Part shown: positions 1 to 64,000 of the stretch, piece after piece
Layout: every line of letters starts with the position of its first letter
How positions within the stretch are numbered: position 1 is the first letter of the stretch
IMG/VR virus record: IMGVR_UViG_3300018481_000001
Coordinates: 62,001 to 126,000 of that record
Source: a virus
DNA length: 64,000 nucleotides
Direction: 5' to 3' (one strand)
Notes under the pieces: model-generated
The model's input: only the letters and a program-made list of their open reading frames with translations
The model's database searches: none
What the model was told of the DNA's origin: nothing
Translations under genes and position numbers: made by a program

Positions 1-178
1 GCTCGTACACATGGTCGATTCGATTTTCCATGCGTTCTACTCGACTTGCGATTTGGCTGTGCAGCCAGAAAATCATCACCAAAAACCCAGCTGCAAGAGC
101 TGCCAAGGCGCCATACGTAACACTTCGGCGCGCTAGCTCGTTGGGGCCTAATGGTTTTGTAGACTCTATTTCTGACAT
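1..178 (-). CDS. Small single-pass membrane protein (3' end outside window)
   Basis: The frame opens with ATG at 178 and runs off the left edge after 59 codons. The N-terminus is polar (MSEIESTKPLGPNELARR), followed by a hydrophobic segment at about residues 22-43 and then a charged, coiled-coil-like tail (SRVERMENRID). The start overlaps the stop of the upstream gene (TAATG), which is typical of translational coupling in this operon. Function is not recognised; the layout of one membrane span plus a short coil fits many small phage membrane proteins. Confidence 0.6.
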   Translation of the reverse strand, partial: MSEIESTKPLGPNELARRSVTYGALAALAAGFLVMIFWLHSQIASRVERMENRIDHVYE

Positions 179-423
179 TATTTATTATTCTCCTTGTGTT
201 GTTTTTTAACCCAGGCAATAGCCTCATGTTTGCTGGCCCATTTACTACCACCCTCGGGAATGTCAGCCTGCCACGTGTGTTGGAGATTGACTTTGCCGAT
301 ATACACAACCGTACCGGCGAGCTCATCCTCTACGTAGATTTCTTCGGGGTGTAAATCCTCTAGATTTTGGCCGTCGTAGTAAGGCGGTGTAAATGCACGG
401 GTCATATCTCTGTTATTAGACAT
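178..423 (-). CDS. Small hypothetical protein, 81 aa
   Basis: An 81-residue acidic protein with no recognised domain. An AAGGA Shine-Dalgarno sequence lies 6 nt before the ATG. It sits in a tight - strand operon, 3 nt from the gene at 427 and overlapping the next gene by one base. The C-terminal half (SKWASKHEAIAWVKKQH) resembles a short helical module. Function unknown. Confidence 0.65.
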   Translation of the reverse strand: MSNNRDMTRAFTPPYYDGQNLEDLHPEEIYVEDELAGTVVYIGKVNLQHTWQADIPEGGSKWASKHEAIAWVKKQHKENNK

Positions 424-426
424 TAT

Positions 427-648
427 TTATTCCTTTGCCTTCCACGGCCCCGGCCAAGCAACAGCCCACCACTCAGCGCCTTCTTCCTGTAAGCGCTCCA
501 CAAGCCAGCTGGTGCAACCACGGCCCTGGGAGTCATAGACATCGACATAGCGGCCCTTGGGGAACTTGGGGCTAACCCAGCACATGTCTTGGCCCAGGCG
601 CGTTCTTACCCAATACCAGCCAGACTCGCCAGGCTCTTTAGTCCACAT
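427..648 (-). CDS. Trp-rich small hypothetical protein, 73 aa
   Basis: A 73-residue protein with ten tryptophans, opening with a GESGWYWVR motif and closing with EWWAVAWPGPW. This GWYWV-type start recurs in short phage proteins of unknown function (DUF551-like in flavour, not certain). It lies in the same operon as its neighbours. Confidence 0.6.
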   Translation of the reverse strand: MWTKEPGESGWYWVRTRLGQDMCWVSPKFPKGRYVDVYDSQGRGCTSWLVERLQEEGAEWWAVAWPGPWKAKE

Positions 649-687
649 ACCAACGCACCATTTCTAGCTCGTAGCAGTAAAAACAAA

Positions 688-972
688 TTACCCAGGTTTT
701 AAAGGCAAATTGCCGAGGCATGCTTGGCATAGCACCGAGCCTTCTTTTACTGTGGGTTTTTCACACTCACAGGCATCATCAAAAAGCATGGCGCGTGTGA
801 TACGTTCCCACGCCAGTGCAAAATCAATATTTTTAATATTGCCACAGCCCAAGCATTCAATTGTATATTGGTCATTATCACGTGACCAGCGCCGTTGGGT
901 AAACTCCCCACAAGCTTTACACTTGATCGGTAACTTTGTTTCGTGCTCAATCGGTAATATTTTTGATGGCAT
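688..972 (-). CDS. Small zinc-ribbon protein, 94 aa (tandem paralog 1)
   Basis: Four cysteines form a ribbon: CKACG near residue 18 and ECLGCG near residue 39, separated by RRWSRDNDQYTI. A second set of cysteines (CECEK, CQAC) follows near the C-terminus, so it may bind two metals. A GAGG Shine-Dalgarno lies 7 nt before the ATG. The gene at 947-1123 is a shorter paralog sharing RRWS-D-D and IECLGCG, and the gene at 1626-1817 has the same cysteine layout. Probably a nucleic-acid or protein adaptor; role unknown. Confidence 0.65.
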   Translation of the reverse strand: MPSKILPIEHETKLPIKCKACGEFTQRRWSRDNDQYTIECLGCGNIKNIDFALAWERITRAMLFDDACECEKPTVKEGSVLCQACLGNLPLKPG

Positions 973-1123
973 TCCAAAGCCTCACCGCATCAACAACACG
1001 TTTGTATCCACAACCCAAACATTCAATCGTTAAATTTTTGTCATCATCTTCAGACCAACGCCGCAATGTATTTTTATTACATACATCACAGTGCGTAGGA
1101 ATAGATGTGACACGCGGATTCAT
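947..1123 (-). CDS. Small zinc-ribbon protein, 58 aa (tandem paralog 2)
   Basis: A 58-residue frame with HCDVC near residue 11, RRWSEDDDKN in the middle and IECLGCG at residues 33-39. This is the same module as the neighbour at 688-972. GAGG lies 7 nt before the ATG. It overlaps the downstream gene by 26 nt and its ATG overlaps the TGA of the upstream gene (ATGA). The conserved cysteines and coupling make it a real gene despite its length. Confidence 0.65.
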   Translation of the reverse strand: MNPRVTSIPTHCDVCNKNTLRRWSEDDDKNLTIECLGCGYKRVVDAVRLWNAIKNITD

Positions 1124-1362
1124 TTCTTGGCCTCGGGTGGAGCAATGGTAAATTTGATATTCTCAATAAATATAATTTCCTTACGCTGCACTTGCTCTGC
1201 CAATATCTGTAGCGCCATCACTTGGACGCTACGCCGCGCACTTTCGTAAGTATACCCATGGGATCGGCATCCTTTTAATATTGGATTTTTAATCTCCGCC
1301 CACCACAGCGTGATTTCTTCTTCAACAACTTCTTTAATTTCAATGACTAAATCAATAATCAT
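1120..1362 (-). CDS. HicB-like fold small protein, 80 aa
   Basis: The order is a beta strand (IDLVIEIKEV), a WWAEI strand, a G-CRSHG-TYE turn, and a helix (SARRSVQVMALQILAEQ). This resembles the partial RNase-H-like fold of HicB/DUF1902-type antitoxins. The gene at 1814-2023 is a paralog (NLIIEFNQ, WSAGISKLHRCEIHGAASKEEA, helix). No HicA-type toxin is adjacent, so an antitoxin role is not implied. The start is uncertain: an in-frame ATG at 1371 and a TTG at 1377 are alternatives; 1362 best matches the paralog. Confidence 0.5.
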   Translation of the reverse strand: MIIDLVIEIKEVVEEEITLWWAEIKNPILKGCRSHGYTYESARRSVQVMALQILAEQVQRKEIIFIENIKFTIAPPEAKK

Positions 1363-1453
1363 AATCTCCATCTTCAATTTTTTGTGCAGCGCTACGCTCT
1401 TCCATATTGCCGAAGAGAAGCCACAACAAACCTATTATAAATACTATGCCCAT
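1352..1453 (-). CDS. Very small membrane protein, 33 aa
   Basis: A 33-codon frame with a hydrophobic N-terminus (GIVFIIGLLWLLFG) and an acidic tail (KIEDGDYDY). Its ATG overlaps the stop of the upstream 56-aa gene (TAATG), the same coupling used elsewhere in this operon, and it fills what would otherwise be a gap. A one-span membrane microprotein is the simplest reading. The evidence is context only. Confidence 0.4.
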   Translation of the reverse strand: MGIVFIIGLLWLLFGNMEERSAAQKIEDGDYDY

Positions 1454-1623
1454 TACGGCAACGTGTACGAAAAGGCTTCCGTGTAAATAGCCAAGTCATT
1501 GCCGACCAAATGAAACTTGAATACGCGAGAGCCCCACAGAACTACATCCGGATATTTATTAAATGCCGGAAGAACTGCTTCGTACACTAGTTGTTGATCT
1601 TCGGTCATAAGCTTGATTTTCAT
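1453..1623 (-). CDS. Small hypothetical protein, 56 aa
   Basis: A 56-codon frame starting MKIKLMTEDQQ and ending FSYTLP. It fills the gap between the zinc-ribbon gene at 1626 and the 33-aa membrane protein and overlaps the latter's ATG. A weak GGTG lies before the start. The composition is protein-like, with a central WGSRVFKFHLVG strand pattern. No family recognised. Confidence 0.5.
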   Translation of the reverse strand: MKIKLMTEDQQLVYEAVLPAFNKYPDVVLWGSRVFKFHLVGNDLAIYTEAFSYTLP

Positions 1624-1625
1624 CA

Positions 1626-1817
1626 CTACACCGCCTTGGGTCGCGTGGAATCAGAACGTTTAATTTCCTGCTCAACCAAAGCCAAGTAGGTAATCCGGCT
1701 TGTTTTACCACAGCCATGACAAATAATAACTACATGGCATGTGACATCATCATGCTTTGTAGTTTTCATTTGTTTGCTTTTGCAGTTGTCACAAAAGGCA
1801 TCGAACTCGAGTTTCAT
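1626..1817 (-). CDS. Small zinc-ribbon protein, 63 aa (paralog 3)
   Basis: Cysteines CDNC near residue 9 and CHGCG near residue 33 give the same CxxC-(about 20)-CxxCG layout as the genes at 688 and 947, with a similar alpha-helical tail (TYLALVEQEIKR). The start codon overlaps the stop of the upstream gene. Three copies within 1.2 kb point to local duplication. Confidence 0.6.
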   Translation of the reverse strand: MKLEFDAFCDNCKSKQMKTTKHDDVTCHVVIICHGCGKTSRITYLALVEQEIKRSDSTRPKAV

Positions 1818-2023
1818 ATCCCCTCAGTGAAACGTATACTTGTCAACGCAGGTATTTCGTTTATCTCCAGTAGCTTCGCAAGCTTTTCAAACGCATAAGC
1901 CTGCACTTTACGATGCGCTTCTTCTTTAGAAGCCGCACCGTGTATTTCACATCTATGCAACTTCGAAATCCCTGCGGACCACTTGCCATCATCTTCTTGA
2001 TTAAATTCAATTATTAAATTCAT
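1814..2023 (-). CDS. HicB-like fold small protein, 69 aa
   Basis: Starting at the internal ATG (MNLIIEFNQ), the protein follows the HicB-like plan: strand, DGKWSAGISKL strand, CEIHGAASKEEA turn, and helix HRKVQAYAFEKLAKLL. It is a paralog of 1120-1362. A longer frame exists upstream but would overlap the neighbouring gene, so 2023 is preferred. No toxin partner is adjacent. Confidence 0.55.
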   Translation of the reverse strand: MNLIIEFNQEDDGKWSAGISKLHRCEIHGAASKEEAHRKVQAYAFEKLAKLLEINEIPALTSIRFTEGI

Positions 2024-2031
2024 AAATACTC

Positions 2032-2217
2032 TTATGCATGTTCGGGACAATAATAATTTTCGTATATATCAGTGCCATTGCTCGAACCAACCTTGGTCCA
2101 TTTGGCCACGTGCGCATCACCTGGCTTCATCTTGGCTTTACAACCGGGATAGTCACACTCGAGGCGCACCAACTTTCGATGGCCTGTGTCTTCTTCGACG
2201 GCATAAATACGGCCCAT
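2032..2217 (-). CDS. Small Cys/His protein, 61 aa
   Basis: Begins MGRIYAVEEDTGH and contains CDYPGC and a C-terminal YYCPEH, a plausible Zn(Cys3His) site of the kind found in many short phage proteins. The ATG at 2217 overlaps the upstream stop as TAATG, which decides the start over an upstream in-frame alternative. Function unknown. Confidence 0.6.
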   Translation of the reverse strand: MGRIYAVEEDTGHRKLVRLECDYPGCKAKMKPGDAHVAKWTKVGSSNGTDIYENYYCPEHA

Positions 2218-2444
2218 TAGACTTCTTCCTGCCGGCATTTATCTACGGCATAATTAAATCCGCATAACCTATTACAAAAATAATTGTTGTTTTGGAAGCC
2301 ATAGCCCGTAATAGGCCCGCGTTCCAATACCAACAGCCGCTGGACCAAGGGCTCCACTTGCATGTTTGATGCAGCGCCCAGGCCCAACTCGTAGTTGGGA
2401 AACAATGCCTTGCCGCATTGCCTACAATTTTTTATATCGGGCAT
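2217..2444 (-). CDS. Small Cys-rich protein, 75 aa
   Basis: The N-terminus is MPDIKNCRQCGKALFP and the C-terminal part has YFCNRLCGFNY, giving two CxxC-type pairs (zinc-ribbon or treble-clef style). The ATG at 2444 has GAGTG 6 nt upstream; an upstream TTG at 2453 is an alternative. It is coupled to the gene at 2032-2217. Confidence 0.55.
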   Translation of the reverse strand: MPDIKNCRQCGKALFPNYELGLGAASNMQVEPLVQRLLVLERGPITGYGFQNNNYFCNRLCGFNYAVDKCRQEEV

Positions 2445-2607
2445 ATTCAACACTCATATCTTCAAACCATGGCGGGCCCGTATATCCACCTTGGACCGCT
2501 TCTTGGTAGCAGCGTTGGTTGATTTGCCATTCGTAGATGCGTAAGTACGTTTTACCTCGCCGCACCGAAGCCGTAGATACGCTCCGGTAGAGGTTTCGAG
2601 TAAGCAA
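2422..2607 (-). CDS. Small hypothetical protein with TTG start, 61 aa
   Basis: The frame begins with TTG at 2607, preceded by a perfect AAGGAGGT Shine-Dalgarno ending 6 nt upstream, one of the strongest ribosome binding sites in the window. This rare start is therefore well supported. The coding sequence overlaps the end of the upstream gene by 56 nt. The product (LTRNLYRSVSTASVRRGKT...) has no recognised domain. Confidence 0.6.
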   Translation of the reverse strand: MLTRNLYRSVSTASVRRGKTYLRIYEWQINQRCYQEAVQGGYTGPPWFEDMSVEYARYKKL

Positions 2608-2863
2608 TTAATACCTCCTTCGCATATTCTTCCAAAGCATTTTCTACGATCTCTTCCATGTCAGAAGGCACTTCTTTTTTTCGGTTCGTGAGCACATTGG
2701 CAGCAATCTCTTTGAGCTCACGCCGCAACGAGGGCATGTCGTAGCAATAAACCATGTCCCTGCCGTGATGCAGGATCAAATGGCCTTCTTTGTATTCCGC
2801 ATTATTCATCAGGTAATCCATGATGGTAAATGCGATGTCACCTGGGTCTTGATTTTCATTCAT
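2552..2863 (-). CDS. Hypothetical protein, 103 aa (first gene of the left operon)
   Basis: A 103-residue acidic, helical protein (MNENQDPGDIAFTIMDYLMNN...). AAGGAGAT lies 8 nt before the ATG, so the start is firm. It is the first gene of the left-hand - strand operon and follows a candidate promoter with an inverted repeat at 2903-2923. No family recognised. Confidence 0.65.
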   Translation of the reverse strand: MNENQDPGDIAFTIMDYLMNNAEYKEGHLILHHGRDMVYCYDMPSLRRELKEIAANVLTNRKKEVPSDMEEIVENALEEYAKEVLIAYSKPLPERIYGFGAAR

Positions 2864-2884
2864 AAATTAATATCTCCTTAGATG

Positions 2885-2923
2885 CTTATACCACGGTGGG
2901 TTGTGTAATAATTTGTATTACAC
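2885..2923 (-). promoter_or_regulatory. Putative promoter/operator of the left operon
   Basis: On the - strand, TGGTATAAG (2885-2893) looks like an extended -10 element upstream of the gene starting at 2863. Just upstream, GTGTAATA and TATTACAC (2903-2910 and 2916-2923) form a perfect 8-bp inverted repeat with a 5-nt spacer. This falls where the -35 would lie and no good -35 hexamer is present. An operator or activator site is plausible. Confidence 0.35.
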
Positions 2924-2930
2924 GCATTAA

Positions 2931-2979
2931 TTAAATAAAAAGGGCTCTTCTCCCCCATGGCTAAAGGAAAAGAGCCCTT
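2931..2979 (-). terminator. Rho-independent terminator (- strand)
   Basis: AAGGGCTCTT (2940-2949) pairs with AAGAGCCCTT (2970-2979), a 10-bp stem. Read on the - strand it is followed by a TTTTTATTT run. It ends the transcript of the virion-like gene at 3048-3506 before the next operon starts. Confidence 0.75.
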
Positions 2980-3047
2980 GCGAAGAACACAGACCCCGTA
3001 GCGTACGCCCCTAGGGCCATCGCCAGCAAGGCCCCTGGGCGCCTGTT

Positions 3048-3506
3048 CTAGGCCCAGTTGGTCGCTGAGGCCTTACGGATACGCAGAGACTGGTTGTCCT
3101 CGGTCAGCGTGGCGTTGGCGAGGCCCTTGATGGTCTCTGAACCATCCGCGTCGATGGTCAGTGTGCCAGTGGCCCCTGCCTTGCGGACGATGGTGACCGG
3201 ATGGCCCGCATCTACGTCAGCCAGCTTGGGCAACGTAACCGTAAATCCAGCTTCACTGGCGACCACGAGATTTTGCTCAGGGGTCACGGTGACCGCTGCA
3301 TCGACTTCCAATGCCGTAGGCACCGTCACATCGTCGAACTTCACCAAAACACCAATCAACGCCATGCGCTGGAGCATGAGAAAATCAGCATCGGTATCCA
3401 CAGGGCGTGCATCTCGAGAAACGGTTTTGCCCGGCTTGATGACCGGCATTTGCACGTGGGCCACCGAATGGCGGTTGTAGTTCGTGAGTGTGATGCGTTC
3501 CGGCAT
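3048..3506 (-). CDS. Small beta-rich virion-like protein, 152 aa
   Basis: The C-terminal half (about residues 80-152) is a run of short strands of the type VTLP, VTIVRKAG-TGTLTIDADGSETIKG, and SLRIRK ending in NWA. This pattern is common at the C-termini of phage capsid-decoration and tail proteins. The start is the ATG at 3506, preceded by AAGGAG; an upstream TTG frame extension lacks such a site. It is a lone gene with its own terminator, suggesting independent, probably high, expression. Confidence 0.6.
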   Translation of the reverse strand: MPERITLTNYNRHSVAHVQMPVIKPGKTVSRDARPVDTDADFLMLQRMALIGVLVKFDDVTVPTALEVDAAVTVTPEQNLVVASEAGFTVTLPKLADVDAGHPVTIVRKAGATGTLTIDADGSETIKGLANATLTEDNQSLRIRKASATNWA

Positions 3507-4220
3507 TGGACGGACTCCTTCGAGGGCCTTTGCATGGATTGTAGGCGCTGACAAGAGCGATCTGCCGGGTATTCGTTGAATTCAGAGCACTATTTGGGTG
3601 TTTAAAATTATCTCATTGGCCATGAATATCGCCTTTGGATTATATCTATTTGATTTTAATACAAATACAGGGTTGTAACTGATGATTATACTACCTGTGT
3701 GGGTATGTGTGTGAAAGTAGTCTTTTGGAGTGGGGTATTTTTGGACACGGATACCTCTATAAATCGGCCAACGGTCCTCGCACAACACCTCCGCTCGGCG
3801 CGCAACTGTTCGAATTACAAGGAGGAGTTGGTGAAGAGCTTCGCTCATTCCTTGGACTCTTGGCTCCAAACTGCCCATGCAGCAGCTGTGCCATGTATCA
3901 TCCATGCTTCTTTCCCTGCACTCCTATATTTTAATATATTTATCTATTTTCTTTATATAATACATACACATAGAGAGGGGCGCGGGGATTCGGGCCTGAA
4001 CAGGTGCAAACGGAATCTAGGTATGTGGGTGCATGCCCATACACGCCAGAGTCGTGGGCGCCCGCACGCACGGAGAGCAATAGACGTGCCAATGGCCAAC
4101 TGGCATGTGTCTTGCCTAGCCACAGTCGATGCTGAGGTCTTGGACAAGAGTCATGCCAACAAGATCTATGCCAAACGCTGAATCACACTCTATGCCAATT
4201 ACACGATTTACATCTAAAAA

Positions 4221-4243
4221 TTTTTGGACCTTGGGTCCAAAAA
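4221..4243. repeat. Perfect 10-bp hairpin with 3-nt loop
   Basis: TTTTTGGACC (4221-4230) and GGTCCAAAAA (4234-4243) flank TTG. Read on the - strand the stem is followed by TTTTT, so it could be a weak terminator for a - strand transcript. On the + strand it is followed by A residues and would not terminate. Confidence 0.6.
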
Positions 4244-4310
4244 AAAATCAACAGTTCTAGGAAGTGCCTGTGGGGGTTCTGGGACTTGCGACATACCGAG
4301 AAAGCTTTCT

Positions 4311-4412
4311 CAACCACTGACCAAAATCTCAATCACCAACAATTTCAATATGCCTCCAACCACTGACCAACTTCATCACTATCTTTTTTTCTCTCTGACC
4401 ACCACTGACTAA
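4311..4412 (+). repeat. Iterated CCACTGACYAA repeats
   Basis: CAACCACTGACCAA occurs exactly at 4311-4324 and 4357-4370, and a variant ACCACTGACTAA at 4401-4412. The spacings are 46 and 42 bp. A separate 9-mer GCTCACGCA is repeated at 4451-4459 and 4500-4508. The iterons lie directly upstream of the large gene at 4528. Confidence 0.6.
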
Positions 4413-4460
4413 CAACCAAATATTAAAACAACATCAATAACTTGAACAATGCTCACGCAC

Positions 4461-4488
4461 TTTTGATCGATTTAACTTACCGTATAAA
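4461..4488 (+). promoter_or_regulatory. Putative promoter of the 704-aa gene
   Basis: TTTTGA (4461-4466) and TATAAA (4483-4488) are separated by 16 nt, 39 nt before the ATG at 4528. The two GCTCACGCA repeats bracket this element, so they may be operator half-sites. The -35 match is weak. Confidence 0.35.
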
Positions 4489-4527
4489 TACCTTGACACG
4501 CTCACGCAGTCTCGAAAACTACCTTAT

Positions 4528-6642
4528 ATGCCGAAACCACAAGCACAATCGCCTGAAATTGACGCACCTACACTGGAAAATTATGACTCTATTGCAAAAA
4601 ATCTACTGCTAGGTACCATACTTACAGCGGATATTTCCCGTGCAATTGAAAATCCATTCCACTCGAAAGCGCTGCTCCGCGCTGATGTGAATACACTTCC
4701 TTACCGCAGTGGCGTGTGGGTGGTGCAAGAAACGGTGAAATCTGCCACAGCTCAACGTAACCTAGTCTTACATTGGCCTCTGATTCTCGACCGCCTCTTG
4801 TCAAAAAGTAAGTCGTCTTTACGACTACTTGACCCTATAGAAGCACACATGGCCAAGCAAGCGATGCTTAGGACTGTTGATAGTGCGGGTCGACAGCAAT
4901 TAATGGAGGCATTGGAGCATCAGGTGCTCAGAGGCTTACCTGCGGGCATAACCGTACCTTGCCCTACCTATCTACACAATTACCTTCATAAGCGGTATAA
5001 GGAGTCGAAGGACTCTTTCATCGCACAGTTCTTTGAACGTGTGACAATACTGAGATTTGGCCCTCTTCTCACACATAAGGGGCAACACCTGCATGAAACC
5101 CTAAAGACCTACAGTGTATTCAATACAGACACACTGCCTCTCATAGATACGCGTGTGCTCCTTCATATGCCCTTGGTGCTGCGGCTCCTCTATGTAGCTC
5201 TCGCGGAAGTACGGTACGAACCACCGGGTTCTGGCTGGGCCAAGTGGGGATTGCTCTGGGGCTTGGAGCAGCTGCATTTCAACCACCGTGTGGCGGCCCA
5301 AGCAGCGCTTGCTCAGGAGGACACGGCTTTATTTTTTGAGGGACTAACCCTCGAACAAATATGCGAATCAATTACGCGCGTACCTGCAAATCGTCGAATA
5401 TTGCGCCATCACAAGCTCCCTGCATTCTCTTCTCTCGTTGCAGGAGGTCAAGGCAAGGCGCTGCACCTTCTCAACCGTGTAGAGAGCATGCAGTGGGTCC
5501 TAGAGGCAACGGGTACGCAGGCCATGAGTCCTACAGCATGGCGTACAGACTCCAGCAATTACACAACGTTTACCCTTACCAACAAGTCCACTGTCCTAGA
5601 TTACTTTCGCACTCTCCAAAGCTTTAATCAAAAAGAAATTGATTATTTACTTCAGAATCTAGGCAAACGACCCGAACCTAGGGCGCCTAGGCCTGAATCT
5701 GTGCCTGTAGAGAGTGGCAAGTATTTTGTGTACCACTACGAGCCGCCGGTTGAGGTCACGGTCAACGCCAACTCCTTAGGGTTTGTACTGCCAGGCGTGC
5801 TGCAGCTCAACGGGGACGTTTTGTTTGTGCCCATGACCATTAAAACACTGGCTTACCGTAATAAACCATTTATTACCCTCCCCTTGGAGTTTGTAGATCA
5901 TTTTCCTTCACTAAAAACACTGCTGCATGACGGTCTCAAAGAGATCGCCAAAAAATATCCCACACAAATGCATGTGAGAGATCGCGATATTTATTTTGAT
6001 CTCGAGATACTCACACCTGATGGTGATGTTGCAGCGCTCATGCTTTCGGAAATTCGTAGCTCTACAACTAAGTATAATCGAGAACAAGAAAACTACGCCA
6101 CAGCATACCGTATGTGGTGTCAATGGTTTTTAGACCCTAAACAATGCCGGCCGGAACCTGTGGGGGAGTTCCGTGTGGCTTACAAAGCATATTTCGTAAA
6201 CACTGTGGTAGAGCGATTTAATTTCTTCCGCAGTAAAGGAAAATGTGTAAAGAAAAAAGACGTTACGGACGTGCGCAATATCGGGCGGTCTACAGAACGC
6301 TCGGGCCGTATTACGGATTACGACCGTTTTGTATTTTGGCACATTGCAGACCAAGTTATTTCTGATGATTACGTACAACCCTCTGACGCAGCGTACGCCG
6401 AGTTTATCACTAAACACTGGATGCCCTGGCGCAGGCCAAGTGGCAACATTCCGCATCTCAGGCGAATCAGGGGACTGGCACCACCAATGGGAGCGCCTGT
6501 GGGCCCTAAAGAAGCCACGGTTGCGTACTTGCTGAATTACGTAAAAGAGTTTGATGTCCCCTTTACACGTGATGCACCTCGTACTGGTAAATTACTTACC
6601 CATTATTTGTATGAAGACGATTATAAGGAACGTAAAACATGA
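4528..6642 (+). CDS. Large protein of unknown function, 704 aa
   Basis: A soluble-looking 704-residue protein rich in Leu, Arg and aromatic residues, with no signal peptide, membrane segment or nucleotide-binding motif that I can see. The N-terminal 380 residues look helical; residues about 395-520 are mixed (YHYEPPVEVTVNANSLGFVLPG, then DRDIYFDLEILTPDGD); the C-terminus is basic and aromatic. There is no clear Shine-Dalgarno. It heads a + strand gene run and lies behind an iteron-containing region, so a DNA-binding or replication-linked role is possible but purely inferred from context. Confidence 0.7.
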   Translation: MPKPQAQSPEIDAPTLENYDSIAKNLLLGTILTADISRAIENPFHSKALLRADVNTLPYRSGVWVVQETVKSATAQRNLVLHWPLILDRLLSKSKSSLRLLDPIEAHMAKQAMLRTVDSAGRQQLMEALEHQVLRGLPAGITVPCPTYLHNYLHKRYKESKDSFIAQFFERVTILRFGPLLTHKGQHLHETLKTYSVFNTDTLPLIDTRVLLHMPLVLRLLYVALAEVRYEPPGSGWAKWGLLWGLEQLHFNHRVAAQAALAQEDTALFFEGLTLEQICESITRVPANRRILRHHKLPAFSSLVAGGQGKALHLLNRVESMQWVLEATGTQAMSPTAWRTDSSNYTTFTLTNKSTVLDYFRTLQSFNQKEIDYLLQNLGKRPEPRAPRPESVPVESGKYFVYHYEPPVEVTVNANSLGFVLPGVLQLNGDVLFVPMTIKTLAYRNKPFITLPLEFVDHFPSLKTLLHDGLKEIAKKYPTQMHVRDRDIYFDLEILTPDGDVAALMLSEIRSSTTKYNREQENYATAYRMWCQWFLDPKQCRPEPVGEFRVAYKAYFVNTVVERFNFFRSKGKCVKKKDVTDVRNIGRSTERSGRITDYDRFVFWHIADQVISDDYVQPSDAAYAEFITKHWMPWRRPSGNIPHLRRIRGLAPPMGAPVGPKEATVAYLLNYVKEFDVPFTRDAPRTGKLLTHYLYEDDYKERKT

Positions 6643-6851
6643 ATAAAGAAATGGAGAAGTACCTACTAAATCCCACAGGCTGGAGCGATACAGCCGCTCT
6701 ACGCATATGTGGAGAGATTTATAGATACATTCAAACCATCAGAAAGCCGGTAAATCCACGTGTATTAGACATATTAAAAGGCTTGCGCAAAGAAGGTGAC
6801 TTAGGAAAATATTGGGCTGAAAAGCTAGAAGAGGCACTGCAATGCCACTGA
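6639..6851 (+). CDS. Small helical-module protein, 70 aa
   Basis: Contains one copy of a module also found twice in the next gene: LLNPTGWSDTAALRICGEIYRYI, followed by a C-terminal LGKYWAEKLEEAL. The start overlaps the previous stop as ATGA and the end overlaps the next ATG, so the three genes are translationally coupled. Function unknown. Confidence 0.65.
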   Translation: MNKEMEKYLLNPTGWSDTAALRICGEIYRYIQTIRKPVNPRVLDILKGLRKEGDLGKYWAEKLEEALQCH

Positions 6852-7204
6852 CCAAACAACAACACCACAATCTCACCGAGTTTTTGTTGCACCCCTTGGC
6901 ATGGACCGACACCGCCAAAGTAGACATGTGCCGATTGGCTCGTACTTATATTAAAGACCTAGAAACTAGAGGATTGCCCATGACTGAAGTACAAATGCAT
7001 AATATTGAGCAGTTTTTGAATGACCCTGCAGATTGGACTATCGAAGCCAAACGACAAATATGTGCAGATATTAAACAGCGCATGAATGCACTAGAAAATA
7101 TGCAGCTCATGCTCAAGGATGTGTTGGCTGAAATGAAAGACGATGGTGCCTCAGGTAGTTATTGGGCCTATCGCATCGAACAAGCCTTGGCCAATGGGCA
7201 ATAA
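6842..7204 (+). CDS. Two-copy helical-module protein, 120 aa
   Basis: The motif L-x2-P-x2-W-x2-A-x4-C occurs twice: LLHPLAWTDTAKVDMC at about residues 15-30 and LNDPADWTIEAKRQIC at about residues 60-75. Both are followed by a basic helix. The C-terminus (GSYWAYRIEQAL) matches that of the 70-aa upstream paralog (GKYWAEKLEEAL). It looks like an internal duplication of the module in the 6639 gene. Confidence 0.65.
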   Translation: MPLTKQQHHNLTEFLLHPLAWTDTAKVDMCRLARTYIKDLETRGLPMTEVQMHNIEQFLNDPADWTIEAKRQICADIKQRMNALENMQLMLKDVLAEMKDDGASGSYWAYRIEQALANGQ

Positions 7205-7481
7205 AGAAGCTACGCGCCGCAAGAGACAATTAGAGCGCTTGGTAGCGGCAGTAAATCCTCGTGTGGGTTATCCACTGGCCGATATGATTACGTTACCAAA
7301 TATATTAAAACTTAAATTACGCGATGGCGATTATGCAAAAGCCTACGCTGCGTTTGTTAAAGATAGAGGCCCTGAGTTGGCTTACGTAGCGATGCGCGTC
7401 TACATAGAGCCATTTTTATTTATGGTGTGCTGGGTACACTGGTGCCAGCACGTGAAAGAGACTCGTGGTAAAAGAGGATAA
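7194..7481 (+). CDS. Hypothetical protein, 95 aa
   Basis: Starts at the ATG overlapping the previous gene (MGNKEATRRKRQLERL), giving a basic N-terminal helix. The C-terminal third has a hydrophobic stretch (AYVAMRVYIEPFLFMVCWVHWC) that may be a membrane-associated helix. A longer in-frame start inside the previous gene is less likely. No family recognised. Confidence 0.55.
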   Translation: MGNKEATRRKRQLERLVAAVNPRVGYPLADMITLPNILKLKLRDGDYAKAYAAFVKDRGPELAYVAMRVYIEPFLFMVCWVHWCQHVKETRGKRG

Positions 7482-7483
7482 TC

Positions 7484-7861
7484 ATGAGTAATGGAACTGT
7501 ACGAGAAAGCAAAGCAATAGACCGTATACGTGACACGATTCCCCGAGAGTTTGTACATTTATATCGAGTAGATATACGAATGAACAACGGTGAAATCGCT
7601 TGTCCTGATATCGCGATTTGGCGCGAAGAACCATGCGAAGAACATGACACGGTTACGACAATGCCTGTGGCGGTCATTGATGTGGATAGCCGTGAAAATT
7701 ACGCGGATCCTGAATTCTATTTTTCAGGAGGTATTGTCGATTACGTTGTTTTTAATCCACTGACTAATGAAATACGTATTTATGAAAGTGCTACTGATTA
7801 CACAAGTTATGTGTCGCCAATGGAATTAGACTTAAATTGCGGCTGTGTAATTATTGTATAA
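7484..7861 (+). CDS. Uma2-like (PD-(D/E)XK fold) putative nuclease, 125 aa
   Basis: The core matches the DUF820/Uma2 pattern. CPDIAIW supplies the first Asp after a strand, PVAVIDVDS occupies the position of the second acidic strand (usually hhhEhhS, here D), and YFSGGIVDYVVFNPLTNEIRIYE matches the Y-x3-GV-x-YW-hhD-P module of the family. At 125 aa it is shorter than typical Uma2 proteins (about 180). GAGG lies 6 nt before the ATG. The Glu-to-Asp change means catalysis is uncertain. A host-takeover or anti-defence nuclease is possible. Confidence 0.55.
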   Translation: MSNGTVRESKAIDRIRDTIPREFVHLYRVDIRMNNGEIACPDIAIWREEPCEEHDTVTTMPVAVIDVDSRENYADPEFYFSGGIVDYVVFNPLTNEIRIYESATDYTSYVSPMELDLNCGCVIIV

Positions 7862-7864
7862 TGA

Positions 7865-8044
7865 TTACTCTAGATACGTACGCGAACTAAGCTTCTCACC
7901 GCACCAAGGGCAAAACGTAATATGCCACTTGGTATTCTTTTTAAATGTCCACGACCACCGTCCCATAAACCGAACACAAATGAGCGATGCTTCGGCAGCA
8001 GCGCTACAGCGATGATTTGGTTTTGGTTCTGATGTATCCACCAT
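7865..8044 (-). CDS. Small CPWCG zinc-finger protein, lone - strand gene, 59 aa
   Basis: The C-terminus HITFCPWCGEKLS is a widespread short-phage-protein signature (zinc knuckle), with a further Cys in NHRC and SLIC. An AGGTG lies 6 nt before the ATG at 8044, which favours it over the GTG at 8053. The gene is inserted in inverse orientation within a + strand run and is divergent from 8056, so it must have its own promoter. Confidence 0.6.
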   Translation of the reverse strand: MVDTSEPKPNHRCSAAAEASLICVRFMGRWSWTFKKNTKWHITFCPWCGEKLSSRTYLE

Positions 8045-8055
8045 GGCAGGCACCT

Positions 8056-8235
8056 ATGCGTAAATTAAAAATCGAAATCACGCTTGAAGACGATGTGTTT
8101 GAGCGTGAATTAGAGCACGAAGTGTCTGTACTACTAAATCACGTGGCAGAGCGTATCGGTTCAGGGTTAAACGAGGGCAAGATACGTAGCACGGAAGGCA
8201 ACACGTGTGGCAAGTGGGCTATTATCGGTAAGTAG
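8056..8235 (+). CDS. Small hypothetical protein, 59 aa
   Basis: Starts at the internal ATG (MRKLKIEITLEDDVFERELEHEV), placing it 11 nt from the divergent - strand gene. The C-terminal GLNEGKIRSTEGNTCGKWAI resembles the GxxxGxLxDxNGNxVGxW pattern found in small phage proteins of unknown function. Confidence 0.6.
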   Translation: MRKLKIEITLEDDVFERELEHEVSVLLNHVAERIGSGLNEGKIRSTEGNTCGKWAIIGK

Positions 8236-8291
8236 GCGCGCGCATTTATTTTGTACCCAAGAACCTAAGCTGCGGCGCCCATGGTGGAAAA

Positions 8292-8504
8292 ATGGGCCTA
8301 ACTTTCAAAAAACCACGCCGTCGTACTGAAGTGCACTACACCGACTTGCCGCCTGAGCCATATTGCGAGAGCAAGCGGGTGTCGTTCTTGTGGTCGCGCA
8401 AATTGGAGAATGTGACCTGCCCTGATTGCCTAAGAATGTTGGGGTTAGACAACAATGCCGATTTACAAAATAAAGAGAATATTGGCCGTAGAGCAAGTGG
8501 TTGA
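8292..8504 (+). CDS. Small Cys protein, 70 aa
   Basis: Basic N-terminus (MGLTFKKPRRR), then a single C (YCES) and VTCPDCLRMLG, giving three cysteines plus a possible His ligand (VHYT). GGTGG lies 5 nt before the ATG. It overlaps the following gene by 50 nt in another frame. Function unknown. Confidence 0.55.
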   Translation: MGLTFKKPRRRTEVHYTDLPPEPYCESKRVSFLWSRKLENVTCPDCLRMLGLDNNADLQNKENIGRRASG

Positions 8505-8634
8505 GATAGATGCGGCAGATATTGATGCTGCATTGACAATAGCACGTAGCGCTTTAGGTAATCCGCTGCCGTGGGAAACCAGGCACGAAGAAACCTTGGA
8601 TATTAGAGAAGATGGAAAAGAAAACAAAACTTAA
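8455..8634 (+). CDS. Small hypothetical protein, 59 aa
   Basis: A 59-codon frame (MPIYKIKRILAVEQVVEIDA..., ending EDGKENKT) bridging the genes at 8292 and 8612 with overlaps at both ends. A strand followed by a helix starting DAADIDAALTIARSAL resembles small phage proteins that share this beta-alpha plan. Its coding appearance and the fact that it fills the gap support it. Confidence 0.5.
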   Translation: MPIYKIKRILAVEQVVEIDAADIDAALTIARSALGNPLPWETRHEETLDIREDGKENKT

Positions 8635-8959
8635 TACGCCCTGGCCCAAGTGGGCGGCCATGGCTGTAGGCATGGATGTTAATGGACTATATGATCGTGC
8701 GCTCGATGCGTGGGAGTCGGGGGAAGACGCAGATACGTGGCGGCAGCAACATATTGTGAAACCTGCGCTTACGCTGGCAGGTTTAGAAGATGCATTACGT
8801 GAATTGGTGCCTGATTTTTCTTGTGAATACGATAATTTTGGACAAATAGTTATTTACACGGGGCGCATGCTGAGCGAAACCGGCACATTGGTGCCGTTGG
8901 TATTTGACGAGCGCGATGAACCCGAAGGGGATAACCATGATGCTAAACCAGACGAATAA
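8612..8959 (+). CDS. WxxGEDxxxWR module protein, 115 aa
   Basis: Residues 10-50 contain PWPKWAAMAVG, then ALDAWESGEDADTWRQQH. The next gene carries the same elements (TWLEWARAA, AMTAWRNGEDPTEWRKHM), so the two are tandem paralogs. This AW-x-x-GEDP-x-x-W motif occurs in short phage proteins of unknown role. The extra C-terminal half here (PDFSCEYDNFGQIVIYTG...) is acidic. Confidence 0.65.
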   Translation: MEKKTKLNTPWPKWAAMAVGMDVNGLYDRALDAWESGEDADTWRQQHIVKPALTLAGLEDALRELVPDFSCEYDNFGQIVIYTGRMLSETGTLVPLVFDERDEPEGDNHDAKPDE

Positions 8960-9158
8960 AGAGGGGCTGACCTGGCTGGAATGGGCACGTGCTGCAACGG
9001 TGTACGACGACAATGTGATGTCGCGCTTTGGCGACCCAAATACGATTTACATAGAGTTTGATAAGGCGATGACCGCGTGGCGCAACGGGGAAGACCCGAC
9101 CGAGTGGCGCAAACACATGGAAGAACGCCTGAGCCAGGTAGTCGTACATTTGGAGTAA
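8937..9158 (+). CDS. WxxGEDPxxWR module protein, 73 aa
   Basis: Begins at the ATG-ATG overlapping the end of the previous gene and carries the same W-rich module in shorter form (LTWLEWARAA ... AMTAWRNGEDPTEWRKHMEERL). It is a tandem paralog of 8612-8959. Unknown function. Confidence 0.65.
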   Translation: MMLNQTNKEGLTWLEWARAATVYDDNVMSRFGDPNTIYIEFDKAMTAWRNGEDPTEWRKHMEERLSQVVVHLE

Positions 9159-9173
9159 TGGTATGTTGGCCGC

Positions 9174-9560
9174 ATGAACCACGGCCAAATTTTAGTTTTA
9201 CTAGAGAGCCCCTACGGCAGCAAAGACGACGCAGTGGTGGAAGCAAACGTAGAGTTTGCTCGCGCCTGCGCTCGTGATTGTTTTATGCGTGGGGAGTATC
9301 CTTTTCCGTCGCATATTTTATATACGCAAAAAGGGATATTGGACGACCGTATACCCGAAGAGCGCGCCATGGGGATTGCTGCGGGGTTGGCCTGGGGGTC
9401 TTATGCCGCCAAGACAGTGGTGTACTTGGACCGTGGTATGAGTTCTGGAATGAAGCTTGGAATTACGCGGGCCAAGGAGGAAAATCGACCAATTGAATAT
9501 AGATATTTAAACGAAGACAATGACACAGGACAAGACCCTGAGAGTGTGTGGGGCGTTTAG
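9174..9560 (+). CDS. DUF7768/DUF4406-like protein (nucleoside 2-deoxyribosyltransferase-like fold), 128 aa
   Basis: The protein begins with a strand and SPYG loop (ILVLLESPYGSKDD), then a helix with ARDCFMRGEYPFPSHILYTQ, a LDDRIPEER segment, AVVYLDRG-type strand (KTVVYLDRGMSSGM) and GMKLGITRA. This is the standard order of the small phage NDT-like family, in which the SSGM-x-x-GI motif takes the place of the catalytic-Glu loop of true NDTs. Here Lys follows GM, so transferase activity is doubtful. A role in nucleotide or NAD-related metabolism is inferred. Confidence 0.65.
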   Translation: MNHGQILVLLESPYGSKDDAVVEANVEFARACARDCFMRGEYPFPSHILYTQKGILDDRIPEERAMGIAAGLAWGSYAAKTVVYLDRGMSSGMKLGITRAKEENRPIEYRYLNEDNDTGQDPESVWGV

Positions 9561-9568
9561 CGCATACG

Positions 9569-9692
9569 CGCGCCCGCCTAAGAGCGAAGCATATATCGAA
9601 AAATTCAACTAGGCATCTAGCGCAAGCGCTAGGTGCCTTATTTATTTATTTTTTAGTTGTAGATACATTGGACCTGACGCGCCCGCCTAAGA
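9569..9692 (+). repeat. 15-bp direct repeat flanking a terminator
   Basis: CGCGCCCGCCTAAGA occurs exactly at 9569-9583 and 9678-9692, 109 bp apart, on either side of the terminator hairpin and just before the fibre cassette. It could be a recombination scar or protein-binding site. Confidence 0.6.
9611..9655 (+). terminator. Rho-independent terminator
   Basis: AGGCATCTAGCGC pairs with GCGCTAGGTGCCT (9611-9638, one G-U pair, AA loop), followed by a T-rich run to 9655. It separates the accessory genes from the tail-fibre cassette. Confidence 0.8.
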
Positions 9693-9716
9693 TCCCAACA
9701 CACGGGAGCGCGAAAG

Positions 9717-10466
9717 ATGCCTGCAGCAATCATTTTACGACAGGGTCTGACTGTAGGAGACGCAGGCAAAGCGCTCCTCGTTCAGCTCAACACATTGGTT
9801 CAATGCACGTGCGACGGGTCAGCGTCTTCTTATCTGTGGACGCTCTTGGACGTACCTGTGCGCTCGTTGCTCACGCGCGGGACCACAGGCATTGACCCAA
9901 CGTTTTCATTTACGCCTGATGTAGTAGGCACGTATTTGGTTTCGTTGAAAACTAATAATTCAGCATTGGCGGCAGACAATACCACCAATATTGCTTTTAT
10001 ATTGACCAGCGGCACAAATCGCATGGGCTGGCGATATAAAGCCGCTGGCGAATCCCAAGAAGACTCACGCACCGCCACCGATTTGAGTGGCGGCAGTCTC
10101 AATTTCCCCAACAACGTAAATACACGCGGCTGGGCAACGCAAGACGATATTGAGCGTGAGCAAATTGAAAAATCGGTGTACGAAGTAAATACTGCACTGA
10201 GCAATGGAAAACTAATTAGGGTTAAGTCGAGCACTGGCCTAATTGACTCAGCCTATTTGCCTCCCCAAGCTGCGCAGCCATTTAATTTTGTGCAAAATGC
10301 GCCAGCTACCACATGGGTGGTGGCGCACGGTCTGGGTAGATATCCGTCGATTGTTATTGTGGACAGCGATGGAGCCGAAGTTATTGGTGACGTTGTACAC
10401 AATACCAATAACCAAGCAACTTTAACTTTTAGCGAAGCCATTACGGGTATCGCGGTGTGTAACTAA
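9717..10466 (+). CDS. Tail-fibre-associated protein with C-terminal fibre domain, 249 aa
   Basis: The N-terminal part (about residues 25-105) looks like an Ig/PKD-type beta sandwich (YLWTLLDVP..., PTFSFTPDVVGTYLVSLK). The C-terminal 60 residues (FNFVQNAPATTWVVAHGLGRYPSIVIVDSDGAEVIGD...) match a small domain common in phage fibres and spikes. GGGAG precedes the ATG. First gene of the fibre cassette, probably a fibre base or chaperone-like attachment protein. Confidence 0.65.
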   Translation: MPAAIILRQGLTVGDAGKALLVQLNTLVQCTCDGSASSYLWTLLDVPVRSLLTRGTTGIDPTFSFTPDVVGTYLVSLKTNNSALAADNTTNIAFILTSGTNRMGWRYKAAGESQEDSRTATDLSGGSLNFPNNVNTRGWATQDDIEREQIEKSVYEVNTALSNGKLIRVKSSTGLIDSAYLPPQAAQPFNFVQNAPATTWVVAHGLGRYPSIVIVDSDGAEVIGDVVHNTNNQATLTFSEAITGIAVCN

Positions 10467-10478
10467 GGAGATTTAGAC

Positions 10479-11465
10479 ATGACGCGCAGAATCCTCACCA
10501 CACTCGATATGGCGAATAATGAGATTCACAATTTGAGGATTGAGAATCGTTCTGGGGCACCCGGTAGCCCCGTACCCGGTAACGTTTGGTTTAATACGGC
10601 CACAGGCACGGTAGAGTTTCGCGGTAACTCGGGTACGTTGAATTTTAGTGCACGTTCGAGCCATACGGGTACGCAGACAGCGAGCACCATTAGTGACTTG
10701 GCGTCTGTCGTAAAATCCTACGCGCTGAGCGATTTCGCAGCGCCTACCACAGACCTGGATTTGGGCGTAGCAACGCGCAAGATTGCGAATCTTAAGTCCG
10801 GTACAAATGCCAACGATGCCGTTAATTATGGACAGCTGCAGGCTGCGCAATTTGGTACCGACTGGAAAGACGCAGTGCGTGCAGCGAGCACGGCCAACGT
10901 AACGCTCAGTGGTTTGCAGACCATTGACGGTGTTTCTTTGATAGCCGGTGACCGTGTTTTGTTGAAGGACCAAACGGTTCCCAATAGCAACGGTATTTAT
11001 ATTGTTGCAGCAGGAGCCTGGACGCGCGCAGCGGATGCTGCCCAAGGCACACTGAGCGCCAATGCGTCTATGTTTATTGAAGAAGGTACGGCAAATGGAG
11101 ATTCTCAGTTTAGGCTCACGACCAACAATCCAATTACCGTAGGCTCAACGAGTCTAAGTTTTTCGCAAATTGGCGGCGCCACCACGTACAACGCAGGCGC
11201 AGGGTTGACACTAACCGGGTCCAACTTTGCGTTGGATACTGCGATTGCGGTGCGTAAGTATTCTTCGAATGTGGGCGATGGGACGTCGACCAACGTGGCT
11301 ATTTCGCATGGTCTGGGTACCAACGATATTACGGTTGCTGTGTACCAGATTTCTGATGGCGCCGATGTCGATTGCGACATTGTCCGCACGAGCACGAATA
11401 TTGTGACGCTCGGATTTATTGCAGCACCCGCGAATGCAGCGTTGCGCATTGTGGTGCACGGATAA
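10479..11465 (+). CDS. Tail fibre protein, 328 aa
   Basis: Contains a characteristic fibre module at about residues 125-215: DAVRAASTANVTLSG, QTIDGVSLIAGDRVLLKDQ, NGIYIV, GAWTRAADA. A C-terminal domain (NVGDGTSTNVAISHGLGTNDITVAVYQ) closes it; both are typical of phage and prophage fibre proteins. AAGGAG lies upstream of the ATG. It precedes three related long fibres. Confidence 0.75.
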   Translation: MTRRILTTLDMANNEIHNLRIENRSGAPGSPVPGNVWFNTATGTVEFRGNSGTLNFSARSSHTGTQTASTISDLASVVKSYALSDFAAPTTDLDLGVATRKIANLKSGTNANDAVNYGQLQAAQFGTDWKDAVRAASTANVTLSGLQTIDGVSLIAGDRVLLKDQTVPNSNGIYIVAAGAWTRAADAAQGTLSANASMFIEEGTANGDSQFRLTTNNPITVGSTSLSFSQIGGATTYNAGAGLTLTGSNFALDTAIAVRKYSSNVGDGTSTNVAISHGLGTNDITVAVYQISDGADVDCDIVRTSTNIVTLGFIAAPANAALRIVVHG

Positions 11466-11471
11466 TTCAAC

Positions 11472-13436
11472 ATGGCTAAAAAAGCTCTTGGCTATACCAC
11501 AAATTCTTCTCTGCCTATTGCAGTGGGGGATACGACACCCAATCCTGGACAGCCGGGAGTGAGTGTTTGGTCAACCATTGAAAACAGCGAAGTGTGGTGG
11601 AATGGTGTTTCCTGGGAAAAACCAGGGCTCACACTGTCCAATGGATATCCTGCCGATATTGGGAATTACCCCTCGAGTGGTGTGCAGACCGTGGCGGCGC
11701 GCGGAGACCATATCCATGCGCACGGGCAGCAGTCTGACCCTACGCAGCATGCGCTGGTGACGTATGACGAAGCCGGGTTTATGTCGCCTGAGGACAAGCT
11801 CGCGCTCGATACGATGACCCAGGGCCCAGGGGGTGTAGAGCTCGCGGTAATTACGGCAGCGCCTGTACAAGACAGTGGGTCTGTGGGTGTGTCGGAGAAG
11901 GCGGCGCGTGAGGACCATGCGCATGCCCACGGGGCACAGACCGACGGGACCATGCACGCAGCGGCGTCGAGCGGAGCCGCCGGGTTTATGACCTCTGCCC
12001 AATTTACGAAATTGGCGGGGGTTGAACCCAATGCTCAAGTGGTGACGCTCGCGCGCATGAATAGTGCGACGGGGCGGGATGCAACGGTGGACGGCACCAA
12101 GCTAGATACAATTGCGGAAGGAGCAACGAACACTCTGGCACCCCCGCTGGCACCTTCGAGCGCACCTCCAGCAATAGGGTCAGCGGGTGTAACAGGGACC
12201 CCAGGCACATACGCTACCGCCACGCACTCTCACGCGGGCGTCACCAGTTTTAATAGTCGCCAAGGCGCGATAAGCCCTGCGACGGGTGATTATCACACAG
12301 GGCACATTGGCAATCAGTCGAGTGTAGATGGCACCACTGCGACGGATGCATTAAATTATATTGCCAATACTTTAATTAACGGCAAGGCCGAAAAGACTAC
12401 AACCATTACAGCAGGCTCTGGACTTACCGGTGGGGGCAGTCTTGCGGCCGATCTCACGTTATCTGTGGGAGTTATTAATAATACGCAGCATGGAAATCAA
12501 ATAGGCGGCAGTCTCCATGCGTTGGCTACGACAACAACGCATGGCTTTATGTCGGGTCCCGATAAACAAATCCTTGATGACCTTGCAATCGCGAGTGCAA
12601 GTGGGGGTTTTACGGCAACGCCACAGGCCGAACAGGTTGTGGCACAAGCCACAGGGCATTTGTACGTACAACAAGTCGCTGGGCGCGAGATGTTGGCGTT
12701 TGCACCAAGAAATAATACATTATCAAATATTCTTCAGCCACATTTGGGTGCCACACGGTTTGGTTTTTACCAAGGTGGCGGCTACAGCGGGCCGGTTCTT
12801 TTTAATTGGCAAGAAGCTACGACGGGCACTGTTTCCACCAATCAGGGTGGCGTTGGCATTACTGCCGCAGGTGTAGGGTACGCAACGGCAGCCGTTGCGG
12901 GGTCGAGTGCCTCTACCAAAATGCAAAATTGGGCGGTAAGTCGTTCGGGCGGGTCCTGGAATGGGTTTCATTATATTTGCCACTTCTCATTCACAGATGC
13001 TGCGACCCTTCCCGCTCGATGGTTTGTGGGCTTGACCCATTATTCAACGTCGATGAGTAATAGTGCCGAAACTTCAGACCAACTCGCATTTCTTATTGGC
13101 GTGGGCATGGATTCTGGCGATACAAGCATAAAATTTATTACGACTACGGATGCGCTGATCGATAAACTAATTCTTGATACAACAATGGTAAAACCATTTT
13201 CAGTAGAAACGTCGCCGCATCATTACGAGTTACATCTTTATGCGCGGCCGGGTCTAAATGCCAAAGCAACATACATGTTAAAGCGCCTCGATAAAGCTCC
13301 TAAAGAGCTGGTATCGGGTGAGCAGACACTTTGGCAAGATGCGTTTTACGTGCCCACGGTTTACTGTAATAATTTTATTTCTGCGAGCGCGAAACAGGTC
13401 GTCGTACACTCTCAGTACTTGGAAAGCAACAGGTAG
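11472..13436 (+). CDS. Tail fibre with His-rich repeats, 654 aa (tandem paralog 1)
   Basis: The N-terminus (ALGYTTNSSLPI, NPGQPGVSVWSTIENSEVWWNG) is shared with the next two genes. It is followed by two repeats ending in DHIHAHG and DHAHAHG, with GFMTSAQFTKLAGV segments between. The middle (residues about 250-380) has a different linker with TTITAGSGLTGGG. The C-terminal ~240 residues are a domain conserved among all three (LYVQQVAGREMLAFAP ... GFHYICHF ... WFVGL). HxH motifs resemble the metal-binding motifs of trimeric fibre shafts such as T4 gp37. Probably a receptor-binding fibre. Confidence 0.75.
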   Translation: MAKKALGYTTNSSLPIAVGDTTPNPGQPGVSVWSTIENSEVWWNGVSWEKPGLTLSNGYPADIGNYPSSGVQTVAARGDHIHAHGQQSDPTQHALVTYDEAGFMSPEDKLALDTMTQGPGGVELAVITAAPVQDSGSVGVSEKAAREDHAHAHGAQTDGTMHAAASSGAAGFMTSAQFTKLAGVEPNAQVVTLARMNSATGRDATVDGTKLDTIAEGATNTLAPPLAPSSAPPAIGSAGVTGTPGTYATATHSHAGVTSFNSRQGAISPATGDYHTGHIGNQSSVDGTTATDALNYIANTLINGKAEKTTTITAGSGLTGGGSLAADLTLSVGVINNTQHGNQIGGSLHALATTTTHGFMSGPDKQILDDLAIASASGGFTATPQAEQVVAQATGHLYVQQVAGREMLAFAPRNNTLSNILQPHLGATRFGFYQGGGYSGPVLFNWQEATTGTVSTNQGGVGITAAGVGYATAAVAGSSASTKMQNWAVSRSGGSWNGFHYICHFSFTDAATLPARWFVGLTHYSTSMSNSAETSDQLAFLIGVGMDSGDTSIKFITTTDALIDKLILDTTMVKPFSVETSPHHYELHLYARPGLNAKATYMLKRLDKAPKELVSGEQTLWQDAFYVPTVYCNNFISASAKQVVVHSQYLESNR

Positions 13437-13442
13437 GCTGGC

Positions 13443-15539
13443 ATGAGTAAAAAAATTCTCAACTACGTTGCGCCCCCCGCACTGGCCATTACTTCGGGTG
13501 CAACGACGCCAAATCCTGGGATTGCGGGTATTTCTGTTTGGTCTACGATCGAGCAGAAAATGGTGACGTGGAACGGAACGTCCTGGATTTCCGGGGGTAT
13601 TACTCTGGGGTCAAGTGCAGCAGTGGATATTGCAATTGCGAGTAGCCCTGGCGCTGCTGTGACAGCTGCGCGTAGTGACCACGTGCACGCCCATGGCAAT
13701 TTGTCTGTGGGTAACTTGCACGCGTTGGCAACCGGGTCGCTGCATGGATTTATGTCTTCTGCTGATTTTACGAAATTGGCAGGAATTGCAGCGGGGGCGA
13801 CTGCGACGCCTTTGTCGACAGTAAATCCTTCGGCAGTGAGTACGGCGGCAGCCATTGGTAGCAGTATTCAAGCGGCCAAGGCAGACCACGTACACGCACA
13901 CGGGGCGCAACCTTTGGGGGATGGGACAAGCCACGCGGTAGTAAATGGAACTACCGCCGGATTTATGTCCTCGGCCGATTATACAAAATTGGCAGGCATT
14001 GCGCCGGGAGCTGGTTCGACGCCTTTGTCGCTTGTGGCGCCCCCGGCGATTCAAGTCACGGGTGCTGTGGGCACGAGCAGTTCGGTGGCTCGAGGCGACC
14101 ACGTGCACGCTCATGGGGCGCAAACTGACGGTACCTTGCACGGGCTTGCAACGGGTTCGCTTAATGGATTTATGTCTCCTGCTCAATTTACGAAATTGGC
14201 GGGCATTGCGACGGGAGCAACAGCGACGACTTTGAGTACGACGACGCCGACGGCTATTGGAGTGACGGGGGCAGCAGGTAGTGGCACGTCGGCATCAAAG
14301 TTTGATCACGTGCATGCGCATGGGGTGCAGACCGATGGGACGCTGCATGCATTGGCTACTGGCAGCGTAAATGGATTCATGTCCGCCGCTGATTTTACGA
14401 AATTGGCGGGGATTGCAGCGGGAGCGACCGCAGCGCCTTATGGAAGCACAACGCCTACGACGCTGTCTTTGACAGCAACAGGTGCTGTAGGCGTAGCAAC
14501 GGCTATTTCTAGGGCGGACCACACACACCCGCACGGAAACCAAACGATAACTACGTTGCATGCTGTAGCAACGGGATCTGCAAATGGATTTTTGTCTTCG
14601 GCAAATTTTACGAAATTGGCCGGAATACCATTAACAACGGTAACTAGCGCGGGTGCTGGAGACGTTGGGAAAATCCCAGTTTTGGATTCTACTGGGCGAA
14701 TCGACGCAAGTCTCGCCAGTGCGGGCTCTTTTGATGTATCTCAAAATACGATTACTTTTACAGATCAAGCAGAACAATTAAATACAGCAACTACAGGCGC
14801 TAAGCTTTATGTTGCGAATTTTGCGGAACGTCGAATGCTAGTGCTGGCCGCGCCAAATTCTGCGCCAATGCAACCGCTACAACCGTGTCTAGGTACGGGG
14901 CATATTGCAGTTTGGAATCCGGCCGGAAGTGCAGGAGCCGGTTTTGGATTTTTGGATGTAACTGTAGGCACAATTGTATATGCCACAGGAATAAATTCAG
15001 GATCCAATGCCACGATTTCGACGGGTTCAGCTAATAATAGTTTGGCTTATTTGCGTAATGCTTGGGGCGTTTCACGCACGTTTGGTTTCCATTATATTGC
15101 ACAATTTCAATTAGCGACTGTGGCAACCCGCTGGTTTGTTGGATTGAGCAGTGCGCCACTAGGGTCAGGAGACCCGGCTGCGCAGCCAGTTAATCTCATT
15201 GGATTTGGACAAGAAACTGGTGACAGTCTTATCAGTATTATTACATCGACAGCCGTCGGAGGCCAACAAGTAAAGGTACCGTTTACGGGCTGGCCTACCC
15301 CAACACCCAATACATCTACCTATGAAGCACATATTTTTTGTTCTGCAGCGGATACAACAAAAGTCGGGTACATGCTTCGAAGAATTCAGGTAACTCCGAA
15401 CGTAATTGTTTCTGGAATTATTAGTACAGGTCTGCCAGACCCAACCGTTACGGTAAATCCAATAATTTGGCTATCCAATGGTTTGGTAGGTGACTTCCAA
15501 ATCATGCGGCTTACGTCGCAGTACCATGAAAGGTATTGA
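13443..15539 (+). CDS. Tail fibre with five His-rich repeats, 698 aa (tandem paralog 2)
   Basis: Same N-terminal NPGIAGISVWSTIEQ module, then five repeats of about 65-70 residues. Each repeat has an Ala/Thr/Ser-rich spacer, DHVHAHG, a ThrLeuHisAla-type strand and GFMSxADFTKLAGI. The C-terminal domain is homologous to that of the flanking genes (FGFHYIAQF, TRWFVGLSS, YEAHIF). The regularity implies a repetitive trimeric shaft with one HxHxH metal site per repeat. Confidence 0.75.
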   Translation: MSKKILNYVAPPALAITSGATTPNPGIAGISVWSTIEQKMVTWNGTSWISGGITLGSSAAVDIAIASSPGAAVTAARSDHVHAHGNLSVGNLHALATGSLHGFMSSADFTKLAGIAAGATATPLSTVNPSAVSTAAAIGSSIQAAKADHVHAHGAQPLGDGTSHAVVNGTTAGFMSSADYTKLAGIAPGAGSTPLSLVAPPAIQVTGAVGTSSSVARGDHVHAHGAQTDGTLHGLATGSLNGFMSPAQFTKLAGIATGATATTLSTTTPTAIGVTGAAGSGTSASKFDHVHAHGVQTDGTLHALATGSVNGFMSAADFTKLAGIAAGATAAPYGSTTPTTLSLTATGAVGVATAISRADHTHPHGNQTITTLHAVATGSANGFLSSANFTKLAGIPLTTVTSAGAGDVGKIPVLDSTGRIDASLASAGSFDVSQNTITFTDQAEQLNTATTGAKLYVANFAERRMLVLAAPNSAPMQPLQPCLGTGHIAVWNPAGSAGAGFGFLDVTVGTIVYATGINSGSNATISTGSANNSLAYLRNAWGVSRTFGFHYIAQFQLATVATRWFVGLSSAPLGSGDPAAQPVNLIGFGQETGDSLISIITSTAVGGQQVKVPFTGWPTPTPNTSTYEAHIFCSAADTTKVGYMLRRIQVTPNVIVSGIISTGLPDPTVTVNPIIWLSNGLVGDFQIMRLTSQYHERY

Positions 15540-15547
15540 GGTAAAGT

Positions 15548-17749
15548 ATGCCAAAAAAAGCTCTTAATTATTTGGTTTTGCCCTCACGACCTATTGCGGC
15601 GGGAGCAGCGACGCCAAATCCAGGTATTGTTGGCGTGAGCATCTGGTCTAGCACAGAAATTGCTGAATTAATTTGGGATGGTACGAGCTGGCAATTGTCT
15701 GGCGCAGGGCTTAGCGCTACCACGCCACTTACATTGGTAAGCACGACCTCTGCAGCGGGGACTGCTTCAACGGCGGCTAAGACAGACCATACGCATGCAC
15801 ATGGTATTCAGAGTGGTACGTCGTTGCATGAATTAGCGTCGGGCTCTAGCGCTGGTTTTATATCGTCGACTGATTTTACGAAATTAGCGAGCATTGCTGC
15901 CAATGCGAGCGTACTGGCAATTACGGTATCTACAACACCCTCTGACTTGAGTACAGCGGCTATTGGAACGAGTACGGAAGCAGCACACGCTGATCACGAA
16001 CACCGCCATGGTTCACAAACTGACGGGACGCACCACGCACTAGCTACTGGCAGTGTGCCGGGATTTATGGCGCCCGCTGACTTCACGAAGCTAGGACTCG
16101 TGGAAGAAGGAGCCACTGCGCCACAGACCTTAGGGGGTGGTCCGAGTGTGTTGGCTTTGACAGGTGCAGCGGGTTCTTTATCAACGGTGTCGCGCCAAGA
16201 TCACACACATACGCATAACGTATTTACGGACCCAACGTTACACGCACCTGCAAATGGAACGACCGCTGGATTTATGACATCCAGTGATTTTACGAAATTG
16301 GCAAGTAGCGTAACAAGTGCAACCAGTACACCTGTTGAAACGACTATTGCACCACAACCATTACATGCGACAGCAGGTTCTGCAGGGTCTGCAATTGGCG
16401 CGAGTGCTGATACGCACGTGCATCCGCACGGCGCACAAACTACGGCAACACACCATGCTGCTGTAACAGCAAGTGTTGCTGGGTTTATGACGGCAGCACA
16501 ATATACTAAATTGGAAGGCATTTCTCCGGGAGCACCCGCAGAAGCACTACCTACCCTGGCTACAGGGGCGCCGCCAGCGATTACTGCAACCGGTGACGCG
16601 GGTGTTTTGACGACTGCTGCACGAGAAAACCATATCCATGCACATGGAGATTTAACTGACCCTTCTCTCCATGCAGTAGCAACTGCGTCTGTGCCAGGGT
16701 TTGTTCCGTCAGCATTGCAAGCAAAACTTGATGCGCTGGTATACGCAGTTGCAGGGCAAGGAGTAGCGAATGCGGGAAAAGTTATACTATTGGATGCAAC
16801 AGGTAAAATTGCTTCAGAATATGCGGGAGACGGCTCGCGAGGCACGATTGATAATCCCACACAAGACATAATTAATTTAGCGGTGGCGCCCACCCAGCCT
16901 GTTACATATAGCGGCACTGGAGGCGGTAAAATTTATATTAAAAATATAAATAGTATAAACAAACTACAATTTGCACCGGCAAATGATCAATCAGTAAGAC
17001 CGATTCAACAATTTTTGGGCACCACAAAAAGCCAGTATCTTGGATTTATGCTTCCTACTGCAACACAGTATAATTTTCGATGTGGTGCGGGGGTTTCTGC
17101 AGGTTCTAACGATATTGTTTCAAATGAGATAATTCGTGAACGCAGTTGTTATAACATAGTAGCAGGCTATACTGCTAGCACATATTCAACAGCGGCATTT
17201 ACTGCATCGAGTATGGCGGTTAGAAGAAGTAATGGATTTTATATTATCTTTACGTATAATGAAGGGGGCGCAGGAAAACTGTGCTGGGTGAATGCCATTA
17301 ATGGCATGGCGTTCATTGGATTAAGTCCGCAGTATGATTATACGACTTCTCCTGGAGTATTTAACAATACGCCTAATCGACTTGGATTTGGACTTGTGCG
17401 GTATACAACTGCGGGTAATACAGACACCACACGTGAAAGAAGGGTAACCTCATCCGATGCAACAGGGTCCCCACCATCGAGTTGGCGTGCATTGACCACC
17501 CATATTCCAACTAATACCGATATCATGGAATTGCATATATTTTGTACACCATTCGATACAACAAAAGTATATTGGCAAATAAAAAATACAACGGTCAACG
17601 TGTCTGAAGAAGGAATTATTACAGGGAGCTTACCTGCCGTAAACAGTTTATTGACGCCTGGTATGTATTACCAAAATTATGCGAACGCAACGGTGCTCAG
17701 TAGTATGAATCTTTTAAGCATCTATACAGAACAACCCGTCTACATGTAA
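15548..17749 (+). CDS. Tail fibre with His-rich repeats, 733 aa (tandem paralog 3)
   Basis: GAGGT precedes the ATG. The N-terminus (NPGIVGVSIWSSTEIAELIWDG) and at least five repeats (DHTHAHG, DHEHRHG, DHTHTHN, THVHPHG, NHIHAHG) follow the paralogs. The C-terminal domain (FYIIFTYNEG, WVNAINGMAFIGLS, MELHIF) is more diverged and slightly longer, as expected for a receptor-contacting tip. Three copies side by side suggest duplication and specialisation. Confidence 0.75.
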   Translation: MPKKALNYLVLPSRPIAAGAATPNPGIVGVSIWSSTEIAELIWDGTSWQLSGAGLSATTPLTLVSTTSAAGTASTAAKTDHTHAHGIQSGTSLHELASGSSAGFISSTDFTKLASIAANASVLAITVSTTPSDLSTAAIGTSTEAAHADHEHRHGSQTDGTHHALATGSVPGFMAPADFTKLGLVEEGATAPQTLGGGPSVLALTGAAGSLSTVSRQDHTHTHNVFTDPTLHAPANGTTAGFMTSSDFTKLASSVTSATSTPVETTIAPQPLHATAGSAGSAIGASADTHVHPHGAQTTATHHAAVTASVAGFMTAAQYTKLEGISPGAPAEALPTLATGAPPAITATGDAGVLTTAARENHIHAHGDLTDPSLHAVATASVPGFVPSALQAKLDALVYAVAGQGVANAGKVILLDATGKIASEYAGDGSRGTIDNPTQDIINLAVAPTQPVTYSGTGGGKIYIKNINSINKLQFAPANDQSVRPIQQFLGTTKSQYLGFMLPTATQYNFRCGAGVSAGSNDIVSNEIIRERSCYNIVAGYTASTYSTAAFTASSMAVRRSNGFYIIFTYNEGGAGKLCWVNAINGMAFIGLSPQYDYTTSPGVFNNTPNRLGFGLVRYTTAGNTDTTRERRVTSSDATGSPPSSWRALTTHIPTNTDIMELHIFCTPFDTTKVYWQIKNTTVNVSEEGIITGSLPAVNSLLTPGMYYQNYANATVLSSMNLLSIYTEQPVYM

Positions 17750-17757
17750 AGGTCCAA

Positions 17758-18285
17758 ATGCCGACGCCCTTCCGGATCAAACAAATCGAAAACAATCGCT
17801 GGGTTCCAAATCACCTGAGTGTGATGAATTCAGCTCACTACTCGCATGGAGGGGATCAACCCGCTCTGTTTGTTGATATTCGAAACAGTTTGTTTGCAGC
17901 AATAGACAATCAGTTACCCGGTGAATTCACCAAGGATGGTGAAATTGATAACTATAAAGAACATCTTTTCTCGCGCATCGACCAACGTACCCGTGAAAAG
18001 ATTGCCGACGGGTTCATGTTCGAGGGGATGGTTTTTTCTCTCTCGAGCAATGCGCAAACTAACTATATCGCCATGCTCGCCGCAAAAAGCATGCTGTCAT
18101 ATCCGGTGACGATTAATACGCTGGATGATTCGGATGTGCTGTCCCTTGCGGACGAAGATGCCGTGACGCATTTTTGTAGTACTGCATTGAATGCAGCCCG
18201 CGAAGTTATTGACGTGGGGTCTGAACTAAAGCAGGAAGTACGACAGGCAAATACGTCGGAGCAGCTTAATGACATCACCATTTAG
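17758..18285 (+). CDS. DUF4376-like tail-fibre-associated protein, 175 aa
   Basis: The C-terminal two thirds follow the DUF4376 plan: a basic helix RTREKIADG, FMFEGMVFSLSSNAQTNYIAML, VTINTLDDSDVLSLAD, and a terminal helix. DUF4376 domains are typically found in phage fibre or fibre-assembly proteins. AAGGT lies before the ATG. Its place directly after the fibres supports a fibre assembly or attachment role. Confidence 0.6.
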   Translation: MPTPFRIKQIENNRWVPNHLSVMNSAHYSHGGDQPALFVDIRNSLFAAIDNQLPGEFTKDGEIDNYKEHLFSRIDQRTREKIADGFMFEGMVFSLSSNAQTNYIAMLAAKSMLSYPVTINTLDDSDVLSLADEDAVTHFCSTALNAAREVIDVGSELKQEVRQANTSEQLNDITI

Positions 18286-18330
18286 TTCGTATCTTTGACA
18301 GAGCTGGCTTGCTTCGTGTATCTACGACGG

Positions 18331-18831
18331 ATGCATACCCCCATCCGCGTAATTGTTGTTTTTTGTGGCGTTTTGTTTGGCTGCGGCGCCCACCGAAGCT
18401 TGTTAAATTCATCGACCTATGGCGCGTGTTTCAATCACAGTGCGCCTTATGTTTCGCCCTTGAGCGGTAGCGCGAGCAATCCAGCGGTTTGCATGCCGGA
18501 GCAAATTGCGGGGTACATTATGTGCGCGGAGCGTCTTGGCATTGGCCAACAAAATGCCAGTGCGAGTTCGGAAAGCGCATTTAAAGTAGCGGCCGAATAT
18601 GCGAAAGTAAATGCGAGTGTTGATACTAAAAAAGCAGATACCTTATCGGTCGCCGTGACTGCGGACGCGAATCTCACCAATGCGAAATCGTATGCGTTGT
18701 TAGCGTGTGTACGCATTCTGGGAGAGCCAAGTCGTGATAAAGAGGCGCCTAACGACGCCACCAAGGCAACGCCGCCTAAGGCGCAGCTTCCGCCAACACC
18801 CGCTCTGGCGCCCTTGCCTGCACCACAATGA
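18331..18831 (+). CDS. Putative lipoprotein, 166 aa
   Basis: From the ATG at 18331 the protein starts with HTPIRVIVVFCGVLFGC: basic residue, hydrophobic core, and an LFGC lipobox with the modified Cys at residue 18. The mature part is Ala/Ser-rich and helical (SESAFKVAAEYAKVNASVDTKK) and ends in a Pro-rich tail. An outer spanin, a superinfection-exclusion lipoprotein or a virion-associated lipoprotein are possible; nothing decides among them. Confidence 0.55.
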   Translation: MHTPIRVIVVFCGVLFGCGAHRSLLNSSTYGACFNHSAPYVSPLSGSASNPAVCMPEQIAGYIMCAERLGIGQQNASASSESAFKVAAEYAKVNASVDTKKADTLSVAVTADANLTNAKSYALLACVRILGEPSRDKEAPNDATKATPPKAQLPPTPALAPLPAPQ

Positions 18832-18850
18832 CCTAAAAAATAAACAGCTA

Positions 18851-18938
18851 GGAACTGACCACAGCTGATATCGCAGACGGCCAACTGCCAATCCTTGAAC
18901 TTATATTTCGGCGAAGCACGCCGGCTGTGGTCAGATCC
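18851..18938. repeat. 15-bp inverted repeat between convergent genes
   Basis: GGAACTGACCACAGC (18851-18865) is matched by the complement of GCTGTGGTCAGATCC (18924-18938) with one mismatch, spaced 58 nt. It lies between the end of the lipoprotein gene and the end of the - strand gene at 18975. It could be a bidirectional terminator or mRNA-stabilising stem; no T-run is present. Confidence 0.5.
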
Positions 18939-18974
18939 TAACTGTCTATTAGAGCGCGCAAGCGGGTCATTGTA

Positions 18975-19130
18975 TCAACGCTTGGGTTTGAAATTTTTTT
19001 CCGTTTCTACAATCCAAGTCTGTATTTCTGCCATCTTATTCTCAAACTCTGCAGGAGGAAGATCGAGAAGGCTTTCGACAGCGTCTTTTTTAGACTTATG
19101 CTTCGCTATAACAATTCTACATTTAGCCAT
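18975..19130 (-). CDS. Small hypothetical protein, 51 aa
   Basis: A 51-codon frame starting MAKCRIVIAKHKSKKDAVESLLDL, with a basic N-terminus and acidic helix. AGAGGT lies 7 nt before the ATG, and the upstream GGTATAGGG motif is shared with two other genes in this window (19142-19158, 34814-34830 and 35853-35869). Those two signals make it a real gene. Function unknown. Confidence 0.55.
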   Translation of the reverse strand: MAKCRIVIAKHKSKKDAVESLLDLPPAEFENKMAEIQTWIVETEKNFKPKR

Positions 19131-19141
19131 GATGATTACCT

Positions 19142-19158
19142 CTATAACCCTATACCAG
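19142..19158 (-). promoter_or_regulatory. GGYATAGGGNYATAG motif upstream of 51-aa gene
   Basis: On the - strand CTGGTATAGGGTTATAG stands 11 nt before the start codon. Nearly the same sequence stands before the genes starting at 34792 and 35835. Promoter or operator; see findings. Confidence 0.4.
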
Positions 19159-19181
19159 GGAATATAGTGTTTTTATGTTAA

Positions 19182-19364
19182 TTATTTAAAATAAAGGTCG
19201 TAGGCGATTTTGCTTCGTGAGCTTGCAAGATCACGCCGATCGAGCTCCTCAAGCGCGATTATTAGTGTCGCGGTAATGCCCTTGCCAGTAGCCTGTTGCA
19301 CGCGCTGAAGTAATTCAGCAGGCAGTTTAACGGTAACTCTTTTAATGTCTCTGGGGCGATCCAT
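19182..19364 (-). CDS. Ribbon-helix-helix protein, 60 aa
   Basis: Residues 8-50 fit a ribbon-helix-helix DNA-binding domain: basic strand RVTVKLP, AELLQRVQQATGKG, then TLIIALEELDRRD. It follows higA by 3 nt in the same operon, so it may be a third component or an autonomous repressor of this operon. Such antitoxin-like RHH proteins normally bind their own promoter. Confidence 0.6.
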   Translation of the reverse strand: MDRPRDIKRVTVKLPAELLQRVQQATGKGITATLIIALEELDRRDLASSRSKIAYDLYFK

Positions 19365-19367
19365 GTA

Positions 19368-19676
19368 TCACCCAGTTTTACGCACCGAAACTTCAGAATT
19401 AATTGTCTCAGCGTAAGTTTGCTCCGCCAGACGGAGTTCATACGCTTTTTGACAATTCATCCAAAACTCTGCTGACATGCTGAAATGCCGCGCCAAGCGC
19501 AGTGCTGTCTCTGCAGTCATGCCACGCTTCTCTGCCACTAGCATGGTAATGCGGTTAGGTGGCACCTTGAGCGCATGGGCAAGTGCGCTCGCTGATAGGT
19601 TCATGGGAACTAAAAACTCTTCGCGCAGCATTTCGCCAGGGTGCACCGGGCGCATTCCATTCTTAATTTTAGGCAT
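19368..19676 (-). CDS. higA: HigA-family antitoxin
   Basis: The protein opens MPKIKNGMRPVHPGEMLREEF, which is the HigA signature. It continues with an XRE-type helix-turn-helix (SASALAHALKVPPNRITMLVAEKRGMTAETALRLARHF) and ends in EFWMNCQKAYELRLAEQ. At 102 aa it is of normal length. HigA neutralises HigB and represses the operon. The start at 19676 is chosen over the longer frame because it matches the family and leaves a 7-nt gap from higB. Confidence 0.85.
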   Translation of the reverse strand: MPKIKNGMRPVHPGEMLREEFLVPMNLSASALAHALKVPPNRITMLVAEKRGMTAETALRLARHFSMSAEFWMNCQKAYELRLAEQTYAETINSEVSVRKTG

Positions 19677-19683
19677 AACGACC

Positions 19684-19977
19684 TCAGTGGTAATCAACAA
19701 TTTCTACTTTTGCAGGACCTTTTACCGTCCAAACAAAACAAATTCTGTACTGTGCATTAACACGAATTGAATATTGCCCGATGCGGTCTCGCTTGAGTGC
19801 CTCGAGTTTATTTTGTGGCGGGACACGTAAATCTCTTAAATCAACTGCGTTATCCAGGCGTTCAAGCTTACGTACCGCTACGTTTCTAAGGAAACGAAAC
19901 CGCGAGTGACACCGAGTGCCCCGAAAGAGCGCCTCAGTGTCTTTACAAGCAAACGATTGAATCACGCGGGAAAGCAT
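19684..19977 (-). CDS. higB: HigB-family toxin (RelE-like mRNA interferase)
   Basis: The family landmarks are all present: VIQSF near the N-terminus, KLERLDNAVDLRDLRVPPQNKLEAL, RIGQYSIRVNAQYRICFVW, and the terminal VEIVDYH. At 97 aa it is full length. HigB cleaves mRNA at the ribosome. The order toxin-antitoxin is the usual one for higBA. In a phage it may act as a maintenance or host-control module. Confidence 0.85.
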   Translation of the reverse strand: MLSRVIQSFACKDTEALFRGTRCHSRFRFLRNVAVRKLERLDNAVDLRDLRVPPQNKLEALKRDRIGQYSIRVNAQYRICFVWTVKGPAKVEIVDYH

Positions 19978-20030
19978 AGCAGACCGTACGCGGTATGTAC
20001 AGCGTATTGTTCGTGACCCACAACCCGAAG

Positions 20031-20222
20031 TTACTTTTTCTTGAGCAGCTTGAGCTGGCGGTCGATTTCAGATTCTTGGGCATTTATGTTAGACCAATAA
20101 TCTGGGATTTTTTTGAGCTCAGTCTTGGCTGCTTCGATATCGCCTTTACATCGCGCGAAAAGAAGTCTCCCCAATTCAATGAGAGCTGGGGTTAGTTGAT
20201 AAATAAATTTAGCCCAGATCAT
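20031..20222 (-). CDS. Small hypothetical protein, 63 aa
   Basis: An N-terminal hydrophobic/amphipathic stretch (MIWAKFIYQLTPALIELGRLLFAR) followed by a charged helical tail. Its start overlaps the lipoprotein stop at 20219 (ATGA), so the two are coupled. Membrane association is possible. Confidence 0.5.
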   Translation of the reverse strand: MIWAKFIYQLTPALIELGRLLFARCKGDIEAAKTELKKIPDYWSNINAQESEIDRQLKLLKKK

Positions 20223-20599
20223 GAAATGCCTCCTAAGCTGCGAAAGAGCAACTTGAGATCCTCGAGTGTCTCTTGTGCTTCTGCGAGTTTACCTTCGGCG
20301 ATATACGCACGTGCTGTGTCGTGTTTTGTGCGTAGTGCATCGAAGACGGCGCGTATCTTTACGCAGCGCTCGCGAATTTTAGCAATTTCCTCGCCAGCTT
20401 TTTCAGGTGGGACATCGTTGGCCTTGGCCGCATTGAGCGCCGCGTATTGCGCACTTAAGCACCCGTCGGAGGCGAGCTTAGATGCGGGCCCGATGACCTC
20501 TGCCATCACGTCGAGGCCACTGCGGATGGCCATGTCGGGGTTGGCAGTGATGGCGCAGGAGCTAAAAAAAAGAATCGCTGCACAGAGAATAACTCGCAT
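20219..20599 (-). CDS. Putative lipoprotein, 126 aa
   Basis: The N-terminus RVILCAAILFFSSC is a lipoprotein signal with the lipidated Cys at residue 15. The mature part is helical, with the dense heptad-like segment KAGEEIAKIRERCVKIRAVFDALRTKH and a second helix LAEAQETLEDLKLLF. A short coiled-coil lipoprotein next to a small membrane-associated protein is reminiscent of spanin pairs, but the linkage is weak. Confidence 0.55.
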   Translation of the reverse strand: MRVILCAAILFFSSCAITANPDMAIRSGLDVMAEVIGPASKLASDGCLSAQYAALNAAKANDVPPEKAGEEIAKIRERCVKIRAVFDALRTKHDTARAYIAEGKLAEAQETLEDLKLLFRSLGGIS

Positions 20600-20606
20600 G
20601 GAGCTA

Positions 20607-20972
20607 TTATTGGCGATTCTCCGCGATGATGGTTTTGACCGTGGAGGGACTTACGCCGAGACGCTTGGCATTTTCGATGACCGTCTCACTCGAGCGAATG
20701 TCCGAAAGGTGCAAGTTTTTGGCGCGAATCTCAGCGTGCGTTCGTTGCAGTTCCGTAAGCGTACGGTCACGCCCAGGGGTTTGTAGAAGCATCTCAAGTG
20801 CAGCATCTGCTGCTTCGAATGCGTATTCGTTGCAGGAGATTAACATGACCACCTCGTTTTCGGTACGGATGGTCACGCGTGTATCGGTGTATTCGACTTT
20901 AATGTCTTGTGCATCCGGCCATGCACGGGTCGCTAAATCATATAAATGGGGTAGCCGTACATTTGGCGTCAT
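20607..20972 (-). CDS. Putative HTH-containing protein, 121 aa
   Basis: Starting at the ATG at 20972 (MTPNVRLPHLYDLATRAW). The N-terminal half is a small alpha/beta domain with strands DIKVEYTDTRVTIRTENEVVMLIS. The last 28 residues (SSETVIENAKRLGVSPSTVKTIIAEN) fit a helix-turn-helix of the Lys-Arg-Leu-Gly-Val-Ser type. Likely a small regulator; not otherwise recognised. Confidence 0.55.
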   Translation of the reverse strand: MTPNVRLPHLYDLATRAWPDAQDIKVEYTDTRVTIRTENEVVMLISCNEYAFEAADAALEMLLQTPGRDRTLTELQRTHAEIRAKNLHLSDIRSSETVIENAKRLGVSPSTVKTIIAENRQ

Positions 20973-21032
20973 AGGTTCCCAGATAGTAGGAAAACAATAG
21001 CCAATACAAAAGTGCAATAATACTTGGCGCCC

Positions 21033-21260
21033 TTATTTAGGGAGTACCCACATTACAGGAATGCTTTCCAAGTGGAGGAGCTCTCCGGTGGCGTGAAGCC
21101 GTAAAATGACTTCTTCAGCTGCGTGGATGGCCATGCCTGCTTTTTGTGCGATTTCAACGGTGGTCAAAGGAAACTGAGATTCTCCTAGGACCGTACGCAC
21201 GCTGTAATTAGCCATCTCCATAATCTGTTCAGGAGAACGAAATTTCCCGTTAATTATCAT
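21033..21260 (-). CDS. Winged-helix-like small protein, 75 aa
   Basis: A helix, then TTVEIAQKAGMAIHAAEEVILRLHATGELLHLESIPVMWVL, which follows the helix-turn-helix-wing pattern of winged-helix regulators. The start is coupled to the stop of 21257-21586. DNA binding is an inference from pattern only. Confidence 0.5.
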   Translation of the reverse strand: MIINGKFRSPEQIMEMANYSVRTVLGESQFPLTTVEIAQKAGMAIHAAEEVILRLHATGELLHLESIPVMWVLPK

Positions 21261-21586
21261 ACGCGTCTCCTTACCATGTCAGGTGCTGGATTGGATTCAT
21301 GACTGACAACAGTATACCCACGCCGTGCAAGATAGGCTTGCAACCGTTCATTAATAATGCTCTGCACGAAAAAGCCAAATTGCGGCTCGTATTTGTCTAG
21401 AAATTTTGTGAGAGCTCCGTTGCCGGGTTTTGTGGCGTCCATCGATGCAAGCTCAAAGTCTACACCAGGCCCGCGAATATTTATGCCTCTAATTCTTGAG
21501 GCTGCTCTACGAACATAGATACTTAAACCAGGAGCTCGTACCCACGCGCGATCTTCTTTACCGACTATAAACTGCTCAAATTTCAT
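21257..21586 (-). CDS. GNAT-like small protein, 109 aa
   Basis: The N-terminal strands (SIYVRRAASRIRGINIRG), the loss-of-motif central loop (KPGNGALTKFLDKYEPQFGFFVQSI) and the C-terminal NERLQAYLARRGYTVV are the standard arrangement of short phage proteins that look like acetyltransferase folds. The coenzyme A loop is only partly conserved (PGNGALT), so enzymatic activity is uncertain. Confidence 0.5.
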   Translation of the reverse strand: MKFEQFIVGKEDRAWVRAPGLSIYVRRAASRIRGINIRGPGVDFELASMDATKPGNGALTKFLDKYEPQFGFFVQSIINERLQAYLARRGYTVVSHESNPAPDMVRRRV

Positions 21587-21592
21587 ACTTCC

Positions 21593-21886
21593 TCAATCAG
21601 GTACAGCAGACGCCACGGCCTCCTCGAGCGCCTCTTTTCCAGGGGCGACAGCTCGAATAGTTTCTCGAATTTGGAACAGGCCTTGTGCCAAATCTGGGTG
21701 CTGGAAGGCTGCGCAGATTTGTTCGGCACCACCGAGGTTAAATCGCATCAGCGCTATTTCAGCTTCTGTACCTTCGAGACTCACAGGTTTGACTTCACCT
21801 TCGTCCGTGGGGACGCGGATGGTGATCACACTGAAGTTGCCGCTGGTTTCATCAGCACGGATGTCGAAGCGAATTCCTGAGCTCAT
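21593..21886 (-). CDS. Hypothetical protein, 97 aa
   Basis: The ATG at 21886 follows GGGGGA and is preferred over a longer frame. The protein starts with strands (SSGIRFDIRADETSGNFSVITIRVP) and ends in an acidic helix. It is divergent from the gene at 21922, so the 35-bp gap must hold control elements. No family recognised. Confidence 0.55.
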   Translation of the reverse strand: MSSGIRFDIRADETSGNFSVITIRVPTDEGEVKPVSLEGTEAEIALMRFNLGGAEQICAAFQHPDLAQGLFQIRETIRAVAPGKEALEEAVASAVPD

Positions 21887-21921
21887 TTGATTCCCCCTGT
21901 GCACTGCGGCAAACTCTCTGC

Positions 21922-22350
21922 ATGAGTGAAACACCCAAAGAGCGTGAACCGTGGCCCTCACCAGAAGTGGCCACCCCTAAGCCAGCTGTAACACAAACCA
22001 CCCCAGATGAGTCAAAACAATGGGCGGAGAAATACGGGGAAGACAACCCGGAGCGCAAGGTGGAGACTAAGGACGAGAAAGAATACAGCTTGCGCCAGAC
22101 CATTGAAGCGAAGGAGCCAAATAAATCCGAAGCGCTAAATGTGGTAGCGTGGTCGACCGAAGAAACGGCGACAATTCTTGGCTACATCGCCGATGCACCT
22201 ACCAAAGACGCGTCGGTATTGGCCCAGGAATTTCTGGCCAAGCATCCTGGTAAGCCCGTCGAAGTGGTGCAAGCGTACATCTTTAAGTTGCGCAACAAAG
22301 AAGCGAACGCAGCTACGGCACCCACGTCTGACCCAACTGACCAGGAGTAA
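21922..22350 (+). CDS. Acidic protein with possible Myb/SANT-like segment, 142 aa
   Basis: Lone + strand gene. The first 70 residues are Pro/Glu/Lys-rich and probably disordered. Residues about 77-128 (WSTEETATILGYIADAP, VLAQEFLAKHPGKPVEVVQAYIFKLRN) follow the Myb/SANT helix pattern. Its 3' end overlaps the convergent gene by 38 bp. DNA-binding role inferred only. Confidence 0.55.
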   Translation: MSETPKEREPWPSPEVATPKPAVTQTTPDESKQWAEKYGEDNPERKVETKDEKEYSLRQTIEAKEPNKSEALNVVAWSTEETATILGYIADAPTKDASVLAQEFLAKHPGKPVEVVQAYIFKLRNKEANAATAPTSDPTDQE

Positions 22351-22957
22351 ATTCCACAAAATGTTTGTTGGTTGTTGGATGAATGCGGCGCATGCACAAT
22401 GTGCCGCTTTTTAATTGCTGATTAAAATATAGCAGGGCGTTATGAGTGGGTAGATACCCATAATATTTCCAGTTGCGCCCTGCAGGCCAAACACCTGCTT
22501 CCACAATGGTACCGGGGCCTGGATTGGGCACACGAACCAGAAATACGTCTGCATGTGTAAATACGTAGTTTGTTACGTAGGACCATGAGTTGGACGTAGG
22601 GTATATATTTTCCATGGTTTTTAGGTGTTTAACTATGCGAAGGCGTGCTTCAACCAAGCGCACATTTTTTTCACCAGGTATAGGTCCATCCAATTTCCAC
22701 TCACGGCGGGTTTGATGGATAGCCACTACGCATGGTGCAAATAAATCTAGCGTAAATGGTGTGGTAGGTATGGTTGTATCTTGGCTCAACGTAACATACG
22801 CCGTGTGCGTGTTGAGCCCATCCAACTGACCGAATGTAAATGTGTTGTGCGGTTGCCGCACATTCTCGATCACGCCTAACAATGGCCCAAGAACGAAATT
22901 CTTGGTTACCTTCGAACGTGCTCGAGGGTACCCGTCTTCAATTGGTGGTAAAGCCAT
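22313..22957 (-). CDS. LGVIEN-family paralog A, 214 aa
   Basis: The longest member of a local family. It has an N-terminal LGPLLGVIENV, a hydrophobic middle strand run (YVTNYVFTHADVFLVRVPNPGPGTIV), a near-C-terminal HNALLYFNQQLKSGTLCMRR block and a further 20-residue tail. The family is tandemly repeated on this strand to 26,375. The fold is not recognised; alternating strands and a short C-terminal helix suggest a small alpha/beta domain. Confidence 0.6.
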   Translation of the reverse strand: MALPPIEDGYPRARSKVTKNFVLGPLLGVIENVRQPHNTFTFGQLDGLNTHTAYVTLSQDTTIPTTPFTLDLFAPCVVAIHQTRREWKLDGPIPGEKNVRLVEARLRIVKHLKTMENIYPTSNSWSYVTNYVFTHADVFLVRVPNPGPGTIVEAGVWPAGRNWKYYGYLPTHNALLYFNQQLKSGTLCMRRIHPTTNKHFVEFTPGQLGQTWVP

Positions 22958-23196
22958 AATTCTTCTTTAAATGAGCAGACCCACAAAGCTGTCGCAAGTC
23001 TCCGTTGCCGTGTACGGAAATAGCAGATTTGTTTGGGATAGATAATATGCCGCACGTACAGCGTCATGTGCTCAAATGCAAATGCGGTACAATACTCGTC
23101 ATCACGCAAAACAAAGAACATAGGGTCTTCAGAGCCGTGAGGCGCATGGACCACGTCTTCGGTGACGCGAATAAGTTTACCAAGCTCCAAGCGCAC
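22906..23196 (-). CDS. LGVIEN-family paralog B (short), 96 aa
   Basis: Carries the N-terminal LGKLIRVTEDVV and the C-terminal KEELWLYHQLKTGTLEHVRR of the family, but the central region is shorter than in its neighbours. It overlaps the next gene by 52 nt. A shortened copy, possibly degenerating. Confidence 0.55.
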   Translation of the reverse strand: MRLELGKLIRVTEDVVHAPHGSEDPMFFVLRDDEYCTAFAFEHMTLYVRHIIYPKQICYFRTRQRRLATALWVCSFKEELWLYHQLKTGTLEHVRR

Positions 23197-23209
23197 GCTG
23201 GAGCGTAGT

Positions 23210-23482
23210 TCAATGTGTCTTTCGCCATTCCACAGCCCAGGTATCCAGAAGGGTCTTGTAGCGCTTGTAGGATTCGACCCAGAGCAAGTCCAACGCAGTG
23301 TTGCGGCTCAGCCAGCCTGGGGAACAAAAGATTAATTTATCGTGCTCATCAAAAATGGCTGCACACCACAAGCCATTAAACTGAGCGATGAGAAAAGCAG
23401 GTGTGTCCAAACCTTGCGGCGGATATTGCCACCATGCGATATCATACTCAAATTCATATTCTTTTTTCTTACCCCAGAGCAT
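23210..23482 (-). CDS. Hypothetical protein, 90 aa
   Basis: The ATG at 23482 (MLWGKKKEYEFEYDIAWW) lies just inside the end of paralog C; a longer frame is less likely. The strand pattern FLIAQFNGLWCAAIFDEHDKLIF is protein-like. It sits between LGVIEN-family members and may be a diverged relative, but I see no shared motif strong enough to claim it. Confidence 0.5.
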   Translation of the reverse strand: MLWGKKKEYEFEYDIAWWQYPPQGLDTPAFLIAQFNGLWCAAIFDEHDKLIFCSPGWLSRNTALDLLWVESYKRYKTLLDTWAVEWRKTH

Positions 23483-23984
23483 GTGCAATCCAAAGCTTAC
23501 CTTGTTTGAGCTCGTGGTAAAAACGTACTTGTTGCTCGAATGTTTGGAGCACACCCGTGTGGCGCCGGGCGTGCTTGGTAAAGGCATAGACTTCTACGGT
23601 AGGTGGTCCCTGTACAACAAATACAAAACGCTTTGTAAATATGTACACGGATGTATGGCGCTTGAGCGGGTCCGAGATGTTTTCCTTAAACAGTTTAATA
23701 CGGTCTAACAGTATCGCATGGTGCATATTGTTTTCAAAGGGGTGGCGCAATACGCGTCTAGGGTGTGGCCATATTTTTTTATGCACGCTACGCAAGTGAT
23801 GAATGCTATAACGCGAACAGTATGAAAGCGTTACTAAATCTGTCTGTTTGATTTCCTGATATTGAATAGAGACAGGCTCAGTTGTAAATTGATGGGGCCG
23901 CGCAGCCTGGGTTAGATTCTCAATGACCCCAAGATATTGCCCTACCCTGACGTTAGAGACGTGTGGGGAAAATACACCTGACAT
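23469..23984 (-). CDS. LGVIEN-family paralog C, 171 aa
   Basis: N-terminus VRVGQYLGVIENLTQAARPHQF, central HTSVYIFTKRFVFVVQGPPTVEVYAFTKH and C-terminal FEQQVRFYHELKQGKLWIAHALG define the family well. It overlaps the flanking genes by 14-43 nt, consistent with coupled translation. Confidence 0.6.
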   Translation of the reverse strand: MSGVFSPHVSNVRVGQYLGVIENLTQAARPHQFTTEPVSIQYQEIKQTDLVTLSYCSRYSIHHLRSVHKKIWPHPRRVLRHPFENNMHHAILLDRIKLFKENISDPLKRHTSVYIFTKRFVFVVQGPPTVEVYAFTKHARRHTGVLQTFEQQVRFYHELKQGKLWIAHALG

Positions 23985-24466
23985 TTGCGTAAATTCCTAT
24001 AAACGTTTAACAATTCTTGGTGTGTATGTGCAAAACCACTGCGGCGATGACCTAACATTGTCTGGGTAATGATGCGATATCGCGGTAGCCCCAGTGGATT
24101 AATGGTGGCAGGCACCGTCACAACTGCAACGAGAGCGTATTGATATACGAGTATTTGTACACAGAGATCGATAGATTCTTCTTCAATATAGGCGATGAGA
24201 GCGGTAATCCCGCGCGCAACAGGATTATATGGTAGGTCTTGGTCGAGCATATACGTAGAATATTTTACTGTTAAACGCCCAGTGGGGTTAACGTGAAAAT
24301 ATCTAGCGTTAGGAATTCCTTGCAACAAGAGATCGTGCTGTAAAGCAGTTATTGTTCCTAAGCTTTTACTGGGTATGTGCTCGCGGAAAAGCTCGGCACT
24401 TTCCATGCAAATGCCTAGATATCTACCTACGTGCACGAGTGGTAGAGCTCGAGTTCTTCTTGCCAT
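23942..24466 (-). CDS. LGVIEN-family paralog D, 174 aa
   Basis: Landmarks: LVHVGRYLGICMESAELF near the N-terminus (VIEN replaced by ICME), a central hydrophobic run (LCVQILVYQYALVAVVTVPATI) and HTHQELLNVYRNLRKCQVYFP at the end. Overlaps its neighbours on both sides. Function unknown. Confidence 0.6.
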   Translation of the reverse strand: MARRTRALPLVHVGRYLGICMESAELFREHIPSKSLGTITALQHDLLLQGIPNARYFHVNPTGRLTVKYSTYMLDQDLPYNPVARGITALIAYIEEESIDLCVQILVYQYALVAVVTVPATINPLGLPRYRIITQTMLGHRRSGFAHTHQELLNVYRNLRKCQVYFPHTSLTSG

Positions 24467-24921
24467 GAGATGATGTTAATCCAAACAGCATTTTCGAGTT
24501 TGTCGTGGATACATGCAGCATGGATAAGAGTTTTCATTTGTTGTCGAAACAATTTACCGACGAACACCGTGCACTTACTGTACACGTACATAACTAATGT
24601 CTTAGACGAATTATTTTGGATTCCACTGATATAGCAAGCGTGGGCCTGTCTTGCGCGTTGGTGTTCGCGATAATTTTTAAAGGATGGCGCTCCTAAGTTT
24701 AAGCACTGGTGCCATTGCCGAACGGGATGCTCTGCACAGAATATACTGCATTGCATGCCTTCCCAATTAAACTCCATTAAATATTCTTGGAACGCGTATG
24801 ATTTCGCGTACGTGATGAGGGTTGTAGATTCTAGGCTAAATTGGGGGTTTTCAATAACCCCCAAAAACTCGCCGAACTCAATCAGGGGTAAATGTTTGAA
24901 TGCGTTGGAACCTGTCGGCAT
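24427..24921 (-). CDS. LGVIEN-family paralog E, 164 aa
   Basis: Starts at the internal ATG (MPTGSNAFKHLPLIEFGEFLGVIENPQF). It has the central hydrophobic run (KTLVMYVYSKCTVFVGKLFRQQ) and ends in WQEELELYHSCT, where the usual LKxGxL tail is truncated. Clear family member with an eroded C-terminus. Confidence 0.6.
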   Translation of the reverse strand: MPTGSNAFKHLPLIEFGEFLGVIENPQFSLESTTLITYAKSYAFQEYLMEFNWEGMQCSIFCAEHPVRQWHQCLNLGAPSFKNYREHQRARQAHACYISGIQNNSSKTLVMYVYSKCTVFVGKLFRQQMKTLIHAACIHDKLENAVWINIISWQEELELYHSCT

Positions 24922-25666
24922 TACGCTGTGCTGCTTCCTGGAGATAGGCACAAATGGCAGGGACGTCTTCGCGCTCGATGCGTTTGACTTCAACGCCACG
25001 GCTAGCGCCTTTGCGGGGGTGCAGGAGCCACAAAACAAGCCGTACGTGCGCCTCGGGGGCGATGAAGACGCTGCCGTTTCCTTGGCACTGCGCACAGTAG
25101 GGGTCGACGCCTAACGCCTTGCAGCGCGCTGCGACGAGCACGTTGGCGTTAATAGCATCGTGCCCCAAGCCTTTACCTGCCCACTCGTTTACTTCTTCGG
25201 TGGTAGGCATGTGCGGCGGGTCCTTGAGTTTCCAACCCTCCCCTACAACAAAGGTATGGGTGAAATCCATAAGTCGACCGGCTGCGACCAGTGCGTCTAC
25301 GTCGTCTTGGGTTAGGTGGCGAGACCAACCACGGGTGCCGTTGTAAAAGGTGTCGCGAAGGTATTTCCCTTGCGGGCCGTAACCACTGCTACTGCAGGAT
25401 ATGCAGCGTTCGGATTCGCGGTTGACGGAGAAATAGAAATGTACGACCTCATTGAGGTCATCAAGTTGCAAGTCAAATGCTTTCCAATCTTCATACTCAA
25501 GACCGGCATCCCAGCCGTGTTTTTCGCTAGGCATTTTCATGTAGTCTTCGCCCGGACCCCAGTGTGTATAGGTTGGGTTTAGGTCCAAAAGCCGGCGCAT
25601 CCATGGTGCTGCGTTAAGCACGGAAAACGCCTCTTCGTCGTGCGCATCTTCAATGCGAGATCTCAT
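24878..25666 (-). CDS. Phage protein with two CxxC zinc motifs, 262 aa
   Basis: CISCSSSGYGPQGKYLRDTFY (about residue 89) and CAQCQGNGSVF (about residue 191) resemble DnaJ-like zinc knuckles. Around them are W-rich segments and the recurring phrase PTTEEVNEWAGKGLGHDAIN. This cysteine plan with a GHDAIN-type motif recurs in proteins of large phages without known function. It shares its 5' overlap with paralog E and the next gene. Confidence 0.6.
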   Translation of the reverse strand: MRSRIEDAHDEEAFSVLNAAPWMRRLLDLNPTYTHWGPGEDYMKMPSEKHGWDAGLEYEDWKAFDLQLDDLNEVVHFYFSVNRESERCISCSSSGYGPQGKYLRDTFYNGTRGWSRHLTQDDVDALVAAGRLMDFTHTFVVGEGWKLKDPPHMPTTEEVNEWAGKGLGHDAINANVLVAARCKALGVDPYCAQCQGNGSVFIAPEAHVRLVLWLLHPRKGASRGVEVKRIEREDVPAICAYLQEAAQRNADRFQRIQTFTPD

Positions 25667-25914
25667 GATTTAAATCCTTGGTTTATAAACCAATAGTCGT
25701 CACAAAGTACGAGGTAACCTCTGCTTGTAGTACGAAAACATCCGGGCCACTGCGGGTTCTCTTCTACCAACTTCTCCCTACGTAGTTTACGTACTATAGA
25801 GCGTGCAGCGTAATAAAAACCATCGACACGCGTACAAAACTCGAGTGCATCGCGTTCAACTTTTATTAAACGCCAACCACGGCGTAAGAGCGCCCAGCGT
25901 TCTTCTGGGGTCAT
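25663..25914 (-). CDS. Winged-helix-like small protein, 83 aa
   Basis: Residues 35-75 (YAARSIVRKLRREKLVEENPQWPGCFRTTSRGYLVL) read as recognition helix plus wing of a winged-helix domain. Coupled to its neighbours by ATGA-type overlaps at both ends. A DNA-binding role is inferred only. Confidence 0.5.
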   Translation of the reverse strand: MTPEERWALLRRGWRLIKVERDALEFCTRVDGFYYAARSIVRKLRREKLVEENPQWPGCFRTTSRGYLVLCDDYWFINQGFKS

Positions 25915-26375
25915 GGCAAATATCCTTGTTTCATTTCTTTAAATAATCGCAGCAAGGCTTGGTGCGATGTTAGCGTTTCGTAGATACCGTGCCGATTATT
26001 ATCGTTGTACCAAGTAACAATGGTATGTACGGGTAAATTACGATAACTAATTACTACATCATAGTGCTCAAAGATGTAGAGCGTGATGTAGCGGACGTTG
26101 GACCAAAGTGCATCGCTTTCGGTGTGCTGTTTCCAGCTGCGCTGGGCGCGGAGATATTCTTTTACATATAAATCATAGCGATTAAACCGACTTAGTCTAT
26201 TAGGTAATTTGTTGGAGTTATCATCGTACTGGCTTATCTGCGATGTGTATTGCCAATTAAACTCTACAAAAGACAGTTGCAACGGGTGATGCCGTTGAAA
26301 CATTTCTATCATTTGCCCAAAGTTTCGCGGGTCCTCGATGACCGCGAGCAGCTTACCCAGTTTTTTCCTGGTCAT
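25911..26375 (-). CDS. LGVIEN-family paralog F, 154 aa
   Basis: From ATG 26375 (MTRKKLGKLLAVIEDPRNFGQM). Central RYITLYIFEHYDVVISYRNLPVHTIV and terminal SHQALLRLFKEMKQGYLP complete the family pattern. Separated from copies A-E by two unrelated genes, so the array is interrupted. Confidence 0.6.
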   Translation of the reverse strand: MTRKKLGKLLAVIEDPRNFGQMIEMFQRHHPLQLSFVEFNWQYTSQISQYDDNSNKLPNRLSRFNRYDLYVKEYLRAQRSWKQHTESDALWSNVRYITLYIFEHYDVVISYRNLPVHTIVTWYNDNNRHGIYETLTSHQALLRLFKEMKQGYLP

Positions 26376-26964
26376 TGTAGACACATAGCTGCCACCCGAT
26401 TTCGGGATATTCTTCATTGTATTCCCAAATATCGAAAGTCATCCGGTAGTGGTAATAATAATCTGAGCCTTTGTTGGTTTGGTAAATGGTCAAGCATGAA
26501 GGACTGGGCAGTAAATACTTATCCCACTCGATGCTTTGAAACTCGTGCTTTTGCCCGAACGTGGGCGGCACGGGTAATTTGCCTTGTTGGGCCGCAAAAC
26601 GCTGCATGAGCGGCCACAAGAGTTTATCCGAAGAACCCACAGGCTCGGGACGATCGGTGAGGTCTACCAAAGATTCGCGGCGCAAAAGTAAGATGACAAT
26701 CTTTTCTTGTGCGTGGATGCGAATATGTGAGCTGTGTACGCGCCAGGGGTATTCATGCTCCTCAAGCAGTTGATTGAGGATTGAAATATAGGTTTGATGT
26801 GGGCCTCCAAACGTGAAGGGGTACACCACTTTAATAATCTGGTGTTTATTGATACCAGGGTCATGAATGAGCCGCGACAAGATCACCGCAAACGCGTTGT
26901 AAACAACTTCCGCGCTGGTGATATTCGCGATGTATTCATATTCGTCAGGCGTAATATTTGGCAC
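26353..26964 (-). CDS. Hypothetical protein, 203 aa
   Basis: An alpha/beta-looking protein (MPNITPDEYEYIANITSAEVVYNAF..., IRIHAQEKIVILLL). It overlaps paralog F by 23 nt and abuts the gene at 26964. No motif recognised. Confidence 0.55.
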   Translation of the reverse strand: MPNITPDEYEYIANITSAEVVYNAFAVILSRLIHDPGINKHQIIKVVYPFTFGGPHQTYISILNQLLEEHEYPWRVHSSHIRIHAQEKIVILLLRRESLVDLTDRPEPVGSSDKLLWPLMQRFAAQQGKLPVPPTFGQKHEFQSIEWDKYLLPSPSCLTIYQTNKGSDYYYHYRMTFDIWEYNEEYPEIGWQLCVYNDQEKTG

Positions 26965-27566
26965 TAGAACCCGAGTTGTTTGGCAGTCTGTAAAAAGTAT
27001 TTGGAAGGCGTTGCCGTGAGACGTAGAACGAGGTGTCCCGACTCGGAGTCTTCGGAGCCGGGCGGGATACGTACACCTGTATCGTTGGGGTCGTTGCCTT
27101 TTTCTTTAATTAGTTTCCACTCGCGCGTGAGTTGTTGGCGCGTGGCTACCCAGGCATGCGGGCCCTCAAAACAGGTGAGGAAAAAATGCGTAGGGGAGTG
27201 GTTGCTGAGAAAACCACGAACTGTGAAGGCGTAGACGTTGCCGTGGGCTAGACCGATATATTGCCATTTCGCTATGGTGTTTTTGGTACCTTTGCGAAAC
27301 ACCAGGGTTTGCGTGCGATGTACGTCATGTACCAACACACGCACGCCCAGGGGGTCTACGAGCGACTGGACGGCGCCGAGACCTGTGCGCGGGGACAAAC
27401 CCCCGTCGGCTTTGGAGGGAGCCGTGAAAACGGCTTCGAACAACACACTGTCGTAAAGACCGTTGACGACGACAATGCCTTTGTCGCTGAGAATCTTTTC
27501 CATGTCGCCAGTGGACTTGTTGCGTTCGGCGGCAAGATCTTCGATGGTGCGAAAACGTGAGCTCAT
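26964..27566 (-). CDS. Hypothetical protein, 200 aa
   Basis: The N-terminus is helical and charged (SSRFRTIEDLAAERNKSTGDMEKI). It is followed by strands (GVRVLVHDVHRTQTLVFRKG, YAFTVRGFL), then a C-terminal strand region (SGHLVLRLTATPSKYFLQT). A 4-nt overlap couples it to the YkgJ-type gene. Function unknown; the central region is loosely similar in plan to the LGVIEN family but lacks its motifs. Confidence 0.55.
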   Translation of the reverse strand: MSSRFRTIEDLAAERNKSTGDMEKILSDKGIVVVNGLYDSVLFEAVFTAPSKADGGLSPRTGLGAVQSLVDPLGVRVLVHDVHRTQTLVFRKGTKNTIAKWQYIGLAHGNVYAFTVRGFLSNHSPTHFFLTCFEGPHAWVATRQQLTREWKLIKEKGNDPNDTGVRIPPGSEDSESGHLVLRLTATPSKYFLQTAKQLGF

Positions 27567-28000
27567 AAATTCTCCTTTTTAAATATATTCGGGCGTCTTG
27601 AGAGTTTGCGTGCAGTGAGTTCGGAGACCGATGCCTGCAAACCCACGAGGGCGTGCAGTGTGGTCTCGGGCATGCCGTCGGCAATGACCCATTTCATGAG
27701 AGCTTGTTCGTCTTGGACGTGGCGATCGTGCCCTCTCGAGCAGGACAGCTTCTCGCTGTGTCCGTAGGCCTGGCAAACCCGTGGGCGGATGGGATGGATG
27801 GCGCACTGGTTCTTGATGAACAGAGGGCAGCGGCTGTCCTGTACGAGCGGCGTGATGCCATGTTCGATGCAGTAGGCGCGCACTTCCGCGAGTTTCTTGA
27901 AGCTTACGGGCACGGGCCCGCAACACTCCCCACAGTCCTTTTCGCAGGTCATGGGCGGAAATTCGGGTGCGACAATGGCCAGGTGTTTACGCTTTTTCAT
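27563..28000 (-). CDS. YkgJ-type cysteine cluster protein, 145 aa
   Basis: The family motif is intact: CEKDCGECCGPVPVSF near residue 19, then CPLFIKNQCAIHPIRPRVCQAYG and a further Cys in KLSCSRGH. These proteins are thought to chelate zinc or iron. At 145 aa it is of normal length. Its role in a phage is unknown; metal-dependent oxidoreduction or scavenging is possible. Confidence 0.75.
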   Translation of the reverse strand: MKKRKHLAIVAPEFPPMTCEKDCGECCGPVPVSFKKLAEVRAYCIEHGITPLVQDSRCPLFIKNQCAIHPIRPRVCQAYGHSEKLSCSRGHDRHVQDEQALMKWVIADGMPETTLHALVGLQASVSELTARKLSRRPNIFKKENL

Positions 28001-28356
28001 ACAAACTCCCGCAGGTCACAAGGGCGAATGCCGATTGTCAACTTAACGGCTGGGAAATGCACCACGTGGGTCCAATCCAGCGTATACGGGTAGTCATTGT
28101 TGATAATCTCAACTTTAAATATTGTTTCTATGTAAGTAAGCACGAGCGCAGCTGCCTTCTTGGATGTGGGAGCTAGCTCGATGACCAACGGGTATGCAAT
28201 GCCGTTGTGCTTATTGATTTCATGGTACGTGTACATCACGTCACGTAAATCAATATCTAGACCAATAATAGCGCTCTGCCCCTTTCCATGAAGCAGCATG
28301 TGGAAGGTTGCGTTTCTTCTTTTACGGGATACTTCCTTGGGTCGATTCCACTTCAT
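27997..28356 (-). CDS. CDLRE-tail paralog 1, 119 aa
   Basis: Shares its C-terminal half with the next gene upstream: YPLVIEL, a helix, YPYTLDWTHVVHFPAVKLTIGIRPCDLREFV versus HPLVMRI, NYTIDWWSRS, FLIIGFRHCDLREMI. The N-terminus is basic (RPKEVSRKRRN). Coupled to the YkgJ gene by a 4-nt overlap. Function unknown. Confidence 0.6.
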   Translation of the reverse strand: MKWNRPKEVSRKRRNATFHMLLHGKGQSAIIGLDIDLRDVMYTYHEINKHNGIAYPLVIELAPTSKKAAALVLTYIETIFKVEIINNDYPYTLDWTHVVHFPAVKLTIGIRPCDLREFV

Positions 28357-28832
28357 TAAATCATTTCTCGTAGGTCACAATGGCGAAAGCCAATGATGAG
28401 AAAACTTTTACCTACGTCACTCAACGAACGCGACCACCAATCGATGGTGTAGTTGAAGTGGTTGTCTTCAATTTCTTGACGCAGATACTTGAATAGCTCA
28501 AGTGCCATGAGCACCGACGCTTGACGATTACGCGTAGTTATGCGCATGACCAAGGGGTGCACAAACCGTTCTTCTTTTAATACATTAAACAATTCTGCTG
28601 GACTAAAATCCGAAGGATTATAGGCATACTTAGAAAAACAGAAAGTAGTGCGCCGAGGCGCCTTCGCGACCTCCCGGCGATTTATTTCCGTAAATTCATT
28701 TTGGCGCGCTTTGGCCAACTGCATACCCCCAGTAGTCCAAACGCTGTTAGGCGGAACGTGTAGGTTGTCCCAAGCACTGCTCCACGCGCGCGACGACTCC
28801 GAACGGGATTGCAAATCTTTTATGTTGGGCAT
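28356..28832 (-). CDS. CDLRE-tail paralog 2, 158 aa
   Basis: From the ATG at 28832 (MPNIKDLQSRSESSRAWSSAWDN). The C-terminal half is homologous to 27997-28356 and ends IIGFRHCDLREMI. A long N-terminal extension is specific to this copy. It overlaps the next gene by 86 nt in another frame, so the true start could be later (MQLAKARQNEF). Confidence 0.55.
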   Translation of the reverse strand: MPNIKDLQSRSESSRAWSSAWDNLHVPPNSVWTTGGMQLAKARQNEFTEINRREVAKAPRRTTFCFSKYAYNPSDFSPAELFNVLKEERFVHPLVMRITTRNRQASVLMALELFKYLRQEIEDNHFNYTIDWWSRSLSDVGKSFLIIGFRHCDLREMI

Positions 28833-29016
28833 ACGTCTCTCGAGGGAGCATGCGCATAGGCTGACCCACAACAGGCAGGGCGCCTGTGATGCGTACGTGC
28901 ATGAGGACCGCCGAATTATCGATTTCCATTTCACCTAAATGGTGTTTTAAAAACACGCGATATTTTGTGGTGTCAATGTCCGTCACTTCAAAGGGAGGGT
29001 CATTGCCTTGTACCAT
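28747..29016 (-). CDS. Hypothetical protein, 89 aa
   Basis: AGGA lies close to the ATG (MVQGNDPPFEVTDIDTTKYRVFLKHHLGEMEID). The strand-rich sequence looks real up to about residue 60. The long overlap with the paralog at 28356 leaves its last 28 residues less certain. Confidence 0.5.
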   Translation of the reverse strand: MVQGNDPPFEVTDIDTTKYRVFLKHHLGEMEIDNSAVLMHVRITGALPVVGQPMRMLPRETYAQHKRFAIPFGVVARVEQCLGQPTRSA

Positions 29017-29021
29017 AAATC

Positions 29022-29828
29022 CTACTTACATAACGCTTGTAGGTAGCTGCGCTGGGCTTCAGAAAGGTCAGGCATACGCAGCAGGAAATGAATGTATGAT
29101 GGGTCCTTTTCTCGTACCGTTGACGCAAATTCACCATTGTATTTACCGCCCGTAAAAAGCCACACGGGTTTCTCACGGTCAATGCATGTGAGAATGTGGT
29201 TGTCGGGAAGTTTATGCACAAACTTGGTGCCATCGATACCGACCAATTGGCGCATGGAATCGCGCATAGCGCGCATGAGGCCGATGGTGGTTTGAATATC
29301 GCTAAGTGCCGAGTGCGCATCGGTGTGTTCGACGTTGTAGCTCTCTGCGAGGCGACCCAGCTGGTAGCTGGTGCGGCATTTGTCGTGATGAACAATATCC
29401 GTAAAAGCCGCGATGCTGAGCGTATCAATACCCCAATAGCTAAATAAATCAGTGAATTTCTTGTCACCACGAGGCAGCTGTACGTAGCGTGTAAAGAGTG
29501 CCTCGACGAAATTTTTGTCAAAGGGCAGGTTATGCGCAATGAGCTTCATGCTCCACTGGCCGCGCAAGAAATATTGGACTTGGCCAAACATTTCTTCTTG
29601 CGTGACGGCGCCCTTTTCAATCCAGGCTTCGGGGGTAAAGCCGTTGATGCGCGCTGCGTCGGGGTCAATTTCTGCCTTGGCATCAGGCAGTGCATGGATA
29701 ATTTTCTCGGCGATAGGGGTCAAATCCTCCTTGAGGAGGATCATACCGAGCGAAATTATCTGATGCTTTTTAGGATTGGTTCCCGTGGTCTCGGTGTCGA
29801 ACCCGAGGAAAGTAGCCTTAACTGGCAT
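29022..29828 (-). CDS. DnaQ-like 3'-5' exonuclease (DEDDh), 268 aa
   Basis: ExoI motif FDTETTG at residues 10-16 (Asp11, Glu13), ExoII AHNLPFDKNF near residue 98 with its Asp, and ExoIII HTDAHSALSDIQTT near residue 168 with His and Asp. All four catalytic acidic residues and the His are present. The family removes 3'-terminal nucleotides as proofreader, RNase T-like trimmer or repair nuclease. No polymerase domain is fused. Next to a dNMP kinase, which suggests a role in DNA metabolism. Confidence 0.85.
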   Translation of the reverse strand: MPVKATFLGFDTETTGTNPKKHQIISLGMILLKEDLTPIAEKIIHALPDAKAEIDPDAARINGFTPEAWIEKGAVTQEEMFGQVQYFLRGQWSMKLIAHNLPFDKNFVEALFTRYVQLPRGDKKFTDLFSYWGIDTLSIAAFTDIVHHDKCRTSYQLGRLAESYNVEHTDAHSALSDIQTTIGLMRAMRDSMRQLVGIDGTKFVHKLPDNHILTCIDREKPVWLFTGGKYNGEFASTVREKDPSYIHFLLRMPDLSEAQRSYLQALCK

Positions 29829-30385
29829 AAAAAGTCCTCAACACGATTTCGCAAACAATACAAGTCCTGCTCGTGGTTGTCGATGGAGTGATCGTGTCGA
29901 ATTTCATCCATTTCTTGTTCGGAGGCATGCGTAGCTGGAACTGCGTCTGCAGAGGCACGGAACAAGCGCAGCACGATACCTCCATGTTCTTGGATGATGC
30001 GAGCTTCTGACCAGAACCTGACGTCACTAACGAACACTACGTCTGCGCCATCCTGCAGGAGCCGCCGTGCGTTGGTATACATGGTCCTAGACCAGACTTC
30101 TGTGTCGATGTTGCGAAAGCACTCGGTACCTACGAACTGCATGATGCGCCGGCCTGTCCACGTAGGCAGCATGGGCAGAGGTGCTTCTTTATCCGACTGG
30201 GAGCCGTAAAAGGCACTACGCGGCACGCCATAGGCCGGGCCAAAAATCTGCGAACATATTTGTTTAATGGGCTCGGCACACGAGATGACGATGGCGCATT
30301 TGCCAGCCTCTCTCAAAAGTTCAACACCCATATTGCACACAGTATCTTTGCCGGCGCTCACACGCCCCATAACGCCAATAATCAT
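29756..30385 (-). CDS. Deoxynucleoside monophosphate kinase, 209 aa
   Basis: A P-loop (GRVSAGKDT, residues 7-15) lies at the very N-terminus, followed by MQFVGTECFRNIDTEVWSRTM, which matches the substrate-binding stretch of T4 gp1-type dNMP kinases, and VFVSDVRFWSEARII. This is the standard order for phage dNMP kinases, which phosphorylate dNMPs for phage DNA synthesis. It overlaps the exonuclease by 73 nt, and the C-terminal 25 residues may be dispensable. Confidence 0.8.
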   Translation of the reverse strand: MIIGVMGRVSAGKDTVCNMGVELLREAGKCAIVISCAEPIKQICSQIFGPAYGVPRSAFYGSQSDKEAPLPMLPTWTGRRIMQFVGTECFRNIDTEVWSRTMYTNARRLLQDGADVVFVSDVRFWSEARIIQEHGGIVLRLFRASADAVPATHASEQEMDEIRHDHSIDNHEQDLYCLRNRVEDFLCQLRLLSSGSTPRPREPILKSIR

Positions 30386-30915
30386 TTTTTTATGCTTTCG
30401 ACGTCAGCAAAGGTTGTAGGTGGCATGCTCGTTCGTTGTGATGGGTCTGTGAATGTGCCGGGCATAAGATTGGGTGGAAACGTAGAAGGCACTAAAAAAC
30501 TAGGGGGATAATTTGAGAGGGGCATCATAGGCGGCGGCGCCTTGCTTTGAGATATCTTGGCTTCAATAACCTGCACGAGCTGTTCATCTTTTACGACGGC
30601 GGATACTTCAGGCGTTAAATTACCGCGTGCAACCATCAGTGCATGCGTAAGCTTTTCTTTGTTGAGTTCATCTGCAGTTTTTTTCGCATCGAGCACGGCA
30701 TGGCGAAACACCTGTTGCGTTGAATCAATGGCCCATTTGGCAACGATATCGACTTGTTGGTGTTGTGCCGCAGTGAATTTAATCTTTGTATTTTGCTCGA
30801 TGATTGAAATGACCTTTTTGGAAACCCATGTCCAGAAGGCTGCAATGAGGAAGCACACGGCAGCAATGAACAGGAGCAATTGGTCAGGCGGAATTTTAGC
30901 GAGTATTTCGTACAT
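30382..30915 (-). CDS. LLH-family holin-like protein, 177 aa
   Basis: A single N-terminal membrane segment (residues about 13-31: LLLFIAAVCFLIAAFWTWV) is followed by the helical region characteristic of LLH holins (KIKFTAAQHQQVDIVAKWAIDSTQQ, KLTHALMVARGNLTPEVSAVV, LVQVIEAKI). A Pro-rich tail is unusual. Holins of this class are thought to permeabilise the inner membrane during lysis. No endolysin gene is adjacent. Confidence 0.6.
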   Translation of the reverse strand: MYEILAKIPPDQLLLFIAAVCFLIAAFWTWVSKKVISIIEQNTKIKFTAAQHQQVDIVAKWAIDSTQQVFRHAVLDAKKTADELNKEKLTHALMVARGNLTPEVSAVVKDEQLVQVIEAKISQSKAPPPMMPLSNYPPSFLVPSTFPPNLMPGTFTDPSQRTSMPPTTFADVESIKK

Positions 30916-31300
30916 GCGTAGATTTTAGTACTCTTTGTCGATGCGCTTTTGCGCAACCTACGCACATAGTTTTACTACGGGGCGCTAAGGGCTCTGTACG
31001 ACAACGACCGCACATTCCGAAAGCGATTGCCTCGGCGCGACGCACAGCGGTCTCGTGTGCTTGGATTTTGCAGCACACTTTACAACGCGTGGCGTAGCGC
31101 GTGCGTTTACCGCAATCGATGCAACATGATTTATGGATGCGTACAAGCCTGCGAGCCAGTTGACGTTCCCGACGTAGCTGAGCACAGCTGGCGCAATAGG
31201 TAATCGTGGCAGCGGCCCCAGTCCGCGCGTGCCCGCACTCTACGCATAGGCCTGCCTTTTTTCGGCTATGGTAGCGCTCGATATATTTATGGTTCACCAT
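30896..31300 (-). CDS. Triple zinc-ribbon protein, 134 aa
   Basis: Three cysteine pairs-of-pairs occur in order: LCVECG ... YCASCA (about residues 18-40), CCIDCG ... RCKVC (59-76) and MCGRCR ... MCVGCA (96-118). They are spaced by Arg/Lys-rich segments, a plan found in basic DNA- or RNA-binding phage proteins. No HNH triad is visible. Its start overlaps the holin by 20 nt. Confidence 0.6.
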   Translation of the reverse strand: MVNHKYIERYHSRKKAGLCVECGHARTGAAATITYCASCAQLRRERQLARRLVRIHKSCCIDCGKRTRYATRCKVCCKIQAHETAVRRAEAIAFGMCGRCRTEPLAPRSKTMCVGCAKAHRQRVLKSTHVRNTR

Positions 31301-31319
31301 TTTAGTGACCCATATTAGG

Positions 31320-31733
31320 TTATTTCAATTGGTGCCGTAGTTCAGCGAGCTCAGCGTGTAAGGCTTTGTTTTGTTGCTCGAGGCGCTGGTTGGCCGACAA
31401 TGCTGCATCGCGTTGTAAAAGAAGCTCTTTGGTTTCCCAGTCTTTTCGCGCGAGCTGGATACGCAGGTCCCCTTCCGCACGCACGTAACCTTCTACGCGT
31501 GCGATAAGGTCCGGACTGTATGGATCTCGGTTATGCTCAAAGACCAGGGGTTTGGCGTTGAGTTGACGCAAATGCGCTTCGATTTCGACAGCGGAAGAGG
31601 GCGCAGCTCTTTCCATTTTATTGCCTAAGTTCGACGCGTTGCGCTTTTTGATGTAATCCGCAAAAGCGATAACGAGTGCGACAATCGTAGTAGCGGACCC
31701 GCCATACGCTGCGTAGTCGCTTGGGTCGGCCAT
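31320..31733 (-). CDS. Membrane-anchored coiled-coil protein, 137 aa
   Basis: One hydrophobic segment (residues about 13-28: SATTIVALVIAFADYI) follows a short polar N-terminus. The C-terminal 60 residues are a heptad-rich coiled coil (ELLLQRDAALSANQRLEQQNKALHAELAELRHQLK). The topology resembles an inner spanin or an auxiliary lysis protein, and it lies near the LLH-type gene, but no outer partner is adjacent. Confidence 0.5.
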   Translation of the reverse strand: MADPSDYAAYGGSATTIVALVIAFADYIKKRNASNLGNKMERAAPSSAVEIEAHLRQLNAKPLVFEHNRDPYSPDLIARVEGYVRAEGDLRIQLARKDWETKELLLQRDAALSANQRLEQQNKALHAELAELRHQLK

Positions 31734-31751
31734 ACTTGATTATACACAAAA

Positions 31752-31783
31752 CCTAAAAAAATCAGCCTGGCGCCGGCTGATTT
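31752..31783 (-). terminator. Intrinsic terminator ending the structured-RNA region
   Basis: On the - strand AAATCAGCC pairs with GGCTGATTT (9 bp; 31759-31767 and 31775-31783, loop of 7 nt), followed at once by a run of seven T. There is no T-run on the + strand. It therefore ends transcription arriving from the right, i.e. the structured region, not the gene at 31733. Confidence 0.75.
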
Positions 31784-32660
31784 GAAAAGAACACGCTTCG
31801 CTATGGGCGACAGATTAGACATCGCGGGTGGCACAAACGGCTTCGCGACGTTTCCTCGAGTTCTCGTAGGCCCTCCTTAGCGCTTGGAATAGCGCCGAAG
31901 AGAAGCTCGAGGAAACTCGCGGAGACGGCTTGGGCCACACGAGAGGTCTAATCTGACGATTATGCCATCTCGGGCCACACGCACATATCACCAGCGGTAC
32001 GCTGATGGAACGTGATATTCCGTGTTCTTTTACTTAAGCTTTTATGCGTAGAAATCTACGTGCTGAAGAGTGACCTGTAGCGTGCTCCGCCGGAGTTGCT
32101 TTGAGCTCCGGCGGTGTGCGCGGAGGGATTCCTCCTCGTGCATTTATTATTTTACTGCGGCTGGCGGTACGCCAACATTAAGTATTCCACGTAGAAATCA
32201 ACGCGCCTAAAGGCTGCTTTCAGAGTCCCTTGGGACCTTGTAAGGCGCCTCGTGTACCAAAACATTGGGCCGTGCTGGCGGTACACCAGCATAAAAAAGT
32301 CCACGTTGATTTACGAACACGCCTCGGTGTGATTACCACCCAGTGATTAAGCGTCGGGTCGCGGCGTTAATAATTTACGACATTGGCGGTACGCCAATTT
32401 TATGCGCTAGCGCATGCCGTGTTCGTACGTCTTCACCTATGGGTTGTCCCGCTCTTCACTGGGGTGTAAGCACTGGAGTGCAGCGCCCTGAAAAGCTTTT
32501 GCAGCGTAGACGGTACGTCTACCTTTAGTAAGGTCGTGAAGACGCTGTCTTACGTAAACGCCCCTCAGCGTTTGGGGTTTATTAAGGTACTTAATTAAAC
32601 CCTGCGGACACATCACAACGGCGCCGGTACAGCGCCTCGGTGGCTAGCACCGAGCACAGC
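31784..32660 (-). ncRNA. Putative large structured non-coding RNA (about 0.9-1.1 kb)
   Basis: No coding frame is credible, but nearly all of it is self-complementary. Long-range or extended helices: 31811-31820 with 31946-31955 (10 bp); 31850-31860 with 31906-31916 (11 bp); 31985-31991 with 32012-32018 (7 bp); 32087-32095 with 32106-32114 (9 bp); 32195-32203 with 32304-32312 (9 bp); 32428-32436 with 32536-32544 (9 bp); 32575-32586 with 32590-32602 (12 bp, one bulge); 32636-32642 with 32648-32654 (7 bp). GGGCCACACG is directly repeated at 31932 and 31972. Seven hairpins share one apical heptamer (separate entry). The - strand is favoured by U-G closing pairs and the terminator at 31752. The 5' boundary may reach 32,834-32,890, next to the stop of the AT-hook gene. 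Resembles GOLLD/ROOL-type ornate phage RNAs in size and complexity, but no class was recognised. Confidence 0.6.
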
Positions 32661-32834
32661 GTTCTGCCTAGAGTACGTACAATTAATTTATTATTCATTT
32701 CAGCTTTGGGAAACGAATAATAAATCAATTTTGAGGCTTTTACGATGTTTATACAATTTCAGCGGAGCGACCCGCAGGGGAAATTTTATAAAGATCGGAT
32801 CAGCCAGAAACCACGGCGATGTCGGTACAACATC
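31992..32834 (-). repeat. Family of seven hairpins with apical YGUACCG
   Basis: On the - strand each hairpin has variable complementary arms closing the same 7-nt apex CGUACCG or UGUACCG. Positions: 31992-32004, 32162-32174, 32273-32291, 32382-32398, 32506-32522, 32620-32636 and 32818-32834. Four have the C-G form and three the U-G form at the heptamer ends; on the + strand the latter would be C-A mismatches. A related hairpin at 32582-32594 has AGUACCU. Spacing is mostly 110-200 nt. Confidence 0.75.
32686..32725. repeat. 11-bp AT-rich inverted repeat
   Basis: ATTTATTATTC (32686-32696) and GAATAATAAAT (32715-32725) are perfect complements around an 18-nt loop. It lies just 5' (on the - strand) of the dense structured region and contains a TATTAT that could serve as a -10 element on that strand. 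Promoter, RNA stem or operator. Confidence 0.5.
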
Positions 32835-32892
32835 TATCGGGAGATCTCCCGAGCGCAGAATACGTTCTTATACCGTAAACGCCGTGTATTTT

Positions 32893-33780
32893 TCAGCCGG
32901 CCTGCTGCAGGTCGTTGCTGCCGTTGACAAAGCGGGGCTTATTGGTCGAGCCCTTCGGACGACCAGGACCACGCTTCACTACGGTGCCATCAGAAATGGG
33001 CGCAACGTTCACAGCAGCTTCGACGCGGGGCTTATTGGTCGAGCCCTTCGGACGACCAGGACCACGCTTTACTTCACCCGTGGGCTGAGCAACCGGAGCG
33101 GTCTGAGCGGCAGCAACGCGGGGAGCGTGCTGGGCTGCAGGACCGGCAGCGGGCGTGGTTCGAACCGCACGAACGGCCGGAGCCGCAGGTGCCTGCGCAA
33201 CAGGAGCCGCAGCGACCGCCTGGGGGTTCTTCGGCGGACGACCACGACGCTTGGGCGCAACGGCCGGTGCCGTGGCAGCAACGAACACAGGGACGGGAGC
33301 CGCCGCCTGCGTGTACGGCAGCTCAGGCTGACGCACCTTGGGCGGACGACCACGACGCTTGGGCTCCTGCGAAACCGCTGCCGAGGGCTGCACGGGCTGC
33401 GCAATAACCGCCTGAGGATTCTTCGGCGGACGACCACGACGCTTGGGCATAGTGGCAATTGCGACCGAAGCAGAAAGCTCCGACTCGAGAGGCTGCACGG
33501 GGTTTTTGGGCGGGCGACCCGGACCACGCGCCGACAAAATCGTGGCATCTCCCAAAGTAATTTCGGGAAGAGGCAACGACGCAACCTGCGTCAACAGCTT
33601 GAACTGCTTGGTAGCCGTCGCAAGGCACGCCCGGTAATGCGCCAGATCAACCGGCGAAAGCGTGCCGCTCGTCGCAAGGGTATTTACGGACGAAACTACA
33701 TCGCGAAGACGCACAAGCTGGTTTTCAGCCTGACGCTTACTCTCGGTGACGATACGAAGGGCATTGGGGCGGGCGGCCAT
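32893..33780 (-). CDS. Six-AT-hook nucleoid-like protein, 295 aa
   Basis: Residues 1-80 form a helical domain (SKRQAENQLVRLRDVV..., LAHYRACLATATKQFKLLTQV). The rest is Ala/Pro-rich linker with six AT-hook-type motifs: RGPGRPPKNP near 85, RRGRPPK near 114, 142 and 178, and two RGPGRPKGSTNKPR near 240 and 270. AT hooks bind the minor groove of AT-rich DNA. A phage DNA-organising or transcription-modulating protein is likely. It starts at ATG 33780, behind a sigma70-like promoter, and its transcript may run into the structured RNA downstream. Confidence 0.75.
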   Translation of the reverse strand: MAARPNALRIVTESKRQAENQLVRLRDVVSSVNTLATSGTLSPVDLAHYRACLATATKQFKLLTQVASLPLPEITLGDATILSARGPGRPPKNPVQPLESELSASVAIATMPKRRGRPPKNPQAVIAQPVQPSAAVSQEPKRRGRPPKVRQPELPYTQAAAPVPVFVAATAPAVAPKRRGRPPKNPQAVAAAPVAQAPAAPAVRAVRTTPAAGPAAQHAPRVAAAQTAPVAQPTGEVKRGPGRPKGSTNKPRVEAAVNVAPISDGTVVKRGPGRPKGSTNKPRFVNGSNDLQQAG

Positions 33781-33835
33781 GACGTGTCTCCTGTGTACTG
33801 CGGGTGTTTTGGAAACCCAGAATCGATATGTTGAA

Positions 33836-33861
33836 AGTATAGCGCGCAGACAATAAGTCAA
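33836..33861 (-). promoter_or_regulatory. Putative promoter of the AT-hook gene
   Basis: On the - strand TTGACT (33856-33861) and TATACT (33836-33841) are close to consensus, but the spacer is only 14 nt. It lies 56-81 nt before the ATG. The short spacer lowers confidence or hints at an activator. Confidence 0.35.
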
Positions 33862-33879
33862 TAGGAAATATTGTTGGCC

Positions 33880-34287
33880 CTAGGCGTTTGCGTCGAAATA
33901 ATCTTGGGCCCCCCTACAAATCTCGTCGAACTCTTCAAGTAGTTGTTCACCTTTTTCAGGCGTGAAATCGGGTTCGTTTTGTGAAGAACCATAAGCATTT
34001 CTTAGGTTTATATTCGCGAGAGCCAGAGCGAACACGGTTTCCATGTCGGTTAAGTCTCGCTTCTTCTTTTGCTCCACAACGAAACCGACCAGGTCTTCAG
34101 TGAACGCGCCAGCGCGCTCTACAAAGCTTTTGAGGCGTTCTTGTTGGTACCGGCGTAGGTTTTCTTCGCTGAGCTTTTGCCCAGGCGCCACGGCAATGAG
34201 CTCTTTGTCGTTTCCAGCGCTGGCGCTGAGAAACCTTTTGGCAAATTGGTCTAGGCCCTTGAGGCCCACGTCATCGGTATTTGGCAT
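33880..34287 (-). CDS. Hypothetical protein, 135 aa
   Basis: From ATG 34287 (MPNTDDVGLKGLDQFAKRFLS). Helical and charged, with a Lys-rich KKKRDLTDMETVF segment and an acidic C-terminus. An upstream GTG start would add a hydrophobic N-terminus but would overlap the next gene. No family recognised. Confidence 0.55.
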   Translation of the reverse strand: MPNTDDVGLKGLDQFAKRFLSASAGNDKELIAVAPGQKLSEENLRRYQQERLKSFVERAGAFTEDLVGFVVEQKKKRDLTDMETVFALALANINLRNAYGSSQNEPDFTPEKGEQLLEEFDEICRGAQDYFDANA

Positions 34288-34351
34288 GCGTGAAAGATAT
34301 CCACTGACAGCCAAAAGAAAAGAAAGCACCACACAAGACTGCAAAGACAGG

Positions 34352-34792
34352 TCAGGAAACACTGGGAACTAACCCAGTTGTCCCCATTTCTGTACGTGCA
34401 GTGTGGATCGCACGAAAGTAACCCGCGAAGTTTTTAGTAGGTTCGAGCTCGAATGCGTCTGCTGTTGCAAAGAGCAGTTTTGCGAGGGTTTCTCCTATCG
34501 CTTGAAAACTGGCCGCAACCCACGCGGCCCCCAGGTAATTTGTATCTTCACGAAAAATGTTGTCTGCGTGATACGCAGCTTGGAACAGGTCGTAGGCTGC
34601 AGGCGTGAAGTCGGCATGTTTAATTGCCGTGGCCATGAGCCGAAGCTCGCGAGGCGTGGGTACCGTAAGCCCGAGCCGTGTGCTGAGACGAAGGCCGGGA
34701 AGGAGATTGAATTTAATAGATGCGATGGTCGCCTTGCTTGCGAAGCCGAAAACAGAATGGGTCAAACCAAAAACATGCGTAACTTTGGACAT
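34352..34792 (-). CDS. GLRLSTRLGL-family paralog 1, 146 aa
   Basis: Shares PGLRLSTRLGLTVPTPRELRLMATAIKHADFT and the C-terminal YFRAIHTAR with the gene at 35386-35835 (PGLRLSTRLGLTLPTPTEIRVIAHMFRHVDMT; YIRATHNAQ). The GGYATAGGG motif is also shared upstream. AGGGG precedes the ATG. Function unknown; the strict conservation of GLRLSTRLGL suggests a binding surface. Confidence 0.6.
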   Translation of the reverse strand: MSKVTHVFGLTHSVFGFASKATIASIKFNLLPGLRLSTRLGLTVPTPRELRLMATAIKHADFTPAAYDLFQAAYHADNIFREDTNYLGAAWVAASFQAIGETLAKLLFATADAFELEPTKNFAGYFRAIHTARTEMGTTGLVPSVS

Positions 34793-34813
34793 GATAAAAT
34801 AACCCCTATATTT

Positions 34814-34830
34814 GCTATGCCCCTATGCCG
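34814..34830 (-). promoter_or_regulatory. GGYATAGGGNYATAG motif upstream of 34792 gene
   Basis: On the - strand CGGCATAGGGGCATAGC, 22 nt before the start codon. Counterparts lie at 35853-35869 and 19142-19158. Confidence 0.45.
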
Positions 34831-34889
34831 TAGATAGGTGCTTTTAATGAACTCAAACAGGGCGCAAGCGTAATGCCAGCGCGTTTGAG

Positions 34890-35324
34890 CTATGCAGCAA
34901 TCCCGAGCGCACGAAGAACGACTGCTTTAGGTACGCAAACTCCGGCCTCCCAACGCGCAACTGTACGGGTGGAAACACCGAGTTCTTTGGCAAAAGCCTC
35001 TTGAGAAAGACGCCTTTTATCGCGTACGCGCACGATTTGTTCGGAAATGGCACACGTGTCCGGAGCAAGCGCTTCCTCGTACGTTGTCTTCGTGCGTAAG
35101 GCAGGGTTTTTACGCAGGGCTAGCTCAATGGTTGCAAGTTTAACTGCAGCTTCAAGGGGGTTACCTTGACCATCGTCAAACTCGTCCATGATGCTCTCTG
35201 CCAGAAGAGGTAGTTCCATGGCAAGAGGTGCGATCTTTTGGAACTCGATAGCCAGCGCGTAACTGCGGTGTAGATGCTTTTCTCTTTGGGTTTGCTTGTG
35301 CTCGAGGTATTCGTCGCTGTTCAT
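34890..35324 (-). CDS. XRE-family helix-turn-helix protein, 144 aa
   Basis: The C-terminal 50 residues are an XRE/Cro-type HTH (VRVRDKRRLSQEAFAKELGVSTRTVARWEAGVCVPKAVVLRAL). The N-terminal 90 residues are helical and resemble effector or dimerisation domains (FQKIAPLAMELPLLAESIMDEF). Antitoxin MqsA/HigA-like or a repressor. It lies between the two GLRLSTRLGL paralogs. Confidence 0.7.
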   Translation of the reverse strand: MNSDEYLEHKQTQREKHLHRSYALAIEFQKIAPLAMELPLLAESIMDEFDDGQGNPLEAAVKLATIELALRKNPALRTKTTYEEALAPDTCAISEQIVRVRDKRRLSQEAFAKELGVSTRTVARWEAGVCVPKAVVLRALGIAA

Positions 35325-35385
35325 AAAAATATTATTCTTTTTATAAAAAATATTGGCGGCACCCTTGCAGGCAGCGCGGTTTTAG

Positions 35386-35835
35386 TTAGGAAGCGGCCTT
35401 GGCCAACTCACGCGCGAACGCACGGTTTTGTGCATTGTGCGTTGCACGGATATATGTGAACAAATTATATTTGTTCTCGCGCTCGTAGACATCCGCGAAG
35501 TCCAGCATGCCCTGGTAGAATGCTTCATTCGAGAACAGAGCCCTTGCCGTAGCCTCGTCGAAGAAAGGCGTGTACGGCTTGCCGATGAGCGCGCAGGCGT
35601 GCATGAGCGCTTGGTCGATGTATTCCGCCACGTCGGTCATGTCCACGTGGCGAAACATGTGCGCGATGACTCGAATTTCCGTGGGCGTGGGCAAGGTGAG
35701 CCCAAGACGCGTGGACAACCGGAGACCAGGTGTGCGCCAGGTGCGCAAATGAATCTCGGTGCCCCAGAGCATGAGTTTCCCGTAAAGCGTGATGAGAGCG
35801 GCGATGTGTTGCTTAGAACTATTCATAAAATGCAT
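35386..35835 (-). CDS. GLRLSTRLGL-family paralog 2, 149 aa
   Basis: Same central motif and C-terminal element as 34352-34792, and the same upstream motif. AGGAG lies before the start. The region between (ALMHACALIGKPYTPFFDEATARALF) is specific. The two copies flank an XRE regulator, which suggests a small regulated unit. Confidence 0.6.
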   Translation of the reverse strand: MHFMNSSKQHIAALITLYGKLMLWGTEIHLRTWRTPGLRLSTRLGLTLPTPTEIRVIAHMFRHVDMTDVAEYIDQALMHACALIGKPYTPFFDEATARALFSNEAFYQGMLDFADVYERENKYNLFTYIRATHNAQNRAFARELAKAAS

Positions 35836-35852
35836 TAACTCCTATAGGGTGC

Positions 35853-35869
35853 GCTATGTCCCTATACCG
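35853..35869 (-). promoter_or_regulatory. GGYATAGGGNYATAG motif upstream of 35835 gene
   Basis: On the - strand CGGTATAGGGACATAGC, 18 nt before the start codon. Best conserved with the motif at 34814-34830. Confidence 0.45.
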
Positions 35870-35896
35870 AGAAATGCTTGTTTTTTATGAAGTATT

Positions 35897-36202
35897 TTAG
35901 GTAGATTTTTGGAGCTCTTTGAGCAAATCAATTTTGCTCAAGCGCGGCTGTCGATCGACGTAATCGTAGCAATGAAGCACAACCTGGCCCTTTTTAACGA
36001 TATACGGTTTTGCCAGCTGCCCTTCTTCAGCGCGACGAACTGCTTCGGGAAATTTCTGGCCGGGCCCCTCCTTGGTCGGATAAATACTCCGAAGGGTGCA
36101 CCAGCCCCATACGGTTTCACGCACCGTTCCACCGGGCTGCCCCCGTAGAACCGGGTCGAAATGTTCGCAAGAAGTGCAGGTCTTCTGATTGAGAGTGGAC
36201 AT
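35897..36202 (-). CDS. Small Cys-rich protein, 101 aa
   Basis: The N-terminus has CTSCEHF, then WGWCTLRSIYP, GPGQKFP, and a C-terminal HCYDYVD, giving four conserved Cys suited to a metal site. This plan (CxxCxHF ... GWC) recurs in short phage proteins. It starts 4 nt downstream of the tRNA-like element. Confidence 0.6.
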   Translation of the reverse strand: MSTLNQKTCTSCEHFDPVLRGQPGGTVRETVWGWCTLRSIYPTKEGPGQKFPEAVRRAEEGQLAKPYIVKKGQVVLHCYDYVDRQPRLSKIDLLKELQKST

Positions 36203-36206
36203 AAGC

Positions 36207-36271
36207 TAAATATAGTGGGGATCGAACCCACTCTCTTGCCAAGGTATTGTACCACTCGTGACGCTATATTT
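36207..36271 (-). tRNA. tRNA-like element lacking an anticodon loop (probable remnant)
   Basis: On the - strand AAATATA (36265-36271) pairs with TATATTT (36208-36214) as a 7-bp acceptor. A perfect T arm, GTGGG-TTCGATC-CCCAC, sits next to it. A D-loop-like AGTGGTA is present. Only 33 nt lie between acceptor and T stem, where at least about 41 are needed. CTTGG and CAAG, the expected anticodon-stem halves, abut directly, as if the loop were deleted. No CCA is encoded. Not a functional decoder; a processing signal or relic. Confidence 0.45.
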
Positions 36272-36276
36272 CGGAC

Positions 36277-36438
36277 ATGACCCTCTTACAGTGTCTATCC
36301 TGGATGGCGATAGCCTTTCTCGCCGGGTACGTCACGGGCGAGTTTCGCCGCGATACTTTTTGGAAGCGTACCGCAGAGCGTACTAATAATATTTTGTGGG
36401 TCGCTGGAAAACGCTACCGCATTCGAAAACTTGATTAA
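36277..36438 (+). CDS. Small single-pass membrane protein, 53 aa
   Basis: A 53-codon frame with a hydrophobic segment (LLQCLSWMAIAFLAGYVTG) then a very basic tail (RRDTFWKRTAER..., GKRYRIRKL): a one-span protein with positive-inside tail. It diverges from the tRNA-like element and converges with the next gene, overlapping by 4 nt. No strong Shine-Dalgarno. Confidence 0.45.
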   Translation: MTLLQCLSWMAIAFLAGYVTGEFRRDTFWKRTAERTNNILWVAGKRYRIRKLD

Positions 36439-36935
36439 TTTTTGTATGGCTTTATTTTGTACTTTTGCAGCTTCTCACGCAAAGCAGGCACGCTGTAAAG
36501 TTTTGCAAATGCTTGGATGAGCTGCAATGCCCCTGCTTCACGTGAGGCAGCCAAAGGAATGGCAAGAGTCCAGCCATCCGCACGCTGCATATAGAATTTA
36601 ATGGTGTTGGTGGGCTGCAAAAGAGGCAGCTGGGATATTACGATGCCATAATCGGCAAGCGTATCTTCGATAGCTGGTTTTTCTTGTACGCAAAAGTTAA
36701 GTAGTTGTAGCGCTGCAATGGGCACGTCTTGCGTGCCCTCGAGCGTGATGCCGCCGTAGCCCCGAACATCAATGGTTGTGTACTTGGCGCCAAAATTGTC
36801 TGTATCCCCCGCGTTTTCAATAGGCAGAGGTACGTTGGCGGTCGAAGACATAATGCGTGGTGGCGGTGCAGGCGCGACCGCAGGAGCCTTGCGCCAGGGG
36901 TCTGCCAGCATGCCGGGTTTACTAGGCTTGGTCAT
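36435..36935 (-). CDS. Hypothetical protein, 166 aa
   Basis: From ATG 36935 (MTKPSKPGMLADPWRKAPAVAPAPPPRIM), a Pro-rich N-terminus, then strands (YTTIDVRGYGGITLEG) and an amphipathic C-terminal helix. It overlaps the stop of the next gene by one base. Function unknown. Confidence 0.6.
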   Translation of the reverse strand: MTKPSKPGMLADPWRKAPAVAPAPPPRIMSSTANVPLPIENAGDTDNFGAKYTTIDVRGYGGITLEGTQDVPIAALQLLNFCVQEKPAIEDTLADYGIVISQLPLLQPTNTIKFYMQRADGWTLAIPLAASREAGALQLIQAFAKLYSVPALREKLQKYKIKPYKN

Positions 36936-37441
36936 TAGGCTTGGTTGACCTGTGCAGCTACGTGAATAGCGTGATTCGCAGCTGCCCAGACTTCTTCGCA
37001 AGCTTCAGACCAAATTTCTCGAGGAGCACCGCCGCGCACGAAAATCTGAGATGGCAACAAAACCAATCCGAAAAGAGCTTCCGGACCCGTCGCGCTCAAT
37101 TTGGATTTGTGAATAGCCATAGCCAGGCGTGATACGCGTGCTTTCCAATTTGCATCGACCAGACTTCTCAAGTCGAAAGTCAGGACGCGTTTCCCAACAT
37201 GCCGAATATTGGACGTGTTATAACATTCGTCACAAATCATTCGGAAGTATTGATGCGGCATATTCTGCAGTGACGTAGATTGTGCGGCAAAGCGCAGCAA
37301 CACAATGGCCCAGTCTATTGTCTGCGGAATACGTGCTTTGTACAGCGCCTTTTCGAGCTGCATGACATAGCCAAGCCATTCTTCAATTTCACTATCTTCC
37401 ACAGGGATGGCATCAAGTTCAGCTTGCGTAGGCATTCGCAT
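36935..37441 (-). CDS. Hypothetical protein, 168 aa
   Basis: An all-helical protein starting MRMPTQAELDAIPVEDSEIEEWLGYV. Coupled to 36435-36935. No motif recognised. Confidence 0.6.
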   Translation of the reverse strand: MRMPTQAELDAIPVEDSEIEEWLGYVMQLEKALYKARIPQTIDWAIVLLRFAAQSTSLQNMPHQYFRMICDECYNTSNIRHVGKRVLTFDLRSLVDANWKARVSRLAMAIHKSKLSATGPEALFGLVLLPSQIFVRGGAPREIWSEACEEVWAAANHAIHVAAQVNQA

Positions 37442-37450
37442 AGGTAACTC

Positions 37451-37867
37451 CTAGGGCTTCAACAAAATATTGTTAGTTTGTGCCTGACGGCAGTCATAAT
37501 GAATTAAGTAAATGCGCTCATTTAAAGCAATCCCAACATCCGTGGGATCTGAAGGATTAACAGCCCGAGGGTTGGTTACCTGAAAAGCAGGCTGGACAAT
37601 GTCATTGGCCTGGAACTTCTTGCCGCAACAAAAACATGTTTGGAGTTCAGGGTACACGTGCCACTGGTTCCTTCCTTTTTTGTTACAATTAAGATGAAAC
37701 CAGAGGGTGCGGATGTTCGCGCCAATAATCCCTAGCTCAGCGTGAGTCTGGGTTGTCCGAACATCTTTTTGAAAGTATCCGGATACGATCAAATCCCCGT
37801 CTTGCAGCACATGTTCACACGCTGCGCAGCGATGCGACAGCGCAATGATTCTTTCCGTGTCGAGCAT
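37451..37867 (-). CDS. Two-treble-clef zinc protein, 138 aa
   Basis: Two repeated modules: CAACEHVLQDGDLIVSGYF ... WFHLNC and CFCCGKKFQANDIVQPAF ... LIHYDC. Each has CxxC, then an H-x2-C pair near the end of the module. The plan resembles LIM/treble-clef-type zinc binding. Probably a protein- or nucleic-acid-binding adaptor. Confidence 0.6.
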   Translation of the reverse strand: MLDTERIIALSHRCAACEHVLQDGDLIVSGYFQKDVRTTQTHAELGIIGANIRTLWFHLNCNKKGRNQWHVYPELQTCFCCGKKFQANDIVQPAFQVTNPRAVNPSDPTDVGIALNERIYLIHYDCRQAQTNNILLKP

Positions 37868-37907
37868 AGGCGCATGCTAAAAAATAATGCTCCGAAGAGC
37901 AATATTT

Positions 37908-38132
37908 TTACTTAACAACGACAAGATGTTTTGGATGGTATCCGTAACGGAGATTCGAAGGCTGCCAGCGAACATCGACCTCGGGACCTTTTTGTGTACC
38001 GAAATCCATCAGTCCCTGAACAATGCCTTCGCACTCACCGAATTCTTCGATGTGTTCCTCGGAACCGTTATTACGCATGAGCGTTTTGAGAGCCTCCGAC
38101 ATACGTACGCGGGTGCCTGGCTTGAGGGTCAT
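37908..38132 (-). CDS. SH3-like small protein, 74 aa
   Basis: From ATG 38132 (MTLKPGTRVRMSEALK). A strand pattern with KPGTRVRM, EGIVQG and VDVRWQPSNLRYGYHPKHLVVV fits an SH3-like barrel used in many small phage proteins. Its start overlaps the stop of the next gene (ATGA). Confidence 0.6.
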   Translation of the reverse strand: MTLKPGTRVRMSEALKTLMRNNGSEEHIEEFGECEGIVQGLMDFGTQKGPEVDVRWQPSNLRYGYHPKHLVVVK

Positions 38133-38425
38133 CGGGGCGGCGTCCAGCCGGCAGCGCGGGCCTGCTGCATCCATTTGGGCTCGGGGAGCGGCACGCCGCA
38201 CAACGCGCGTACGACATTAGCTTTTTCTTCATGGCCTTCTTTATCCATGTCTTCAACCAAACTTTGTACAGTCGTGGGTTGGCATGCGTCGCCGTGAGCC
38301 ATATTCATCCAACAAATAAAATCAGAATCCACACCGTATTTCGTAGGAATGTCCCAGCCACGATTATCGTACTCATCTTCAAGAAGTATGGGTAATTTTG
38401 GTTCACCTGTATAAGCGTGTTTCAA
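38129..38425 (-). CDS. Hypothetical protein with TTG start, 98 aa
   Basis: Longer frames would run deep into the helicase gene. The best start is the TTG at 38425, which immediately follows the helicase stop (TAAATTG). The product is acidic (LPILLEDEYDNRGWDIP..., SLVEDMDKEGHEEKANVV) and ends in RAAGWTPPR. No motif recognised. Confidence 0.5.
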   Translation of the reverse strand: MKHAYTGEPKLPILLEDEYDNRGWDIPTKYGVDSDFICWMNMAHGDACQPTTVQSLVEDMDKEGHEEKANVVRALCGVPLPEPKWMQQARAAGWTPPR

Positions 38426-38426
38426 T

Positions 38427-40580
38427 TTATTCTTCTTTCTTTTTATGACGTGTCCGAATAGCACGGCACATCTTTTCCAAATCAAAATGCTCACGAAGAC
38501 CCAATGCATCCCGTACAGCATTTCGGTATTGCAGATGGGCTCGAGAGTCGAGCAGCGCAATCACGCCGCGATCAGACTTCGCACGAATCAGGCGCCCTAC
38601 CCCCTGACGCAGGTCAAAGAGCATATCAGGCACACGAATTACGCGCTCTGATGCACCAGGATTACGCGCGTTCACCAATGCACAACGTGCTTGGTAAATT
38701 GGGTCACTGGTATTTGGAAAGGGCAACTTGGCGACAATTACCAAAAACAGCTTGGTGCCTTGTACATCCACGCCTTCCCAAAAGCTTTTTACGCCCAGGA
38801 TAGTGGCCTTGTCAGTAGCACGAAAACGCTGCAAAGCTTCTGCAGGTTTATACTCGCCTTGCGCGAACGTGGGGTACGGGTATTTTTGCTCTCTGAGATA
38901 TTCTTTTACGTACGTGAGCTCAGAGTTTGCAGTAAATAAGACGAAGGCGTCTCCCTCGCTAGCCAGAAGCAGCGCGAGAATTTGTTCCGCTACAGCTTTT
39001 TGGTAGATGTCGCGGCCAGGCCCTTGCCGGTTGTCTGGAACAGGTACGAGTCCAGGGGCGTGACCTGGTTTAGGGATATACAAAAACGCCTGTTTTTGAA
39101 TATCAAATGGGGAGGGGAATATCAGAGCTTGGTACGGATGTCCCAAAAGTCCGACTCGACCCAAGAACGTGTCGAACGACGGGCCCAATGCCAAAGTTGC
39201 TGACAAATAAGTGATGCTGTGTTTGGGCATATAGTGCCCAATGGTGATGGGAATGCTCTTGAGTGCCGGGACCGGCCGGTTTTCTGAACGAGGCTCGTAT
39301 ACCCACAAACGGTATGGGTCGCCATCGAGGACGTAGTTGAACGTCTCTTGTGCTTCTTCCAGCGTTCGAAAAAACTTATCGAAATCCAAAAATCTACGCT
39401 GGTATTCGCTCGAAATCGAAAAAGACGGCTGACCTTGAGCGGCAACGCCGGTAGAATTGACCGAAGTATTTTTGTTGTATTTAACGTCTACGTATTGATG
39501 CACGTCATTGGCAGTGCTGGCGTGCGGAAATACTTTACCAATATAACTGGGGTCCGCTGCAACATTGCGAATATTGCTGAGCTGCTGGGAGACGTTCTGC
39601 AGCATGCTTACAACATTCGGGGGCAGTGTCTGGTCTTGATTTCTCTTAGCCACTGCGAGTGCATTAAATGCGTGCTCCCAGAACGGCTCGAGAGTATCCA
39701 GTTCTGGAATTTCCAGGTTATCACCCGTAACAGCGGTGAGTTTGGCGATCTGCTTCTGCAGTTTTTCAACGGTGTCAAGCTTGGTCTCGAGCGTAAATGC
39801 CGCACGAATACCGTCTTCGACTTTATGTGCCTCATCAACAATGATGTGGTCGTAATCGCCGAGTAGCTGGGTTGCAAACTGACTATTTTTACGGAGACGT
39901 AAATCATAGCCAAGCATCCAGTGGTTGGTAACAACGACGTCTGCTTCAAAAGTTTCGCGTTTTGCGCGAGTGTAACCGCATGTTTTGTACAACGGGCAGC
40001 CCGGTCCAACGCAAGCAGTAGCGTTGAGCGAACGGTCAATGAAGCCCTTCTTCGAGTCCCATTCATCAAACCGCTGGTATTTGGTCTGTTGGACAAACAG
40101 CTTGTAAGTCTTGAGAGCGTGCGCGTCCTTTTCTTTTTCTTTCATGTACAGCACATCGCATGCGAAGTTAGATTTGCCGTACGCAGGAAAGAACTTGAAT
40201 TCAGCGCGTGGATGTTTGAGGCGCTGGAGTTCTTTCTTGATATGCGGCAGGTCTTTTTCCATGAGCTGCGTCTGCAGGGCAATCTTGGCTGTGCTGACAA
40301 CAACTCGTCGGCCACTTAAAATAGCCGGCAGTAAATAGGCGTAGCTTTTACCGATGCCTGTACCTGCTTCAAAAGCAGAGGCACCGTCTTGGATAATGCC
40401 TTGGGTGATACTGTCCGCTAAGTCGATTTGACCTTCACGTACTTCGCGAACAAACGCATAAGCGGGCTCGCGCAGGAGGTCAATGGCACTCGGGAGTTGT
40501 GTCTCTGCGCAGTAAATACAATCAAACCCGTTTGGGTATTCTGGGTTGAACGGCATAACGTGACCAGAAGGACATTGCAT
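38427..40580 (-). CDS. DinG/XPD-type superfamily 2 helicase with Fe-S cluster, 717 aa
   Basis: Unusual N-terminal zinc-ribbon-like CPSGH ... CIYC (residues 3-24), then the Walker A AGTGIGKS (72-79), an Fe-S cluster site with Cys141, 190, 195 and 201, the DEAH box (249-252), and C-terminal motifs GVKSFWEGVD and QGVGRLIRAKSDRGVI. All helicase motifs are present, so a 5'-3' DNA helicase of the DinG family is expected. The start at 40580 is supported by the N-terminal Cys pairs. It may process phage replication intermediates or R-loops. Confidence 0.85.
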   Translation of the reverse strand: MQCPSGHVMPFNPEYPNGFDCIYCAETQLPSAIDLLREPAYAFVREVREGQIDLADSITQGIIQDGASAFEAGTGIGKSYAYLLPAILSGRRVVVSTAKIALQTQLMEKDLPHIKKELQRLKHPRAEFKFFPAYGKSNFACDVLYMKEKEKDAHALKTYKLFVQQTKYQRFDEWDSKKGFIDRSLNATACVGPGCPLYKTCGYTRAKRETFEADVVVTNHWMLGYDLRLRKNSQFATQLLGDYDHIIVDEAHKVEDGIRAAFTLETKLDTVEKLQKQIAKLTAVTGDNLEIPELDTLEPFWEHAFNALAVAKRNQDQTLPPNVVSMLQNVSQQLSNIRNVAADPSYIGKVFPHASTANDVHQYVDVKYNKNTSVNSTGVAAQGQPSFSISSEYQRRFLDFDKFFRTLEEAQETFNYVLDGDPYRLWVYEPRSENRPVPALKSIPITIGHYMPKHSITYLSATLALGPSFDTFLGRVGLLGHPYQALIFPSPFDIQKQAFLYIPKPGHAPGLVPVPDNRQGPGRDIYQKAVAEQILALLLASEGDAFVLFTANSELTYVKEYLREQKYPYPTFAQGEYKPAEALQRFRATDKATILGVKSFWEGVDVQGTKLFLVIVAKLPFPNTSDPIYQARCALVNARNPGASERVIRVPDMLFDLRQGVGRLIRAKSDRGVIALLDSRAHLQYRNAVRDALGLREHFDLEKMCRAIRTRHKKKEE

Positions 40581-40627
40581 ATTTTCTTTTACCACTTTTC
40601 TCGGTGTTTGTCGCGTATACTGCCGCC

Positions 40628-41236
40628 ATGACAACCACACGCGCACCTGTAATTGGGTCTTACCGACGAGAAGCCTCAGAAGAGGTCAAGAAAACTACAT
40701 CCACAGCAACGCAGACGTCTTCTGCATTGTCTGAGGGAATTAAGGAAGACCTTAAAGACACGCTCGAACAAAACAAAGCGGGCGCTGAAAAGGCTAAAAC
40801 GTATGAGGAGATTCTAGCCGAAAATAATATCTCTCGTGAAAGGGCACATCTCGTTGTCGATGCTCTTTTGGAGAAAGGATATTATGAAGAGACGTATCAA
40901 ATTAAACTCCCTGCGTCTTCATCTGTCACTGTTACATTACGCACGCGTACGCAAGCGGACTACATTCGATTTTTGCAGGCACTTGAGGCTAATGCGCCTA
41001 GATATGTTGAAGAGCAGCGCGAACTTCAAGCGCGATATTATTTGGCTGCATCGTTAGTTTCGTTTCGTGGTCAAACGTTCCCAGCGGATACCGCTGAAAA
41101 ACCTGCTTTTGAAGCTAAGATGGATTGGTTGGAAAAGCAGCCCGAGCGTATTATCGCATTGCTGACCAATCGTCTTGCGGTATTCGACCGAGAGATCAAC
41201 CTCATTATGAATGAGGGTGCCGTCGAAAATTTTTAG
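40628..41236 (+). CDS. Tail assembly chaperone, short (zero-frame) product, 202 aa
   Basis: A helical protein (MTTTRAPVIGSYRREASEEVKK...) directly upstream of the tape measure. A conserved central domain (VTVTLRTRTQADYIRFLQALE, RYYLAASLVSFRGQTFP) lies before a C-terminal helix. The last sense codons are AAT TTT with the stop TAG immediately after, and the heptamer A-AAT-TTT sits exactly there. This is the classical position of a -1 frameshift in G/GT-type tail assembly chaperones. It starts from the ATG at 40628. Confidence 0.75.
   Translation: MTTTRAPVIGSYRREASEEVKKTTSTATQTSSALSEGIKEDLKDTLEQNKAGAEKAKTYEEILAENNISRERAHLVVDALLEKGYYEETYQIKLPASSSVTVTLRTRTQADYIRFLQALEANAPRYVEEQRELQARYYLAASLVSFRGQTFPADTAEKPAFEAKMDWLEKQPERIIALLTNRLAVFDREINLIMNEGAVENF
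41227..41233 (+). promoter_or_regulatory. -1 ribosomal frameshift site (A AAU UUU)
   Basis: AAATTTT is phased A|AAT|TTT in the zero frame, a canonical slippery heptamer, directly before TAG at 41234-41236. After slipping, codons continue TTA GCA ACC and stay open into the frame ending at 41685. A CCCCC/GGGGG pair downstream could form a stimulatory stem. Confidence 0.75.
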
Positions 41237-41253
41237 CAACCCCCACAGGCACG

Positions 41254-41685
41254 TTGCGCGCGGAGATGTTCCTGCGTGGCGTGGCAGTGCGGGGGATGCC
41301 AGCACGCGGTTCGATACAAGACCGTATCGCTTGTGAGATGCTGTTTCGTGAGCGACGACGGACGGTTGCGACCCACACCTACCTGGGTCGAATCTTCGCG
41401 TCAGGTCTTCATCTGCCTGAAAAACTCCTACAGTTTTGGACTACGCTCTTGGCACTGGAAATCGGTCAAGAGAATTACGAGCCCAATATTATTAAGGAGA
41501 AAGAAAAGGCCCTTATGTTCCTCGAGCAGGCGAAAAAAGACCAGACGCGAGACCATCAAAGCATGTTCCAAAAGCTGCAGAAGCTGACGGTACACGATGA
41601 GAAGCCGCGTCCTGCGACCCCTGAGGACATCGAACGGTTTAAACGACACTTGCGAAAAGCGGCCCTTCGGAACAGCAAAGCCTAA
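41254..41685 (+). CDS. -1 frame extension of the tail assembly chaperone (GT-type), about 143 aa from first start
   Basis: The frame is open from the slippery site (41233) to 41685. The only near starts are TTG at 41254 and ATG at 41266, with no Shine-Dalgarno, so expression by -1 frameshift into a fused product of about 352 aa is likely. The sequence is basic and helical (RIACEMLFRERRRTV, LPEKLLQFWTTLLALEIGQENY). It precedes the tape measure by 3 nt, as GT-type chaperones do. Confidence 0.7.
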   Translation: MRAEMFLRGVAVRGMPARGSIQDRIACEMLFRERRRTVATHTYLGRIFASGLHLPEKLLQFWTTLLALEIGQENYEPNIIKEKEKALMFLEQAKKDQTRDHQSMFQKLQKLTVHDEKPRPATPEDIERFKRHLRKAALRNSKA

Positions 41686-41688
41686 CCG

Positions 41689-44600
41689 GTGCCTGTCTTT
41701 CAAGACCAACAGGCCGTTGAGCAGCTGCTTTCTGGGCTGAATTCAATGCAAATGCAAGCGGGTTTGATGCCTGGGATGAGTCCCATGCCCAACCCGCTGG
41801 CAACTCAAACACAATACCAACAACAGCCGCCTATCCAGAGCGCGGCGCAGTTTTCTAATTATTTACGGGTACAGCATCAGGCCGATTTGTTTATGGCCTC
41901 GCCGATGTCGCCCATTTATGCAGGGGCGAGTCCTGTTGCGCGTAATCCGTATGCGCAAAGTGTTTTGCCACCGGCGCAACTAGGTTCTGGCTGGGGTATT
42001 GCACGGCAACAAACCCAAAATAATTTTAATGCCAACATTACCGGCGCGCAAACCGCCGTGGGAATCGGAGCACGGCTGGGATTAGGTAGCGTTGCAGCGA
42101 CAGCGGGTGCCATGGCGGGTACCGCCTTGGGTGGTCCCATTGGCGGCGTTATTGGTGGATTTGTAGCGCCGTATATTGCAGATAGTTTTATTGGCGAAAG
42201 TGTTGAGCGCGTCGCAACGCTGCCGTTCCGTAGTTTAATAAACCAGCGCCAGCGCGCCATGCAACTCCAACATGCAACGACGCAATTTATGCGATCAGGG
42301 TCGGAGCTCAGCGCGTCGGGCATCGGATTGTCCAATACGGGTGCGTATGACCTAGAGCGCGGGATTACGCGCATGTCTGAGAGCACTGGTTTTCGCCGTG
42401 ACACGCGCAATCAATTTAATCGACAAGACATGGTACGTATTACCCAGCTCGCTGCGCAAACGGGGTTACTCGATAATGCGCAAAGCGTGGATCAAATCAC
42501 GCGCGATATGGGAAAGATTGGTCGAGCGCTTACGACCTTTATGAAGGTGATGGATGAGCCGGATGTTCAGGCGGCAATGTCCATGATGGGTAAAATGCGT
42601 AACCTGGGCATGAATTTGCCGGAAATGGGCGTAGCAGCGCAGCATGCGCGTTCATTTGCACGGATGGCCGGAACGAACGTTCAGAACGTAATGCAAGCGG
42701 GCATGCAAGGCGCGCAAATGTTCCAGGGCATGGGACTGAGCGGCGCTACCGGCTTGGCCACAGGAATGGCTGCAGTGGGTAATGCGGGTATTTTGAGTGG
42801 TATGTTAGACCCGCGCCAATTGGCAATGCTGGGTGGTCGCGAAGGAATTACACAAAACCTTACCGCTGCAGCAGGTAACGTTTCGAATCTCGATGTTTTG
42901 TTGCCAGGTCTTTTGCGCAAGGGCAAAGGAGGCTTGGAAATTGACCAAGAGGCAATGCTGGGCCTGGCTAGTGGAAAACGAGACATTCAAGGAATGGTGC
43001 GCGAAAGCGCGCGGCGCATGGCCGGCTTTGGGCCACGTGGCTTTGTAGAGGAATATTCTACGCGCAAAAATGAATTGCGTGATCAATTGATGGGTGCGTT
43101 CGGAGGCCAAGGCGCGATTTTGGCCCCCATGATGATCGCGCAAGGAATTGCGGCCACAGGTGCTACGGATTTCCGTGGTGGTCTGCGGCTACAAGGTTTG
43201 AGCGAGGAGCAAGCGCGTACTATCGAGCTTGCGCGCACTCCTGAGTTTTTTCAGCGCATGCGCGCTCAAGCTGATAACCAAATGGAGCGCCGTCGTACGG
43301 AAGTAGATCGCCGTCGCGCTTCTTTTGAAGAAGCTAACGAAGCACGAAATCAGCGGTTAATGGCCAGCGTTGGTATTTCGGCTGTACGGCGACAAGGGCG
43401 GCTCCTAGGCCGTCAATTTGATAATTTTTTCCGAGAATTTGCTGGCGAAGACCAAGACACTGAGGAGCAACGGTTGTTTCTTGGTGGTGGCGATGTTTTG
43501 GCCCGTGCGCCCACCGGCAGCCTAGGTACCGAGGAACAGCTGCGTACCATTACGGAGCGTCTGGGCACAGCCGAAGGTCGAACACGTATCGCCGGCCGCA
43601 TGACAGATTTAAATGCCACGCGTTTTCAACGAAATCGGGACCGCGACGAAACCTTAGAGAGGCAGGAACGTCAGCGCCGCACGATGTCGATGTTTATGAC
43701 GGCACCCGTCGCGAATTTGATTGATTCGTTTAGAGGAGAATCGGGTTTCTCATTATTTGATGATAGCCGTGGGTCTATCGGAAATCGTCGAGTATTGCGT
43801 AGAAACCAGTCTCGAGGAGCTCAGTGGGCTTTTGCCTTGGGTGCAGAGGACCTGGATGAAGAGCACGTTAAATCGCGTACGTGGGAAACGATTCGTGGTG
43901 GAGAGCTTTTGCAGGAATCACGGACCCAAGGATTTAGTCGTGAGCGCAGTGCGGCTACCGAGCGTGCCTCGGGAATTACAGGCCGTGGGCAATATGATGA
44001 AGCAACTGCGGTGGCAGCGGCTGCTGCTAATCAATACATGAATGAACTAGGTTCGGGTTATTTCTCAAATAATAAAGGTTTTTCGCTCGACGCTATGCGT
44101 AAACAAGTTTCGACTGCGCTGCAGACAACGCGGCGTATGTCTGAAAAAGATGCAAATCGTTTCGCCCAGAGCGACGCTATTACTCGAGAATACCTCCGCC
44201 TTGGAGAAGGTGGCCGTACTGCAGAAGCACGTGCTGTGGCAGCCGCTGCAGAGTCTGCGGGTGGTGACCTCAAAGGTCTTGCTGGGGTGCGCGGTGATAC
44301 GGTCACTGAAGAAATTGTCAATGCATCGCGCAACAAAGTTCTCGGGCGTTTGGGCATTAATTCTAGTGAATTGGAAACTTCGCAGGCCAAACAGTTGCTC
44401 AATATTATGAGTGGTACCGGCGAAGAAGGTGCTATTCGTCGAAAGCTTTTTCAAGCACGCGCGCTGGCTGCAAGTGGCACGACAGAAGGTCAGCGAAAAG
44501 CAGCCATCCTGCAGCGTGAAGTCGAGCGCAGTGGGTTGTCGGAAGAAAAAATAGCTGAACTATCAGCAGCTGTGGCTGGCGTCGCCGATTCTTTTGACCG

Positions 44601-45225
44601 CGATGATATGAAGCAAATTGGTGATTATCTCGGGACCGAAAAGAATTGGAAAGGACGCGCTGCGAATGAAGCGGGCCTGGGTGAAGACGCTGACACAACG
44701 CGTGCGTTGGTGTTCGAGAATGCGCTCAATAAAAAGCTCGGTAAACAAGGCGCAGCGCAGTATCGCCGTGGTTTGGCCAGCGGCACGTCTGCCAAGCTCC
44801 TACAAAAATACCTTGAGACAGGTGGCAAGCTCGAGGGAAATACACTCACGGATGAACAGCTCAAGCGTGCCAAAGAAGGCAAACTTGGTGCAGACGAGAT
44901 TCGCGACGAAGCCCTCGGCACAGTTTCACAAGGCGCCAAGAGCGTCATCGAAGGCGGCAGTGTCTCGGGTGGTTCGGAACCCACGTCTCAAGAACGCTTT
45001 GGAGCGCAGCTTATCGATACACTAAGCCAAGGCCTCCAGCGCGATGCACAAATGATGCAGGGTTCCTTTTCGAAGCTCGATGGCGCGGCTGATAAAATGA
45101 TAGAAGCCGCCACGACCATCAATACAGTCATGGGCGGTCTTGTGAATAAAAAAGACGAAGCGGCTTTGAACAGTGCACGCAGTGCCGCTGAGCGTGTAAG
45201 TCAAAACCAAAGCATGTTGGAGTAA
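41689..45225 (+). CDS. Tape measure protein, 1178 aa
   Basis: GTG start 3 nt after the chaperone frame. The protein is long, Ala/Gly/Gln/Met/Arg-rich and mostly helical, with a Gly-rich hydrophobic region at residues about 120-170 (GVIGGFVAPYIADS), as expected for a tape measure that enters the host membrane. Its position after the frameshifted chaperone is diagnostic. Length implies a long tail, roughly 175 nm using the usual 0.15 nm per residue. Confidence 0.85.
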   Translation: MPVFQDQQAVEQLLSGLNSMQMQAGLMPGMSPMPNPLATQTQYQQQPPIQSAAQFSNYLRVQHQADLFMASPMSPIYAGASPVARNPYAQSVLPPAQLGSGWGIARQQTQNNFNANITGAQTAVGIGARLGLGSVAATAGAMAGTALGGPIGGVIGGFVAPYIADSFIGESVERVATLPFRSLINQRQRAMQLQHATTQFMRSGSELSASGIGLSNTGAYDLERGITRMSESTGFRRDTRNQFNRQDMVRITQLAAQTGLLDNAQSVDQITRDMGKIGRALTTFMKVMDEPDVQAAMSMMGKMRNLGMNLPEMGVAAQHARSFARMAGTNVQNVMQAGMQGAQMFQGMGLSGATGLATGMAAVGNAGILSGMLDPRQLAMLGGREGITQNLTAAAGNVSNLDVLLPGLLRKGKGGLEIDQEAMLGLASGKRDIQGMVRESARRMAGFGPRGFVEEYSTRKNELRDQLMGAFGGQGAILAPMMIAQGIAATGATDFRGGLRLQGLSEEQARTIELARTPEFFQRMRAQADNQMERRRTEVDRRRASFEEANEARNQRLMASVGISAVRRQGRLLGRQFDNFFREFAGEDQDTEEQRLFLGGGDVLARAPTGSLGTEEQLRTITERLGTAEGRTRIAGRMTDLNATRFQRNRDRDETLERQERQRRTMSMFMTAPVANLIDSFRGESGFSLFDDSRGSIGNRRVLRRNQSRGAQWAFALGAEDLDEEHVKSRTWETIRGGELLQESRTQGFSRERSAATERASGITGRGQYDEATAVAAAAANQYMNELGSGYFSNNKGFSLDAMRKQVSTALQTTRRMSEKDANRFAQSDAITREYLRLGEGGRTAEARAVAAAAESAGGDLKGLAGVRGDTVTEEIVNASRNKVLGRLGINSSELETSQAKQLLNIMSGTGEEGAIRRKLFQARALAASGTTEGQRKAAILQREVERSGLSEEKIAELSAAVAGVADSFDRDDMKQIGDYLGTEKNWKGRAANEAGLGEDADTTRALVFENALNKKLGKQGAAQYRRGLASGTSAKLLQKYLETGGKLEGNTLTDEQLKRAKEGKLGADEIRDEALGTVSQGAKSVIEGGSVSGGSEPTSQERFGAQLIDTLSQGLQRDAQMMQGSFSKLDGAADKMIEAATTINTVMGGLVNKKDEAALNSARSAAERVSQNQSMLE

Positions 45226-45228
45226 CGC

Positions 45229-45423
45229 ATGTCTGACCGTATTCTCTACCCGAATGCCATCGACTATTTCCGCATTGTCCACCACAACATGGTGAGCAAC
45301 GCATTTGCGAGAAAGTCGTCGTACGTACTGCTACCGTCTATCTATAACCGTGCATATATCGTTGTTCATCAAACGGGAGAATTGCCTGTCACGGAGGATT
45401 TCGTGGCACCCGACGAGGCATAA
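45229..45423 (+). CDS. Small tail-module protein, 64 aa
   Basis: A 64-residue protein (MSDRILYPNAIDYFRIVHHNMVSNAF...). It sits 3 nt after the tape measure and overlaps the next start by one base. In contractile-tail clusters this place is often taken by small baseplate or LysM-like proteins, but no motif is visible. Confidence 0.6.
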   Translation: MSDRILYPNAIDYFRIVHHNMVSNAFARKSSYVLLPSIYNRAYIVVHQTGELPVTEDFVAPDEA

Positions 45424-45638
45424 TGGGTAAGACAGAGAAACGCTTACTAGAGTTTAAAACAAACACTGGCACTTATTCGAAGGAAGCGCGTATGGCACGT
45501 GACCAAGCCCGCACGCAAGCGCACAATCAATTGAATTACGAAGCGCCGCCCGACACTTGTTTTCGGTGCGGCGTATTTCAATTCAAAGAAAATTTGTTTT
45601 GCCCTCGTTGTGGGACCGCACGCGGAAAGGGTAAGTAA
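45423..45638 (+). CDS. Small zinc-ribbon protein, 71 aa
   Basis: Helical and basic N-terminus (KTEKRLLEFKTNTG), then CFRCGVFQFKENLFCPRCG, a four-Cys ribbon, with a basic tail. Placed within the tail module; a small hub or assembly factor is possible. Confidence 0.65.
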   Translation: MGKTEKRLLEFKTNTGTYSKEARMARDQARTQAHNQLNYEAPPDTCFRCGVFQFKENLFCPRCGTARGKGK

Positions 45639-46766
45639 ATGCCAGGCCCTGGGATACTGACAGGCGGTCAGCGGACTGAAATTTTTCAGACGAATGCGTC
45701 TGCGCGCGCACCGCAACCCCAGGGCATATTTGCAGCAAACCCAGGGTCCACCTCGAAATACACGTTTAATGCGCCGGGACGTACTCGCGATGGTGAATAC
45801 CGCGAAACGATGTCACGACTGTTTATTGAGATCCCCTCTGATCCACCGGGTCTGCAGAGTGCATTTTTGGCCAGTGTGTCGGAGGAGGCGCGACCGCTGG
45901 CCAAAGCACTTTTGAGTGGCAGTGGGTCGGGCGGTGCAGGCGGTACGGGGTTTGTTGATTTTTTATTGACCGAAGCACAAGAAGGCTTCGCTGAGAAATT
46001 ACAAATTGCCGATACGCTGACAGACAACTATGTGGCCTATTTTTCGGGTCGCGAACCTGTCATGGCCAATTATGGCGGAACGCTGCTAAATACGTATCAG
46101 GACGACCAACGCGTCTGGTTTTTTAGACTGTATGACGAAATTTTGCGTGGTACGCAGCTGGCAGCACGCGGTCTCATTGTTCGTCTTCGTTACGACAGTT
46201 TTTTGGTTTCAGGGTATTTACTGAACCTCAATATGTTTTTGGACGGCGATACGGAGCGAACTGCCTCACGGTTCAGTTTCCAGATGCTCGTCAAGCGCCT
46301 GCAGGTCATGACGCCTGCTCTCGCTTCACCAACCCAAATGCCGACCGCAGGAGGCACTGGGGCGGAGGCAGGAGGGGTCTATGACCAGCGGGAAGGCACC
46401 ACCATGCCCGAGTCGCCACCCACAGCGGTGGATGGCCCTGCAGCGGAGCCCTTGCAAGCCGGCGCTACGATTTCCACACGTGAACAGCTTCTGGCGCAGG
46501 GAAAAACCGAAGCAGAAATTAATGACGTGCTGGCCAAACAAGCCGCCATGCGCACGACGTCTGCTGTGGATATTCGAGAAGAAGCAGTCGTGGCACTGCA
46601 ACAAGGCCTAAATCGCATCACCGAAGATGCTGTTACCAAACTAAGTAAAAATGAAGCGAATATCACGGCACCTATTATGGAATACCAGGAGCCGGCAAAC
46701 ACCAACAGCGTGACTGAGGTCGCACTTGTAAAAACAAGCGGCCAACGTCGGCGTGGGGGAGCTTAA
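45639..46766 (+). CDS. Tail/baseplate hub-associated protein, 375 aa
   Basis: After a Gly/Ser-rich linker (residues about 93-102) comes a structured domain (FAEKLQIADTLTDNYVAYFSGREPVM, LNTYQDDQRVWFFRLYDEILRGTQLAARG, LIVRLRYDSFLVSGYLLNLNM, FSFQMLVKRLQ). This strand-helix-RGTxLA plan is typical of tail-tube-adjacent baseplate proteins in large phages. The C-terminal 130 residues are disordered-looking. Exact role not known. Confidence 0.6.
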   Translation: MPGPGILTGGQRTEIFQTNASARAPQPQGIFAANPGSTSKYTFNAPGRTRDGEYRETMSRLFIEIPSDPPGLQSAFLASVSEEARPLAKALLSGSGSGGAGGTGFVDFLLTEAQEGFAEKLQIADTLTDNYVAYFSGREPVMANYGGTLLNTYQDDQRVWFFRLYDEILRGTQLAARGLIVRLRYDSFLVSGYLLNLNMFLDGDTERTASRFSFQMLVKRLQVMTPALASPTQMPTAGGTGAEAGGVYDQREGTTMPESPPTAVDGPAAEPLQAGATISTREQLLAQGKTEAEINDVLAKQAAMRTTSAVDIREEAVVALQQGLNRITEDAVTKLSKNEANITAPIMEYQEPANTNSVTEVALVKTSGQRRRGGA

Positions 46767-46768
46767 TC

Positions 46769-47830
46769 ATGGCGGACTGGCGTTCACGCTGGGGACTATT
46801 TCCATGGGGGCTGTATGCGCAAGAGCCGCTCGACGCACCCACCACAGACCGGCCGACTGAATTAGTAAATCTCGCACTGGCGCATCGCTGGGGTTTTGAC
46901 CCGTGGGGCATATTAGGCTCAAAAGAGCCGCCCCCAGTTGTCATTGTAGACACACCGATTAATACAAATCCCATTGGACCTTGGGGTTTGTATCCTTGGG
47001 GTCGCAGTCAAAGACCCCATTACGCTGTCCCGACGGTATTACCTCAAATAACCTACCGTGCACCAGCATCCGGTCAGGTAGAGGTATTTCCGACAGACAC
47101 ACTACATATCCATTTTTTCCACGCCAATGGACTGCTCGATCCTACGAGTGCGCTGGTATACGTAAACGATACCCTGGTGTTCGACGGAATATTTGGATTT
47201 GCGCCGTATATTACAGGCAGCGTAACGTTCAGCACCAAAGAAATAACGCTAGTCATTAAACCGGTTCAAGGATTTACGTACGGAAAATGGACCAAGATTC
47301 GTGCAATTATGTCCGATACGGAAGGGCATGTTGTCAATGAAGCTTGGCAGTTTTTGGTACAGGACGACCCGCAGTGTTACACAGGGCTAGGGGTTTTACC
47401 GGTTGAAACGCGGCTACAGCGGCCCTTGACTACCTTTATTGCAATGGAGCATTTGCGAGCGGCACTGCTTGACTGTGTCGTGCCAGCAAAAATAACGCCT
47501 ATTCGCAATCGCGATAACAAAGCGGCGCGCGTTATTTATCAAACTGCTTTCTTGACCGAACTGTCGACCATTCAGAACAAATTCAGCATTAAAAATGCTG
47601 CTGCGCTCGAGGTCACGGTTTGTGAAAAAGAAAACATTCTTCGAATTGACCAGGCTATGGCGCAGCATAAGAACCTGGCGATCGCAGGAATCGCGGAGTT
47701 TCGTGATTATGGCATTTTGTCGGAGTCCTATACGAAGGGATTCTTAGCGTATATGGATTCCACTCGATATCTCTATCGTACGAGCTTGCTCGCAAATCTC
47801 GTACTTTATGCGGCGGCTCATGAACTCTGA
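46769..47830 (+). CDS. Virion protein with WGxxPWG repeats, 353 aa
   Basis: Three copies of a short W-rich motif lie near the N-terminus: RWGLFPWGLY, RWGFDPWGIL and PWGLYPWGR (residues about 7-85). A beta-sandwich-like domain follows (VEVFPTDTLHIHFFHANGLLDPTSALVYVNDTLVFDG...), then a C-terminal helical part. Unusual and not recognised. Between the hub-associated and hub proteins, so likely baseplate. Confidence 0.6.
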   Translation: MADWRSRWGLFPWGLYAQEPLDAPTTDRPTELVNLALAHRWGFDPWGILGSKEPPPVVIVDTPINTNPIGPWGLYPWGRSQRPHYAVPTVLPQITYRAPASGQVEVFPTDTLHIHFFHANGLLDPTSALVYVNDTLVFDGIFGFAPYITGSVTFSTKEITLVIKPVQGFTYGKWTKIRAIMSDTEGHVVNEAWQFLVQDDPQCYTGLGVLPVETRLQRPLTTFIAMEHLRAALLDCVVPAKITPIRNRDNKAARVIYQTAFLTELSTIQNKFSIKNAAALEVTVCEKENILRIDQAMAQHKNLAIAGIAEFRDYGILSESYTKGFLAYMDSTRYLYRTSLLANLVLYAAAHEL

Positions 47831-50399
47831 TCTCAATGTTAATCGGGCCTATACCAATGCGTGGTTGGTATACATAAATGGCCTCGAAGTGCCTGTTTCA
47901 TCCGTCAATGTTGCGTACGGCGTAGGGACGGTACCCGAGGCTGAAATTGTATTGGTACCTGATTCTGTCATGCAGCGGTTTGGGGCAGAAGATCGTGTTG
48001 CAGTTCAAGTATTTTATCTCGACCATTGGTATGGAAAAGAGCCAGAGTTCCGACTTTTGTTTGATGGAGAAATTGCCAGCTGGGGCTATGTCAATACACA
48101 ACGTGGTCGTAGTATTAGTATTGTTGCCATAGATTATATTCAAATATTTACACAGATATTCTTCACGTTCATGTCGAATATCGACGACCTGGCAGCAGGG
48201 GCTTCTGCGGACGCAATTGGGCTTACTATCGCAGGAGTGCAGACCGCAGGTATGGCTGCACTTTTCCCGTACTCTCTTTTTGCACAAGGGCTTATTTCAG
48301 CAGGTGATGCTCCCACGCCGCTTATTAAACGCCCTGTTGATTACATATATAATTTGGTACGCGGTCTCATTCATACACAAATTCCAAACCGGTCCCTACC
48401 CGCTGCAGTATTTTTTTCTCCATGGGTACGGCGTACCAAGTTTCACAATCGGTTTATCGCCCTTCCCTACTTGGAAGAAAGCGACAACCCTGGAGTTTTT
48501 CCCGTGCTGCGCGCGGTACAGGCGCAATACGGGCTGCAAGCAGTTAGTGCCCTGACTAGCCACATTGGTAGCTCAGGCTCTTTGTGGGACGTATTTTCGC
48601 AAGTACTGCAAACGCTCTTTATGGAGCTGGTTATGCTGCCTACTGCAGCTGCAGTGCAAAGCGATTACACGACGCTGCAGGTACGCGGGCCGGCGGTGGT
48701 CAGTAAGCCAACCAGTCCCATTTTCCTGACACAGTATTTTGTGAAACCACAAATGCTGTTTAGTTTGCCACCTTCATGCAACGTATTTTTTCCTTCGCAA
48801 ATTGCGCATTTCAGTTATCAAGAACAATATGCGACGCAGCCGACACGAATTTATGTAAATGACCCCGGTTTGCCTACGCTACTTAACGCGCAAGGCCTCA
48901 CGAGCGGGTTACAAAGTGTGGTGCGTGACGCGCAAACCGTCGCGTACCCTGATGCCATCGATGACGCGCGGATTGCTGCTGTGGGCAGAAATCAGAGCAC
49001 GTACAACGCAAAAAATGTTCTGTTGTATCCAGAAGAGTTTTTCCGTGGGCCGGTGGTGCGTAATATTCAAGCACCGCTTTGGTTTACGTTCTTGTCACGT
49101 GCTCAAGGAACGCAGCCTGACTACAAAGACAAAACTGAAGCCGAACAAATGGCTATTTTGCAGGCACGGCTGCCTGACGCAGACAGTAAAAACATATTTA
49201 GAAAGTATGCTGCGTATGAGCACATTAAAGCACGTTATGCACAGCGAAATGCGGGGCTAAGTTTGTCGGGGTTCAACCCCTACCCGGTTCCAGGATTCCC
49301 GTGTGCGGTATTTGATCGTCGCTCTTCGCAAGTCGATGTCCTTGGGTACATTACGCGTGTACAACACACGCTTACTACGCGAGAAATGTCGACAACAATT
49401 AGTATTGCGTACGGTCGCACGTTCTCGGAAAGCTTTGATTTATTGCAGGCACAAGCAGCGCGAGAAAATGCGAGTTCCGATTTAACACTGGAACGCGCAG
49501 GTGCAATTGCATTGGGACCACCCGAGCCGCTGCAAGAGATACGCGATATTACGCAGAACTTCGAGCGTGCCGAAGCGTTTTACGCATCGCTATTTCAGCG
49601 TGTGCCTGCAAAACAAACGGATGCACTGACTAGAGACCAGGTCAGCACAGAGTTTTCTAGATTACGTGCTGAACAAGCGCAAGCGCTGGGCGTGCCGTAT
49701 CAGGAAGACCCTGTGCCGCGTACGACCAAGGCGGCCTCTTTTGACTATCGTGATATTATTCAATTTCGCACACCGCAGGGGAAAACAGAGCGTTTGTATT
49801 TGACAGGTTTGGACGGCACGTCTCGCACAACGTTCAAAAACATATTTGACAAAATGTTGGTGGGGGATGCTTCGAAAGAAGAAATCGCTTACGTGAGCAA
49901 TGCGCTGCAACAGGCTGCATTGCCTCAGATGTCAAAAGATGGATTTACGGATCCATCTGTTTTAGAACAAATTAAGCGCGCGCAGATTGAGATATATAAA
50001 TTCCCTACTAAAACAAATATTCGTGGTGGAAATAAAGAAGTGGTGCCCACGCTGGAAGCCGCTGACCGCTTTGAAAGTCACGAACTCGCGATGGCCTACA
50101 ACGCGCGCCCGATCTGCACGCTGCATGAGTACATCGCGTTTTTGGGGGACGATGGCGATCCCCAAGGACTTGTGGCCGCGAATCAACCTTCGTCTGGCTG
50201 GGACACGCGTACTTTTGCTGCGGCCTACTACCAACGCATTCGAACCTATCGAACGGCGGTCTCGGACCCTGCAACCGGCAGCAATCAGCCGATGGCAGCG
50301 GATGCGCCGCCCGATTTTCCAGACCGCGTTGTAGACTGGGATGTCCTTCTGGAAGTGTATCGAAATAATTGTCTGCAGCGCCAAGGTCCCGGACGATGA
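47820..50399 (+). CDS. Baseplate hub-type (gp27/VgrG-like N-terminal) protein, about 859 aa
   Basis: The N-terminus (WLVYINGLEVPVSSVNVAYGVGTVPEAEIVLVPD ... EDRVAVQVFYLDHW ... FRLLFDGEIASWGY) matches the first domain of large-phage hub proteins. A long mostly beta middle follows, including GFNPYPVPGFPCAVFDRRSSQVDVLGYITRVQHTL near residue 490, a gp27-like second barrel element. The C-terminus is helical and charged. An alternative ATG at 47808 adds four residues; it overlaps the preceding gene by 11-23 nt. Confidence 0.65.
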   Translation: MNSDLNVNRAYTNAWLVYINGLEVPVSSVNVAYGVGTVPEAEIVLVPDSVMQRFGAEDRVAVQVFYLDHWYGKEPEFRLLFDGEIASWGYVNTQRGRSISIVAIDYIQIFTQIFFTFMSNIDDLAAGASADAIGLTIAGVQTAGMAALFPYSLFAQGLISAGDAPTPLIKRPVDYIYNLVRGLIHTQIPNRSLPAAVFFSPWVRRTKFHNRFIALPYLEESDNPGVFPVLRAVQAQYGLQAVSALTSHIGSSGSLWDVFSQVLQTLFMELVMLPTAAAVQSDYTTLQVRGPAVVSKPTSPIFLTQYFVKPQMLFSLPPSCNVFFPSQIAHFSYQEQYATQPTRIYVNDPGLPTLLNAQGLTSGLQSVVRDAQTVAYPDAIDDARIAAVGRNQSTYNAKNVLLYPEEFFRGPVVRNIQAPLWFTFLSRAQGTQPDYKDKTEAEQMAILQARLPDADSKNIFRKYAAYEHIKARYAQRNAGLSLSGFNPYPVPGFPCAVFDRRSSQVDVLGYITRVQHTLTTREMSTTISIAYGRTFSESFDLLQAQAARENASSDLTLERAGAIALGPPEPLQEIRDITQNFERAEAFYASLFQRVPAKQTDALTRDQVSTEFSRLRAEQAQALGVPYQEDPVPRTTKAASFDYRDIIQFRTPQGKTERLYLTGLDGTSRTTFKNIFDKMLVGDASKEEIAYVSNALQQAALPQMSKDGFTDPSVLEQIKRAQIEIYKFPTKTNIRGGNKEVVPTLEAADRFESHELAMAYNARPICTLHEYIAFLGDDGDPQGLVAANQPSSGWDTRTFAAAYYQRIRTYRTAVSDPATGSNQPMAADAPPDFPDRVVDWDVLLEVYRNNCLQRQGPGR

Positions 50400-51100
50400 T
50401 GCTCACTCCACAGACCCAGGATAAAGACGCCGCGCTTTATGCGGCATGGAAAAAGTCGCGCTCGTCCAACGATATGGAGCAGCTTTTGCGACAGCTCGAC
50501 CCGCTTATTCAAGCTGAGGTTAACCGACGTTCGGGTACGTTGGCGCGGCCTTTATTGCTTGGGCAAGCCAAAATACTCACGGTCAAAGCAATCGAGAATT
50601 ACGACCCCACACGAGGCGCCAAACTCTCTACACACGTGACCAATCAGCTTCAAAAGCTGAGCCGTGTGAACTACGCGCATCAAAATGCGTTGCGTATTTC
50701 AGAGCACTCGATGGTGGCCTACCGCTCGTACAATATCGCGCTTGAGGATTTCAAAACTGACAATGGCCGTGAGCCCTCGAGCGAAGAGCTTGCGGATCAT
50801 TTGAAGTGGAGCCCTAAAAAAGTAGAACAATTTAGGTCGCAGTTTAATCGGCCCGAATGGATTGAATCCAAGGAGGCGCCGTCCGATATGTTTACGCCTT
50901 ACCAGCACGACCCTACGATTAATTACGCATATCAAAGTATGTCGCCACGACAGCAGACTATCTTTGATCATACGACAGGTTACCAGGGCGCTCCCAAGCT
51001 CAATAATACGCAAATCATGAAGAAACTAAAAATCACGCAGGGCGTGCTTAGTTACGAAAAGAACAAGGTCAAAGCGCTTTTGCAGCGCACGCAGGACTGA
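50396..51100 (+). CDS. Sigma70-like transcription factor, 234 aa
   Basis: Region-2-like stretch: LLGQAKILTVKAIENYDPTRGAKLSTHVTNQLQKLSR (NYDPTRGAKFST-type), region 3: NGREPSSEELADHLKWSPKKVEQFR, region 4: MSPRQQTIFDHTTGYQGAPKLNNTQIMKKLKITQGVLSYEKNKVKALL. The order and motifs fit a divergent phage sigma. Starts at ATG overlapping the previous stop (ATGA). Embedded among structural genes, as for late-gene sigma factors. Could be a structural protein with accidental resemblance, but three matching regions argue otherwise. Confidence 0.65.
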   Translation: MMLTPQTQDKDAALYAAWKKSRSSNDMEQLLRQLDPLIQAEVNRRSGTLARPLLLGQAKILTVKAIENYDPTRGAKLSTHVTNQLQKLSRVNYAHQNALRISEHSMVAYRSYNIALEDFKTDNGREPSSEELADHLKWSPKKVEQFRSQFNRPEWIESKEAPSDMFTPYQHDPTINYAYQSMSPRQQTIFDHTTGYQGAPKLNNTQIMKKLKITQGVLSYEKNKVKALLQRTQD

Positions 51101-51102
51101 CC

Positions 51103-52095
51103 ATGTATTTGTATGCCGACGGCATGGAGCCGTACAAAGTTACGGAAGACGATTTAATTTGGTTCTTGCGTGCTGTAGAAGCTGAGGGCGCGATCGAAAC
51201 CGAAGTAGCGGCTACCCTGCTCAATGGTTTTTGTTTTACACGTAGCAAAGGACAAAAGCGCACCCTTACTACCTTCATTCGTAGTTATGCGCAGCCTGTG
51301 AATCCGAACTGGTATATCACTGGTGATAAATTTTTAAACGAACTGAAAAAGCTCCCCCTTGAAGCACAAACCAAAGCAGAAACCACTGCGCTCAATCGTG
51401 AGCGGGTGGCTTCTACACGTACGGATTTTACGCTTGTAACTCAGAGGGCTGTTGTCGCGGCACTTAGTGGGCTGGTAAAAATTCCACCGAATGCCACAGA
51501 TTATGCTGCGCCATATATTAATGCGGCACGCAAACAATACCAACCACTGGCTACAGCAACCGCTGGGAAAAACAGATTGTGGGCGCGGCCCGGCACGGAA
51601 AAATGGCATGGCTTTTCGGTTGAACCGCTTGAAGTGCAGCCATGGCTTGCGTCCGCTTCGACGGTTCGGTTAGAGCGTGCATTTGACCGCGAATTTAATA
51701 CAGAGCTTTCTAAAATTGCACAGTTTTTTGCAGACAATGCGGGAGGATATACCAACCGCAAAAAACAGATAGGGCTCGGAGAAATACGCATCAATGTAGG
51801 TGAAGTAAGTTCGTACAGCAGTGGATACATCCCTGCGCTTCTCGAGCGCGATACGAATGAATATCTCAGTGCCTTTGCTCGCGCCGAACAAATGCAGCGC
51901 TTCACACGCGCTGCCCACTACGAAGCAGCAGGTAAAAACAACCTGACTAGTCTCGAGCAATGGGCACGCCAACGGGCCAACCACACGCGCGCTGTGAATA
52001 ACAGCGAAAAACCCCTCGTAGTTGCAAATGCCTTGGGCTTTGACTTTACTACGGGGACGTGGAGCGTGTCTGCCAATGGCAAAAACCCGGTTTGA
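51103..52095 (+). CDS. Putative peptidoglycan hydrolase-type baseplate protein, 330 aa
   Basis: The N-terminal 90 residues (DDLIWFLRAVEAEGAIETEVAATLLNGF, TLTTFIRSYAQPVNPNW) resemble SleB/transglycosylase-like cell wall hydrolases seen in phages (EAEG, NGF, F-R-SQP-NP-W). The putative catalytic Glu is E38 or E40. The rest is a helical and strand-rich region with RGxxxW-type elements. Probably a hub-associated lysin, but the match is partial. Confidence 0.45.
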   Translation: MYLYADGMEPYKVTEDDLIWFLRAVEAEGAIETEVAATLLNGFCFTRSKGQKRTLTTFIRSYAQPVNPNWYITGDKFLNELKKLPLEAQTKAETTALNRERVASTRTDFTLVTQRAVVAALSGLVKIPPNATDYAAPYINAARKQYQPLATATAGKNRLWARPGTEKWHGFSVEPLEVQPWLASASTVRLERAFDREFNTELSKIAQFFADNAGGYTNRKKQIGLGEIRINVGEVSSYSSGYIPALLERDTNEYLSAFARAEQMQRFTRAAHYEAAGKNNLTSLEQWARQRANHTRAVNNSEKPLVVANALGFDFTTGTWSVSANGKNPV

Positions 52096-52516
52096 TATCC
52101 ATTATGCGCCGCTCACAACAGACGAATATAAACACAGTTTTAAGTTCGCGAGCTTTGGCGCCGTCTCTGTAGGCATTCAAGGTCTACAATATGTAGTCAA
52201 CGCCTTTGCCAAGTGCTTGTTGACTCCGCGAGGTTCAGATCCCACTGACCTGGCGTACGGGACTGAATTTACGGGTATGATCGGAAGCAACATCAATGCA
52301 CAAGATGCACGTGATGTGGTGACCATTTGTATCGACGCATGCGTCGAACAAATACGGCGTTTCCAAAATAACGACAATACGCTCACGCCAAAAGAGCGTT
52401 TGGCGAGCGCGACGCTTTTACGTCTCGAACCAGAGCCTAGTATTGCAGGCTTTTCTATCTACGTCTTGATACAAAATCAGGCCGGGACCAAAGGCACCGC
52501 GCAACTGTTTATTTAA
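52076..52516 (+). CDS. Baseplate wedge protein, gp25-like, 146 aa
   Basis: The region LLTPRGSDPTDLAYGTEFTGMIGSNI (about residues 45-70) followed by helices and strands FSIYVLIQNQAGTKGTAQLF matches T4 gp25/P2 W. These small proteins form the inner baseplate wedge and nucleate the sheath. The start at 52076 (MAKTRFDIHY) overlaps the previous gene by 20 nt. Confidence 0.75.
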   Translation: MAKTRFDIHYAPLTTDEYKHSFKFASFGAVSVGIQGLQYVVNAFAKCLLTPRGSDPTDLAYGTEFTGMIGSNINAQDARDVVTICIDACVEQIRRFQNNDNTLTPKERLASATLLRLEPEPSIAGFSIYVLIQNQAGTKGTAQLFI

Positions 52517-52526
52517 GGACTTCCCG

Positions 52527-54488
52527 ATGCCCGTTGAAATTAGCCAAGCAGATGTGGCAGACGCCGAAGCCCTACTCGAGGCGTTACTTACTGAACAAGT
52601 GCCGTCTGGACGCTTTTCACAAGGTAGTGCGCTGCGCGACCTGACTATCAAAGCGTTGGCATTTACGTATGCTTATTTTCAAAAAGAAAATAATACGGTA
52701 CGTGCCCTGGGCAGCTTATTGACGGTACAGCAGGTCGCGGTTACTGACGCAGAAACGGATAGAAACGTCAATCAGGCTACTGACGCAATTTTGTCCAACT
52801 GGTTTATTAACCGCAATATGGGCATGTTCGCTCGTGGCATTGTATTTATCACAGTCACGAAGCGTCAGGATTATATTATTCCGGGAAACTTCCGGTTTAC
52901 CTACGACCGTACCCGCGCCTTTTTTCCTGACGTATTGGATGCCACTCAAAATATTGTAATTCGCGCCAGTGACCTACTTATCGTCACCGGTGCAGATGGC
53001 ACGGTAGAAGGTTATCAGTTTATGCTGCGCGTGGTCGCATCACGCACGGGTGTTGAACACAATGTCGAACCCGGCACCTGGCAGGGCAGCGCTTCCTTTA
53101 CACCTTATGCGACACGGGTTTCAAATATTGTAAAATTTGAGGGCGGGAAAAACCGAGAAACCACAGCTGAACTCGTTGGGCGTTCAAACACTGCAATTAC
53201 GGTTCGTAATTTAATTAATACACGGTCTATCGAAGCCACGCTACGCGATCGGTTTAACATTCCCGGAAAAATGCTGGTTGTGGGTATGGGCGATCCCGAG
53301 ATGCAGCGTGATCGCAAGCTCGAGTTCGCGACAGGAAGTGCCTTGCATGTGGGCGGGCATTTTGATGTTTATGTAGAGTTGCCGCGCATTCAAGAAACGT
53401 TTGACGGAATCATTGGTGGAACGTTTTTGCGTCCCGACGGCATCTGCAATGTTTTTCGCGATACCGGTATTACGGATTTCACGCAGCAATTTATCACAGC
53501 TCAAAATCAATATGTAACCATTGTGCCTGGTGACGTTCTACGTGTGACTACCGGTTTAGCAGAAGCGCCCCGTGATTTTGTCATTAAAGAAGTGCTACCG
53601 AAAGAGTTGCGCGTAGGTACCAATACGCCTTTTTCTGCGGCCACAGACGAATCCAACGTAGATATCTCATATTGTATTTATCGTCCCCTTGTGGGCACGG
53701 ACAATCAACTATTGCCGCCTACGGGGGCACGGCTAACTGGCCGCACCTCTCATGCAATTAGTGTGGCGAACGGTATCGCACTTCCTGGAAATGCACGGCT
53801 CGCGATTTTGGACGTGTCCGTTATTAATCCAGATGTTGGCGACCCTGCGATTAATCTTGCCACGGGGTTTGTGCATTTTCCTTATCGTACCAATAATATT
53901 CCGGAGCAATCTGAATATCAAATTGTCTCAAAACAGCCGAACTTGGCTCAATCGATGAAATCATCCGAAGAGCTATACGTGCTCGGTTACGCCGGCAAGA
54001 CTTTGCGTGTTGTGTATGAAAGTCTCGCGGGGCTAGACGTATTGCACAGTTTTACACAAGACCGCTTCGAGCGCGTAATGGCAGGTAATATTTTGGTACG
54101 CGGATTTATACCTGTATATTTAGCAATGACGATTCCTTATCGTCTCAAGAGTACTGCCAAAACAGCCATTGATGAGCTGGCGTTACGACAGTCCATTGTG
54201 GACATGATCAATGCGTTTAATCCACACGATATTGTCGATATTTCTGATGTCTCGCAAACTACGCGCCAGTTTAGTGATCAAATCGGTTCCGTGCTCCCTT
54301 TTGAAATTACATACACCATTCTCACGCCTGATGGCCGGGAGCTCGAGTTCAAAACGTCCGATGAAGTAAAACTGACGTCTGACTATACAACGGGCATTTT
54401 GACAGACCCGTTGTCATTGGGCATTAGCGATCGAACCGTTCGCTATTTCTCATCGTTGTCGCGTGTACTCGTCAACGAACAAAGTTAA
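52527..54488 (+). CDS. Baseplate J-like protein (gp6-like), 653 aa
   Basis: The order after gp25 and the features fit Baseplate_J: an N-terminal SALRDLTIKALAFTYAYFQKE helix, GNFRFTYDRTRAFFPDV, NVEPGTWQGSASF and FEGGKNRETTAELVGRSNTAITVRNLINTRSI (J-like GGxDxE element). A long C-terminal extension includes IPEQSEYQIVSKQPNLAQSMK. Probably the major wedge component. Confidence 0.75.
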   Translation: MPVEISQADVADAEALLEALLTEQVPSGRFSQGSALRDLTIKALAFTYAYFQKENNTVRALGSLLTVQQVAVTDAETDRNVNQATDAILSNWFINRNMGMFARGIVFITVTKRQDYIIPGNFRFTYDRTRAFFPDVLDATQNIVIRASDLLIVTGADGTVEGYQFMLRVVASRTGVEHNVEPGTWQGSASFTPYATRVSNIVKFEGGKNRETTAELVGRSNTAITVRNLINTRSIEATLRDRFNIPGKMLVVGMGDPEMQRDRKLEFATGSALHVGGHFDVYVELPRIQETFDGIIGGTFLRPDGICNVFRDTGITDFTQQFITAQNQYVTIVPGDVLRVTTGLAEAPRDFVIKEVLPKELRVGTNTPFSAATDESNVDISYCIYRPLVGTDNQLLPPTGARLTGRTSHAISVANGIALPGNARLAILDVSVINPDVGDPAINLATGFVHFPYRTNNIPEQSEYQIVSKQPNLAQSMKSSEELYVLGYAGKTLRVVYESLAGLDVLHSFTQDRFERVMAGNILVRGFIPVYLAMTIPYRLKSTAKTAIDELALRQSIVDMINAFNPHDIVDISDVSQTTRQFSDQIGSVLPFEITYTILTPDGRELEFKTSDEVKLTSDYTTGILTDPLSLGISDRTVRYFSSLSRVLVNEQS

Positions 54489-54490
54489 TT

Positions 54491-57400
54491 ATGAGCCAGC
54501 CTTCCCAAAAAATACGCGGCATTCTAGAAGGTCTGTCTGATTTTTGGTTGTTGTACTTCCAAGACATTGACCAACTCAAAGCGCTGTACGACGGCACGGA
54601 TACGTTAGTAGGGCAGTCGTATTTAGATCTACTTTCATCTCTCCTGCACAACAGCTTGCAGGATATGCCGCTGTTCGATAAGAACTATTATAAAATTGTA
54701 CGTATTAAAGAAACGGAAATACGGTTTCTTCAAAAGACTAACGCTGCGCAAAACTGTTATGTTTATGTGGCAGAGGATAACATTGTCCACACGCAGGTCT
54801 TGCAGAATAAGGTTTTAGACGTTTCTGCATTACTCGAGAATGGTCTCGATTTTCATATCTCTACCCAGCGTACTTTTGAATTTAAGCAGGATCCGCTAAA
54901 CGCGTATCAGATTGCAACGTTTGGCGGACAGCGCTCGGCATTCTCAGTGCGGACGCGGCAGCCGTTGCAAGGACGCTTGAAGCTGTGGCTGCACGATACG
55001 GGGATTCATCCTCCTGAGCTGCAGCTGACCCAAGATGAGTCGTGCATCGTGGTGTCTTACGATGGGCCTGCGCACACGGGGTACAGCACTGCGCGCGTGG
55101 TCGTCAGTGCATTAAACCTGCACCCGCAGATGGGCAGCATCGTCCGTGCGGCCCTCCTGATGGAAGACGCAGGGGATGTGCCGCCCACCGGGACAGCGGG
55201 CCCTGTGGTGCTCGCACGGCAGGCAGTGAGCCCCCTGGATGGCTATGCCGTACGGCATTTGCAGGAGCGTTTCGCGGGTTGCTTTCAGGCGCCGCGCGCA
55301 GGCAACTGGGTCGATAGCGGTGTCGAAAAAGGAGACATCCTTCGACTTATCTCAGGGCCCACCGTGGGCACTGTGCACGAATATGTGATTTCGGTAGTGC
55401 GCCCCGATGCCCTGTACCTCGAGCCGGGCAACGGTGTGTTAAATCTGCGCGCTGGAAATCAAATTGATTTTTCAATTCTACGCGAACCAGAAGCGGCCAT
55501 CGTCGAAAACGAAGCCATTCAAACTTCGGGAAAAATAACCCAACAGGGCGCACAAGCAGAAGTGCACGCAGAGACACGCACGCTCTTTGCTCCTACAGGC
55601 AATTTTTCAAAACTCCATAAAGATGATGTTGTTGAGCTTATTGGGCTAAAAAACAAAGCGATTGTTCGAATTCTAGAAGTGCTCGATTCACGAACACTTT
55701 TGCTGGCTAGCGCAACTTTGGCAAATGAACTGCCCGTTGCTTGGAAACTGTATTCAACACTGACGAGCACATTGTTTTGGACGGATGCCTCGCTCGAACA
55801 TGACTCAGAAACCACAGCCAAACTCACAGTTTCTCAAGAGACCTTTACAACTCCGGTAGCAGGTACCGCTATTAAATGGATGCGTAATGGACAGCTGCAA
55901 ATTGTACCTGTCCTAGAAGCGTATTCGGCCTACGAAGTGGTGGTTGCGACGACCGTAACAGAGCCCGAAACCATCGCGCTGTGGGGCTGGGCTGATTATA
56001 TTGCGCCTGTTTCTGAATTAACCTTTCCATTTATTAAATCAGGGTCCATACAAATTAATGCCCGACGGCTATGGGATCAACACCTTGTGGTTGAAGGCGT
56101 TGATTACGTTATTCACGAGGACCACGGACAGCTGCAGCCTTTAACTGTTTGGCGTGCAGACGTAGGTCTAGCAGTTACGTACCAATATCGCTTGGAGCTC
56201 GCAGGCGGTTCGCGACCGGTGGCGCTCGGGCACTCCGGCGAATTTCTGGCAACAACCGCTGGGTTGTTTAGAGATTTGCAAGCCAATTTTACGTACCAGG
56301 ATCGCGACCAAGCCGTCGAGGTATTTGGCGTCGGTACATTTATTATTAAAACAGTGCACTCTTCGACTACGGTCGAGTTTTATACCGATCAAAGACTTTT
56401 TGATAAAGTCGGTTCGCTTAGCCGCTTTGCTTGGCGGCTGTATGCACGCGGTACCCTTCTTACTGAAAATGTTTCTGCCAACATTCAAGAGATTGCATTT
56501 TGGGCAGCGGATGTATTGGTTGACAATTTCAATCTGTACCATTCATTTGGTTACTTAATTCAAAAATTCCAAGCCTCGAGTGAGGCGTACCGTTCTCTCA
56601 TTCGAGGTGTGTTTCAGCTTTTTATGCTGGGGCCAACCCTCGAGCGCCTTGAGTCTGCGGTCAACACCGTAGTAGGGCTTCCTGTAATTCGTGAAGATGG
56701 TGAAATTCTTCTCGGGTATAAATCAGGAGCGGATGCTCAAGGTACAGACGGATTTTTGGTAGCAGAAACGCGCGGATTCACGAGTGCGTCAGCACGTTTC
56801 ACAGAGAGTTCTCGAACATACAGCCTGTTTATTAAGACAGGCCTCAACGACAATAAACTCTACAAAATTGAGTCGGTTGTGTCGCCTACGTCCGTAGTGC
56901 TTGACGCAGCTGTTACAACGGATGGTCCAGTTTCTTGGGAATTGCTGCAGACACCTGAACAACAGGTAATCACTTCACGCACTACGTATAAATTCCCACG
57001 CACCATTCCCCTGCGCGCTGCAGTTATGGATTCTGCAAACATCGGTGTAAAACTGTTTCGCGCCTTTGAAGTTTTGACTGATGTATTCAACGTAACGGAT
57101 TACGTTGAATCTCCAACGTGGTGGGAACGTATTCAAATCCCGGAAGCGCTGTGGCCCGGCACAACTGCAATTCGTCGACAATCCTCGCCCCAGTTGGTTG
57201 AAAACGTTATTGGTGCAGTCGACCAGGCGTGTATTGGGGACCCTGGCTTTTTGATTGGAGCTGACAGCACAGGGTTTATCCCAGACCCGTCCACGGGCAT
57301 CTTGCCGCTGCGCCACAACATTGCATTTGTTGTTTTGGACACGTGGCTTAAACACCATCTATTTTACGTATCCTTTAGCTCTAAACTTGTCGGTCATTTA

Positions 57401-58000
57401 TCAGCCGAACTCATTCGTGATTTGGAAGCGCTGGTTTTTGTCGCGAAACCCGCGTACACGTATATTATTTTGTCACCTACATCAGCATTTAGTGAGATCT
57501 TTTCTGTAGGAGAGGCTTTTGCATACACTGCGCGCAGTCGCTTCGAGGAAATGATCGAAGTATTTACACCGAGCGAGTTGACCATTGGGGGTGGTTGGCA
57601 AATTGGTGGATGGTACCGAAGTCTTCACCTGTCAGGCACGTTGCCAGGGCCCCTCAGTTCTACCAAGTACGTGTTGTATCCGTCAGGCTCGCAGGCCAAC
57701 AAGCAGAGCTATTTGACCAACATTATTTTTACGAACTTGGAGTTGCCCCGAACTGCGATTACCGTCGAAAATGACGGTGTCGTATTGGATCTCACGGGCG
57801 TTTCAGTTCCCAATACGGATGTAACGTATGATGCGTACGGGGTTCTTGAGCCCCAAGACGCATCAGAGGGGGACTATTCGGCGGAGCTCGGCGACGTCTA
57901 CTATGCCCTTGGCATGTCCGATCCGCGTACCCGTTTTCCAACGGACCAAAACACTCTCTTTGAGCATCCCGTTCAAATCACCCGTCGGCAGGCCCCATGA
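54491..58000 (+). CDS. Large baseplate protein, 1169 aa
   Basis: The N-terminal domain (IRGILEGLSDFWLLYFQDIDQLKALYDGT) is helical; beta-rich segments with repeated VxLxG-GD-type motifs follow, then KFPRTIPLRAAVMDSAN and a C-terminal region (LPRTAITVENDGVVLDLTGV). Its size and position after J suggest a gp7-like wedge or sleeve protein. No enzymatic motif seen. It ends 4 nt inside the next gene (ATGA). Confidence 0.65.
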   Translation: MSQPSQKIRGILEGLSDFWLLYFQDIDQLKALYDGTDTLVGQSYLDLLSSLLHNSLQDMPLFDKNYYKIVRIKETEIRFLQKTNAAQNCYVYVAEDNIVHTQVLQNKVLDVSALLENGLDFHISTQRTFEFKQDPLNAYQIATFGGQRSAFSVRTRQPLQGRLKLWLHDTGIHPPELQLTQDESCIVVSYDGPAHTGYSTARVVVSALNLHPQMGSIVRAALLMEDAGDVPPTGTAGPVVLARQAVSPLDGYAVRHLQERFAGCFQAPRAGNWVDSGVEKGDILRLISGPTVGTVHEYVISVVRPDALYLEPGNGVLNLRAGNQIDFSILREPEAAIVENEAIQTSGKITQQGAQAEVHAETRTLFAPTGNFSKLHKDDVVELIGLKNKAIVRILEVLDSRTLLLASATLANELPVAWKLYSTLTSTLFWTDASLEHDSETTAKLTVSQETFTTPVAGTAIKWMRNGQLQIVPVLEAYSAYEVVVATTVTEPETIALWGWADYIAPVSELTFPFIKSGSIQINARRLWDQHLVVEGVDYVIHEDHGQLQPLTVWRADVGLAVTYQYRLELAGGSRPVALGHSGEFLATTAGLFRDLQANFTYQDRDQAVEVFGVGTFIIKTVHSSTTVEFYTDQRLFDKVGSLSRFAWRLYARGTLLTENVSANIQEIAFWAADVLVDNFNLYHSFGYLIQKFQASSEAYRSLIRGVFQLFMLGPTLERLESAVNTVVGLPVIREDGEILLGYKSGADAQGTDGFLVAETRGFTSASARFTESSRTYSLFIKTGLNDNKLYKIESVVSPTSVVLDAAVTTDGPVSWELLQTPEQQVITSRTTYKFPRTIPLRAAVMDSANIGVKLFRAFEVLTDVFNVTDYVESPTWWERIQIPEALWPGTTAIRRQSSPQLVENVIGAVDQACIGDPGFLIGADSTGFIPDPSTGILPLRHNIAFVVLDTWLKHHLFYVSFSSKLVGHLSAELIRDLEALVFVAKPAYTYIILSPTSAFSEIFSVGEAFAYTARSRFEEMIEVFTPSELTIGGGWQIGGWYRSLHLSGTLPGPLSSTKYVLYPSGSQANKQSYLTNIIFTNLELPRTAITVENDGVVLDLTGVSVPNTDVTYDAYGVLEPQDASEGDYSAELGDVYYALGMSDPRTRFPTDQNTLFEHPVQITRRQAP

Positions 58001-58524
58001 GATACACGCAACAAATACCGCTACGTGGCGATTTGCGCATTACGCGTTTTGACGCTGTCACGCATCAGATTTTGTATTTGTGGGAAAAGAAAAACGTAAT
58101 TACGTACGGCGGTACGGACGCGCTCATTAAGCTTCTAGCCCCGAACAATGCCTTTGGTGCCAATGTTCAATTGGAAAACCAAATTAGGTCTATGCGCTTC
58201 GGGCTCAATAATACGCAGCCACAGCGCACAGACACCGGTTTGCTCAATGAGGGCATCGTTAGCAACGAACCTGTACGTGTGACACTTGAAGATTCACAGC
58301 GGGTCGTGGGTGCTGCAGGCACGGTTGAGTACGTGGCAACTTTGGCTGCTGCGATGGGAAATGGGCTCACGTACCGCGAAGCAGGCTTGTTTACGCGGGG
58401 TACGGAAGACTCGCCCATCACGACGACCAGTTCCGTTATGTTCTCCCGTCAAGTTTTTCCTGACCAGCCCAAATCAAGCTCGGTCGAACTCGAGTTCCGC
58501 TGGCGCCTCACCATCGCGGTCTGA
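57997..58524 (+). CDS. Baseplate/tail protein, 175 aa
   Basis: Recognisable phrases: YGGTDALIKLLAPNN, IRSMRFGLNNTQPQRTDTGLL, EYVATLAAAMGNGLTYREAGLFTRG, FSRQVFPDQPKSSSVELEFRWRLT. This mode (NGxTYREAGLFTRG ... QVFP-x-Q-PKS) recurs in fibre-attachment or upper baseplate proteins of large phages. Coupled to 54491. Role as fibre-docking protein is inferred. Confidence 0.6.
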   Translation: MRYTQQIPLRGDLRITRFDAVTHQILYLWEKKNVITYGGTDALIKLLAPNNAFGANVQLENQIRSMRFGLNNTQPQRTDTGLLNEGIVSNEPVRVTLEDSQRVVGAAGTVEYVATLAAAMGNGLTYREAGLFTRGTEDSPITTTSSVMFSRQVFPDQPKSSSVELEFRWRLTIAV

Positions 58525-58536
58525 AAAAGGTATCCC

Positions 58537-61500
58537 ATGGCTGAACAAAAAGCATTTCTCGATTACCGCACAGGTGGCGACACAGGGCAGTCGGATGCCG
58601 CGTCGATTCAGCCATTTAACAATGGTGAAGCGGCCAATCAGTTGGTGTTGGGTCGGCCGTCAGAAAATCTGCGGCTGCGTACCGAGACAATTCGAGACAA
58701 TCTTCAAGACCTATTTTATCACCGTGATTTCAGTAAACTAATTTACGAACTCACACCCGGTGGGAGCATTGCTTGGGGTGGTCCCCTCAATGCGGGGGGT
58801 ACTGGAATTGTTACGGTTACAGGCACAATTAAAGTATCCCCTATTTTGTCGCCTACCGCGCCTATCCGTGGCGCACTGGCAGTGGGAACACAAGGTTCCA
58901 ATCTAATTACGTATGCTGCGTCATCCCAGAGCTTTGCATCACAAGGGCTCAATGCCGTCACGATCGAGCATCGTGCGTCTCCGGGAAAAACGTTAGCAGT
59001 GAGTATTTCGGGTACACCGGTGTCCCGTGTATTGGTTGAATTTGATGCGGGAAATTCTGGGCACACGCCGTCCGCAGTTAAAACTGCATTCGACGCAGCG
59101 GTAGTAGGCAACAGTGCACTAGCTGGAAAATTGTCGGCTACCATTTCGGGCGCCGGTGTTGTGAGCGCTCTTGTCGAGACACCCCTTTCAGGTTCTGTAG
59201 ACGATGAGTCTCACTGGGTCGCGGGAACGCTCATTACGGCAGCTACAACGGCGCGCAAGCTCAACCTCGGCGATGGCTTGGCCATTTGGTACAAGTACGT
59301 TGTCGAGGCGACTGCGGACGCCTCAGACCCTAAGGGCTCTGTAGCCGGTGGGCGCGGTGAATCGTCTATTACGCGTGGCAACAGCAGCGTGCCCGCAGGT
59401 TCTATTTTCGTCACTTCGGACAGCGCGCGTAAAATCCCAGGTGCCATTCCACTATTCCGCGTCGGATATGGCGGCCAGCTCATCTTTGCCGATGGGTCGC
59501 GAATTGCAGCGGGTGAAACTACGTCATTTCAGAGCCCAGCGACAATCGTCACAGGCCTTTTGAATTCGTACAATACCGGAACGGTTGTACCGCAGACGAC
59601 TGCAGCAATCGACGCTGTCCAAACACAGCTGACCGCAGCGTACCAAGCAGCTATTAGCAATTCGGCCTCTAATACATCGCAGGCCATCACCTCGAATTAT
59701 ACGACGGCGATTACCAACGCCATCAGCAATAGCCGGTCTACGATCACGGCTGAGTACAATACTGCAATCAACAATGCCGTAAGTGGTATCAATCCAGGTA
59801 TTACACTTGCGCAGCTGGAAAATGAAATTGACTCAGCCCTGGCTGCACTCCCCGCGTCGAATAAGTATGCGACAGCAGCAATTAAATTTGCAACTGGTGG
59901 GGATCACAATGGCATTAATGGACTTAATGTGCTGTTTGACGGCACGTACCCCGGTGGCGGTGATTTCTTCGTGGGTACAGGTGCTTACAACCTGACGGTT
60001 GACGCCGCCTCTACGTCAGCGCCGCGCCGTGTTTCTGCAGAACTCCTAGCCGGCGGGTATACGTCACTGACCAATACCACAACCTTTACGGTGCATGACA
60101 TCGAAGGTGAGTGGAATGGTTTTGAATTTAAATCTAACGCAGGCGGCGGGTTCAGAGCTAAAAATAAACTCGTTCTACGTAACTGCGCCATTGATGCCAA
60201 CGCCTTTACCATTGCTGATGGCGCTACGTTACTTTTTGAAAATGTGGTCATCACCGGTACACGAAATACGGTACTGACAGCTGACGGGTTAACAATTCCT
60301 CCGAATTGCAATCTCATCTTCAATAACGTAACCATTAAAACGGTTACATCAGGTGCTGTCGTTCGTGGCGGCCTCTTGCGTATTAAAGGGCCGAGCACAG
60401 ACTACGCTTTGCGCCAATTTAATAATTGTACATTTACGGGAGGCACCGCTGCATCAGGTCAACCGACGCACGCATTGTTGGTTACTGATGAAAACAACGT
60501 TGGCAGCTTTCACATGACGCAGTTTAATAACTGCCATTTTCATGCGACGTGCAGTGCCAGCACGGCAATGTCTACGGCACGCGTGTACAACTCACTGGGC
60601 GTCGTATTCAATAATTGCAAGTTTTTTGGTTTCGGAGGACAAATTCTCGACCACGACACTTCCAATGCAAAGTACAACGATTGCATTTTTGAAGGTTCGC
60701 AAAATGCAGGACAGGTGTCGGTAACGTCTCGTCTAATTCAAGTGACGACAGCTACGGACACAACCGTATTGCCGTACGCCTTGGACAACGGTACGTACTT
60801 TTCGCGCTGCTTCGTTCGAATTTGTGAAGAAACTCGAAAAGCAACAAATCTGCAGCCTGTTATTGAAATGGGTCGCGAACCACTGACAGGTACACCCGAA
60901 ACTTCCCGCGTACAGTGTCCGATTTTTGTAGACGGTCTTTACGTTACGTATGCAGGAACCAACCTACCTGCCATTGCGAAAGAACATCTTCTTTTGCGTG
61001 GAGGGTTTGCAGATCCTGTAGACGTACACAACGTATACAAAAATATTGTTCTGGATATGCGCGGCTGTTACACGTCTACGGTAGCCAATTTTTCGCTAAT
61101 TTCGATCAAAGGAAGAAACGCGCAGCCTATTACGCCAGTAGCTGACGACAATGTCACAAACGTAGAAGTTGAAAATCTACAGCTTTGCAATGTTACGTCT
61201 CCCAGCATTGCAAATAGTACGGTTGCGTTTCTCACCTTTGATGCTGTCAATGCACGGAATGTAACCATTCTCGGCATTCCCAGTGTTCAGACGCTAGCGG
61301 CATCCTTGGGGAGTTTTTGTTCCTTTGGAACCAGCTCAATTGTCGAAAACTTGGTGATTAAAGGCGCCAAGTATTTGTACACAACACAATACCTCATCGT
61401 GCTCATTAGCAGTGCTGACACCACGTTTGCAGGGACGCGGCTACGTGGCGGCAAAGTAATTGGACTTCCGAATTATGCTATTCGGGCATTGCTCGGAATA

Positions 61501-61845
61501 GGCCCGGATTGTGATGTAGGAGATTACGATATTCAGTGCGCAGAGGCCTTTACACAAGTCTACCCAATTCTTCGTCTAAGCGATGGTGCGGGGGTAAACG
61601 GCTGCAAAGTACGCATGCCTGCGACGCCACAAGGTACCACCCACCCGATGGTAACCGTGGCAACAACCGGCGCAAACATTAAATTTACGCACAATAGTAT
61701 AATTGGCAGCTCTACAGCGCAGGTTTCTATTGCCCTGGGTACAGCCAACTTGGGCCAAATTTACCAAGGGAACCATTTCAAGAATTTGAGCTCCGGGGGC
61801 ACGTCAATTACCCCCGTCGAAGCCACGACAACAAACAACGCCTAA
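58537..61845 (+). CDS. Tail spike/appendage with beta-helix domain, 1102 aa
   Basis: N-terminal attachment domain with NLRLRTETIRDNLQDLFYHRDFSKL near residue 55, a low-complexity Ala/Thr/Asn helical neck (residues about 355-425: AYQAAISNSASNTSQ..., TTAITNAISNSRST) and a long right-handed beta-helix-like region (about 470-1050) with repeated short strands, N-x-C stacks (FNNCTF, FNNCHF, FNNCKF, YNDCIF). No polysaccharide lyase active site was identified. Probably a receptor-binding or depolymerase spike. Confidence 0.65.
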   Translation: MAEQKAFLDYRTGGDTGQSDAASIQPFNNGEAANQLVLGRPSENLRLRTETIRDNLQDLFYHRDFSKLIYELTPGGSIAWGGPLNAGGTGIVTVTGTIKVSPILSPTAPIRGALAVGTQGSNLITYAASSQSFASQGLNAVTIEHRASPGKTLAVSISGTPVSRVLVEFDAGNSGHTPSAVKTAFDAAVVGNSALAGKLSATISGAGVVSALVETPLSGSVDDESHWVAGTLITAATTARKLNLGDGLAIWYKYVVEATADASDPKGSVAGGRGESSITRGNSSVPAGSIFVTSDSARKIPGAIPLFRVGYGGQLIFADGSRIAAGETTSFQSPATIVTGLLNSYNTGTVVPQTTAAIDAVQTQLTAAYQAAISNSASNTSQAITSNYTTAITNAISNSRSTITAEYNTAINNAVSGINPGITLAQLENEIDSALAALPASNKYATAAIKFATGGDHNGINGLNVLFDGTYPGGGDFFVGTGAYNLTVDAASTSAPRRVSAELLAGGYTSLTNTTTFTVHDIEGEWNGFEFKSNAGGGFRAKNKLVLRNCAIDANAFTIADGATLLFENVVITGTRNTVLTADGLTIPPNCNLIFNNVTIKTVTSGAVVRGGLLRIKGPSTDYALRQFNNCTFTGGTAASGQPTHALLVTDENNVGSFHMTQFNNCHFHATCSASTAMSTARVYNSLGVVFNNCKFFGFGGQILDHDTSNAKYNDCIFEGSQNAGQVSVTSRLIQVTTATDTTVLPYALDNGTYFSRCFVRICEETRKATNLQPVIEMGREPLTGTPETSRVQCPIFVDGLYVTYAGTNLPAIAKEHLLLRGGFADPVDVHNVYKNIVLDMRGCYTSTVANFSLISIKGRNAQPITPVADDNVTNVEVENLQLCNVTSPSIANSTVAFLTFDAVNARNVTILGIPSVQTLAASLGSFCSFGTSSIVENLVIKGAKYLYTTQYLIVLISSADTTFAGTRLRGGKVIGLPNYAIRALLGIGPDCDVGDYDIQCAEAFTQVYPILRLSDGAGVNGCKVRMPATPQGTTHPMVTVATTGANIKFTHNSIIGSSTAQVSIALGTANLGQIYQGNHFKNLSSGGTSITPVEATTTNNA

Positions 61846-62111
61846 ATTTTGTCTTCAGTCATGACCTGCGAAATATCCATAAGCGTTGCAAGCAGGGGCG
61901 TGGGCGTTGCGTCATCCAGGGGCACCACGCTCGCAATTTGCGATGTAAACCCAGGGTAGCTGTGTCGCACCGACCTGCTTTGCACGTCCTCTTCATTGGT
62001 CGCGGCCATAACACTGTGCAGTTTAAGGCGAATGGTTCGCGCAGGCTCGCGTGCCTCTTGCGGCACTTGACGTGAAATGGTTACGTCGTGTGTAATGAGA
62101 AAATACGGCAT
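61842..62111 (-). CDS. Hypothetical protein, 89 aa
   Basis: First - strand gene after the spike, convergent with it (4-nt overlap). Begins MPYFLITHDVTISRQVPQEAREPARTI; strand-rich, no motif. It abuts 62111-62407. Confidence 0.55.
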   Translation of the reverse strand: MPYFLITHDVTISRQVPQEAREPARTIRLKLHSVMAATNEEDVQSRSVRHSYPGFTSQIASVVPLDDATPTPLLATLMDISQVMTEDKI

Positions 62112-62407
62112 TAGAGCGGCTCCATAATTTTGAGAACACTGTCACCGCCGGCCCCAATTGTCCGGCAGCCAAATTCAACCCAACGGGCTTTGTGTTCTTT
62201 TTGGTAAAAAGATACAACAAAACCTACTGACCATTCCATAGGGTCTTGGGGGTTTTGCATAAAGTCGTATAGCTTGCTAACGACGACTTTGTCAAAGTGC
62301 GGGTGGTCAGGAAAATACGTTCCTTCTCCTAACCCCAAATAGTACGCGGCGCGGCGCAACAAAATGGGCGTAATGCCCATCAGGCGATCTTCAACGCTCG
62401 GATTCAT
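62111..62407 (-). CDS. Hypothetical protein, 98 aa
   Basis: Starts MNPSVEDRLMGITPILLRRAAYYLGLGEG; a helical N-terminus and the C-terminal RWVEFGCRTIGAGGDSVLK. It overlaps its neighbours by 1 and 17 nt. Function unknown. Confidence 0.6.
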   Translation of the reverse strand: MNPSVEDRLMGITPILLRRAAYYLGLGEGTYFPDHPHFDKVVVSKLYDFMQNPQDPMEWSVGFVVSFYQKEHKARWVEFGCRTIGAGGDSVLKIMEPL

Positions 62408-62630
62408 GCGTATCGCGGAAGACTTCGATGCCTTGGCCCTGCAAGGGCTTGAACCAGCCCGTCGGCTTGTCGCGTGTGAACGTCATGCGAATGGTTTTAA
62501 TATTTTCCTGGGCTGCTTTACTGATAACACCGATGATTTTACCGTCTTGGGTAATCAAGATGGCGTTATCTGTGTCGCGGTCCGCTTTAATATCGACAGT
62601 TGTGCCGCTCATCATGCATTCCATTTTCAT
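62391..62630 (-). CDS. Hypothetical protein, 79 aa
   Basis: Short, strand-rich (TTVDIKADRDTDNAILITQDGKIIGVIS) with an acidic helix at the end. Coupled to the RuvC-like gene by a shared base. No motif recognised. Confidence 0.6.
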   Translation of the reverse strand: MKMECMMSGTTVDIKADRDTDNAILITQDGKIIGVISKAAQENIKTIRMTFTRDKPTGWFKPLQGQGIEVFRDTHESER

Positions 62631-63193
62631 CAGATGGCTCCTTTAAATTGTCGGGACAGCGGAGGTTTTTTGGCACTTCCTGCCGTCATTAACGTTCCAC
62701 GAATTGCGTTGACAACATCGAGCTGGTGTCTCTTTGTCGTGGTGGTAACGACAAGCTCTTTTGCAATATGTGAAAGACCATATGCATCAGCAAGGTTGTC
62801 GTTTTTAATTTCGATACCCCACTGCGCTTTAATGGCTTTCATCACATCTTCTTTGGACGCCGAGCCCTTTTGTGTGACAAACAATTTGAGCTGCTTAGGT
62901 GCCGCAATATAAACGCCCTGACACGTGTCGAATAGCTCGAGTTTGACCACGGCGCCGACTTCTCCCAGATCGAATTTACGGTTGATGCTGCCCATGGAAT
63001 ACCCTTCCAAAACGCCTGCCGCGAAGCGCACGCCTTGGAAAATTGATCGCAGACCATCCCGGATGTACGCAAGCCGTTCATGGCCAGTGCGTTTTTTTGG
63101 CTCGATGAGCGCATGCTGAATAAGCGCGCTCTTTAGGTCGATGATGCACAGACCGGTGTGGTTCAGGGATTGGTCGACGCCAACGAAGTGCAT
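62630..63193 (-). CDS. RuvC-like Holliday-junction resolvase, 187 aa
   Basis: RNase-H-type acidic residues: Asp7 in GVDQSLNHTG, Glu63 in VLEGYSMG, and acidic residues in NDNLADAYGL near residue 138. The residues between are as expected (KFDLGEVGAVVKL, KQLKLFVTQKGSASKEDVMKAI). RuvC resolves Holliday junctions, useful before phage DNA packaging. At 187 aa it is of normal length. Confidence 0.75.
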   Translation of the reverse strand: MHFVGVDQSLNHTGLCIIDLKSALIQHALIEPKKRTGHERLAYIRDGLRSIFQGVRFAAGVLEGYSMGSINRKFDLGEVGAVVKLELFDTCQGVYIAAPKQLKLFVTQKGSASKEDVMKAIKAQWGIEIKNDNLADAYGLSHIAKELVVTTTTKRHQLDVVNAIRGTLMTAGSAKKPPLSRQFKGAI

Positions 63194-63220
63194 CGCGTCA
63201 CTCTAAACTAAACTCCGTGT

Positions 63221-63604
63221 ATGGGCACCCCCGTTGACATCAAGGCCATCTTCACGCGCCAAATCCTGGAGCCAGGGTCTTTCCGTGTGACGATGGAAGT
63301 TATCGACGCCACGAACATCGACCTCGATGTGCTCGTGTTTGAAACGGAGAATTTTCGCTTCTCACGAGTCGCATCTCTCTACGACATGGAGACATGGCCC
63401 GCTGGTCAAGAACTCGCAGACTATAACAATATTGCGTATTTTAGAGCACGTGCGGGGTATATTGAATATCCCGACCTACAGGACGCCATTCATTTTGAGA
63501 CAATAACAAAACAACGTTTGAAAATACTGAGCGACCTCTGGAGCCAGCGCACGGATAATTTCCAAGGCGCTCTCGTGTATACTGCCAGTTCATACATACG
63601 CTAA
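63221..63604 (+). CDS. Hypothetical protein, 127 aa (paralog of next gene)
   Basis: An alpha/beta protein (GSFRVTMEVIDATNIDLDVLVFETENFRFSRVASLYDM..., DLQDAIHFETITKQRLKILSDLW). The next gene shows the same order of strands and terminal helix, so the two look like a pair. Divergent from the RuvC-like gene, with a 27-bp gap. Confidence 0.55.
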   Translation: MGTPVDIKAIFTRQILEPGSFRVTMEVIDATNIDLDVLVFETENFRFSRVASLYDMETWPAGQELADYNNIAYFRARAGYIEYPDLQDAIHFETITKQRLKILSDLWSQRTDNFQGALVYTASSYIR

Positions 63605-63612
63605 GGACCCGC

Positions 63613-64000
63613 ATGCCTGGAACTGAAGTGAACATGGTGCGCAAGACCTATCTCAGGTCTGATGCGTATACCTACGAAATTACCGTGAACTGTGTAACGG
63701 CGGGGTCGTTGCCGGATATTTGTATTTTCCTGTTTAAAATTACGGATGAATCTGATCCTAAAGACGATGAGTTTTTGCGCGTCGTTGCCCCCGGCGACTT
63801 CACCTATGCAGCTACGCGTGATGGTGCGCTAGTACGTAAAGAAGTGTTCTGGCGAGACAGCATTGCAATATTTAATTTTGATGATCTGGAGACTGCCAAT
63901 GCGGCCTGGAAAGAGCTATCTGCACGCATTAATGCTCTGGTTCAGCAAAACGATGTTTTCCTCGCGGACTTTGAAACCGTTGATGATGGAGTGGTACTTT
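63613..64000 (+). CDS. Hypothetical protein, partial at right edge (at least 129 aa)
   Basis: ATG at 63613, open to the window end. Begins MPGTEVNMVRKTYLRSDAYTYEI; the sequence parallels the preceding gene (YTYEITVNCV / FRVTMEVID, ICIFLFKI / LDVLVFET, RVVAPGDF / FSRVASLYD). The C-terminus is outside the window. Confidence 0.55.
   Translation, partial: MPGTEVNMVRKTYLRSDAYTYEITVNCVTAGSLPDICIFLFKITDESDPKDDEFLRVVAPGDFTYAATRDGALVRKEVFWRDSIAIFNFDDLETANAAWKELSARINALVQQNDVFLADFETVDDGVVL

Follow-up and report, generated by a model that had tools for sequence, protein, structure and literature searches.

The minus (-) strand of the 64,000-nucleotide stretch of viral DNA analysed here (the window, taken from a virus record of 179,934 bp) carries a large structured non-coding RNA, which very probably belongs to a class absent from Rfam. 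The RNA is structured beyond chance and built around one repeated hairpin, comparable RNAs recur in a clade of related phages, and selection acts on them as RNA.

A structured non-coding region on the - strand

The original prediction, made from the letters of the sequence alone, placed a large, ornate RNA at 31,784–32,834 on the - strand, in about 1 kb without a coding frame. We found no ORF of at least 60 amino acids on that strand between 31,834 and 32,893. The - strand from 31,752 to 32,740 (989 nt) folded to −398.8 kcal/mol, against −309.2 ± 8.8 kcal/mol for shuffled sequences (z = −10.2), and helices of at least 8 bp with at most one G·U pair numbered 28, against 12.5 ± 3.4 in 80 shuffles (maximum 23). 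When 800-nt windows were folded across all 64 kb, this region was the most extreme (z = −4.4 on the - strand, −3.75 on the + strand). The predicted absence of a coding frame, density of helices and exceptional self-complementarity were thus all borne out, and the region, long and non-coding, is more structured than chance would give, as expected of large phage non-coding RNAs. With 240-nt windows over the same 64 kb the RNA region was unremarkable, and much of its structure is therefore longer-range. A strong local fold detected at that smaller scale, at 2,881–3,120 (z = −3.7), resembles a gene end followed by an ordinary terminator hairpin. The + strand of the RNA region was almost as stable relative to shuffles (z = −10.1), so that folding energy alone cannot assign the strand.

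An intrinsic terminator lies at 31,759–31,783 on the - strand, with its U run extending to about 31,755. It had been predicted for the - strand only, a restriction that did not hold, since weaker terminator-like matches also occur on the + strand. Taking the 989-nt fold, the folds of individual domains and the absence of an ORF together, we propose a transcript spanning 31,752–32,886 (-), with its 5′ end near 32,886, its 3′ end at the terminator and a length of about 1.1–1.13 kb. The structured region of the original prediction therefore stands, whereas its upstream limit very likely does not: the RNA probably starts further upstream, near 32,886, because an additional domain (U0) was found there.

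A chain of domains displaying one hairpin loop

Two features had been overlooked in the original prediction, namely eight GUACC hairpins and a layout of domains in a chain. All eight GUACC sequences on the - strand of the RNA form the loops of perfect 5–8 bp hairpins with unrelated stems, seven of them in the form Y-GUACC-G. Elsewhere in the window GUACC was a hairpin loop at 1 of 76 sites on the - strand and at none of 62 on the + strand (1/138 in total). A scan free of any assumption about loop sequence, which required at least four hairpins with different stems sharing one loop per 1.2 kb, singled out only the window RNA in its own genome and the first relatives; in 80 terminase loci it found one relative, with loop GUAAC. 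A search with the pattern GTACCGCC..GGYGTACCGCC found matches in 64 viral contigs; these were nowhere clustered and were dismissed as chance.

The RNA resolves into five or six folded domains of 75–250 nt, nearly all showing the same-loop hairpin, when boundaries are set by eye at the closing stems and the pieces then folded, a procedure distinct from blind detection. Reading 5′ to 3′ on the - strand, domain U0 (32,811–32,886; closing stem CACGGCG/CGCCGUG, GUACC hairpin at 32,828) is followed by a 21-bp A+T-rich hairpin seen in the fold (32,681–32,730) and by an irregular segment (32,549–32,680) with GUACC hairpins at 32,630 and 32,590. Domain U1 (32,428–32,548) is closed by CGUCUUCAC/GUGAAGACG and has its GUACC hairpin at 32,516; U2 (32,313–32,426) is closed by ACGAACACG/CGUGUUCGU, with the hairpin at 32,392; U3 (32,197–32,310) by AUCAACG/CGUUGAU, with the hairpin at 32,284; and U4 (32,055–32,195) by UCUACGUG/CACGUAGA, with the hairpin at 32,170. 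The last domain, U5 (31,785–32,030; closing stem AAAGAACACG/CGUGUUCUUU), combines a GUACC hairpin at 32,000 with a long irregular helix. The closing stems of U1–U4 abut within 1–2 nt, and U5 starts 24 nt further on.

Comparison with known RNAs

To our knowledge, only a handful of giant RNA classes exist in bacteria and phages. In one of these, GOLLD, the 3′ region is conserved and the 5′ region variable, and tRNAs often lie nearby. GOLLD is a giant structured phage non-coding RNA, often over 800 nt, and ROOL a large ornate RNA found in phages and prophages; both are of unknown function and form RNA-only cages by kissing loops and A-minor contacts (PMC12286853). The window RNA is likewise giant, ornately structured and phage-borne. 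It differs from GOLLD in being a domain chain with one repeated hairpin, and from ROOL in its architecture, and the 64-kb window contains no tRNA. At the gathering threshold, Rfam gave no matches to GOLLD, ROOL or any other RNA in the window or in 10 related loci (103.5 kb), and on the region itself, at E up to 10, it gave chance matches only, none of them ROOL. These scores do not support membership of either GOLLD or ROOL. The original prediction had left the choice between a new class and a diverged GOLLD or ROOL; the lack of an Rfam match, the related regions in other phages and the selection on RNA together favour a new class. No description of such an RNA was found in the open-access literature searched.

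Sponge RNAs of the CsrB/RsmZ type offer a protein many copies of one hairpin motif on a single RNA. The window RNA also repeats one hairpin motif, and display to a protein is proposed by analogy. Its motif, however, is Y-GNNNC-G rather than GGA, it is about three times longer, and its domains are closed, with stems that abut. The loops that recur are GUACC, and not the many GGA-bearing hairpin loops of a CsrA-type sponge. Type III toxin–antitoxin RNAs, which also occur in phages, are short near-identical pseudoknot repeats adjoining a toxin gene. The window RNA shares with them its repeated structured units and could, like them or as a decoy against host defence, mimic a host RNA in repeated form; a loop that changes between phages would suit an arms race. 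We consider this reading very unlikely, as the units are about 75–250 nt long and unrelated in sequence instead of short, near-identical pseudoknot repeats, and no toxin-like gene was recognised beside the RNA with Pfam or PHROG.

Genome setting and RNAs in the same gene neighbourhood

The genome encodes a multisubunit RNA polymerase, a family A DNA polymerase carrying a UDG domain and a DnaG-like primase, and gave a weak HK97-type capsid signal. Its RNA polymerase (L073:15489-19877 and L074:923-2731) has the beta subunit and the N-terminal half of beta′ as one fusion, with the remainder of beta′ as a second gene, and the DNA polymerase (L072:12391-15444) is fused to a uracil-DNA-glycosylase-like domain. 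Three large paralogous proteins with similar N-termini (MxKKxLxY..) are encoded in tandem at 11,472–17,749 of the window and are probably tail-fibre or surface proteins. The nearest cultivated phages, Salmonella phage Arash and Vibrio phages D181, D148 and D69, are distant (RNA polymerase 34–36% identical), and the parts examined of Arash (about 91 kb) and D181 (about 77 kb) contained no such array. No terminase relatives were found in genome_contigs, so there was no host hint from this source.

Upstream of the RNA lies a gene for a 322-aa AT-hook-like repeat protein (32,893–33,861, -), whose stop codon falls a few bases before domain U0; a deoxynucleoside monophosphate kinase (dNMP kinase) gene, named by family match, lies downstream (29,756–30,385, -). 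Neighbours with family matches encode the kinase, an exonuclease and a helicase, and the small neighbour genes had no Pfam or PHROG match.

Relatives were gathered first with the RNA polymerase, which gave 12 records, and next with the terminase, for which 80 loci of 45–80% identity were kept; the 137-aa neighbour gene and the helicase, used as protein queries, yielded none. Alignment-based scans from the window recovered a single relative, G009. BLAST of the window RNA against INPHARED phages returned 27-nt chance matches only, and BLAST of the RNAs of two relatives returned no matches. An alignable homologue of the window's own RNA was not found, and covariation for this RNA consequently rests on the eight hairpins that it contains.

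Two phages, G009 and G015, whose neighbour enzyme is 48–49% identical, have comparable RNAs in this gene neighbourhood. In G009 the AT-hook gene, a conserved neighbour, and the dNMP kinase gene (48%) flank thymidylate synthase, dihydrofolate reductase (enzyme names read from sequence), a small gene and 1.2 kb of structured non-coding sequence. Two overlapping windows of this sequence folded with z = −6.7 and −4.5, and it also contains an A+T-rich hairpin, of 16 bp. In G015 such a stretch is bordered by thymidylate synthase and dNMP kinase and has ten hairpins of the Y-GNNNC-G type; it includes a 333-aa ORF of doubtful status. The dNMP kinase gene comes directly after the RNA in both phages. 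This placement upstream of dNMP kinase in three phages, together with a start a few bases past the upstream stop codon and a closing terminator, would suit a cis-acting or processed untranslated RNA that governs stability, processing or termination of a nucleotide-metabolism operon transcript. We regard that explanation as improbable, since arrays elsewhere in the clade have different neighbours, the terminase gene being convergent with them, and the size and repetition exceed those of the leader and terminator elements familiar to us.

In another relative, G002, the DNA polymerase ORF (L124:6502-10839) has a long insertion of roughly 400 codons, possibly an intein. In G001, about 500 nt at L118:10090-10585 are non-coding and strongly structured, and lack the repeated hairpin.

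Hairpin arrays elsewhere in the clade

Other clade members have arrays of Y-GNNNC-G hairpins at other sites, mostly convergent with the terminase gene. In G005, G008, G011, L158, L159, L163, L164, L185, L207, L211 and L214 the array lies between the terminase and the DNA polymerase side, convergent with terminase; G025 has ten hairpins arrayed away from terminase. Eight large records were scanned over most of their length: five contained arrays (G015, G042, G028, G025 and G057), and three (G024, G030 and G035) had none of the Y-GNNNC-G loop type. The common hairpin form and shared clade, rather than alignable sequence, suggest that the window RNA and the terminase-adjacent arrays share an ancestor.

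The loop is often uniform inside one RNA and differs from phage to phage, as does hairpin number. It is GUACC in the window RNA, mostly GUUCC in G005, GUUUC in L207, mainly GUAAC in L185 and GCUAC in L211; in G015 and G025 the loops are mixed, so uniformity is not universal among relatives. This pattern bears on an RNA-only assembly, in which the domain chain would multimerise or form a regular particle by docking or kissing of its triloop hairpins, like the GOLLD and ROOL cages. The window RNA shares its size range and phage setting with those cage-forming RNAs (PMC12286853), GUAC, which lies within GUACC, is self-complementary, and linkers rich in purines occur repeatedly in relatives. Loop self-kissing was nevertheless rejected as a shared mechanism, because the loops of several relatives, such as GUUUC and GUUCC, cannot self-pair; given also the absence of an Rfam match, we consider RNA-only assembly rather unlikely. 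A loop that tends to be uniform within an RNA and differs between phages fits a co-evolving protein better than self-kissing, for the same reason.

In L185 and L163, segments that follow successive purine-rich linkers paired preferentially compared with non-consecutive segments (P = 0.006 and 0.016, respectively), which resembles the window RNA's own domain chain; G011 did not pass this test (P = 0.29). G011 has about 16 hairpin units at L111:15170-16840 with the linker AGARAAGG repeated between them, and a second hairpin array at L111:10200-11250, outside the terminase–polymerase interval. A 68-aa ORF lies within the RNA region of G005 (L136:3376-3582), and G008 has a small ORF of little sequence similarity at the equivalent place.

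Selection acting on the RNA

Among hairpins with one irregular pair in 15 RNA regions (17.7 kb), the RNA strand had 40 G·U, 1 A·C and 7 other irregular pairs. Background G·U and A·C are equal by construction when both strands are counted, and the ratio is somewhat inflated because regions and strands were mostly chosen using hairpins that allow G·U. For the window RNA, whose strand had been fixed beforehand by the original prediction, the ratio was 5:0.

Compensatory double changes numbered 33 against 12–16, and 41 against 12–18, in slid registers, depending on the span allowed. These counts pool two alignable pairs of relatives, L163/L159 and G005/G008 (the latter in two pieces), and both directions of each pair, so that the cells are not independent. 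One-sided changes that break predicted pairs were also frequent, and each computed fold is thus only partly right; covariation was weak on whole minimum-free-energy structures and better on local pairs. The G·U/A·C asymmetry and the compensatory changes together indicate that selection acts on the RNA in this family. Of the covariation that had been proposed as a check, the compensatory excess comes from these two pairs of relatives. The family thus shows what is general for large phage non-coding RNAs, conserved presence with compensatory change or G·U-tolerant stems, the compensatory part coming from relatives. The prediction of a large, ornate RNA on the - strand is supported.

The asymmetry also bears on whether the region could be a DNA-level element, such as an origin, a packaging site or a set of recombination hairpins. 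The + strand folds nearly as well, and arrays adjoin the terminase gene in many relatives. DNA cruciforms, however, would not give stem irregularities that are G·U and not A·C, 40 to 1 on one strand; the terminator is on the same strand as the RNA, and in the window's own genome the RNA lies far from the terminase gene. A DNA-level explanation is therefore extremely improbable.

Proposed function and significance

By analogy with sponge RNAs, we tentatively favour, at slightly less than even confidence, a multivalent scaffold or decoy. A non-coding RNA of about 1.13 kb would be transcribed from the - strand, ended by the intrinsic terminator, and would fold as a chain of domains, each with its own closing stem. 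The domains would present a Y-GNNNC-G hairpin, here with loop GUACC, so that one transcript would show the same recognition hairpin many times over and bind many copies of one partner. That partner would probably be a phage- or host-encoded protein, for which the RNA would act as a scaffold or decoy; expression, partner and the choice between scaffolding and sequestration are what we infer here.

For the class as a whole, we see an even chance that its members are linear polymers of similar folded domains, an RNA having about 4 to 10 or more hairpin units and every domain displaying a Y-GNNNC-G hairpin whose loop is set per phage lineage. They would then be an RNA analogue of repeat proteins, found widely across a large clade of uncultivated phages with an RNA polymerase of their own. 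GOLLD and ROOL proved to form unexpected RNA-only cages. A class that Rfam lacks, whose architecture is modular and countable and whose loop is lineage-specific, opens a clear route to function: its loop can serve directly as bait for the partner, and the number of units can be changed without changing the loop, and vice versa.
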